Assembly (NCBI GenBank): GCA_012521675.1 | Contig: JAAYLU010000022.1 | Span: 1-37,277 of the forward strand | From: Synergistaceae bacterium | Lineage (GTDB): Bacteria; Synergistota; Synergistia; Synergistales; Aminobacteriaceae | Direction: 5' to 3' | Length of the DNA stretch: 37,277 nucleotides | Notes under the pieces: model-generated | The model's database searches: none | What the model saw: only the letters and a program-made list of their open reading frames with translations | What the model was told of the DNA's origin: nothing | Made by a program: the position numbers and the translations under genes | In this document: in pieces, positions 1-37,277 of the stretch | Numbering within the stretch: position 1 is the stretch's first letter | Layout of the letters: each line of letters opens with the position of its first letter

Positions 1-23
1 AAAGGCGAGATCCCTCGCTCCGC

Positions 24-101
24 TCGGGATGACAAAAAGCTTTGCTCGGGATGACAAATATGCAGGGTTCGGGATGGCAAATAAGCTCCGTTCGGGATGA
101 C
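24..101. repeat. four tandem copies of a ~23-bp TCGGGATGAC repeat
   Basis: The word TCGGGATGACAAA, or a close variant, begins at about positions 24, 46, 69 and 92, giving a 22-23 bp period. Copies 1 and 2 carry TCGGGATGACAAA, copy 3 has TCGGGATGGCAAA, and copy 4 ends as TCGGGATGACTGAG. Just upstream, at about 10-30, ATCCC and GGGAT face each other and could pair. The array lies downstream of ppdK, beyond a strong hairpin. It resembles the dispersed short intergenic repeats found in many bacterial genomes. The variable tails between copies and the short period argue against CRISPR. Its function is unknown. Confidence 0.7.
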
Positions 102-102
102 T

Positions 103-132
103 GAGGGGGGCGAGTTTTACTCGCTCCCCCTC
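103..132 (-). terminator. strong hairpin downstream of ppdK
   Basis: GAGGGGGGCGAG (103-114) pairs with CTCGCTCCCCCTC (120-132) around a TTTTA loop, with one bulged T. The hairpin begins 13 bp past the ppdK stop. No U-tract follows on either strand, so it is not a classical intrinsic terminator. It may act as a 3' stability structure or as a weak or factor-assisted terminator for the minus-strand operon. Confidence 0.45.
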
Positions 133-145
133 GATATGTCTTTGT

Positions 146-2800
146 CTACTCCAGCTCGCCTAGCGCCGAGTGGGCCGCGGATATCCTGGCCACTGGGATT
201 CGGAAGGGAGAGCAGCTGACGTAGTCCAGTCCTACTATATGGCAGAAGGCTATGCTCTCGGGGTTGCCTCCGTGCTCGCCGCAGATGCCTATGGAGAGGC
301 CGGGGTTCTGAGTTCTGCCCTTGGAAACGGCTATCCTCATGAGCTCTCCTACTCCCTCCCTGTCCAGGACGTGGAAGGGGTTGACGGGTAGTATCCCGAG
401 GTCCTCGTAGTGTCCGAGGAACTTGCCCTCGGCGTCGTCGCGCGAGAAGCCGAAGGCGGTCTGAGTCAGGTCGTTGGTGCCGAAGCTGAAGAACTCGGCG
501 TGCTCGGCTATCTGGTCGGCTATGAAGGCCGCACGCGGGATCTCGATCATCGTGCCGACTAGGTAGGAGAAGCTGACTCCGGATTTCTCCATGTAGTCCT
601 TGGCGATGTCGTCTATCTGCTTTCTGAAGAACTCCATCTCGTTCTTGATGCCAACGAGTGGGACCATGATCTCCGGCCTTACGTCCACTCCCTCTTTCAC
701 CAGGTCTATCACGGCCTCGAAGATCGCGCTGGCCTGCATGGCGCTTATCTCGGGGTAGACTATGCCGATGCGGCAGCCGCGGAAGCCGAGCATCGGGTTG
801 GACTCGTGAAGGGCCCCCACCTTGACTATCGCGCTTCTTATTTTCTCGGCCTCGGGGGAGTCGCCCTTGCCGGCCGCCTCAAGGGCCTGGAGGTCTTCCT
901 CCAGATCCTTCTCCTTCGGCATGAACTCGTGCAGGGGCGGGTCGAGCAGTCGGAAGATGACGGGCAGGCCGTGCATCTCCTTCAGTATTCCGTAGAAGTC
1001 CTGCTTCTGCATGACCTTGAGCTCTTCGAGGGCGACGGCCCGCTCCTCGGCGCTGTCTGCGATTATTAGTCGCTGCATCACGGGGATGCGGTCGGAGGCC
1101 ATGAACATGTGCTCGGTCCTGCAGAGGCCGATGCCCTGGGCGCCGAAATCGCGCGCCCTGCGGGCGTCCTCGGGGGTGTCGCCGTTTGCCCAGACCTGCA
1201 GCCTTGCGATCTCGTCGGCCCAGTCGAGCAGTTTCTCGAAGTCCTTTGTGAAGGACGCCTCGATAAGGGGCGCCTCGCCAAGGAGGACTCTGCCGAGGGT
1301 CCCGTCGATGGTCAGGTTGTCTCCCTTTTTTACCACTGTGTCGCCCGCGGTGATGGTCTCTTTGTCTAGGTCGATCAGAAGCTCCTCGCAGCCGCTGACG
1401 CACGGCTTGCCGAGCCCCCTGGCGACGACGGCCGCGTGGCTGGTCATGCCTCCCCTGCTGGTAACAACCGCCTCGGCGGCGAAGAGGCCGTGTATGTCGT
1501 CGGGACAGGTCTCCGGCCTGGCGAGCACGACCTTGTGCCCGGCCTTGGCCTGCTCCACCGCGTCATCGGCATCGAAGACGACTATGCCGACCCCCGCTCC
1601 GGGGGACGCGGGCAGGCCCTTGGCGAGCTGTTTGACCTCGGCCTTGGGGTCGACCTGCCTGTGCAGCAGCATCTCGACCTGGCCCGGGGTGACCCTGGAG
1701 ACGGCGGTCTTCTTGTCTATCAGGCCCTCCTCGAGCATGTCAATGGCTATCTTTACGGCTGCACCTGCGGAGCGCTTGCCGCTCCGGGTCTGGAGGATGT
1801 AGAGCTTGCCTTTCTCTATGGTGAACTCGATGTCCTGCATGTCCTTGTAGGAGGTCTCGAGGTCTGTGTTTATCTTGAAGAGCTGGTCGTATATTTCGGG
1901 CATCTTGTTTTTCAACTCGGCGATGGGCAGGGGGGTGCGTATGCCAGCGACCACGTCCTCTCCCTGGGCGTTTATAAGGAACTCCCCGTAGAGCTCCTTG
2001 ACTCCGTCGGAGGGGTTACGCGTGAAGCAGACTCCCGTTCCGCAGTCGTCGCCGAGGTTTCCGTAGACCATCAGCTGGACGTTAACGGCGGTGCCGAGGT
2101 CGTCGGGGATGTTGTGCAGATTGCGATAGGTCACCGCCCGCGGGTTCCCCCAGCTCTTGAATACCGCGATTATGGAGTTCTTAAGCTGATCCTCGGGCTT
2201 GTCGGGGAAGGGTGCTCCTGTCTTCTCCTCGAATATCCTCTTGAACTCGCGAGCAACCTCCTCAAGGTCCTTCGCGGGGATCTCGTTGTCGAAACGGACT
2301 CCGAGGTCCTCCTTGACGCGGGCCAGGACGGCCTCGAAGTGCTCGCTGTCCACTCCGTGGACGACGTTGGCGTACATCTGTATGAAGCGTCGGTAGCTGT
2401 CGTACGCGAAACGGCGATCGTTGGAAGCCTTGGCCAGACTCTCGACGCTCTCGTCGTTGAGGCCAAGGTTGAGCACCGTGTCCATCATGCCCGGCATCGA
2501 GACGGGCGCCCCGGAGCGCACTGATACCAGCAGGGGGTTGTCACCCGCACCGAAGGACTTGCCCGTCTCTTTCTCAAGAGAGGCGATGGCCTCGGTCACG
2601 TCGTTCCATATCCCGTCGAGGAACGATTGGTCCTTGCCGTATTCAAGGCACGCGTGCGTGGTGAGGATGAACCCCTGCGGCACTGGAAGGCCATAGCCGA
2701 CCATCTGGGCCAGATTGGCCCCCTTGCCTCCTAGGAGCGCCTTCATGCCGGCGTTGCCCTCCCGGAAGCTGTATACATACTTCTCTCTGTTAATCTCCAT
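146..2800 (-). CDS. ppdK: pyruvate, phosphate dikinase (PPDK)
   Basis: This enzyme reversibly interconverts ATP, phosphate and pyruvate with AMP, pyrophosphate and PEP in the cytoplasm. In anaerobes it can work glycolytically or to make PEP. The 884 residues match the usual bacterial length. An N-terminal nucleotide-binding domain opens with LLGGKGANLAQM. The swivelling phosphohistidine domain carries GGMTSHAAVVARG, with the catalytic His at residue 455 and the regulatory-type Thr two residues before it. The C-terminal PEP/pyruvate barrel ends with GICGEHGG, whose Cys is near 840. GGAGGT precedes the ATG. It is the last gene of the long minus-strand run and lies directly downstream of its presumed regulator, though it also appears to have its own promoter in the 129-bp gap. 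Confidence 0.97.
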   Translation of the reverse strand: MEINREKYVYSFREGNAGMKALLGGKGANLAQMVGYGLPVPQGFILTTHACLEYGKDQSFLDGIWNDVTEAIASLEKETGKSFGAGDNPLLVSVRSGAPVSMPGMMDTVLNLGLNDESVESLAKASNDRRFAYDSYRRFIQMYANVVHGVDSEHFEAVLARVKEDLGVRFDNEIPAKDLEEVAREFKRIFEEKTGAPFPDKPEDQLKNSIIAVFKSWGNPRAVTYRNLHNIPDDLGTAVNVQLMVYGNLGDDCGTGVCFTRNPSDGVKELYGEFLINAQGEDVVAGIRTPLPIAELKNKMPEIYDQLFKINTDLETSYKDMQDIEFTIEKGKLYILQTRSGKRSAGAAVKIAIDMLEEGLIDKKTAVSRVTPGQVEMLLHRQVDPKAEVKQLAKGLPASPGAGVGIVVFDADDAVEQAKAGHKVVLARPETCPDDIHGLFAAEAVVTSRGGMTSHAAVVARGLGKPCVSGCEELLIDLDKETITAGDTVVKKGDNLTIDGTLGRVLLGEAPLIEASFTKDFEKLLDWADEIARLQVWANGDTPEDARRARDFGAQGIGLCRTEHMFMASDRIPVMQRLIIADSAEERAVALEELKVMQKQDFYGILKEMHGLPVIFRLLDPPLHEFMPKEKDLEEDLQALEAAGKGDSPEAEKIRSAIVKVGALHESNPMLGFRGCRIGIVYPEISAMQASAIFEAVIDLVKEGVDVRPEIMVPLVGIKNEMEFFRKQIDDIAKDYMEKSGVSFSYLVGTMIEIPRAAFIADQIAEHAEFFSFGTNDLTQTAFGFSRDDAEGKFLGHYEDLGILPVNPFHVLDREGVGELMRIAVSKGRTQNPGLSIGICGEHGGNPESIAFCHIVGLDYVSCSPFRIPVARISAAHSALGELE

Positions 2801-2819
2801 TCCCGCACCTCCATGATTG

Positions 2820-2831
2820 AGAATCGATTCT
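2820..2831. promoter_or_regulatory. 12-bp perfect palindrome in the ppdK leader
   Basis: AGAATCGATTCT is perfectly self-complementary. It lies 20 bp upstream of the ppdK start codon, between the predicted promoter and the ribosome-binding site. It could be an operator or a small RNA hairpin. A related ATCGATTCC sequence sits in the prs-rplY gap at about 20578-20586. No binding protein can be named. Confidence 0.3.
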
Positions 2832-2899
2832 ACACTCCAAAGCTACAGTCACCGTTATCTGTGTTGAAAATCGGCGAACATGCTGTTTTCGAGATTTGT

Positions 2900-2928
2900 A
2901 TTATACACCACTAGGTATTTTTTTGACG
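2900..2928 (-). promoter_or_regulatory. putative ppdK promoter
   Basis: On the minus strand a perfect -10 box TATAAT (2905 down to 2900) lies between the regulator gene and ppdK. A run of seven A residues sits where an UP-like or weak -35 element would be; no good TTGACA match is present. The predicted start near 2893 would give a leader of roughly 90 nt containing the palindrome at 2820-2831. ppdK could therefore be transcribed separately from the upstream operon. Confidence 0.5.
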
Positions 2929-2929
2929 C

Positions 2930-3595
2930 CTATTCATTCGCCGTTCGGATGTAATCGTGGATTTCGTGGGCGCCCTCCTCGATGGACCTGTTAGTCATAT
3001 CGCAGACTCTGTACCCGGACGCACGGTAGTATTCACGGGCATTGTTCAGCTCCCTCTCCACCCTGTCGATGTCGGCGTATGCCGAGGCCTTTGGCTCCAG
3101 GCCGAGCATGCGAAGCCTTTCCGCCCTTATCAGGGAGAGACATTCCGTGGACATGTCCAGCCCCACGACCTTTTCGGGCGCGACTCTCCCGAGCGCCTCG
3201 GGCGGTTCTCGCTCCGGAACCAGCGTGAGGTTCGCGGTCATGAGGCCCTTCTGCGCCAGGTAGAAGGAGAGGGGCGTCTTCCCGGTGCGCGAGGCGCCGA
3301 GGAGGACAAGGTCGGCATCGGCAAGATGCTCTTCGCCCCGCCCGTCGTCGCACCTGGCGGCGAACTCCATCGCCCGGATCCTCTTGAGAAGGTCGCCGCT
3401 GTACGGGGTGCAGAGGAGCATTGCCCTTGAGTCCGAGCGCAGCGATGGTGCCGGGTCTTTCGACATATTCCTTCCTGCGAGGTCGATCACGGTTATCTGC
3501 GTCGATTCGGGCAACAGGGCCTTCAGCTCGTTTGAAAGCCTCTCCGATCCCTCCTCGCCCGAGTCGTAGGCTAATACCAATTTCAATGGCGACAT
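2930..3595 (-). CDS. PPDK regulatory protein (bifunctional Ser/Thr kinase and pyrophosphorylase), shortened form
   Basis: This belongs to the DUF299/PSRP family, which inactivates PPDK by ADP-dependent phosphorylation of the Thr next to the catalytic His and reverses this by phosphorolysis. The P-loop GASRTGKTPLS lies at residues 100-110. It is followed by family features: a LVPE-like strand, the VGLDMS segment, and the C-terminal Ile-Glu-Glu motif after CDMTNRS. The upstream helix ends in CDDG, where the family usually has HDDG. The product is about 221 residues, against the usual 260-275, and the deficit is in the N-terminal domain, which keeps only a DSGE-like remnant of the usual DSTGE motif. 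The ATG at 3595 was chosen because GGAG lies about 8 nt upstream; a GTG at 3604 and an ATG at 3601 are alternatives. Adjacency to ppdK strongly supports the assignment. Confidence 0.88.
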   Translation of the reverse strand: MSPLKLVLAYDSGEEGSERLSNELKALLPESTQITVIDLAGRNMSKDPAPSLRSDSRAMLLCTPYSGDLLKRIRAMEFAARCDDGRGEEHLADADLVLLGASRTGKTPLSFYLAQKGLMTANLTLVPEREPPEALGRVAPEKVVGLDMSTECLSLIRAERLRMLGLEPKASAYADIDRVERELNNAREYYRASGYRVCDMTNRSIEEGAHEIHDYIRTANE

Positions 3596-3643
3596 TGTCA
3601 TCACTCCCAGGTTCGCCGTGCTTTTTTCGCCCCGGGCGGGTTG

Positions 3644-5707
3644 TTACTTTTTCAGCACGCCCAGGTCTCCAACCTTAAGGAATAGCGCGTTGCACAGGCT
3701 CAACAGACGTATCCTGTTGGATTTTATCCTCTCGTCCGGGTCCATTACAAGGACGTCGTCGAAGAAAACGGTCACCGCGGGGGATAGCTCGGCCAGGTAG
3801 GAGGCCAGGGCCCTCCAGTCATGGCCTGCAAGCGCCTCCTCCACCATCGGGCTTATCCTCAGTATTTCGCCGTGAAGCCTTCTCTCGGCGTCCTTGGAGA
3901 AGAGGGTTTCGTCGACTCCCCCGACCACGTCCTCTGTCTTGGAGAGTATGTTGCGGACCCTTACCGCCGATGTCACAAGATCGACGAACCACTTCTCGTC
4001 CTGCAGCCCGGAGAAGACCTCAAGGAACTTCAAGGCCTGCAGGGGACGGCCCCCGGTAACGGAGAGAGCCAAGCTGGTCAGCTCATGGGAGTAGCCCCTC
4101 TCCCTGGTCTGGATATGGAGCCTCTGCTGAAGGAAGGCGATGACCCGCTCGCGGGTATCATCGTCGATCGCGAGGATCTTGCAGTCTTTGCCGAAGAGGC
4201 GGAAGAGGTCGACGTCGAGGTTCATTCCCCAGATTATCTCGTTTATGCAGCGGGCCGCCCTTCTCAGAGCGTAGGGGTCCTGCGACCCGGTCGGTTCGAG
4301 GCCCGCTTTGAAGCAGCTGGTTATGATATGCGCCCTCTCAGCCAGTCCCAGCAGAGCCCCTATCGCGTCCGACGGCAGTTCGCCTCCCGCCGCCCTGGGC
4401 AGGTACTGCTCGTAGAGTGCATCGGCCACGCGCTCGTGCTCGCCGTTTTTAAGGGCGTACTCCCTTCCCATCACTCCCTGCAGGTCGGGAAATTCGTTCA
4501 CCATGCCCGTGACAAGGTCGGCCTTAGCCAGAAGCGCCGCCCTGTCGAGGAGGGAGAGGATGTCGTTCATGCCCATCTCCTTTGCGAGCCAGAGGGCAAG
4601 GTCTCGGACTGCCATGACCTTGTCGTGCAACGTGCCGAGTTGCTCCTGGTAGACGACGGACTTGAGGAGCTCGAGATTGGCCGCGAGGGGTTTTTTGAGG
4701 TCCTCGGACCAGAAGAAGGCGGCGTCCTCCAGGCGGGCGCGAAGGACCCTCTCGTTCCCCTCGCGCACGACTTCCATGTTGGAGGCGAGGTTGTTGCTCA
4801 CTCCGACGAAGAAGGGGAGCAGTTTGCCGTTGTCGTTGCGGACGGAGAAGTACTTCTGGTTCTTCTTCATGCTGGTCACGAGGACCTCCTCGGGGATCTC
4901 GAGGAACTTCCTGTCGAAGCCGCCGAAGAAGGGGACGGGATACTCCACGAGGTAGAGGTTCTCCTCGATTATCTCCGGGTCAAGCTCGGGCGTGCCCTGC
5001 AGTTCATGCCCCAGGGAGCTTATCCCCGCCATCATCTTGCGACGGCGTTCTTCCTGGTCGAGGATCACGTGGTTGTCCGCCAGGAGTTCCATGTAGCGGG
5101 AGGCGTCGTCGATGTCCAGGAGCTTCGACCCCATGAACCTGTGCCCCCTTGTGACGGCCCCGCTCTCGATGTCCCCGTAGGTGAACGGGACTACCTCCCG
5201 GTCGATCATGGCGACGATCCAGCGGATCGGTCGGGCGAAGCGCACGGACGGGGCGTTCCAGTACATGCTCTTCGGAAAGACGATGCTCTTCACCAGGGCG
5301 GGAAGCACCTCGGGAAGGGCATCGATCACCGGCTTTCCTGGCTCGGATACCTCCGCGAAGGCGTATTTCACTCCATCCACGTCGACCGGGATCAAACTCT
5401 CCACCGGGACTCCCTTGCTCTTTGCAAATCCGTGAGCCGCCCTGGTCGCGTTGCCGTTCGTGTCGAAGGCCGAGGACCAGGCCGGGCCCTTGTACGAGGT
5501 GACTATGTCGCGCCTCATCTCCTCGACCTGTTCGACGACGAGGGCAATGCGCCTGGGGGTGGCGTATGCGGACATCTCCTTGTAGGTGATCCTGGCGTCG
5601 GAGAAGATCTCCCCGGCCGATTTCTTCAGCAGGGCGAGCGCCTCGGGGAGGAAGCGCGACGGGATCTCCTCGACCCCTATCTCCAGGAGCATGGTGTTGA
5701 AAGTCAT
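3644..5707 (-). CDS. glyS: glycyl-tRNA synthetase beta subunit
   Basis: This is the tRNA-binding beta subunit of the alpha2-beta2 bacterial glycyl-tRNA synthetase, a cytoplasmic enzyme. The protein is 687 residues, typical for the family. It opens with LLEIGVEEIPSRFLP, the hallmark beta-subunit N-terminus. Further in are the MKKNQKYFSV segment and the SQDPYALRRAA motif of the HD-like region, followed by a C-terminal anticodon-binding region. The open frame extends upstream into glyQ, but the ATG at 5707 starts at the conserved N-terminus and has AGAGGTGA just upstream. Only 5 bp separate it from glyQ, so the two are surely cotranscribed and probably translationally coupled. Confidence 0.97.
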   Translation of the reverse strand: MTFNTMLLEIGVEEIPSRFLPEALALLKKSAGEIFSDARITYKEMSAYATPRRIALVVEQVEEMRRDIVTSYKGPAWSSAFDTNGNATRAAHGFAKSKGVPVESLIPVDVDGVKYAFAEVSEPGKPVIDALPEVLPALVKSIVFPKSMYWNAPSVRFARPIRWIVAMIDREVVPFTYGDIESGAVTRGHRFMGSKLLDIDDASRYMELLADNHVILDQEERRRKMMAGISSLGHELQGTPELDPEIIEENLYLVEYPVPFFGGFDRKFLEIPEEVLVTSMKKNQKYFSVRNDNGKLLPFFVGVSNNLASNMEVVREGNERVLRARLEDAAFFWSEDLKKPLAANLELLKSVVYQEQLGTLHDKVMAVRDLALWLAKEMGMNDILSLLDRAALLAKADLVTGMVNEFPDLQGVMGREYALKNGEHERVADALYEQYLPRAAGGELPSDAIGALLGLAERAHIITSCFKAGLEPTGSQDPYALRRAARCINEIIWGMNLDVDLFRLFGKDCKILAIDDDTRERVIAFLQQRLHIQTRERGYSHELTSLALSVTGGRPLQALKFLEVFSGLQDEKWFVDLVTSAVRVRNILSKTEDVVGGVDETLFSKDAERRLHGEILRISPMVEEALAGHDWRALASYLAELSPAVTVFFDDVLVMDPDERIKSNRIRLLSLCNALFLKVGDLGVLKK

Positions 5708-5712
5708 TCTCT

Positions 5713-6609
5713 TCACCTCTTCACACGGTCGTGGAACTTCTCGGCGAGCGGCAGTCCCATCTCGCGCCGCTGCTCGACGTACGCCTCGCAGCACCGGCCT
5801 GCAAGAGCCCTGATCCTGCCGATGTAGCCGGTCCTCTCAGTGACGCTGATGGCGTTGCGGGCGTCCAGGAGGTTGAAGGTGTGGGAGCACTTGAGGACAT
5901 AGTCGTAGGCGGGAAGTACGAAGCCTTTTTCAAGTATGCGCCTCGCCTCCGCCTCGTACATCCCGAAGAGCTGAAAGAGCATGTTCGTGTCCGCCAGCTC
6001 GAAGTTGTAGTGGGAGTGCTCGACCTCGCCTTTGTGGTGTATGTCGCCGTACTTTACGTCCTCGGCCCACTGAAGGTCGTAGACGCTGTCCACCTTCTGG
6101 ACGAACATGGCGATGCGTTCGATGCCGTAGGTTATCTCCGCCGGGACGAGCTCCATGTCCAACCCCCCCACCTGCTGGAAGTAGGTGAACTGAGTGATCT
6201 CCATGCCGTCGAGCCAGACCTCCCAGCCCAGGCCCCAGGCACCTACGGTGGGAGACTCCCAGTCGTCCTCGACGAAGCGGATGTCGTGTGCCTCCGGGTC
6301 TATCCCGAGCGAGGCTAGGCTCTGCAGGTAGAGGTCTATGATGTTCGACGGCGCGGGCTTGATTATGACCTGGTACTGGTAGTAGTGCTGAAGACGATTC
6401 GGGTTCTCGCCGTAGCGTCCGTCGGCCGGGCGGCGAGAGGGCTCCACGTAGGCCACTCGCCACGGCTCGGGGCCAAGCACGCGAAGGCAAGTCGCCGGGT
6501 TCATGGTGCCCGCTCCTACCTCTATGTCGTAGGGCTGCTGGGCGACGCATCCCTGCTCGGCCCAGAAGCGTTCGAGGCGAAAGATGATCTCCTGAAAGTT
6601 CACTGCCAT
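5713..6609 (-). CDS. glyQ: glycyl-tRNA synthetase alpha subunit
   Basis: This is the catalytic alpha subunit of heterotetrameric glycyl-tRNA synthetase, which forms glycyl-adenylate and charges tRNA-Gly. The 298 residues match the family. Class II features are clear: [14 protein letters not shown] near the N-terminus, [37 protein letters not shown], and the [19 protein letters not shown] block. The ATG at 6609 sits only a base or two behind AAGGAGG. A GTG two codons later would have more usual spacing, so the true N-terminus could be two residues shorter. It lies between recO and glyS in an order common in Firmicutes. Confidence 0.97.
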
Positions 6610-6662
6610 TCCTCCTTATGCTGAAACTGAGCTTGAAAGCGGACGTCCGAGCCGACCCCGGG

Positions 6663-7451
6663 TCAGGCCATGGCGTCGAAATAGCGTTTGAGTCGTGAAT
6701 TTACCTCGGCCCAGTGCGACTGGCCCCGGAAGCCGGTGGCCGGGAAGAGCCCAGCAAACGCCCTTGCGGGCGCTGAAAGCGACATGCGAAGCAGGTCCAT
6801 CTCCCTCGCTGCCAGGCGCGCCCCCTCGCCCTCCCGGGCGCAGGAGGGGCAGAGAAAGCCCAACAGGGTCAGCCTGGCCTCGGAGATGGGCACGCCGCAC
6901 CCGGCGCAGTTCTCAGGCGAGGGCGCAAGGCCCCAGCATCTCAGCCACTTCCAGTAGAAGCGCCATTCGGCGACGAGGGGATGGGCATCGCTTTTCAGGT
7001 GCATCCCCGACCAGTAGAAGAGGGCCAGCACATCGTCGCAGGGGATGCGCGGAGCAAGATGTCTGCACAGCATCACGTCCCACTCCATGAGCTTTGCTAT
7101 CTTCGACGGGTCGTTCCTAAGTTGCCAGAAGTCCTCCTTGATCTCGGCCGACGTCAGGTAGTAGTACTTGGTACCCCGGTAGAGGTTGAAGTTGGCCCAA
7201 GTCAGGGGCTCTATCGCTCCCCCGAATCTTATCCTGCCCCTGGAGGCGCCTGGTGCGTACACGGTTATTGGTCCCAATCCCTTTAGAAACAGGTAGAGAA
7301 TCGCGTCGCCCTCGGGCGAGATGTCCCTTTTCAGCACGACGCCCGAATGATTGGCATGTCCCTGCGTCTTTCCGTCGAGGAAGGCGCCTCCGGGGAACCA
7401 GGATGAGTCGCTTCGCCTGATGTGCCTACGCTTTCGAGGGTTGTTCTCCAT
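6663..7451 (-). CDS. recO: DNA repair protein RecO
   Basis: RecO helps load RecA on SSB-coated single strands and anneals DNA in the RecFOR pathway. The protein has the OB-fold-like N-terminal region (GVVLKRDISPEGDAIL, then GLGPITVYAPGASRG). A helical part follows, with a four-Cys zinc site: CAGCG near residue 180 and CPSC near 200. The 262 residues include about 36 residues before the usual RecO beginning, rich in Arg and Lys. No ATG, GTG or TTG in frame offers a shorter start just before the conserved region, so this extension seems real unless an unusual codon is used. It begins 7 bp after the era stop, and AAGGG at the era end may serve as its weak ribosome-binding site. Confidence 0.9.
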   Translation of the reverse strand: MENNPRKRRHIRRSDSSWFPGGAFLDGKTQGHANHSGVVLKRDISPEGDAILYLFLKGLGPITVYAPGASRGRIRFGGAIEPLTWANFNLYRGTKYYYLTSAEIKEDFWQLRNDPSKIAKLMEWDVMLCRHLAPRIPCDDVLALFYWSGMHLKSDAHPLVAEWRFYWKWLRCWGLAPSPENCAGCGVPISEARLTLLGFLCPSCAREGEGARLAAREMDLLRMSLSAPARAFAGLFPATGFRGQSHWAEVNSRLKRYFDAMA

Positions 7452-7458
7452 CGGGGAT

Positions 7459-8394
7459 CTATCCCTTGGGACGGCGCTCTTCGATTCCGAATAGCCTCAG
7501 GTCGTTCTCGGACTGTCTCCAGTTCTTTCTGACCTTGACCCACAGGTCGAGAAACGTCCTGTGCCCGGTGAACTCCTCTATGTCGATCCGGGCGAGCCTG
7601 CCGATCTCTCTAAGCCTCTCTCCTCCGCCCCCTATGACTATGCGCTTCTGCCCCTCTCGCTCCACGTAGATGCTGGCCCTGACGTAGAGGACCTCTCGCT
7701 CCGGGTACTCGTCGGGGCTCTTGTACTCCTCTATCTCCACCGCTATGCAGTGGGGCACCTCCCTGTGCGTGAGCATAAGGGCCTTCTCCCGTATGATCTC
7801 CGACGCCAGGAACTTCTCCGGCCTGTCGACGATCATCTCCTCGTCGTAGAAGGGAGGCCCCTCCGGGAGGAAGGGCTTGATCGAGTCGACGAGGTCGTCC
7901 AGCCCCATTCCGGTCCTGGCGCTGATGAAGACGGATCCACGCAGCGGCAGTTCGCCTCCATAGAGTGATTCAACCTCCTCGCGCCTCTCACGACGAGGGG
8001 GGGTGTCGCACTTGTTCACGGTCAGCAGCACAGGGGCGTCCGCCTTCGAAAGCATCGATATGATCTCCCTGTCCTCGGGGCCGATGAGACGGTCGCCTAT
8101 CTCCACCACGTAACAGACGAGGTCGCCCTCGCGAAGTGATTCGGCGGCGGCCTGCACCAATGTTTTTCCCAGCTTGTGCCTGGGCAGGTGAAGCCCCGGG
8201 GTGTCCAGCAGGACGATCTGGCAATCGTCGGAGTTGAACACGCACCTGATGACGTGCCTGGTGGTCTGCGGCTTCTCGGAGACTATGCTGACCTTGTAGT
8301 CGAGCAGCCTGTTTATTATCGAGGACTTCCCGACGTTGGGACGCCCGGCGAGGACGACCTTTCCGGAGCGGAAGGCGGTTTTTTCGTCGTTCAA
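7459..8394 (-). CDS. era: GTPase Era
   Basis: Era is an essential GTPase that binds the 3' end of 16S rRNA and acts in 30S maturation. Residues 17-24 are GRPNVGKS (G1). DTPG of G3, followed by LHLPRHKLG, and NKCD of G4 are present. A C-terminal KH RNA-binding domain contains the glycine-rich loop IGGGGERLREIG. The product is 311 residues. The open frame continues well upstream inside cdd, but the conserved protein begins just before G1 and the only suitable start is TTG at 8394. This TTG overlaps the cdd stop as TTGA and has GGGAGG about 10 nt upstream, which indicates translational coupling. Confidence 0.95.
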   Translation of the reverse strand: MNDEKTAFRSGKVVLAGRPNVGKSSIINRLLDYKVSIVSEKPQTTRHVIRCVFNSDDCQIVLLDTPGLHLPRHKLGKTLVQAAAESLREGDLVCYVVEIGDRLIGPEDREIISMLSKADAPVLLTVNKCDTPPRRERREEVESLYGGELPLRGSVFISARTGMGLDDLVDSIKPFLPEGPPFYDEEMIVDRPEKFLASEIIREKALMLTHREVPHCIAVEIEEYKSPDEYPEREVLYVRASIYVEREGQKRIVIGGGGERLREIGRLARIDIEEFTGHRTFLDLWVKVRKNWRQSENDLRLFGIEERRPKG

Positions 8395-8834
8395 TGTTCG
8401 TCGGCCTCCCCGCCGAAGAGGAAGGGGGCGGGGAACAGGTCGGCGAGGGATGAGAGAACGTAAGAGTCGCCATCCTCGAAGACCAGAACCATGTCCGGGT
8501 TGAACTCCGCCAGGAACTGCCTGCACGCGCCGCAGGGGAGGCAGGGCTCGCCCGGGACGCCCACTATTGCGGCGGCCAGCGGCTTTCTGCCCCCGCGCGC
8601 TATCATGGCGGTCGCAGCGCTTCTCTCCGCACAGATCGACAGCCCGTAGGAGCTGTTCTCCACGTTGCACGCCGGGATCAGTTCGTCCATGCCCTCGACG
8701 AATAGGGCCGCACCGACCGGGAATCGCGAGTAGGGCGAGTACGACCTGGCGCGAGCCTCCCTTGCCGCCTCGAGGAGCTCATTGATCGAGGGCCAGTCCG
8801 CGGGCCATGAATAGTCCTTTTTCAGCGGGTTCAT
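8391..8834 (-). CDS. cdd: cytidine deaminase
   Basis: This enzyme hydrolyses cytidine and deoxycytidine to the uridine forms in pyrimidine salvage. It has the small tetrameric type length of 147 residues. The zinc site is complete: Cys68-Ala-Glu70 within the CAERSA motif, and Cys101/Cys104 within PCGACRQ. The substrate loop NVENSSYG precedes it. The gene overlaps corC by 4 bp (ATGA) and era by 4 bp (TTGA), so it is embedded in one operon. In Firmicutes the same cdd-era pair follows ybeY and dgkA. Confidence 0.95.
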   Translation of the reverse strand: MNPLKKDYSWPADWPSINELLEAAREARARSYSPYSRFPVGAALFVEGMDELIPACNVENSSYGLSICAERSAATAMIARGGRKPLAAAIVGVPGEPCLPCGACRQFLAEFNPDMVLVFEDGDSYVLSSLADLFPAPFLFGGEADEH

Positions 8835-10141
8835 TCCGTGTCCTCCGGCGTCATTTCTTCGTCATTCTCCCTCGGGATCAGGCGAAGGAGCTTTATCCTG
8901 TGATCCTCCACTTCCACTATCTCAATCTCCCACTCGCCAGCGCCATCGTCCGGCGTGTATGTCAGCCTTTCCCCCGGAGAGGGGAAGTCCCCGGAGATAG
9001 ACAGGGCCAGCCCCGCCAAGCTCTCCGCGTCCTCGGAGTCGAAATGCGCGTCCAGAAGCTCGCTGAGGTCCTCGAGTCCCATGGTCCCCTGCACTATGTA
9101 GCTTCCGTCTTCCCGTTCGGTGAAGGCGGGATTGTCCTTGTCGTACTCGTCCTGTATCTCCCCGACGATCTCCTCCAGAAGATCCTCGAGGGTGGCTATC
9201 CCCGCCACACCGCCGTATTCGTCCACGGCCACCCCCATGTGTATGTGCTTCTTCTTCATGTTGTTGAAGAGCTCGACCACCCTCATGCTCTCGGGCACGA
9301 AGAGGGCCTCCCTCATTATGGACGAAACCGGGGATGCCGTCTTGCCCTCCAGCAGATAGGGTATCGTGTCCTTTACGTAGAGGATGCCGACTATGTCGTC
9401 GAGGTTTTCCCTGAACACCGGTATCCTGGAGTGTCCGTGCTCCAGGAAGATCTTGATGGCCTCCTCGAGGGTGTAGTCGGCGGGGACGGCGTCCATGTCG
9501 GTCCTGGGGACCATTATCTCGTAGACCCTGGTCTCCTCGAAGGAGATCACTCCGTGGATCATCCTTCTCTCGACCTCCTCCAGGGCGCCGGACTCCTGCC
9601 CGATGATCACCATCTGCTCAAACTCCTCCCTGGTGACAAAGGGGTGACGGGCCTTCACCTCGACCTTGAAGAGCACACCGAGCAGCTTTACTGTCGCGAG
9701 CAACAACCACAGGAAGGGCGCGAGCAGGATGTCCAACAGCCTGAGGAAGGGCAGGGACATCACCAGAACCGTGTCCTGGTTTATGATGGCGACGCTCTTG
9801 GGGAAGACCTCTCCGAAGATGACTATGAGGGCGGTCATGAGAGGGACTACGACCAGTACCCCGATATGACCCATCAGCCTGATGGAGAGAGAGGCGGCCA
9901 GCGCGCTGGCTGCTATATTGACTAGGTTGTTCGAGATCAGCACGATGGTAAGAGCCCGCTGCACGTCGCGAAGCAGCCAGTCGAAGAAGCGCTTCCGATA
10001 GGGATGTCGCTCCGACAGGGCGAGTATCTTCCCGCGGCCGGACGAGGTTATGGCCGTCTCGGCGGCGCTGAAAAAGGCTGATAGCAGGAGCAGGGTGGTC
10101 AACAACAGGATCATCTGCACGACGGAGGCGCTCATCGTCAT
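8831..10141 (-). CDS. CorC/HlyC-family CNNM-type transporter or membrane CBS protein
   Basis: This is an inner-membrane protein of the hemolysin C/CorC/CNNM superfamily, whose members are linked to Mg2+ or Co2+ export or homeostasis. The substrate here is not shown by sequence. The 436 residues comprise a DUF21/CNNM transmembrane domain (about 1-165) with SAFFSAAETAITSS, SNNLVNIAASA and FGEVFPKS. Two CBS modules follow (about 195-330), beginning at MVPRTDMDAV and including VAVDEYGGVAGIATLEDLLEEIVGEI. A C-terminal CorC/HlyC domain comes last, around residues 345-425. The start overlaps the ybeY stop (ATGA), and a second ATG two codons in is equally possible. The ybeY-corC adjacency is typical of Proteobacteria. 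Confidence 0.92.
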   Translation of the reverse strand: MTMSASVVQMILLLTTLLLLSAFFSAAETAITSSGRGKILALSERHPYRKRFFDWLLRDVQRALTIVLISNNLVNIAASALAASLSIRLMGHIGVLVVVPLMTALIVIFGEVFPKSVAIINQDTVLVMSLPFLRLLDILLAPFLWLLLATVKLLGVLFKVEVKARHPFVTREEFEQMVIIGQESGALEEVERRMIHGVISFEETRVYEIMVPRTDMDAVPADYTLEEAIKIFLEHGHSRIPVFRENLDDIVGILYVKDTIPYLLEGKTASPVSSIMREALFVPESMRVVELFNNMKKKHIHMGVAVDEYGGVAGIATLEDLLEEIVGEIQDEYDKDNPAFTEREDGSYIVQGTMGLEDLSELLDAHFDSEDAESLAGLALSISGDFPSPGERLTYTPDDGAGEWEIEIVEVEDHRIKLLRLIPRENDEEMTPEDTE

Positions 10142-10659
10142 CCCGCCCGAACCGGCCCGCTGAAGACCAATGCCTTCAGCAGTTCCGTCTTTATCCGTTC
10201 CGTTGTCTGCTCCATGGCGATTCTACGGTCCTCGGTATCGTGATCCCAAGCCAGCAGGTGCAGAAAGCCGTGTGCGAGAAGAAGCGCCATCTCGTCTGGA
10301 AGGGCCTCTTCGGAGGCGGCGTTCTTTCGGGCGACATCGGGGCATATTAGGATGTCCCCCAGGGGAAGGGTGGGCAGCATCCTGCTCGGGCGGAACTCGC
10401 CGTCCTCCTCCCAGAGCGGGAAGGAGAGGACGTCCGTAGCTTCGTCCACTCCCATGTGCTCCCTGTTGCGCTCTCTCATCAGACCTTCGGGAATGAAGGA
10501 GAGGGATATTTCGACTCTCTTCGGCAGGGCGCCCTTGGGGGTCAAGGCCTCCAATGCGTCCGCCAGCACCAATTCGGCTCTCTCCCGGGCGAATGGCGGT
10601 GTACTTGCCGGGATGGTCTCCTCATTGTCCTCGAGGCGAAGGTGAACCTTCACTGACAT
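10138..10659 (-). CDS. ybeY: endoribonuclease YbeY (rRNA maturation factor)
   Basis: YbeY is a zinc-dependent single-strand endoribonuclease needed for 16S rRNA 3'-end maturation and ribosome quality control. The metal motif HGFLHLLAWDH (residues 130-140) has all three His. The upstream block NREHMGVDEATDVLSFP is characteristic. The gene overlaps the end of pgpH by 38 bp. ATG at 10659 was chosen over an ATG at 10677 because AGGAGG lies between them; its spacing to 10659 is only about 3 nt. A GTG at 10653 has the better spacing of 9, so the N-terminus is uncertain by a couple of residues. Confidence 0.94.
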   Translation of the reverse strand: MSVKVHLRLEDNEETIPASTPPFARERAELVLADALEALTPKGALPKRVEISLSFIPEGLMRERNREHMGVDEATDVLSFPLWEEDGEFRPSRMLPTLPLGDILICPDVARKNAASEEALPDEMALLLAHGFLHLLAWDHDTEDRRIAMEQTTERIKTELLKALVFSGPVRAG

Positions 10660-12751
10660 CTGCCTCCTGTTTTTCATCTTTGGTTTTTTGTTCGGCCGAC
10701 TCTTTTATCTCCTTGACCTTGCGGGTATGATACATCGTCCTAAGCGATGAGAGCAATGTCTCCTTGATGATCGATAGGTCCCGGAGGGTGAAGTCCACGT
10801 CGTCGAGCTGGCCCTCTGCTATCTTGGCGTCCACGACCCTGTTTATAGTGTCGCCGATGTCGTACACGGAATCCGCGCCGGCACGGAACTCGGACCTGAC
10901 GGCGGCCTCGACCGAGTCTATCAGCATCAGAAGGCCCGTCTCCTTGCTCTGGGGGCGCGGTCCCGGGTAGCGGAACTGGTCGCTCGGCACGGGTGTGCCC
11001 ATGCTCTCGGCCTTCTTGAGGAAGTATGTCAGGGCCGTGGTGCCATGGTGCTCCGCTATGAAGGAGCGTATGATCCTTGGCAGGTGGTATTCCTGCGCAA
11101 GTTCAAGCCCCTCCCTGACGTGGGCTATGATGACCAGGGCCGATAGAGAGGGCTTGAGCTCGTCGTGGATATTGTCGCCGCCCATCTGGTTCTCGACGAA
11201 GGCCTCGGGGCGACGCAGCTTGCCGATGTCGTGGAAGTAAGCGCCCGCTTTCAGAAGATTGGCGTTCATGTCCAGCTTGTCGGCTATCGTCTCGGCCAGG
11301 GTGCCAAGCATCAACGAGTGGTGATAGGTCCCCGGCGCCTCCATCTGAAGCCTCTTGAGAAGGGGGTTCGACGGGTGGCTGAGCTCTATCAGGCGCAGGG
11401 GCGACAGGACGTCGAAGACGTCCTCGAACAGGGGCAGGGCGGCGATTACCAGGCTGCTCCAGACGGCGATTCCCAGCACCAGTGGTACCAGTATCTCCGC
11501 CGAGAGGGAGAGATTGAAGGCCAGCCTGAGAGCAAGTCCTGCACCGGTCTGAAGCAGTCCAAGTAGAAAGAGCTGTTTCCAAAGCCTGCCCCTGGAATGA
11601 GCGTCTTTCAGCACGAAGTAGCCTCCGAAGGCGCTGACTATGCCCATCAGGGCCACGAGCAGGACGTGCAGGGTCGAGAAGCCGGAGACGACGAGAGCAC
11701 CGAGGATTCCACCCACCATGACAAGCTGAAGAGCTGAGTGAGCAGGCAGAGTCAGGTAGGAGCATCCTGCCAGGAAGAGGCTGCCCATTCCCTGGACGGA
11801 GAAGAGAGAGGAGACGTATTCCACTATCCAGCTCAACCCGACGATGAACGACAGGTAGAGCCATGGCGGTTCGACCTCGGGGGCTTCTCTGTCGGTCTGA
11901 GTGGCGAGCCAGAGAGGCCATAGGAGTATTGTCGTAAGGGCAAACAGTATCTGTTTCCACGGGAAGGAGAGCATCGAGTAGCCCTGCGCCTCCAGGATCC
12001 CGGCGGCCTGGTCCGTTATTATCTGCCCCTTGTCCACTATGACGTCTCCGGGGGCGACTTTTCTTTCGACAGGCTGCAGGGTCGAGCCTATCTCCTCCCT
12101 GAGAGAGCGAGTGAGGTCCGCGTCTATGTGAACAAGGGGCTGCAGTATCTCGTCGAGGATCTGGAAAACGACGTTAGCGTCCTCGATGGGCAGGGAGAGC
12201 TCCTCTATCTCCCTCCAGATGTTCTCCGGCGACCATGCGATCTCTCCCCCGGCGATCGAGTCCGCGTCTAGGTAGAGGCGGCTGAGACGTGCGCTCTCCA
12301 TGAGGATGGTCTTCCCGGGCTCCTCCGGGTACTGGTTTATCAGCTCGGTCAGGCCGGGAGAGAGCGAAAGGCCGGAGATGTCGCCCGCCGCCATGGACTC
12401 GATCTTGGAGATGAGCCTGTCCATGGCCGCGCCGTCTCGCACCAGCACGCCTGCGACAGTGTCCCCCACGCGGGCGCGGAGGATCGAGGTGCTCTCGTCG
12501 TCCGTGTACTTGAATGGAAAGAGGGCGAAGTAGGTCCTGGGCGAGGGCTCTCCGGGAAGAAAGCCGGAGGTCCTGTCCTCGAAGAACCATTTGAGAAATA
12601 TTACGGTCAGCGCAAAGGCAACGAGCAGAAGCAGCGACAGGGAGCGATAGTCCGCCGACTTGCCTTCGCCCTTGAGCAGTGAGCCTCCGTATTTTTTGGG
12701 CCCGCGCCTAGAGGCCGAGCCTCTATGCCTGAGGTTCGCGCTGTCGTTCAT
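10622..12751 (-). CDS. pgpH: 7TM-HD phosphohydrolase, PgpH-type cyclic di-AMP phosphodiesterase
   Basis: PgpH-type proteins hydrolyse the second messenger c-di-AMP to pApA at the membrane. This 709-residue protein has a basic N-terminus and one TM segment (SLSLLLLVAFALTVIFL). An extracytoplasmic 7TMR-HDED domain follows, running to about residue 265, and then a cluster of about six to seven hydrophobic segments. A cytoplasmic HD domain contains YHHSLMLGTLAE, His507-Asp508 in FHDIGKL, IIAHVREG and FIAEHHGTT, so the metal ligands are present. The end is a charged low-complexity tail. The gene overlaps phoH by 29 bp upstream and ybeY downstream. With cdaA and cdaR at 27344-29528, the window encodes both synthesis and breakdown of c-di-AMP. 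Confidence 0.93.
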   Translation of the reverse strand: MNDSANLRHRGSASRRGPKKYGGSLLKGEGKSADYRSLSLLLLVAFALTVIFLKWFFEDRTSGFLPGEPSPRTYFALFPFKYTDDESTSILRARVGDTVAGVLVRDGAAMDRLISKIESMAAGDISGLSLSPGLTELINQYPEEPGKTILMESARLSRLYLDADSIAGGEIAWSPENIWREIEELSLPIEDANVVFQILDEILQPLVHIDADLTRSLREEIGSTLQPVERKVAPGDVIVDKGQIITDQAAGILEAQGYSMLSFPWKQILFALTTILLWPLWLATQTDREAPEVEPPWLYLSFIVGLSWIVEYVSSLFSVQGMGSLFLAGCSYLTLPAHSALQLVMVGGILGALVVSGFSTLHVLLVALMGIVSAFGGYFVLKDAHSRGRLWKQLFLLGLLQTGAGLALRLAFNLSLSAEILVPLVLGIAVWSSLVIAALPLFEDVFDVLSPLRLIELSHPSNPLLKRLQMEAPGTYHHSLMLGTLAETIADKLDMNANLLKAGAYFHDIGKLRRPEAFVENQMGGDNIHDELKPSLSALVIIAHVREGLELAQEYHLPRIIRSFIAEHHGTTALTYFLKKAESMGTPVPSDQFRYPGPRPQSKETGLLMLIDSVEAAVRSEFRAGADSVYDIGDTINRVVDAKIAEGQLDDVDFTLRDLSIIKETLLSSLRTMYHTRKVKEIKESAEQKTKDEKQEADVSEGSPSPRGQ

Positions 12752-13733
12752 ATCTCTCGTAAGCCCTTACCACCTTCTGTACTATTTCGTGCCTGACCAC
12801 GTCGGAATCGGTGAGATTGAAGAATTCGATCCCCTGAATCCCCTCGAGTATTTCTCTCACCTGAATCAGGCCGGACTTTTTGCCGTTCGGCAGGTCTATC
12901 TGGGTTATGTCCCCCGTTATCACAGCCTTCGAGCCGAAGCCGAGGCGGGTGAGGAACATCTTCATCTGCTCGGGTGTCGTGTTCTGCGCCTCGTCCAGAA
13001 TTATGAAGCTGTCGTTCAGGGTCCTTCCCCTCATGTAGGCCAGGGGAGCGATCTCTATGACGCCCTTGTCCACGTGACGCAAGAAACGCTCCGGGGTCAG
13101 GAGGTCGTAAAAGGCGTCGTAGAGGGGACGCACGTACGGCTCCACTTTTTCCCGGAGGTCTCCCGGGAGGTAGCCGAGGCTCTCCCCCGCCTCCACCGCG
13201 GGCCTCACGAGGACGATCCTGCTGATTGCAGAGGCCTTCAACAGGGCGACTGCATGGCAGACGGCAAGGAAGGTCTTGCCCGTTCCCGCGGGACCGATGG
13301 CGAATACTATGTCGTTGTTTCTGACCGCCTCCAGGTATCTTCTCTGCCCCTCCGTCTTGGAGCGTATGGGTTTTCCTCTCGCCGTGGTGCAGATGACCTC
13401 GGAGAAGAGAGGGGCAAGATCGACCGAGCCTTTTTCCGCTATCATGTCCATGGCGTACCGAACGTCTGCCAGGTGAAGCGAGTGCCCCCTGGAGGCTATT
13501 TTGTGAAGCTGCTCGAGGAGGCGGAAGGCAACCTCGACCGCCTCCTCGTCAGGGCCGCGAACGGCCACCTTGTTCCCTCTCACGATCAGGCTGACCGGGT
13601 ATCGCTGCTCTATCTCGGAGAGGTTTTCGTCTCCGTTTCCCGCGAAACGATACATGGTCTCGATGTCCGCGAAGCTTAGCTCGCGGAGAAACGGGCCTTG
13701 CTCGTCCTTGCTGTTTATCACGTCTATGCGCAT
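12723..13733 (-). CDS. phoH: PhoH-family ATPase
   Basis: PhoH/YbeZ proteins are cytoplasmic ATPases linked to RNA metabolism and commonly encoded next to YbeY. The Walker A motif GPAGTGKT is at residues 147-154. Walker B is in SFIILDEAQNTTPEQMKMFLTRLG, followed by the GDITQIDLP motif. An N-terminal KH-like region precedes the ATPase domain. The product is 336 residues, in the family range. The open frame extends upstream into the carboxyltransferase gene in a shadow frame, but the conserved protein starts at the ATG at 13733. GAGGAGG abuts that ATG with no spacer, so initiation at a GTG four codons later is possible. Confidence 0.94.
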   Translation of the reverse strand: MRIDVINSKDEQGPFLRELSFADIETMYRFAGNGDENLSEIEQRYPVSLIVRGNKVAVRGPDEEAVEVAFRLLEQLHKIASRGHSLHLADVRYAMDMIAEKGSVDLAPLFSEVICTTARGKPIRSKTEGQRRYLEAVRNNDIVFAIGPAGTGKTFLAVCHAVALLKASAISRIVLVRPAVEAGESLGYLPGDLREKVEPYVRPLYDAFYDLLTPERFLRHVDKGVIEIAPLAYMRGRTLNDSFIILDEAQNTTPEQMKMFLTRLGFGSKAVITGDITQIDLPNGKKSGLIQVREILEGIQGIEFFNLTDSDVVRHEIVQKVVRAYERYERQREPQA

Positions 13734-13753
13734 CCTCCTCGGGGACTGTATGT

Positions 13754-15277
13754 CTATACCGGGTATCCCACCCCGTCGACCAGCTCCGCGACCCCCACGT
13801 CGATTTTCATCTCCCTGGCGAACTTCTTCACGAGGAAGTCCTTTGCGATCACGGGGAACAGGACATAGCTGAGCACGTCCTCGGGCTGGAGCATCCAGGG
13901 CGCGATTGCCTTCCTGGCCTTGTCGAGCTCGGGCTCGATCAGCTCGGCGGGCCTGCGGGTTATCGGGACCGCGTCGCCGACGACCTTCTTCCGTATCTCC
14001 GGGTCGACTTCCGCGGGCGGCTTGCCGTATTCTCCACGGAAGTAGCTCTTCACCTCGCTGGGGACTACCTTCCACCTCTCTCCCATCAGGACGTTCAGAG
14101 TGGCCTGGGTGCCCACCAGCTGGCTCGTCGGAGTCACAAGGGGCGGGTATCCCATCTCCTTGCGCACTCTTGGGACCTCCTCTAGCACCTCGGGAAGCCT
14201 GGCAATGGCCTTCTGTTCTTTGAGCTGGCTCACCAGGTTCGAGTACATCCCTCCGGGGATCTGGTAGAGGAGCACGTTGATGTCCACTCCGCCGAGGTCG
14301 ATGAAGATGTCGGAGTATTTTTCGCGCACTTTTTTAAAGTGCATCGCCACGGGGAGGAGCTTCTCGAGCTCGATTCCCGTGTCCAGCTCTCCTCCCCTGA
14401 GGGCCGCCACCATCGACTCCACTGGAGGCTGACTCGTGCCGAGGGCGAAGGGGGAGATGGCGCAGTCAACCACGTCCGCTCCCGCCTCGAGGCCGGCGTA
14501 GTAAGCCATGGAGGCCATCCCGCTGGTGTAGTGGGAGTGTATATGCAAGGGCAGGTCTGTCTCCTGCTTAATCGTCCTGACCAGGGCCGCGGTCTCCACC
14601 GGGCTGATAATCCCCGCCATGTCCTTGATGCATATCGAGTCGGCGCCCATGGACTTCATGTCCTTTGCCAGCTTGCCGAACGACTCCAGCGAATGCACGG
14701 GCGAGAGGGTGAACGAGAATGCCAGCTGAAGGTGCGCTCCCTCTTTCTTGACCTGGTCCGCTGCGACCTCCATGTTGCGAAGGTCGTTGAGGGCATCGAA
14801 GACCCTTATTATGTCCAGCCCGTTGCCGATGGCCCTCTTGACAAACTCACGGATTGTGTCGTCGGCGTAGTGGCGGTAGCCGACTACGTTCTGGCCGCGG
14901 AGCAGCATCTGGAGCTTCGTCTTTTTAAAGAGTCTGCGCATCGAGCGAAGTCTCTCCCACGGGTCCTCGTCGAGGAAGCGCATGCAGCTGTCGTACGTCG
15001 CGCCGCCCCACACCTCCATCGAGTGAAACCCGACCTCGTCCATCTGTTCGATTATGCCGGTCATGTCCTCCACTCTCATTCGAGTGGCCATGAGCGACTG
15101 GTGCGCGTCGCGGAGGGTGGTGTCGGTTATGCCGGCCCTTCTGCCGGGCTCTGCCTTTTTTTCTGTCTTCTTTCGCTCTTCTTTTTTCTCCTGTCTCTCC
15201 TCGACCTTCGCCCTCTTGGAGGGGGACGGCTTCGACGAAGCCGCTTCGGTCTTCTTTTTTTTGTTCGGGGCACTCAT
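13754..15277 (-). CDS. biotin-dependent carboxyltransferase subunit (oxaloacetate decarboxylase alpha / pyruvate carboxylase B type)
   Basis: This is the carboxyltransferase that moves CO2 between biotin and pyruvate/oxaloacetate. The core starts at ITDTTLRDAHQSLMATRMR (residue 50 on), and LRGQNVVGYRHY follows. CIKDMAG holds the Lys that is carbamylated in this family, and HIHSHYTSGMA holds the metal-binding His pair. A PYC_OADA-like helical region completes it. The 507 residues end after that region, so there is no C-terminal biotinyl domain and a separate biotin carrier must exist elsewhere. The first 47 residues are an unusual Lys/Glu-rich low-complexity tail encoded partly by an eight-A run. 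The ATG at 15277 is chosen because GGAGG lies 9 nt upstream. Oxaloacetate decarboxylase, pyruvate carboxylase B and the transcarboxylase 5S subunit cannot be told apart from this gene alone. Confidence 0.88.
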   Translation of the reverse strand: MSAPNKKKKTEAASSKPSPSKRAKVEERQEKKEERKKTEKKAEPGRRAGITDTTLRDAHQSLMATRMRVEDMTGIIEQMDEVGFHSMEVWGGATYDSCMRFLDEDPWERLRSMRRLFKKTKLQMLLRGQNVVGYRHYADDTIREFVKRAIGNGLDIIRVFDALNDLRNMEVAADQVKKEGAHLQLAFSFTLSPVHSLESFGKLAKDMKSMGADSICIKDMAGIISPVETAALVRTIKQETDLPLHIHSHYTSGMASMAYYAGLEAGADVVDCAISPFALGTSQPPVESMVAALRGGELDTGIELEKLLPVAMHFKKVREKYSDIFIDLGGVDINVLLYQIPGGMYSNLVSQLKEQKAIARLPEVLEEVPRVRKEMGYPPLVTPTSQLVGTQATLNVLMGERWKVVPSEVKSYFRGEYGKPPAEVDPEIRKKVVGDAVPITRRPAELIEPELDKARKAIAPWMLQPEDVLSYVLFPVIAKDFLVKKFAREMKIDVGVAELVDGVGYPV

Positions 15278-15322
15278 ACTCAATATCCTCCACCTGTCCT
15301 ATGATAGTTTACGAAGTGCCAA

Positions 15323-16132
15323 CTAGGTTCTACCGATGCGCCTTTTCGCCTCTTCCCAGAGTCCGTCCAACGCACCGAGCGAGAAACTGTCCCAGGGACG
15401 GCCTGTCTCCCGGACCATCGACTCTACTATCCTGAACCGCTCGGTGAATTTCTTGTTCGCCTTTCCAAGGGCCGAATCGGGGTTTACGTCGAGATGCCTA
15501 GCGAGGTTTACCGCCGCAAAAATGAGGTCTCCGATCTCCTCTTCAAGCAGATCGATGTCTCCCTCCCCGACGGCGTCTCTCACCTCCGACAGCTCCTCCT
15601 CGATCTTGTCGTATATTGGATCGAGGTCGCCTTTTTCCCAGTCGAAGCCGACATGAGCGGCCTTCGACTGTATGCGTGCCGCTTTGGCCAGAGGGGGAAG
15701 TCCCTCCGGGACGCCTGCCAGCAGGGATGTGTCCTTTTTCTTGCCCTTCTTCTCCAGGCCCTTGATCTCCTCCCATTTCCGGAGGACCTGGCCGCTTGTC
15801 TCCGCCGACCAGTCGGAGAAGACGTGAGGGTGGCGCCTGGTCATCTTGTCCACCAGCCCCTGTATTACATCACCGATTGAGAAGGTCCCCTCCTCCTCGC
15901 CTATTCTGGCGAGGAAGACCACCTGGAGCAGGAGGTCGCCCGCCTCCTCCACTATGTCCGGTGTCTCGCCGGTCGAGATGGCATCCACCAGCTCGTACGC
16001 CTCCTCGACTATGTAAGTCCTTAGGCTCTCCATAGTCTGTTCCCTGTCCCAGGGGCAGCCGTCCTCCGCGCGCAGGCGCGCCATTACCTCGACCAGCCCC
16101 CCGAAAGCCTCCTGGTATCCTTTTTCAGCCAT
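15323..16132 (-). CDS. mazG: nucleoside triphosphate pyrophosphohydrolase MazG
   Basis: MazG hydrolyses NTPs and dNTPs to monophosphates and pyrophosphate, a house-cleaning role. At 269 residues it is the long, two-domain type. The N-terminal domain has CPWDREQTMESLRTYIVEEAYE, with the EExxE metal motif, and VEEAGDLLLQVVF. The C-terminal domain repeats the pattern with EEELSEVRDAV and EEEIGDLIFAAVNLARHL. Three bases separate it from mfd, so the two are cotranscribed. In Bacillus the mazG homologue yabN likewise follows mfd after sporulation genes. Confidence 0.95.
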   Translation of the reverse strand: MAEKGYQEAFGGLVEVMARLRAEDGCPWDREQTMESLRTYIVEEAYELVDAISTGETPDIVEEAGDLLLQVVFLARIGEEEGTFSIGDVIQGLVDKMTRRHPHVFSDWSAETSGQVLRKWEEIKGLEKKGKKKDTSLLAGVPEGLPPLAKAARIQSKAAHVGFDWEKGDLDPIYDKIEEELSEVRDAVGEGDIDLLEEEIGDLIFAAVNLARHLDVNPDSALGKANKKFTERFRIVESMVRETGRPWDSFSLGALDGLWEEAKRRIGRT

Positions 16133-16135
16133 ATT

Positions 16136-19100
16136 CTACAGCACCCGCTTTAAATGTCTAATCCCCGAGAGAAGGTCCTTGAGCCCCGTTCCACCTCCCG
16201 GACCCGTGAGAGCTCTGTTTCTCGGAATCCACCGCTTGGAGGTCGCCAGGTGGTCGAACAGGGGGCCCCCTCCCGCGATCGTCGTGTCCATTCTCGTGCA
16301 CGCTACGGACAAGATACCATATAAACCGCCCTTTGAACGGAGAAAAGATACGGAAAACAAGTTTTCGAGGCTCTCCGGCAGATCCCCGAACCTGTCCCTG
16401 GACTCCTTCGCCATGTCGTCGAGCTCCGCCACGCTGGAGACTCGAAGAAGCCTCCTGTACAGGGCTATCCTGACGCTCTCCTGCGGTATGTAGAAGGAGG
16501 GCACGAAGCAGGGAATCTCCACAGAGACGGAGGCGTTGGACGGTGCCTTTCCCTGGAGCTTGCCGATCTCCTCCTCCAGCAGTGAATAGTAGAGGATCGA
16601 GTCCGTTTTTCGCGCGCCTTTTCCGTGCTGAGTCGTCCCGATGAGCTCCCCTCCGCCCCTGATGCGCAGATCCTGCATCGCGAGGTTATACCCGGCTCCC
16701 TCATTGTCAAGCGACGTTATGGCGTCAAGTCTGTCCAGCGTCTCCCGGGTCAGTGGTTTTTCCGGCGGATAGAGGAAGTAGGCGAACGCGGCCTCGTCCC
16801 TCCTGCCGACACGGCCCCTGAGCTGGTACATCTGGGCCAGTCCAAGCTCGTGACAGTCCTCGATTATGATCGTGTTCGCGTTCGGAATGTCCAGACCGCT
16901 CTCGATTATCGTGGTGCACAGGAGGATCTTCACATGGCCGCTGAAGAAGTGCGTCATGGTCTCCTCCAGGTCCTGTTCCCTCATCCTTCCGTGAGCCATG
17001 GCAATGACTACGTCCGGGAAGAGCCGCCTGAGGGTGGCGAGCTTTTTCTCCATGCCCGAGATGCGGTTTGCCACGTAGAAGACCTGCCCTCCCCTCTCGA
17101 TCTCCGACGAGATGGCCTTCCTGACGAGCGATTCGCTCCAGGGCGCGGCCGAGGTCATCACGGGAATCCTGTCTCCCGGGGCCTCGTTGATCACCGAGAA
17201 GTTTCTCAGGCCTTTAAGCGACAGGGCGAGGGTGCGCGGTATGGGAGTGGCGGAGAGCATGAGTACGTCTATGTCCTCCTTCGCCTGCTTTATCCTCTCC
17301 TTGGACATGACTCCGAACCTGTGCTCCTCGTCGACTATCAGGAGGCCGAGGTCCTTGAAGATCACGTCGTCCTTCAGCATTCTTATTGTGCCGATAAGTA
17401 TGTCTATCGCGCCTGTGGAGAGCTTGCGTATCACCTCGTTCTGCTCCTTTTTGGTCAGGAAGCGGGACAGGATGCCGACCGTGACGGGGAAGCCGGTCAG
17501 CCTGGCCGTGAAGGTGAGGTAGTGCTGCTGAGCCAGGATCGTCGTGGGCACGAGAAAGGCGGTCTGCTTGCCCGCCTGCGCCGCGCGGAAGGCCGCCCTG
17601 AGGGCCACTTCGGTCTTTCCGTAGCCGACGTCGCCCACCAGCAGCCGGTCCATGGGATATGGCCGCTCCATGTCGTCCAGGATCTCGGTTATGGCGGTCA
17701 GCTGGTCCTTCGTCTCCGGGTGGGGGAAGGACTCCTCGAATTGGTCGAACAGGTCGTCCCTGCCGGGGAACGCGAAGCCCTCCACCAGCTCGCGTTTCGC
17801 GTAAAGTTCCAGCAGAGAACGCACCTCCTGCTCCACCCTCTCCCTGGTCTTCTGTACGCTCTTCTTCCATCTCGTGCCCTTAAGGGAGTCAAGCCTGACC
17901 TCGCCGTCCATCTGCTCCGCAAGCGGCGTGATCTTGTGCATGAGGAGCGCGGGCAGGAAGAGACGCTTGTTGTCCGCGAACTCCAGGATCAGGCTGTCCA
18001 CGGACTCGCCGGAGATCTTGACCTCCTCGGCGCCCCTGAAGACGCAGAGACCGTATTCCTCGTGCATCAGCAGGCGGCCGTCGGCGAGCTGGTCGCTCCA
18101 TTCCTGCGGCGGGACGAAGTGTACGGCGGAGGATCGACGCCGCGTGACGCCCGAGAGTTCGACGTCGGACAGGTTGATCACCCTCATCACAGGGTCCGCG
18201 AAGCCCTTTGACAGTGAGCCGGGGATGACCTGGACGTCCTCCTCGAAGATTGAAGCGAGGCGGGGATTCTCAGTAAAAAGCCTGATGTGGTAGCCGTCGT
18301 TTTTCCATGTCTCGCACATCCACCTGAAACGATCCAGGTTGCCCTTGAAGAGGGGGACCTCCTCGATGGCCAGTTTTTCCCTCGCCATGGCGGCAGCATC
18401 GGTGATGCGCAGCATCAAGCCGGACGCCAGCCTGAACATGAGATCCTGCCAGGAGATGAGCGGGGGACCCCCGTGAACGGAGGCAAGCTCCTTCCATATC
18501 ATCTCGTACTTCATGGCTCCCGACTCTATCCTGACCGGGTCGAAGAGGAGAAAGAGAGTGTCGTCGCCAAAATAGTCCGCTATCGCTGTCTCGCGGACAG
18601 TAGATGTGGAGTGGATGCTGAGCTCGTCCAGCACTCCCACACTCTTCTGAGTTCTCGGGGAGAAGCTTCTTATGCTCTCCAGCGTGTCGTCGAAGAACTC
18701 AAGCCTCACCGGGTGGGCGTACGAAGGATCGAAGATGTCCAGTATGCATCCGCGAAGGACGAACTGTCCCGGCGCCCAGACTAGGTCAGAGCGGACGTAA
18801 CCAGCGTGGACAAGCCAGTCCAGAAAGGAGCTGCGCCTGTACTCTCGGCCTGTCATCAGGAGTATCTCCCCCGTCCCCCTGGACACGGGAGACAGGAGTC
18901 CCCGTCCGGTGGTAACGAGAATTCCTCCGTCCTCCCTCCAGCGCAGGATGGTCTCTCCTCGTTGAAGGGCAAGGGCTTTGTTTTCGATTCCTTGATTCGT
19001 CAGGGGGGTCTCCACGAGCAGTGTGGCGGGCGCCTCGGGGAAAAGAGAGTTCCAGTCGTCGAAGAAGGTGGACGACTGTTTTGAGTCCGGGAAGACGGCA

Positions 19101-19240
19101 ACAGCAGGCGCTCGCGGCGCCCTGCAGATCCAGCACCGGGCCGCGCCGTCGAGCGAGAGGTGAATCGGGGCACCCTGCCGCCACAGGGCGCTCCCGATGT
19201 CCCATACCGTGTTATGTCTTCTGTCTGAGGAAATGTTCAT
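16136..19240 (-). CDS. mfd: transcription-repair coupling factor
   Basis: Mfd is a DNA translocase that removes RNA polymerase stalled at lesions and recruits UvrA. Residues 1-330 form the UvrB-like N-terminal module (LVWAPGQFVLRGCILDIFDP). An RNA-polymerase-interaction (CarD-like) domain lies at about 383-445 (LLMHEEYGLCVFRG). The helicase core has Walker A GDVGYGKT at 536-543, DEEH at 637-640, LSATPIPRTL and MYQLRGRVGRR. A C-terminal D7/TRCF domain ends the protein. The 1034 residues are on the short side for the family. An upstream TTG at 19312 overlapping the pth stop (TTGA) would add 24 residues but has no ribosome-binding site. The ATG at 19240 has GGAG 11 nt upstream and was preferred with moderate certainty. 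Confidence 0.94.
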   Translation of the reverse strand: MNISSDRRHNTVWDIGSALWRQGAPIHLSLDGAARCWICRAPRAPAVAVFPDSKQSSTFFDDWNSLFPEAPATLLVETPLTNQGIENKALALQRGETILRWREDGGILVTTGRGLLSPVSRGTGEILLMTGREYRRSSFLDWLVHAGYVRSDLVWAPGQFVLRGCILDIFDPSYAHPVRLEFFDDTLESIRSFSPRTQKSVGVLDELSIHSTSTVRETAIADYFGDDTLFLLFDPVRIESGAMKYEMIWKELASVHGGPPLISWQDLMFRLASGLMLRITDAAAMAREKLAIEEVPLFKGNLDRFRWMCETWKNDGYHIRLFTENPRLASIFEEDVQVIPGSLSKGFADPVMRVINLSDVELSGVTRRRSSAVHFVPPQEWSDQLADGRLLMHEEYGLCVFRGAEEVKISGESVDSLILEFADNKRLFLPALLMHKITPLAEQMDGEVRLDSLKGTRWKKSVQKTRERVEQEVRSLLELYAKRELVEGFAFPGRDDLFDQFEESFPHPETKDQLTAITEILDDMERPYPMDRLLVGDVGYGKTEVALRAAFRAAQAGKQTAFLVPTTILAQQHYLTFTARLTGFPVTVGILSRFLTKKEQNEVIRKLSTGAIDILIGTIRMLKDDVIFKDLGLLIVDEEHRFGVMSKERIKQAKEDIDVLMLSATPIPRTLALSLKGLRNFSVINEAPGDRIPVMTSAAPWSESLVRKAISSEIERGGQVFYVANRISGMEKKLATLRRLFPDVVIAMAHGRMREQDLEETMTHFFSGHVKILLCTTIIESGLDIPNANTIIIEDCHELGLAQMYQLRGRVGRRDEAAFAYFLYPPEKPLTRETLDRLDAITSLDNEGAGYNLAMQDLRIRGGGELIGTTQHGKGARKTDSILYYSLLEEEIGKLQGKAPSNASVSVEIPCFVPSFYIPQESVRIALYRRLLRVSSVAELDDMAKESRDRFGDLPESLENLFSVSFLRSKGGLYGILSVACTRMDTTIAGGGPLFDHLATSKRWIPRNRALTGPGGGTGLKDLLSGIRHLKRVL

Positions 19241-19308
19241 CCTGATAAAGGCTCCCGCGGTATCACGCGACGGGCCGTGTGGAGTTTTATTCGCATCACC
19301 GTATTTTT

Positions 19309-19875
19309 TCAACGGGAAGCGTTCACCAGGTTCATCGTCCTGTCCGTTCCGTCATTTATCCAACTCTCCACGGCCTCGGCGGCCCTGTCAAGAAGCGATG
19401 GGAGCGTTTTTCGCTCCTCTTCGTTGAAGCCGCCCAGTACCCATGAGACCATGCCCTGCCTGTCGGGGGCGGCGCCTATGCCGATTCTCAGGCGCGGAAT
19501 TTTAGCGGTTCCGGCTCTGCCGATGACGGAAAGCATGCCCTTGTGTCCGCCTGCTCCGCCCTTGGCCCTCATTCTGAGTCTGCCGAACGGAAGGTCGACG
19601 TCGTCGTATATGACGAGCACGTTCTCCCAGGGCACGTCGAGATATTCGGCGGCCTCCACGACCGACCTGCCGCTGAGGTTCATGTATGTCAGCGGTTTCA
19701 GCAGGAAGACCTTCTCCCCCTCGTGAAAAAAGGACCATGACATGGAGGAGAACTGCATTCTGGGGACGCCGCAGGAGAGGCGGTTTTGAATGTGGTCTAT
19801 GACCAGCCACCCCGCATTATGGCGCGAGAATACATACTCGGGGCCAGGGTTGCCCAGGCCGGCGACTATCTTCAA
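19309..19875 (-). CDS. pth: peptidyl-tRNA hydrolase
   Basis: Pth releases peptides from peptidyl-tRNA after premature drop-off and is essential in most bacteria. The 188-residue protein starts KIVAGLGNPGPEYVFSRHNAGW with the catalytic His at residue 19. It has VIYDDVDLPFGRLRMRAKGGAGGHKG, containing the catalytic Asp and the RNA-binding loop. The start codon is TTG at 19875 and GAGGA lies about 10 nt upstream inside the end of rplY. Six bases separate the two genes. The rplY-pth-mfd order equals ctc-spoVC-mfd of Bacillus. Confidence 0.96.
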   Translation of the reverse strand: MKIVAGLGNPGPEYVFSRHNAGWLVIDHIQNRLSCGVPRMQFSSMSWSFFHEGEKVFLLKPLTYMNLSGRSVVEAAEYLDVPWENVLVIYDDVDLPFGRLRMRAKGGAGGHKGMLSVIGRAGTAKIPRLRIGIGAAPDRQGMVSWVLGGFNEEERKTLPSLLDRAAEAVESWINDGTDRTMNLVNASR

Positions 19876-19881
19876 TAGGGG

Positions 19882-20556
19882 CTATTCCTCTTCCTCGTCC
19901 TTCGCCTTGCCCTTTGCGACTACTTCCACTTCTCTCTCTTCCTCGTCCTCGGCGATTGCCTCCTCCTCGGCCTCCTCGTCGGTCACGCCGCGTGGCACCA
20001 TTACCGCCACGACCATCTCGTCTTCATCCACAAGAAGCGAAGCGTCCGAAGGTAGGTCTAGGTCTCGCACGAACAGCTGGTCGCCGAGCCCGAGATCGGA
20101 TACGTCCACTGTGATCATGTCGGGAATTCTGCCCGGAAGGACCTCCATTGAGATCTCGCGCAGGATGTGGTCGATGAGGCCTCCCTGCTTTGCGCCCTCG
20201 CATGTCTCGCGTCCGACGATCTGAACGGGCACGTTGACGTTGATCTTGCGACCTTTGACCAGCTGCATGAAGTCGATGTGCAGAAGAGAGTCGTCGAGGA
20301 AGTTCTTTTGAACCTCGCGCATCAGGCACATCTCCTGCTTGCCGTCGGGCAGCGTTGCGTTGAGGGTGACGGTCTCCCAGCCGCCTGCCTTTATCAACTT
20401 CGCGACATCCTCGGTTTTGACCTTGGCGGGAATGGAGTCCTTGTACTCCGGGCCGTAGAAGACGCAGGGGGTGTATCCTGCCGGGCGGAGCTTCTTGCAG
20501 GCGATTTTTCCCGATTCCTTGCGCTCTTCCAGTGTTATGCTGATAGCATTCGACAT
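19882..20556 (-). CDS. rplY: 50S ribosomal protein L25/general stress protein Ctc
   Basis: This is a 5S-rRNA-binding protein of the long Ctc type. The N-terminal L25 domain (residues 1-95) has ITLEERKESGKIACKKLR, the VFYG motif and LLHIDFMQL. The TL5/Ctc C-terminal beta domain (about 100-190) includes VPVQIVG and LREISMEVLPGRIPD. A strongly acidic tail of about 35 residues ends the protein. The total is 224 residues. AAGGAGG lies about 10 nt upstream of the ATG. It follows prs after a 75-bp gap containing a small hairpin. Confidence 0.95.
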   Translation of the reverse strand: MSNAISITLEERKESGKIACKKLRPAGYTPCVFYGPEYKDSIPAKVKTEDVAKLIKAGGWETVTLNATLPDGKQEMCLMREVQKNFLDDSLLHIDFMQLVKGRKINVNVPVQIVGRETCEGAKQGGLIDHILREISMEVLPGRIPDMITVDVSDLGLGDQLFVRDLDLPSDASLLVDEDEMVVAVMVPRGVTDEEAEEEAIAEDEEEREVEVVAKGKAKDEEEE

Positions 20557-20579
20557 TCTAAAACATCCTCCTTGAAAAT

Positions 20580-20598
20580 CGATTCCTACAGGGAATCG
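20580..20598. other. small hairpin between prs and rplY
   Basis: CGATTCC and GGAATCG form a 7-bp stem with a TACAG loop. On the minus strand it is followed by ATTTTC and then by the rplY ribosome-binding site. The U-tract is too poor for a strong terminator. It may act as an attenuator, processing site or stability element between prs and rplY. Confidence 0.35.
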
Positions 20599-20619
20599 GA
20601 GATCTACGCGTCAATCACT

Positions 20620-20641
20620 TTCAATCGAACTTCAATCGAAC
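20620..20641. repeat. 11-bp tandem duplication at the prs stop codon
   Basis: TTCAATCGAAC occurs twice in immediate succession. The second copy contains the prs stop codon (TGA on the minus strand at 20632-20634). This looks like a recent small tandem duplication or slippage event at the end of prs, and it leaves a second TGA in the first copy, offset by 11 bp. Confidence 0.6.
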
Positions 20642-21597
20642 AGGCTGCTCACCGAACGGTCGTTGTGAATCCTCAGGATGACCTCGGCGAAAAGAGGGGC
20701 GATCGACAGCTGAACGATTTTAGCCGATTTCTTGCTCTCAGGCAACGGGATCGTGTCCGTCAGGACGACCTCGTCTATCTCGGAGTACTCCAGCCTCTCC
20801 AGGGCCGGCCCGGAGAGCACTCCGTGGGTCGCGCAGGCGTAGACCTTGACCGCGCCTCTCTCCTTGAGAAGGGCGGCGGCGTTGCAGATCGTCCCCGCCG
20901 TATCGATTATATCGTCCACCAGTATGGCCGTCTTTCCGTCGACGTCCCCGATGACGTCCATGACTTCGCAGAGGTTGGCCACCTCGTGAGATCTTCTTTT
21001 GTCGACAACCGCGAGGTCCGTCTTCAGCATTCCGGCGAACTTCCTGGCGCGGACAACTCCGCCCACGTCCGGTGCCACGACCACGGGCGTAGCAATAACG
21101 GACCTGGATAGGATCTCTTTGAAATACCTCGCCAGGAGGGCAATTCCGGTAAGGTTGTCAACCGGGATGTCGAAAAAACCCTGCAGCTGGCCTGCGTGCA
21201 GGTCGGCGGAGATCACCCTGGTCGCCCCGGCCTCCGTCAGCAGGTTTGCGATCAGCTTGGCCGAGATCGGGTCCCTGGGCTTTGTCTTCCTGTCCTGGCG
21301 GGCGTAGCCGAAGTAGGGGATGACGACGTTTATCCTGAACGAGGACGCCCGCCTCAGCGCGTCTATCATTATCAGGAGCTCGACCAGGTTTTCGTTGACG
21401 GGATTGCACGTGGGCTGGACGACGAACACATCGGCGCCGCGCACGCTCTCCTCTATGGAGAGCCCTATCTCTCCGTCGGAGAAACGGTAGTGCTTCGCCT
21501 TGGACTGCTCTATTCCCAGCTCGCTGCAGATTCTTTTTGCAAAGGCGGGGTGGGCGGTTCCGGAAAAGACTGTCAACTCATGCCCGAAAGACCTCAT
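20632..21597 (-). CDS. prs: ribose-phosphate pyrophosphokinase (PRPP synthetase)
   Basis: This enzyme makes PRPP from ribose 5-phosphate and ATP for nucleotide, histidine and tryptophan synthesis. It is the class I hexameric type, 321 residues. Visible motifs are FSDGEIGLSIEESVRGADVF, the flexible-loop Tyr-Ala-Arg-Gln-Asp-Arg-Lys segment (YARQDRKTKPRDPI), the metal-binding DLHAGQLQGFFD, and the PRPP loop VDDIIDTAGT. AAGGAGG precedes the ATG by 11 nt. Only 24 bp separate it from glmU, so the two are probably cotranscribed, as gcaD and prs are in Bacillus. Confidence 0.96.
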   Translation of the reverse strand: MRSFGHELTVFSGTAHPAFAKRICSELGIEQSKAKHYRFSDGEIGLSIEESVRGADVFVVQPTCNPVNENLVELLIMIDALRRASSFRINVVIPYFGYARQDRKTKPRDPISAKLIANLLTEAGATRVISADLHAGQLQGFFDIPVDNLTGIALLARYFKEILSRSVIATPVVVAPDVGGVVRARKFAGMLKTDLAVVDKRRSHEVANLCEVMDVIGDVDGKTAILVDDIIDTAGTICNAAALLKERGAVKVYACATHGVLSGPALERLEYSEIDEVVLTDTIPLPESKKSAKIVQLSIAPLFAEVILRIHNDRSVSSLFD

Positions 21598-21621
21598 TGA
21601 ACCTGACGCCTCCTTCAGAAA

Positions 21622-23034
21622 TTAATCCTTCTTGGTCGACCGTTTCGCCCAGCCTTCGATGTTTCTCTGCCTTGCTCTGCCGACCGCCAGCGCGCCTTCC
21701 GGCACGTCGCTCGTGATGACTGAGCCGGCCGCTGTGTATCCGTCGTCGCCTATCACGACTGGCGCTACGATAATGCTGTCGCTGCCGATAAAGCAACGGT
21801 CGCCTATCGTGGTGGGGTTCTTTTTTACGCCGTCGTAGTTGCACGTTATCGTCCCCGCGCCGATGTTACTCTCCTCTCCTATTGTGGCGTCGCCTACGTA
21901 TGCGAGGTGGGGGACCTTGCTTCTTCTCCCTACGACGCTCTTTTTGACCTCCACGAACTTTCCTCCTTGAGACTCCTCGCTGAAGACGGCACCGTCCCTC
22001 ACCACGATGAAGGGGCCTATCCTGGCGCCGCTCTTGAAAAGGCTGTCCGTGAGAACCGAATGGCTCAGGACGTCCACTCCATCCTCGAGGATCGAATTCT
22101 TCAGTATTGAAAAGCTGCCTATGCCGCAGCCCGCACCGATTTTCGTCTTCCCCCAAAGCTGTACGGCAGGGTCGATCCGGGCATCCTCCTCTATGACGAC
22201 CTCCGGCCCTATCCATACGGAATCGGGGTCCTGCATTCTGACGCCGCCTGCAAGGTGCCGATCGATAATCCTGCGCCGAAGGGCGCTGGCCGCATCAGCG
22301 AGCTGCCTGGGATTGTTTATCCCGGCGAACTCCTTTTCGTCGGGCGCGAGTGACGCGTGAACTCTCCCGCCCGCCCGGGCGATCATCGGCACGATATCGG
22401 GAAGATAAAACTCCTTTTGGGCATTCTCGTTGTCAAGTCTGGATATCTGGGGCGATAGTGAAGAAGTCTTGAAGATGTAGATCCCGCTGTTGACCTCCGT
22501 CAGGGCTTTTTGCGCCTCGGTCGCGTCCTTCTCCTCGACTATGACGATCGTCTTGCCCGATCGCACCACCCTGCCGTACCCGAACGGGTCGGAGGCCTCG
22601 AAGCTGATGAATGTGCAGTCCGCCCCGGAGGACAGGTGGTCCGCGACAAGTCTTGAAATCGACGAGGCTGTTACCAGTGGAACGTCCCCGGGAGTCACCA
22701 GGAGGTGGTCCAGTCCGCTCCACCACTCTTCGGCAATCTGCACCGCGTGTCCCGTGCCGAGCTGTTCGTGCTGCCATACGGGAAGTGTGCCGGGCCAGTC
22801 AGAGGACAGGTACTCCTGGACAAGCTCTCCTTTGTAGCCGATCACCGCGGCCATGGAGTTGATCCTTCCCTTTGAGGCGTCCGCGCACTTTCCAAGCGAA
22901 TCCAAGATGTAAAAAAGCACAGGCTGATCGAGGACAGGAAGCAGCACTTTGGGAAGGGCACTCTTCATCCTAGTTCCCTTCCCGGCGGCGAGAACAAGCG
23001 CTCCAACTGCGCCTCTTGAAGCAGGCAAAACCAT
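21622..23034 (-). CDS. glmU: bifunctional GlcN-1-P acetyltransferase / GlcNAc-1-P uridylyltransferase
   Basis: GlmU performs the last two steps of UDP-GlcNAc synthesis, feeding peptidoglycan and lipopolysaccharide. The N-terminal nucleotidyltransferase domain has LAAGKGTRMK at residues 15-24, GTGHAVQIAE and the GIYIF segment. The C-terminal left-handed beta-helix has hexapeptide repeats and the GAGTITCNYDGVKK signature of the acetyltransferase site. The product is about 470 residues. Three consecutive start codons (GTG 23040, ATG 23037, ATG 23034) lie behind AAAGGTG; 23034 gives the most natural spacing. It pairs functionally with glmM at 25845-27215. Confidence 0.95.
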   Translation of the reverse strand: MVLPASRGAVGALVLAAGKGTRMKSALPKVLLPVLDQPVLFYILDSLGKCADASKGRINSMAAVIGYKGELVQEYLSSDWPGTLPVWQHEQLGTGHAVQIAEEWWSGLDHLLVTPGDVPLVTASSISRLVADHLSSGADCTFISFEASDPFGYGRVVRSGKTIVIVEEKDATEAQKALTEVNSGIYIFKTSSLSPQISRLDNENAQKEFYLPDIVPMIARAGGRVHASLAPDEKEFAGINNPRQLADAASALRRRIIDRHLAGGVRMQDPDSVWIGPEVVIEEDARIDPAVQLWGKTKIGAGCGIGSFSILKNSILEDGVDVLSHSVLTDSLFKSGARIGPFIVVRDGAVFSEESQGGKFVEVKKSVVGRRSKVPHLAYVGDATIGEESNIGAGTITCNYDGVKKNPTTIGDRCFIGSDSIIVAPVVIGDDGYTAAGSVITSDVPEGALAVGRARQRNIEGWAKRSTKKD

Positions 23035-23063
23035 CATCACCTTTGCTCTGTTTTATCGAACAT

Positions 23064-23091
23064 AAAAAAAGGGGGGTTTCCCTCAGCCCCC
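23064..23091 (-). terminator. intrinsic terminator of tRNA-Gln
   Basis: On the minus strand a GGGGG/CCCCC stem with a 10-nt loop is followed directly by seven U residues (A-run at 23064-23070, G-run at 23071-23076, C-run at 23087-23091). It lies just downstream of the tRNA and upstream of glmU, so it should end the tRNA transcript. Confidence 0.8.
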
Positions 23092-23106
23092 TCAGTTGTT
23101 TATCCA

Positions 23107-23180
23107 TGGCTGGGGTGGCTGGAATCGAACCAGCGATCGCGGAGCCAAAGTCCGCTGCCTTGCCGCTTGGCTACACCCCA
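23107..23180 (-). tRNA. tRNA-Gln (anticodon UUG), CCA encoded
   Basis: The minus strand folds as a complete cloverleaf. The acceptor stem TGGGGTG pairs with CACCCCA, and the discriminator is G with an encoded CCA at 23107-23109. The D-arm contains GCCAAGCGGCAAGGC. The anticodon stem GCGGA/TCCGC encloses CTTTGGC, so the anticodon is TTG. The T-arm is CTGGTTCGATTCCAG. The U at the 5' end paired with A is typical for tRNA-Gln. It has its own promoter and terminator. Confidence 0.97.
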
Positions 23181-23197
23181 TCCTCAACAACCTCACT

Positions 23198-23225
23198 ATA
23201 CTAGCATTCATTGATGCCATGTCAA
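23198..23225 (-). promoter_or_regulatory. promoter of tRNA-Gln
   Basis: On the minus strand a perfect -35 TTGACA (23225 to 23220) is followed after 16 bp by TAGTAT (23203 to 23198), a good -10. The predicted start is near 23190, about 10 bp before the mature tRNA 5' end. This is a sigma-70-type promoter. Confidence 0.8.
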
Positions 23226-23279
23226 GGATTTGAATATTGAGGCATTTCAGCGAAGCGATTACGAAGCTCGCTCCTTTTA

Positions 23280-23288
23280 TGGTATGAT
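23280..23288 (+). promoter_or_regulatory. extended -10 promoter of the protease gene
   Basis: TGGTATGAT combines an extended -10 TGn motif with TATGAT, a 5/6 match to TATAAT. The -35 region (TTACGA, 18 bp upstream) is weak, which is tolerated with extended -10 promoters. Transcription would begin at about 23295-23297, which coincides with the ATG at 23297. This suggests a leaderless transcript. Confidence 0.5.
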
Positions 23289-23296
23289 GCGCTCAA

Positions 23297-23803
23297 ATGA
23301 TTGCCATGATCGTCTTCGCATTTTTTCTATATTTTCCCTACGCGTGGTGTCGGCTGAGGGGCGAATCGCCGTCACGCTACGGTCTGCTTTGGAGTCTGTC
23401 CAGCGACGCGGCGCGGGATGTCCTCCTCGTCTCGGTTGTCGTCCTGGTGCCGCTGACTTTTGTCTCCACAGTCTTCTTCCCCCGTTACATGCACCCGCAG
23501 GGGATGGTGTTTGTCCTCAAGGGGGTTCTGTCGGGGCTCGCGGCGGCTGTGGCCGAGGAGACTTTTTTCAGGGGATGGCTGCAGACCCTTCTGTCGGAGA
23601 GAATGCCCGCGTTGAAGAGCATTCTGCTGGCCTCGGCCCTGTTCGGCCTGGCGCACGTCTTCAGGGGCCCGGTGGCGATGCTAGCCTTTTTTCCCGGCAT
23701 CCTCATGGGAGTACTGCGCCACAGGCACAGCTCGGTCCTGCCGGCAATACTTTTTCACTGGTTCGGTAATATTTGGTCCATCTGGTTCTACCCGCAGTTT
23801 TAA
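23297..23803 (+). CDS. CPBP-family glutamic intramembrane protease
   Basis: This is a polytopic membrane protein of the CPBP (CAAX protease and bacteriocin-processing, ABI) family. All signature motifs are present: Glu87-Glu88-x3-Arg92 (EETFFRG), Phe116-x3-His120 (FGLAH) and His154-x3-Asn158 (HWFGN). There are about four to five hydrophobic segments. The 168 residues are short for the family, so it is close to a minimal catalytic core. The substrate is unknown; members process prenylated or secreted proteins, self-immunity peptides or sorting tails. No ribosome-binding site precedes the ATG and a stop codon lies four codons upstream, so the start is well bounded. A secreted protein gene follows after 25 bp on the same strand and is probably cotranscribed. 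The strand differs from the rest of the window. Confidence 0.9.
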   Translation: MIAMIVFAFFLYFPYAWCRLRGESPSRYGLLWSLSSDAARDVLLVSVVVLVPLTFVSTVFFPRYMHPQGMVFVLKGVLSGLAAAVAEETFFRGWLQTLLSERMPALKSILLASALFGLAHVFRGPVAMLAFFPGILMGVLRHRHSSVLPAILFHWFGNIWSIWFYPQF

Positions 23804-23828
23804 GAAAAAACCGAGGGGGGAAGAAATT

Positions 23829-24911
23829 ATGAGCTTCGCCAGGCCCGGAATAACTCGGGGTATTTTCATAATCACGGTCGCCCTGTCGTTCATCTCTTTT
23901 GCGTTCAGGGCTGATGCCTTCATCTTCAGGGTGGAGATCCCCCTGGAAATCGACAAAGAGGCCTCCGCCCTGCTGCCCGGCGGGGAGAGGGTCTCCCTGG
24001 GAATGGTGCGAGCCCTCCCCTCCACCACGAGATGGCCGGGCTACACTGCGTCGAAATGGGCGCCCCCCGGTAGCGTCGCAGCCTCCGCGGTCAACGCGAT
24101 CCATCTGACCCTCTCGGTGGAGGACGGCAGGGGGCGCACCCTGAGCATACTGCCGCTGCACACCGTAGCCCCGGCCGCCGGGGAACGGTCATATATCTCG
24201 CTGGACTCCGTCGCCGGGACGGGGCTGTTCGGCGGATGGGCGCCCCCGGTGGGGACGCCGGTGTTCGTTCGCGGCAGGGACGGAGCGATGACGCCGCTGG
24301 AGGTCCGCGGGCTGCCCAAGGAGGGAGAGATTCTTGTCATCGATGTAATGGAGGACGACAGGCCGTACATCATCGATATAGAGAACCGTCCGGGAGGAAG
24401 GGTGGTCGGCTATTACGGCTCCGGCCCCAGGCTTCTGGCTCGCGTCGTCCGGCCGCTGAGGGGAGTCGGGCGCTTCGGCGGGACGGAGTTCCAAGGGATC
24501 GGCAGGATAAGGGCGAATCACTCCGGCGTGATAGACGTGAGCACTGCGGGAAGAGGAGTCGTCGGGGGCTTCCAGATCCTCCCGTTCGAGCACGCCAAAT
24601 CCAAGGAGATGGCGTCCGCCTGGCAGCTGACCCAGTGGCTGATCGTCGCCTCTCCGACGGACTCGCCCCTGCCGGGCGCGGCCCCTCTCTTCTCTTCGAA
24701 CCTTGTGCCCGGGAGCCAGCTGGAGGACGAATTGTGGGACCTCTGGTCGACCTACGGGCGCAAGCCGCTTGTCCTCTGCCGCAGGGAGGGAGGCCAGTGG
24801 GAGAGGCTGCCCGAGTCATCGGGCAGGAACGATTTCGCGCTGGGAGACCTCACTCATATCAGGTTCTACTCCCCGTTCACGGAGGAGCCCCAGGAGGGCT
24901 TCGCGGATTAA
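23829..24911 (+). CDS. secreted protein of unknown function
   Basis: I do not recognise this family. The 360-residue product has a clear signal peptide: a short basic start, a hydrophobic core GIFIITVALSFISFAF, and a likely cleavage after Ala30 in RADA. The rest has no second membrane helix and only one Cys. It is rich in Gly, Pro and Arg and looks beta-rich. A segment at about 130-180 (VGTPVFVRGRDG, LPKEGEILVIDVMEDDRPYIIDI) and another at 200-250 (VVRPLRGVGRFGG, GFQILPFEHAKS) look like beta-strands with turns. A C-terminal part has ELWDLWSTYGRKP. A G-rich Shine-Dalgarno lies about 8 nt before the ATG. It follows the intramembrane protease gene, so it may be that protease's substrate or partner, but this is inference. 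Periplasmic or surface location is expected. Confidence 0.8.
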   Translation: MSFARPGITRGIFIITVALSFISFAFRADAFIFRVEIPLEIDKEASALLPGGERVSLGMVRALPSTTRWPGYTASKWAPPGSVAASAVNAIHLTLSVEDGRGRTLSILPLHTVAPAAGERSYISLDSVAGTGLFGGWAPPVGTPVFVRGRDGAMTPLEVRGLPKEGEILVIDVMEDDRPYIIDIENRPGGRVVGYYGSGPRLLARVVRPLRGVGRFGGTEFQGIGRIRANHSGVIDVSTAGRGVVGGFQILPFEHAKSKEMASAWQLTQWLIVASPTDSPLPGAAPLFSSNLVPGSQLEDELWDLWSTYGRKPLVLCRREGGQWERLPESSGRNDFALGDLTHIRFYSPFTEEPQEGFAD

Positions 24912-24962
24912 GGGAGGCAAACGGCTCGGGGAGAGGTCAGCTTCTCATGCTCCCTGGCTTGG

Positions 24963-25829
24963 TCATTCGCAATCAGCCACCGCCCTTTCAACGACCTCTC
25001 TCAGCTCGGGGTGATCCATCGCCATGCAGACGTTGGCGTGCAGCCATCCCTGTTGTGTGCCGCAGTCAAAACGTCTTCCCTTGTAAACAACTCCCCACAC
25101 GGGCTCGGTGCCTATGAGGCCCTTGATGCCGTCAGTGAGCTGTATCTCCCCTCCTGCGCCCGTCCCGAGGTTTGAGAGGACGGGAAAGATAGACGGGGAG
25201 AGTACGTATCGCCCCATGATCGCAAGCCTGCTGGGGGCATTCTCGGGCCCCGGCTTCTCCACCATGTTCCTCACCGAGAAGACGCCGTCCCCGACCTCCT
25301 CGGCCTCGACCACGCCGTACCTGGATGTGTCCTCCCAAGATACCTCCTCCAGTGCGATCACGGAGCCGCCTCTCTCCTCGTGGACGGCTATAAGCTGTGC
25401 CAGCACGGACGGTGAGGCGACCATCACGTCGTCGGGAAGAATGACGCCGAAGTGCTCGGAGCGACAGACCGGCTCGCCGCACAGCACCGCGTGCCCAAGG
25501 CCGAGCGGGCGATGCTGGCGCATGTAGATGAAGTCCGCCATGTTCGATAGGGAGATGACTTCATGGTAGAGATCGTCCCTGTTTCGGGATTTCAGAAGCT
25601 CCTCCAGCTCGAAGGAGCGGTCGAAGTGGTCCTCGATCGCCTTTTTCGACCGGCCCGTTATCATCACCATCTCCCGGCAGCCCGCCTCTAGAGCCTCGTC
25701 GACCCCGTATTCGATTATTGGACGGTCGACGAGAGGGAGCATCTCCTTAGCGATCTCCTTCGTCGCCGGAAGGAACCTGGTTCCCATCCCGGCCACGGGG
25801 AAAAGGCATTTTGTAATGCAAGAGGGCAT
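24963..25829 (-). CDS. galU: UTP-glucose-1-phosphate uridylyltransferase
   Basis: GalU makes UDP-glucose from UTP and glucose 1-phosphate for envelope polysaccharides and lipid glycosylation. The 288 residues match the family. The nucleotide loop is GMGTRFLPATKEIAKEMLP (residues 14-32), followed by PIIEYGVDEALEAGC. Further motifs are GLGHAVLCGE, ILPDDVMV, and the C-terminal GRRFDCGTQQGWLHAN. GGAGAG lies 8 nt before the ATG. It follows glmM by 15 bp and is the last gene of the dnaE-to-galU run. It ends 51 bp from the convergent secreted-protein gene with no clear terminator between them. Confidence 0.96.
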   Translation of the reverse strand: MPSCITKCLFPVAGMGTRFLPATKEIAKEMLPLVDRPIIEYGVDEALEAGCREMVMITGRSKKAIEDHFDRSFELEELLKSRNRDDLYHEVISLSNMADFIYMRQHRPLGLGHAVLCGEPVCRSEHFGVILPDDVMVASPSVLAQLIAVHEERGGSVIALEEVSWEDTSRYGVVEAEEVGDGVFSVRNMVEKPGPENAPSRLAIMGRYVLSPSIFPVLSNLGTGAGGEIQLTDGIKGLIGTEPVWGVVYKGRRFDCGTQQGWLHANVCMAMDHPELREVVERAVADCE

Positions 25830-25844
25830 AAGGTCACTCTCCGA

Positions 25845-27215
25845 TCATACTGTCTTGCAGTGTGATAGCACGGCGTTCACAAGTCTCGAGGATACGGACT
25901 CCATAGCGCTTCCGTCCCTCGCCTCTACCAGGATGCGGAGCAACGGCTCAGTACCCGAAGGGCGGATGAAGACGCGCCCCTTCCCCTGCAGAAGGGCCTC
26001 CGCTTCTTCTGTGATCGCCGCGATGAAGTCCTTGCAGAATCTCATCTCGGGGGACACTTCGACGTTCCGCAGAAGCTGCGGATAGGGTGAAAAACGCTCT
26101 GCAAGGCTGTTTATATCCTCGCCCAGCTCGTGGCACGCTTTCATGAAGAGAAGCCCGGTGCACAGGCCGTCTCCCGTGTTCACCAGGGGAGACAGGATGA
26201 TATGGCCCGATTGCTCTCCTCCGAGGAAGGCGCCCTCGCTGTTCATCGTGTCCATCACGTAGCGATCTCCGACGGGACACCTGAAGACTTTTATGCCGTC
26301 GCGCTCCAGGTGCTCCTCGAGGGCCAGGTTGCTCATCACTGTGGCCACGACGCCGCTGCCGAGCCGCTCCTCGCGGGATAGCCAGCGGGCGAGGACCCAT
26401 AGGATTATGTCGCCGTCCAGCACCTTGCCGTTGCCGTCGACCAGAAGAGCCCGGTCCGCGTCCCCATCATAGGCTATGCCTATGGGGAAGCCGCCCTCCC
26501 TGACCGAATAGGCCAGGTTGGTCATGTTCATGACCCCGACTCCCTCGTTGATGTTCAGGCCGTTCGGCTGATTGCCGATCATGCACCAGTTCTTTCCCAG
26601 CCTGCCGAAGACCTTGGAGGCCGCGTCGATCGCGGCACCGTGCGCGCAGTCCACCACGCCGCAAGGAGGGAAGAAGGATTCGTCACCCCAGTAGGACGCT
26701 ATTCTCTCGGCATATTCGTCCACGAGGTGCGGGGCGGTCCTTATGTCGCCGATGGAGGCACCGGTCGGCCTCCATTCGTCGGTCAGGTTGTCGCCCATAT
26801 ACTCCTCTATCGCCTCCTCCGCCTCGTCGGTAAGTTTTCTTCCGCGCGAGTCCAGAAATTTTATTCCGTTGTACTCGGCCGGGTTGTGCGATGCGCTGAT
26901 GACAGCGCCCCCGCTGAGCGACATCCTTTGAACGGCAAAGCTAACACCGGGCGTCGGGATGACGCCCAACAGGTAGATCTCGGCCCCGGCGGACATCATG
27001 CCCGCGGAAAGGGCCGATTCCAACATGCGGCCGGATCGCCTGGTGTCCCTTCCGATTGCGATCTTCGGGCGCGGATATCCTCTTTCGGTCAGATATAGAA
27101 TGTACGACCGTCCCAGCCGCAGGGCCATTTCCGGCGTCATGGCGCCTCTGTTGGCGACATCACGGACACCGTCGGTCCCAAACAGGCAGCGATTGTTACA
27201 TTTCTCGGTCTTCAT
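25845..27215 (-). CDS. glmM: phosphoglucosamine mutase
   Basis: GlmM converts glucosamine 6-phosphate to glucosamine 1-phosphate ahead of GlmU. The 456 residues contain the substrate loop LFGTDGVRDVANRG near the N-terminus, the phosphoserine loop ISASHNPAEYNG with active Ser109, the Mg-binding DGDADR, the sugar-binding GGEQSGHI, and the C-terminal phosphate-binding FIRPSGTEPLLRI. GGAAGGTGAG lies just upstream of the ATG. In Firmicutes GlmM binds and inhibits CdaA, and its position in the cdaA-cdaR-glmM order fits the same relation here. A 128-bp gap separates it from cdaR. Confidence 0.96.
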   Translation of the reverse strand: MKTEKCNNRCLFGTDGVRDVANRGAMTPEMALRLGRSYILYLTERGYPRPKIAIGRDTRRSGRMLESALSAGMMSAGAEIYLLGVIPTPGVSFAVQRMSLSGGAVISASHNPAEYNGIKFLDSRGRKLTDEAEEAIEEYMGDNLTDEWRPTGASIGDIRTAPHLVDEYAERIASYWGDESFFPPCGVVDCAHGAAIDAASKVFGRLGKNWCMIGNQPNGLNINEGVGVMNMTNLAYSVREGGFPIGIAYDGDADRALLVDGNGKVLDGDIILWVLARWLSREERLGSGVVATVMSNLALEEHLERDGIKVFRCPVGDRYVMDTMNSEGAFLGGEQSGHIILSPLVNTGDGLCTGLLFMKACHELGEDINSLAERFSPYPQLLRNVEVSPEMRFCKDFIAAITEEAEALLQGKGRVFIRPSGTEPLLRILVEARDGSAMESVSSRLVNAVLSHCKTV

Positions 27216-27343
27216 GCAATCTCACCTTCCGACAGGTTCGCTATCCCGTCGCTCGACCAGGTTGAAGGAGGGCCGGTGGCAGCTCCGACGTCAGTCCGAG
27301 GAGCATGGCGACTGCCAAGTCGTGCGAGCGGGCATTTGCGTGA

Positions 27344-28570
27344 TCAGTTTACGGCGGCCGTCACTGAGACGCTGGAAGGTTCTATCTTGACGACCTTCAG
27401 TTTGCCGTCTGTTTTATTCTGTATTTGCACGGGCACGGTAAGACGTCTCGATACGATGTTCGTCACGTTCACAAATGGGCGAATCAGCATTTCTTCTTCG
27501 TCAAGCGCATTCACCTCCGACGGCGCTCCCTCGATGACGACGTTCACCGAGTCCGGCTCCACCGTCCATCCAGGGTAGACGCTGCGTCCGTCAACGTCCA
27601 CCTTCAGCCTGGAGAGAAGCTTGGTGACCGTGAAGGGAGTCAGGAGAATCTCCACTCTGACCGAAGATGCTCCGACCAGTTTGACCATCGGATCCTCCGG
27701 TTGTCTTAAGGGGATGACCATGTTCTGCTCCTTGGAGATGTCGGTCAGATCTATGGTCTCCGTGTCGATTTTAGATAAGGCCTCCAGTTTTTCAAGGGGT
27801 CCTTCGATCGTCGCCACGGCTGGCTCCACTATAACGGCCTTGAGCTTGAAATCCGTCGCCGGGTCGCCCATTATCCTTGCGTTCACAGAGACTGTCTTCT
27901 TCGGCACTCCTCTTGCGAGGATAGCCCTGAGCTTGACCGACTTGGGCTCGACCGTTACCAGGTCTTTAAACTCCTCCGCCTTGACTATCTCCACGGGAAG
28001 GATGATCTCTCCCCCGGCCTCGAGCTGGTCCAGCGTGGGAACTATCCTGACCGCGTCTATCTTCGCCAGGTCTTTCTCATTCCCCTTTATGCTGACGTTT
28101 TTCGGGATGATCTCTACCTTGTCGAGAAACAGATCTGGAGGCAATCCCTTGTCCACGTTGATCTCCACGGGAATCAGTCGGTCGATCAGACGGATTAGCT
28201 CCACATCCACATGGGTCGGCCTTATGTCCATGACCTTCACATCCTTGGGCACGATGGAGCGGACCGGGATCCTGTACTTTCCCTCCCCCAAGCCCCGCAG
28301 GTCGACCTCGCAGGCCACTCCCTCGTTGGGCAGAGTGGGGAGCAGGCTGCGCGCGCCCGATACGACTATCTCGGCCTCCTTCACGTCGGTCTTCACCGTC
28401 ACCTGGGGAGGGGCGTTCAGGTACTCGAGCGGAACGACCAGAGTTCTTTCTCCCTCGGTCGTGCCGCTGCCCGTGACGTAGGACCATAGGGCCACAGCGA
28501 CGGCAACGGCGAGGACCTTCAAGAACAGGGGGGAGGAGAGGGCCGAGTCTATCTTTCCGGAACCGGTCAT
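27344..28570 (-). CDS. cdaR: YbbR-domain protein, CdaA regulator
   Basis: CdaR proteins are membrane-anchored regulators of the diadenylate cyclase CdaA. The 408 residues start with one TM helix (about 16-33, FLKVLAVAVAVALWSYV). They then carry about four extracytoplasmic YbbR repeats, seen as recurring V-P-V and V-E/P-x-S-V strands (for example PVRSIVPKDVKV, PVEINVDKGLPP, PLRQPEDPMVKLVGAS, PVQIQNKTDGKL). The ATG overlaps the stop of a 50-codon open frame that bridges to cdaA (ATGA). GGAAGG lies about 12 nt upstream. The cdaR frame stays open for 43 codons after its TGA, up to the glmM start. Confidence 0.92.
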   Translation of the reverse strand: MTGSGKIDSALSSPLFLKVLAVAVAVALWSYVTGSGTTEGERTLVVPLEYLNAPPQVTVKTDVKEAEIVVSGARSLLPTLPNEGVACEVDLRGLGEGKYRIPVRSIVPKDVKVMDIRPTHVDVELIRLIDRLIPVEINVDKGLPPDLFLDKVEIIPKNVSIKGNEKDLAKIDAVRIVPTLDQLEAGGEIILPVEIVKAEEFKDLVTVEPKSVKLRAILARGVPKKTVSVNARIMGDPATDFKLKAVIVEPAVATIEGPLEKLEALSKIDTETIDLTDISKEQNMVIPLRQPEDPMVKLVGASSVRVEILLTPFTVTKLLSRLKVDVDGRSVYPGWTVEPDSVNVVIEGAPSEVNALDEEEMLIRPFVNVTNIVSRRLTVPVQIQNKTDGKLKVVKIEPSSVSVTAAVN

Positions 28571-28719
28571 TGCAGCTGGATACCTTCCTTCTCCAGGCCC
28601 TCTTCTCGAGGGCGGCGAGTGATTCGGAGCACGGTGGATTCGTGTCCCGGTCGCGGACGGGTCGTCCTTCCGGCGAGGCGTTGAGTCGACCGCGAGGCTG
28701 GTTTCTTATCCCGGCTCAC
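28567..28719 (-). CDS. possible 50-codon linker ORF between cdaA and cdaR
   Basis: A GTG at 28719 overlaps the cdaA stop (GTGA), and this frame ends in a TGA that overlaps the cdaR ATG (ATGA). The 50-residue product would be highly basic, with ten Arg and three Lys, and has no membrane segment or recognisable domain. A weak AAGG lies upstream of the GTG. Third codon positions look less GC-biased than in the neighbours. The frame is also open across the whole of cdaA as a shadow frame, so chance openness is plausible. Alternatively a -1 frameshift at the cdaA end would fuse this tail to CdaA. I do not recognise it, and it may be non-coding sequence or merely a translational coupler. Confidence 0.35.
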   Translation of the reverse strand: MSRDKKPASRSTQRLAGRTTRPRPGHESTVLRITRRPREEGLEKEGIQLQ

Positions 28720-29528
28720 GACCAAAGCGCCTTTATGTCCTCCTGGAGGCGCTCTGAAAAGGGCTTCCGTTCGCTGTCCTCGCCTGAAAAATAGTGGTTC
28801 AATAGTTTGTGAACCTGGGTCTCCTTCAGGTTCCTGGAGAGGCGACCGTTGACGGCGAGCGAGATTTCGCCCCGTTCCTCCGAGACGACGAGGGCGATGG
28901 CATCCGATACCTCCGTAACTCCGATAGCGGCTCGGTGCCTGGTTCCGATCCACCTGGAGAGGTCGGGGTTCTCGGTCAGGGGCAGGTAGCAGCTCGCGGC
29001 GATGATCCTCTCCCTGTTGATTATAACCGCTCCGTCGTGCAGAGGCGTACCATCCCAGAAGAGGGTTATCAGCAGCTCCTGGGAAATTTCGGAGTCCATT
29101 TTTATCGCAGTCCTCCAGAAGTCCTTGAGGCCGGTGTTGCGCTCGAGGACTACGATGGCTCCTATCTTTTGCCCCTTCAGGTAGCCGATGGCCCTTGAGA
29201 CCTCCTGGCTCAAGGCCTCGGCCTTCTCCACCGCCTTTCGCCTTCTCCAGAGTCCGCCACCCCGTCCTATCTCCTCCAGAGCCTTGCGCAGCTCCGGCTG
29301 GAAGACTATGGGAACGGCGATGAGCAGCACGCCGAGCGTCTGGCCGAGGAACCACGAGAGAGTTCTTAGGTCCAGTATTCTCGCTGCCGCGGCCACCACC
29401 CCCAACGTCAGCAGTCCCTTGATCAGCTGTATGGCCCGGGTGCCGACTATAAGCAGCAGCAGCCTGTGGAATATGACGGCGATGACTATGATATCCAAAA
29501 AATCCTGCCATCTCAAAGAATCGAGCAT
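28716..29528 (-). CDS. cdaA: diadenylate cyclase CdaA
   Basis: CdaA makes cyclic di-AMP from two ATP at the membrane. The 270 residues have three N-terminal TM helices (about 10-29, 35-50 and 62-77). The cytoplasmic DAC domain follows, with the catalytic Asp165-Gly-Ala in TPLHDGAVII and Arg197-His-Arg in GTRHRAAIG. Both motifs are intact, so the enzyme should be active. GGAGG lies 7 nt before the ATG. Downstream genes are cdaR and glmM in the conserved order. The corresponding phosphodiesterase, pgpH, lies about 16 kb away in the same window. Confidence 0.96.
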   Translation of the reverse strand: MLDSLRWQDFLDIIVIAVIFHRLLLLIVGTRAIQLIKGLLTLGVVAAAARILDLRTLSWFLGQTLGVLLIAVPIVFQPELRKALEEIGRGGGLWRRRKAVEKAEALSQEVSRAIGYLKGQKIGAIVVLERNTGLKDFWRTAIKMDSEISQELLITLFWDGTPLHDGAVIINRERIIAASCYLPLTENPDLSRWIGTRHRAAIGVTEVSDAIALVVSEERGEISLAVNGRLSRNLKETQVHKLLNHYFSGEDSERKPFSERLQEDIKALWS

Positions 29529-29594
29529 TCAAGCCCCTCCAGGGCGTCAAGATATGACCTTGCCCCCCGTCGCGCCGGGCAAGAACTCGCCATA

Positions 29595-30668
29595 CTATAC
29601 CACGTCGAAGAGGACAAAAGGCGACGTGGAAAGGGCCAGCATGGCACCGTAGTCCGGGAAGAAATGCATGACGTCGCCAAGTTTCACCCGGGGATGAACG
29701 TCCTCGACGTCCACTATCATGTGGTCGCTCGATCCTCCGAGTATCCTGGCCCCGCTCGCCTCCGGCTCAAGCCCGTCTATGAGCACATCCTGTCGTCCGA
29801 CGGCCAGTATCGCCCTGAGTCTCTCGCCCCTGTCGTCGAAGACAGGCTCTTTGCCGAATGCGTTCAGCCCCAAGGGTCCGACCGGCACGGAGGGCTTTCT
29901 GTAGACCTCTATTACCTCCGCTTCAAGCCTCATCGTATGCTGATTAAGCCACGGGACGGCCCTGTCCCCCGTCACGTCCACTCCGAGGAGTATCCCCTCG
30001 CCGACTCGAAGGTTGTTTATGCCTTTCGGCACGGCACCCTGTTCGACCAGCTTGAGCGACGAGGTTGAGCCGCCCGAACAGACCTCCAACGGATACCCTA
30101 GCGAGCTTTCAAGCTTGGTGCCGAGGGATGCAAGCAGCTCCAGCTTCTCCGGAGCGGGAAGGGCGCCGCCGAAACAGCCGAAGTTCGAGCCTACGCCGGC
30201 GCACCGGACCCGTTCCGTCCGCTTCAGATGGTCCACCATTTCCTCGACGTTCTCCATCCAGATACCTTCCCGCAGGTCTCCGAGGTCGATCATGACAATC
30301 ACTTCGTGCGTGCAGTCGGCGATGGAGCACTCTTTGTCGATGAGGGAGACGGTCTCGGGCATGGATACCAGCGTCCGGTCGGCCGTTTTCACGACTCTTG
30401 GAAGCTCGCTCGGCATCGGTATCCTCAGCAGGAGGAGCGGGATTCCAAGGTCGAGGGTGCGGATGAACTCGAGGTCGGACATCCTACTGTCGCCTATCTC
30501 CGCGCAACCTGCCTCGGCCATGGCGCGGACTATCATCTCCCTGCCGCTTACCCCCTTCGTGACGCCGGTGACGGATATTCCCGCGGCGGCGCACCGGTCA
30601 ACGACCCGGGCGGCGTTCTGATATATCATTTCTTTCGATACTACGAGTTTTGGGTATACCGTGGTCAA
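29595..30668 (-). CDS. PLP-dependent alanine/ornithine racemase family protein
   Basis: This is a fold-type III PLP enzyme related to ornithine racemase (Orr) and YhfX-type alanine racemase homologues. The expected length is about 350 residues and this one is 357. The PLP-binding Lys38 sits in the GVTKG motif. GDSRMSDLEFI, LLRIPMPSELPRVV, VMIDLGDLREGIW, the phosphate-contacting CSGGSTSSL and NNLRVGEGILLG follow. The open frame runs far upstream inside nfo, but homology begins at YPKLVVS. TTG at 30668 has AGGGGAGG 6 nt upstream, and that site lies across the nfo stop. In amino-acid-fermenting anaerobes Orr makes D-ornithine for oxidative degradation. The substrate here is not proven. Confidence 0.82.
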   Translation of the reverse strand: MTTVYPKLVVSKEMIYQNAARVVDRCAAAGISVTGVTKGVSGREMIVRAMAEAGCAEIGDSRMSDLEFIRTLDLGIPLLLLRIPMPSELPRVVKTADRTLVSMPETVSLIDKECSIADCTHEVIVMIDLGDLREGIWMENVEEMVDHLKRTERVRCAGVGSNFGCFGGALPAPEKLELLASLGTKLESSLGYPLEVCSGGSTSSLKLVEQGAVPKGINNLRVGEGILLGVDVTGDRAVPWLNQHTMRLEAEVIEVYRKPSVPVGPLGLNAFGKEPVFDDRGERLRAILAVGRQDVLIDGLEPEASGARILGGSSDHMIVDVEDVHPRVKLGDVMHFFPDYGAMLALSTSPFVLFDVV

Positions 30669-30670
30669 AT

Positions 30671-31513
30671 TCAACCTCCCCTGAGTTTGCGCAGAATGGC
30701 AAGATTTCTTGCGTGTCCGTCCGATTCGATCGGGGTCTCGAGGATGCAGGGCGTGTTTACCCAAAGAGAGTCGTTGAGTATGAACGCGAACGGATCGTAC
30801 CCCAGCTCCCCCTCTCCGATGTGCGCGTGCCTGTCCAGTCCTCTTCCAAGGTCGTGAAAGCTGTCGTTGAGATGCCAGCAGCCCACCCGGTCGAGCCCCA
30901 GAAGGGAGTCGACCTGATCGACGAGGCGTTGGTAGGCGGCCTTGGTCCTTAACTCGTAGCCCGCTGCGAACAGGTGGCAAGTGTCCATGCAGATCCCTAC
31001 ACGGGGCGTCCAGTCAATCCTCTCCATGATGAAGGCGAACTGTTTCAGATCCCTGCCGAGCAGGTCTCCCTGCCCCGCCATGGTCTCCAGCAGTATGCGC
31101 ACCCTTTTGTGCTCGGTCCTCCGAATTATCTGGCCAAGCCGTTCGGCGACCAGCTCAAGGGCGGATTCCGGATCCCTTCCCCTGGAGCTGCCGGGGTGAA
31201 GGACCAGGTCGTCTATCCCCAGAAGCTCGCAGCGCTCAATCTCGTCCTCCAGGGCCGTCATGCTTTTGGGACCGGTCGCGTCCACGGCCGCCAGGTTTAT
31301 AAGATAGGAGGCGTGAACGACCACCTTTTGGATGGAGCTCTCGGCCCACGCCCGGTAGAAGCGCTCGCCCCTGGATTGCGACAGGGGGGCGCTCCTCCAC
31401 TGCAGCTGGTTTTTTGTGAATATCTGAATGGCCTCGCATCCAAGCGCCTCTCCTCGTTCTATGCCTTTTTCCAGCCCACCCGCGATAGATACGTGGGCAC
31501 CGATAATTGCCAT
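30671..31513 (-). CDS. nfo: endonuclease IV (AP endonuclease)
   Basis: Nfo cleaves 5' to abasic sites in base excision repair using three zinc ions. The 280 residues form a TIM barrel. Visible metal-site segments are GAHVSIAGGLEKGIERG, QIFTKNQLQW, VVHASYLINLA, LVLHPGSSRG, ILLETMAGQG, VGICMDTCHLFAAGYEL, WHLNDSFHDLGRGLDRHAHIGEGELG and CILETPIESDG. GGAAGG-type sequence lies upstream of the ATG. The racemase gene begins just past its end and its ribosome-binding site lies inside nfo. The Nudix gene lies 16 bp upstream. Confidence 0.96.
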   Translation of the reverse strand: MAIIGAHVSIAGGLEKGIERGEALGCEAIQIFTKNQLQWRSAPLSQSRGERFYRAWAESSIQKVVVHASYLINLAAVDATGPKSMTALEDEIERCELLGIDDLVLHPGSSRGRDPESALELVAERLGQIIRRTEHKRVRILLETMAGQGDLLGRDLKQFAFIMERIDWTPRVGICMDTCHLFAAGYELRTKAAYQRLVDQVDSLLGLDRVGCWHLNDSFHDLGRGLDRHAHIGEGELGYDPFAFILNDSLWVNTPCILETPIESDGHARNLAILRKLRGG

Positions 31514-31529
31514 GGTAGATCTTCCTTCC

Positions 31530-32141
31530 TCATTGGATCATCTGTCTTGCCCTCTCCAGTATTCGGGCGGTCACTCCCCAGACGACCGCACCGTCCGGAA
31601 GGTCATACTCCGGAAATGTGACGTTTTTCAAGCCCCGTGCCTCGCCGAATTCGGAGTGAGGTGGAAGGGGCACAGTCCTCCTCCTGGGATGAAGGGGAAA
31701 GTCCAGTATCTTCACGGCGTAGGCCCCTGTTATCTCACCCTCGGCCAGGAGCAGGTCCCGCTCCGGGTGAATGCCGGAGACCAGGCCAAGCACGGGGATT
31801 ATCTCGACCCCGGTGACGACCGTGTACTCAGCGGGCAGGTAAGAAAGGGGCTCGACTCCCTCCGGTGGAATACCCGCCTCCTCTTGCGCCTCGCGAAGAG
31901 CCGTATGAAGAGGCGAGATATCGCACGGCTCCTTCATACCTCCCGGGAAACATATCTCTCCTCCGTGGCGCGAAAGGGAGGAGGATCGCCTCAGCAGCAG
32001 GGTGAACAGCTGGTCGGCTACCGGGAAGAGGGGCACGAGCACGGCGCTTTGAAACACGTCGCCGGGCGGTATGTCGCTCCAAGGATGAAAAACGCCGTCG
32101 CGGGCCAGTCTGTCGATGATGCCGGGGCCACCTGCCGTCAT
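31530..32141 (-). CDS. Nudix hydrolase, CoA-pyrophosphatase-like
   Basis: Nudix enzymes of this subgroup cleave CoA and its derivatives to phosphopantetheine and 3',5'-ADP. The family signature LLLRRSSSLSRHGGEICFPGG (about residues 48-68, corresponding to the CoA-Nudix UPF0035 motif) runs into the Nudix box at 67-90. That box has catalytic REAQEEAG, with Glu84, Glu87 and Glu88. The total length is 203 residues. AGGAGA lies about 7 nt upstream of the ATG. Gaps of 24 bp to pyk and 16 bp to nfo indicate cotranscription. CoA specificity is inferred from the motif. Confidence 0.85.
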   Translation of the reverse strand: MTAGGPGIIDRLARDGVFHPWSDIPPGDVFQSAVLVPLFPVADQLFTLLLRRSSSLSRHGGEICFPGGMKEPCDISPLHTALREAQEEAGIPPEGVEPLSYLPAEYTVVTGVEIIPVLGLVSGIHPERDLLLAEGEITGAYAVKILDFPLHPRRRTVPLPPHSEFGEARGLKNVTFPEYDLPDGAVVWGVTARILERARQMIQ

Positions 32142-32165
32142 ACGGCTCTCCTCTCGATCAACGGG

Positions 32166-33917
32166 CTACACCGATAGCCTCACGTCGCCGTGGTAGAGCA
32201 AACCTCTGTGGCCGTCAAGAGTAACGACCATGCCATCGGAGAGGATGTTCAGGGCGTCTTCCGCCCCTACTATCGAGGGTATGCCCAGTTCAAGCCCGAT
32301 CACAGCGGCATGGGATGAAAGACCGCCCTGCTCGGCCACTATGGCCGACGCCATGCGAATCGCCGGCAGGTAGTCGTCATCCGTGGCAGCGACGACGAGG
32401 ACCGATCCCTCGGTCATCTTCAGGCGGGCCTCCTCGGCGGTTCGAGCCGTGCACACTGGCCCTCTGGCCTCTCTTTTGAGGAGGGTCTGTCCCTTCAGAA
32501 GGATCTTGCCCGCTATGTAGACCTGCACCAAATTCGTCGTCCCGGTGATGCCCAGCGGAACTCCGGCCGTGACCACGAGCAGGTCTCCCTCCTTGACTTC
32601 TCCGTTCTCCAGGCACGATGCCACCACCGAGTCCACGGCGGTGTTCTGGTCGGTCATCTCCTCCTTCATCAGGGGGACGACACCCCAGTAGAGGGCCAGC
32701 TCGCGCCATGTCCGTTTCTTCGGAGTCGCCCCGAGGATGGAGCAGGGGGGGCGGTATCTGCTTACCATCTGCGCGGTGCTTCCGCTCCTGGTCATGGAGA
32801 TTATCGCGGAGGCCTTCATCTGTCGGGCGATGAGCACGGCGGCCCCGCTCACGGCATCAGGAACCCCCGTTGTGGACGATGTCATGTCGAAAGGACGCTG
32901 CCACAGCTCTATCTCTTTTTCCGTCCTGGATACGATCCGCCTCATAGTCTCCACCGACTGCAGGGGGTAGGCGCCCCTGGCGGTCTCGCCGGACAGCATC
33001 ACCGCGTCAGCACCGTCCAGGACGGCGTTCGCCACGTCGCTCGCCTCGGCCCTCGTCGGCCGAGGGTTGCGTATCATCGAGTCAAGCATCTGGGTGGCGA
33101 CGATGACCGCCTTTCCCTTCGCCCGGCAGACGTCGATTATCCTCTTCTGCTGCAGGGGGACCTCCTCGGCCTGTATCTCGACGCCAAGATCGCCGCGGGC
33201 GATCATCATGCCGTCGACGACCTCGGCGATCTCCTCTATGTTCTGGACCGCGTGGCGCGTCTCGATCTTCGCGATGACCTTCATGGCGCCGCCGAAGCCC
33301 TCCATCGCGCGACGGACCTCCATGATGTCGCGGCTGTTCTTCACGAACGACACCGCGATGTAGTCCATCTGGTTTTTAACTCCCCACTCTATATCCTTGA
33401 CGTCCTTGTCGGACAGTGCCGGGAGGGAGAGCTCCGCCCCGGGGATGTTTACCCCCTTCGCGTCGCCCAGCAGACCTCCGACGATAACCCTGCAGAGGAC
33501 GTCGCCGTTGAGGATCTGCTCAACCTTCAGGTGCAGGGAGCCGTCATCGATGAATATCTCCTGCCCGACGGACAGTTCGTCCGCCAGCTTGGGATAGTTG
33601 ACGCGGACCATCGAGATGTTGCCCAGTATCTCTTTGTCCGTGAGCGTCAGCTTGCTTCCCGACTCCAGGGCGATCGTTCCGCCCTCCACCTTCCCCGTCC
33701 TGATCTCGGGCCCCTTAGTGTCCAGCAGGGTCGGAATCGGGATGTTCAGCTCTTTTTCCACGCCCCTGACATGGCCCAGCATGCGCAGGTGATCCTCGTA
33801 GTCTCCGTGGCTGAAGTTCAGCCTGGCGACGTTCATGCCGGCACTTGCCATGGCAAGCAGGGTCTTGTAGCTGGAGCAGGCCGGGCCGATGGTGCAGACG
33901 ATCTTAACCTTTGTCAA
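32166..33917 (-). CDS. pyk: pyruvate kinase with C-terminal PEP-utilizer domain
   Basis: Pyruvate kinase transfers phosphate from PEP to ADP. The 583 residues match the long Bacillus type. The barrel starts KIVCTIGPAC and has NFSHGDYEDH, DTKGPEIRTGKV, the active-site AKIETRHAVQNIEEI, and MIARGDLGVEI. ATQMLDSMIRNPRPTRAE and DAVMLSGETARGAYP follow. The regulatory domain comes next, then an extra C-terminal phosphohistidine-type domain with GGLSSHAAVIGLELGIPSIVG. TTG at 33917 is chosen because it begins at the family's usual N-terminus and has AAGGAG about 10 nt upstream. An ATG at 33968 with GAGGA upstream would add 17 residues and overlap dnaE by 11 bp, and it cannot be excluded. Confidence 0.95.
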   Translation of the reverse strand: MTKVKIVCTIGPACSSYKTLLAMASAGMNVARLNFSHGDYEDHLRMLGHVRGVEKELNIPIPTLLDTKGPEIRTGKVEGGTIALESGSKLTLTDKEILGNISMVRVNYPKLADELSVGQEIFIDDGSLHLKVEQILNGDVLCRVIVGGLLGDAKGVNIPGAELSLPALSDKDVKDIEWGVKNQMDYIAVSFVKNSRDIMEVRRAMEGFGGAMKVIAKIETRHAVQNIEEIAEVVDGMMIARGDLGVEIQAEEVPLQQKRIIDVCRAKGKAVIVATQMLDSMIRNPRPTRAEASDVANAVLDGADAVMLSGETARGAYPLQSVETMRRIVSRTEKEIELWQRPFDMTSSTTGVPDAVSGAAVLIARQMKASAIISMTRSGSTAQMVSRYRPPCSILGATPKKRTWRELALYWGVVPLMKEEMTDQNTAVDSVVASCLENGEVKEGDLLVVTAGVPLGITGTTNLVQVYIAGKILLKGQTLLKREARGPVCTARTAEEARLKMTEGSVLVVAATDDDYLPAIRMASAIVAEQGGLSSHAAVIGLELGIPSIVGAEDALNILSDGMVVTLDGHRGLLYHGDVRLSV

Positions 33918-33957
33918 GGGAACGACACTCCTTCGCGGGCTTATATTGACGGTCCTA

Positions 33958-36900
33958 TCAGATGACATCGAACATCGTCCTCGGTATGACCTCCGAAATC
34001 GCGGAGGCGATGTCCTTCCCGGGATCGACCTTGATTCCCTGGAGCAGGACCTCGGTCCTCTCCCCCTCGCCGCAGAACTCCAAAATCACGGGAGATTTGC
34101 CCGGACAGGACTTCAGCGACCTCACCAGGTCCTTGAACGACACTCTCTTCAGCCGATCGGCCGCGATGGAGACTCGGACGAAGGGGTTCGGGAGCTCCGA
34201 GTCCTCCAGCACGGGGACGACCTGGTTCGCTATGATCTTCGATCCGTCTCGGTCCTCCGGGAACCCGGTTATCAGGCAGACGTCGCCCGGAGAGACGGTT
34301 CCCCCGACGTGCTCCCAAACCTTCGGGAAGCAAAGGAACTGAAGGCGGGAGTCCGAGTCTTCCAGCTCTATTACGGCCATGGGATCCCCTCTCCTGGTGT
34401 AACGCTCGTTTATCGAGAGGACCATGCCACCCAGCTGCAGGGGGATTCTCTTGCCCCTCCAGTCCGTCGCGTCCGACAGGGAGCAGTTTGTCAGAGGGCG
34501 TATCCTGTTTTCGTGCAGCTCGAACGGATGGCCGGAGATGTAGAGGCCGACCGCCTCCTTCTCCTTCTCCAATCGCTCGATGCCGGGGAAATCGGGCGTG
34601 TCGGGCAGCTCGGGGCCGTTCTTGTCCTCATCGGCGAGCCCTTCGAAGAGGGTGCCCTGGTTCGCATCGGCCGCCCTCCTTTGGGCCGCGGGCACGAGGT
34701 CGGGCAGGGCCCCGAAGAGTTTTTGCCTGTTGGGCTCGATGCTATCGAACGCGCCCGACAGGATCAGGTTCTCCACGACCCCTCTGTTGACCACGCGAAG
34801 GTTGACCCGGAGCAGGAAGTCCCACAGGGAGGTGAAGGGCCCCCCGGTCTCCCTCTCCTCGACAATGGCATCCACCGCAGCGTGTCCCGCCTTAGCGACC
34901 GCGCCGAGGCCGAACCTCACGACATCTCCGACAGGGGTGAAGCTGGCCATCGAGCTGTTCACATCGGGGGGCAGGACGTCGATCCCGGAGTTGCGCACCT
35001 CCCTCACGTAGGAGGCCATGACCTCCTTCTTCGCGTCGATCTGACCCGAGAGGTAGGCGGCCATGAACTCGGGGCGGTAGTTGGCCTTGAGCCACGCTGT
35101 CTGGTAGGAGATGAGCGCGTAGGCGGCGCTGTGGGACTTGTTGAAGCCGTAGCCAGCGAACTCCGAGATTATATCGAATATCTCCCCGGCCTTATGCTCG
35201 TCTATGCCCCTCTCCTTGCAGCCATCGGTGAACTTGGCGCGCTGCTGCTCCATGACGTCCGCCTTTTTTTTGCCCATCGCGCGCCTGAGGAGGTCGGCCT
35301 CGCCGAGCGAGTAGCCAGCCAGGACGGCGGCACACTGCATGACCTGCTCCTGGTAGAGGACTACGCCGTAGGTCTCGCGCAGTACGTCCTCGAGGAGGGG
35401 GTGGAGGTATTTCACCCTGGAGCGTCCGTGCTTGCACTCGACGTACTGATCGACCATGCCGCTGCCCAACGGTCCTGGGCGGTACATGGCAAGAGCGGCT
35501 ATCAGGTCCTCGAAGCAGTCGATCTCTAGCTTTCTGAGAAGGCGTCTCATCCCCGGCGATTCAAGCTGGAACACGCCTAGAGTGTCCGCCTTCTGTAAAA
35601 TCTCGTAGGTTTTCTTGTCGTCCAGAGGGATGGCCTCGAGGTCCGGGACGGGCTTTCCGAGAAGGGCTATGTTCGACAGGGCCTCCTCGATGATGGACAG
35701 GGTGCGCAGCCCGAGGAAGTCCATCTTCACCAGTCCCAGCTTCTCCAGCGGCTCCATGGGATACTGGGTGACCACCTGGTTCTCCCCTATGCGGCGCACC
35801 GGGACCATGTCCGTGATGGGCATGGGGGTTATCACCACTCCGGCCGCGTGCTGAGAGCAGTGGCGGGCCAGGCCCTCTATGTTCGAGGCTATGTCCAGCA
35901 CCCTGGCGACCATCTTGTCGCTGCTTTTCATCTCGGCCAGCTCCGGGGTCTGCTCCACGACCTTGGGGATGGGGAGGTCGCCCATGACTGGAAGCAGGCG
36001 GGTGATTGCGTTGACGTCGGGTATCGGCATGCCCAGCACCCTGCCGACGTCCTTCACCGCCGCCCTGCTCTTCAGGCGGCCGAGGGTACCTATCTGCGAG
36101 ACCTTGTCGTTGCCGTACTTCTCGGCGATATAGCGCAGAAGTTCGTCCCTGCCCTTGTCCGAGAGGTCAGTGTCTATATCGGGCATGCTGATCCTCTCCG
36201 GGTTCAGGAATCGCTCGAACAGCAGATTGTACTTTATCGGGTCCAGCCCGGTGATCTTGAGGCTCCAAGCGACCACGGAACCGGCGGCGGAGCCCCTCCC
36301 CGGACCGACCGGGATCTCCATTTCCCTGGCCGCTTTGATAATGCCCGCCACTATGAGGAAGTAGCCGGCGAAGCCCATCGAATTGATGATACCGATCTCG
36401 AGGTCGAGGCGCTCCTGGTACTCCTCCGGTACGGCGCCTCCCAGCCTCTCCTTCAGACCCTCGGCCGCAGCCCTGGTCAGGCTCGACTCGGGCGTCTCCC
36501 CCTCCGGTACGTCCGGCCGGGGGAGGAGATAATCCCGGTTGTCCACGGGGATCTTTACGTTGCATCGCTCGGCGATGGCGACGGTATTGTCCAATGCCTC
36601 GGGCAGCTCCGTACCGAAGATGGAGTCCATCTCCTCCGGCGACCTGAAGTAGAAGTCGTTGCACGAGAAGGCCATTCTGTTCTTGTCGTCGAGCGAGCTC
36701 TTCGTCTGGACGCAGAGAAGCACGTCGTGCCAGTCGTAGTCATCTTTTTCGAGGTAGTGGGCGTCGTTTGTCGCCACCAGGGGGAAGCCGTGAGCCCTCG
36801 ACATGGCGACGAGCGCGCGGTTCACCCTGCTCTGCTCGGGGATGGAGTTGTGCATGATCTCAAGGAAGAAGTTGTCCTCGCCCATTATGTCCCTGTATAG

Positions 36901-37277
36901 GAAAGCTCGCTCAAGCGCCTCCTTCTCCCGTCCCTCCAGCAGGAGGGCGGGGATCTCGCCGGCCAGGCAGGCGGAGGAGGCTATGAGCCCCTTCTTGAAT
37001 CTTTCCAGCAGTCCGTGGTCGATCCTGGGCTTGCTGTAGAAGCCGTCGGTATAGGCTATCGAACATAGTTTGACGAGGTTGTGATAACCCTCCTCGTTCT
37101 CGGCGAGCAAGAGCAGATGGTGGGTCCTCCCCCGCCTGTCCCTTGACATGTGACCGTCCGCCGCCACGTAGACCTCGCATCCGATTATCGGCTTTACGCC
37201 GGCCGCGAGGCAGCTCTCGTAAAAATCGACCACCCCGTACATGGCGCCGTGATCCGTCATGGCGACGGCGGGCATTC
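33958..37277 (-). CDS. dnaE: DNA polymerase III alpha subunit, 5' end outside window
   Basis: This is the replicative polymerase catalytic subunit. The visible part is over 1100 residues and lacks roughly the first 40-50 residues, since the PHP domain is entered at AVAMTDHGAMYGVVDFY. PHP continues with GCEVYVAADG and HHLLLLAEN. The C-family catalytic core has GPGRGSAAGSVVAW and MPDIDTDLSDKGRDELLRYI, with the catalytic Asp pair. YRPGPLGSGMVDQYVECKHG and the GYGFNKSHSAAYALISYQTAWLK segment follow. A helix-hairpin-helix region comes next, then the OB-fold domain (LGGMVLSINERYTRRGDPMAVIELED) and a short C-terminal domain. It is the DnaE1 type, not PolC: there is no inserted exonuclease. pyk follows closely. 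Confidence 0.96.
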   Translation of the reverse strand, partial: MPAVAMTDHGAMYGVVDFYESCLAAGVKPIIGCEVYVAADGHMSRDRRGRTHHLLLLAENEEGYHNLVKLCSIAYTDGFYSKPRIDHGLLERFKKGLIASSACLAGEIPALLLEGREKEALERAFLYRDIMGEDNFFLEIMHNSIPEQSRVNRALVAMSRAHGFPLVATNDAHYLEKDDYDWHDVLLCVQTKSSLDDKNRMAFSCNDFYFRSPEEMDSIFGTELPEALDNTVAIAERCNVKIPVDNRDYLLPRPDVPEGETPESSLTRAAAEGLKERLGGAVPEEYQERLDLEIGIINSMGFAGYFLIVAGIIKAAREMEIPVGPGRGSAAGSVVAWSLKITGLDPIKYNLLFERFLNPERISMPDIDTDLSDKGRDELLRYIAEKYGNDKVSQIGTLGRLKSRAAVKDVGRVLGMPIPDVNAITRLLPVMGDLPIPKVVEQTPELAEMKSSDKMVARVLDIASNIEGLARHCSQHAAGVVITPMPITDMVPVRRIGENQVVTQYPMEPLEKLGLVKMDFLGLRTLSIIEEALSNIALLGKPVPDLEAIPLDDKKTYEILQKADTLGVFQLESPGMRRLLRKLEIDCFEDLIAALAMYRPGPLGSGMVDQYVECKHGRSRVKYLHPLLEDVLRETYGVVLYQEQVMQCAAVLAGYSLGEADLLRRAMGKKKADVMEQQRAKFTDGCKERGIDEHKAGEIFDIISEFAGYGFNKSHSAAYALISYQTAWLKANYRPEFMAAYLSGQIDAKKEVMASYVREVRNSGIDVLPPDVNSSMASFTPVGDVVRFGLGAVAKAGHAAVDAIVEERETGGPFTSLWDFLLRVNLRVVNRGVVENLILSGAFDSIEPNRQKLFGALPDLVPAAQRRAADANQGTLFEGLADEDKNGPELPDTPDFPGIERLEKEKEAVGLYISGHPFELHENRIRPLTNCSLSDATDWRGKRIPLQLGGMVLSINERYTRRGDPMAVIELEDSDSRLQFLCFPKVWEHVGGTVSPGDVCLITGFPEDRDGSKIIANQVVPVLEDSELPNPFVRVSIAADRLKRVSFKDLVRSLKSCPGKSPVILEFCGEGERTEVLLQGIKVDPGKDIASAISEVIPRTMFDVI

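Follow-up and report, generated by a model that had tools for sequence, protein, structure and literature searches.

A gene for an intramembrane protease and a gene for an exported protein stand side by side on the plus strand of a 37,277-nucleotide stretch of Synergistaceae DNA (the window), and this pairing raises the question of whether the protease is dedicated to its neighbor. The first-pass annotation correctly described the two as the only plus-strand protein genes: they are located at 23297-23803 (168 amino acids) and 23829-24911 (360 amino acids), separated by a gap of 25 bp, and minus-strand genes fill the rest of the window. All other plus-strand reading frames that are clear of a longer minus-strand gene are situated in the same gap and are either short or overlapping. 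A tRNA-Gln (TTG) on the minus strand at 23107-23180, the sole RNA gene that ARAGORN and Rfam detect in the window, provides a landmark between glmU and the protease gene, mrtS. A promoter scan 5' of mrtS yielded nothing useful. The GC content and GC3 of the pair are close to those of the neighboring genes, and there is thus no sign of a recent foreign origin.

The reading that we consider likely is that the protease, MrtS, trims the tags of proteins encoded elsewhere, that a type II secretion system (T2SS) displays these proteins, and that the neighbor (the partner, in the following) is a separate envelope protein encoded in a non-obligate operon with mrtS. The obvious guess, a protease that cleaves its neighbor, is probably wrong.

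MrtS and the Synerg-CTERM proteins

The product of the first gene (23297-23803, plus strand) is a glutamic-type intramembrane protease of the CPBP/Rce1-like type and, as judged from its sequence, an ordinary member of the catalogued MrtS family, whose predicted task is the processing of Synerg-CTERM tails. It matches the NCBIfam equivalog model NF040589 with 227.7 bits (cut-off 130) over residues 2-167 of 168, and PF02517 with 8.5e-19. The motifs for which it was initially recognized as a glutamic intramembrane protease can all be read from the translation: EExxxR (E87-E88-x3-R92), FxxxH (F116-x3-H120) and HxxxN (H154-x3-N158). The impression that the protein is very short was mistaken, since the NF040589 model has 170 positions and 168 amino acids is therefore the ordinary length of an MrtS rather than a minimal one. 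The full-length match above the cut-off, the CPBP motifs and the presence of Synerg-CTERM proteins in the genome all agree with the NF040589 family, and there is no notable difference from it. We found no published experiments on MrtS in the literature searched; a paper by Haft from 2024 reportedly deals with such systems of proteases and tails. A distantly related family within the phylum (G041, G045; L161, L162) has a CPBP protease that scores about 100 bits against MrtS and higher against MrtP, under all cut-offs, and that possibly represents an undescribed myxosortase subfamily.

Eight Synerg-CTERM proteins score above the TIGR04564 cut-off in this genome, and none of them is encoded on the contig that carries the pair. 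Their tails combine a Gly-rich signature that contains a Cys with a hydrophobic stretch, and are usually basic at the end (e.g., GGCSVGFAPAAVLLLAPLFLLKK). GspG and GspL of this genome are encoded on contig C32. Among 151 Synergistota genomes, MrtS exceeds its cut-off in 103, Synerg-CTERM in 108, and the T2SS markers in 112, where a T2SS was called from GspG (TIGR01710) or GspL (NF041617) over cut-off. The presence and absence of MrtS and T2SS are concordant in 111 of the 116 genomes rated as good (both in 82, MrtS only in 1, T2SS only in 4, neither in 29; phi 0.89), with a T2SS in 82 of the 83 good genomes that encode MrtS. MrtS and Synerg-CTERM agree in 110 of the 116 (both in 81, MrtS only in 2, Synerg-CTERM only in 4, neither in 29; phi 0.87). 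As the sampled genomes are related, Fisher p-values exaggerate their independence; collapsing the sample to 49 genera, which corrects for this only in part, gives p 2.5e-9 for the agreement of MrtS with T2SS and likewise for that of MrtS with Synerg-CTERM.

The location of mrtS in other genomes also connects the protease to secretion. Away from the partner gene, mrtS adjoins gspG or a gspG-like gene in three genomes (G053, G056 and G134; L150, L151 and L160) and genes matched as gspJ, gspK and gspL in G059 (L153, L154: G059, G107); in the related G107 it lies beside gspJ-gspK-gspL as assigned by gene order. In G053, whose lineage was checked, the partner remains behind fur at the glmU/galU locus while mrtS adjoins gspG. 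The co-occurrence of MrtS, tags and T2SS, together with the placement of mrtS beside gsp genes, is what the myxosortase model predicts, in which a CPBP protease cuts the tail and the T2SS brings the protein to the surface. These observations are further genome evidence for a Synerg-CTERM pathway that works with the T2SS.

The system resembles the myxosortase MrtX and its MYXO-CTERM proteins in the CPBP protease, the Cys-containing C-terminal tag and the link to the T2SS, and cleavage of the MYXO-CTERM protein TraA by MrtX has been demonstrated experimentally in Myxococcus (PMC11980579). However, MrtX is a seven-helix enzyme of the Myxococcota, whereas MrtS is a shorter protein whose score of 38.3 bits against the MrtX model falls far short of the cut-off of 180. 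Rhombosortase, which co-occurs with the T2SS (PMC3237569), and its GlyGly-CTERM proteins are similar in that many tagged proteins are found per intramembrane protease and in their co-occurrence with the T2SS; but rhombosortase is a serine protease of the rhomboid family with a different tag, whereas MrtS is of the glutamic type and goes with Synerg-CTERM. If the analogy to the MYXO-CTERM model (PMC11980579) holds, the tagged proteins encoded elsewhere would be exported by Sec and anchored in the inner membrane by the Cys-containing C-terminal helix; MrtS, as a myxosortase-type intramembrane glutamic protease, would cut this helix beside the Cys, which by then would probably be lipidated, and the T2SS would then put the trimmed proteins on the cell surface. 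Both the lipidation of the invariant Cys and the surface display are taken from that model. The protease now has a concrete identity and a testable substrate set, the eight tagged proteins of this genome.

The exported partner

The second gene (23829-24911, plus strand) encodes a 360-amino-acid, exported all-beta protein. The statement that it falls into no known family was borne out: the protein has no match in Pfam, NCBIfam or the PDB sequences, the profile of its family has no match in the PDB, and 27 homologues, each compared with Pfam and NCBIfam, gave nothing beyond sub-threshold chance matches. Homologues are present in 129 of the 151 Synergistota genomes and in 104 of the 116 good ones. 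On the basis of these comparisons, the partner represents a strongly conserved exported family that none of the libraries searched describes. Whereas MrtS was already known as a catalogued family, the family of its neighbor is undescribed, and its recognition brings to light a well conserved but unannotated exported protein in most Synergistota. The family is likely confined to this phylum, although this is not proven, since the observation that all loci carry Synergistota names pertains to the best 80 partner loci in a large genome collection, which holds 117 further relatives besides these. A mobile or phage gene was rejected, as the plasmid and viral-contig collections contain no homologue.

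Residues 1-30 (23829-23918, plus strand) form a putative signal peptide with cleavage probably at about ADA/F; the predicted structure has a hydrophobic helix at residues 8-23, and the hydrophobic leaders of the homologues vary as those of ordinary signal peptides do. Apart from this helix the model contains no second membrane helix. None of the 47 partner sequences inspected ends in a Synerg-CTERM-like tail with a Cys plus a hydrophobic helix, and the locus of the partner gives no match to TIGR04564. The first-pass annotation had noted that the partner shows neither a second membrane anchor nor an obvious C-terminal sorting tail, in agreement with these results.

The structures predicted for the window protein (pLDDT 86.5, pTM 0.84) and for another member of the family (pLDDT 90.3) are both mostly beta. 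Residues 30-111 (23916-24161, plus strand) and residues 177-254 (24357-24590, plus strand) look like tandem copies of one module, of which the second has diverged. The first module consists of three strands, a short helix and three strands. When the two halves of alignment A2 are compared in hhalign, the E-value is 1.3e-4 and the score is 29.7, whereas 200 controls with shuffled columns reach 22.6 at most; with the less diverse alignment A1, the halves give p 0.1. The order of strands and helix assigned by DSSP to the two models is alike in both modules. A diverse set of 47 partner sequences shares nine invariant polar residues, which are numbered here as in the window protein after mapping by hand: N89, H92 and S106 in the first module, N186, R228, H231 and Q249 in the second, and H255 and E260 just past it.

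Foldseek searches of the PDB with the two confident models returned no significant match (best E 0.44 and 0.098), and the first model has no match in BFVD. A chymotrypsin-like double barrel, with two six-strand modules and a short helix after strand three, was considered and dropped because there is no such Foldseek match and no recognizable catalytic triad. The beta-rich sequence also bears a superficial resemblance by eye to Peptidase_S55 (SpoIVB); however, the comparison with Synergistota S55 in hhalign gives a probability of 2.7 percent, below 3 percent, with no colinear match, and Pfam finds no Peptidase_S55 match in the partner. A protein of about 600 amino acids with a Peptidase_S55 (SpoIVB-like) domain is found in 38 of the 41 Synergistota genomes examined (L166-L190).

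Conservation and meaning of the gene pair

Both genes are present in 98 genomes, and in 79 of these they are neighbors on the same strand, with mrtS upstream of the partner and a gap that is mostly below 100 bp. The flanks differ: tm91-mrtS-partner occurs at 30 loci, fur-mrtS-partner at 9, mrtS-partner-glmS at 7, and fur-mrtS-partner-glmS at 3. The occurrence of the pair in several upstream and downstream contexts indicates that it was held together through rearrangement. The pair is best read as an operon that is conserved in the Synergistota but not obligate, and that is presumably co-transcribed. To this extent the earlier observation of a pair stands; the suggestion that MrtS is dedicated to processing the partner is not supported.

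The partner is present in 98 of the 103 genomes with MrtS (95 percent), and the two genes are distributed as follows over the 116 good genomes: both in 80, MrtS only in 3, partner only in 24, neither in 9 (phi 0.35). When the genomes are grouped by genus, the association does not reach significance (phi 0.21, p 0.2). The first-pass annotation had named homologues that routinely lack a CPBP neighbor as the observation that would refute its proposal, and the 24 good genomes in which the partner is found without MrtS, most of them also without T2SS and tags, belong to six families. Together with the genus-level result, this shows that the partner is maintained independently, though usually paired with mrtS. 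In genomes without MrtS the partner is often still located between fur and glmS. In some of these genomes, a short predicted membrane ORF with no family match occupies the position of mrtS, with fur on one side and the partner on the other (L145:2715-3017, L146 and similar). MrtS without a detected partner is found in three good genomes.

If the partner were the dedicated substrate of MrtS, cut at its leader or its tail, then the adjacency would have a parallel in the two-gene systems of MrtJ and JDVT-CTERM, in which the gene of a CPBP protease also adjoins that of an exported protein (PMC11980579). However, the neighbor carries the tag in those systems, whereas the neighbor of mrtS has none. 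The absence of a Cys-containing hydrophobic tail from the 47 inspected sequences, the ordinary and variable signal peptide, and the conservation of the partner where MrtS is missing render this explanation highly improbable; with a tagless partner, tag bearers that are encoded elsewhere, and a partner that routinely occurs without MrtS, dedicated processing is not supported. An alternative is that the partner assists the MrtS pathway as an accessory factor, perhaps a chaperone in the periplasm or a docking factor for tagged proteins en route to the T2SS, and that it was kept for another task after the loss of MrtS. The near-universal presence of the partner in MrtS genomes, its presence in 84 of the 86 good genomes with a T2SS, and an adjacency that spans several flank contexts would fit such a role, which we nevertheless consider unlikely, as the partner is kept by 20 good genomes without T2SS as well as by the 24 without MrtS, and G029 and G008 retain MrtS without it.

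It is also conceivable, if somewhat unlikely, that the pairing reflects position only, i.e., that two unrelated genes without functional or transcriptional coupling are left over from an ancestral order fur-mrtS-partner-glmS. This order is still seen at the glmU/glmS locus, where MrtS can drop out of the same slot; however, about 30 loci keep the pair together away from glmS and fur, and the gaps are short. We favor the account in which MrtS acts on the tagged proteins and the partner is not its substrate. The partner would be a soluble protein of the periplasm or envelope with a duplicated beta module, whose envelope role would be independent of MrtS. The adjacency outlasting the changes in the flanks suggests some coupling between mrtS and the partner beyond this account. 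A further reading, which we rate as improbable, is that with the partner a hitherto undescribed family of envelope proteins comes into view for the first time, largely confined to the Synergistota and with an unsolved fold of tandem beta modules and nine invariant polar residues; as an enzyme or a binding factor, the partner would couple MrtS-dependent surface proteins to the envelope.

Two kinds of surroundings of the partner in other genomes weakly favor an envelope role. At five loci that form one group, the partner is closely trailed by a member of an M23 (murein peptidase-like) gene cluster, and second, diverged copies of the partner adjoin a sugar-locus set with genes for a sugar transferase and a DegT-type aminotransferase (G093, G067, G143; L138-L140). 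In three genomes of a distant Synergistota family (G041, G043, G045; L130-L132), the partner is followed by a gene for a hydrolase of the metallo-beta-lactamase fold, and in two of the three a further exported protein without a match is encoded ahead of the partner.
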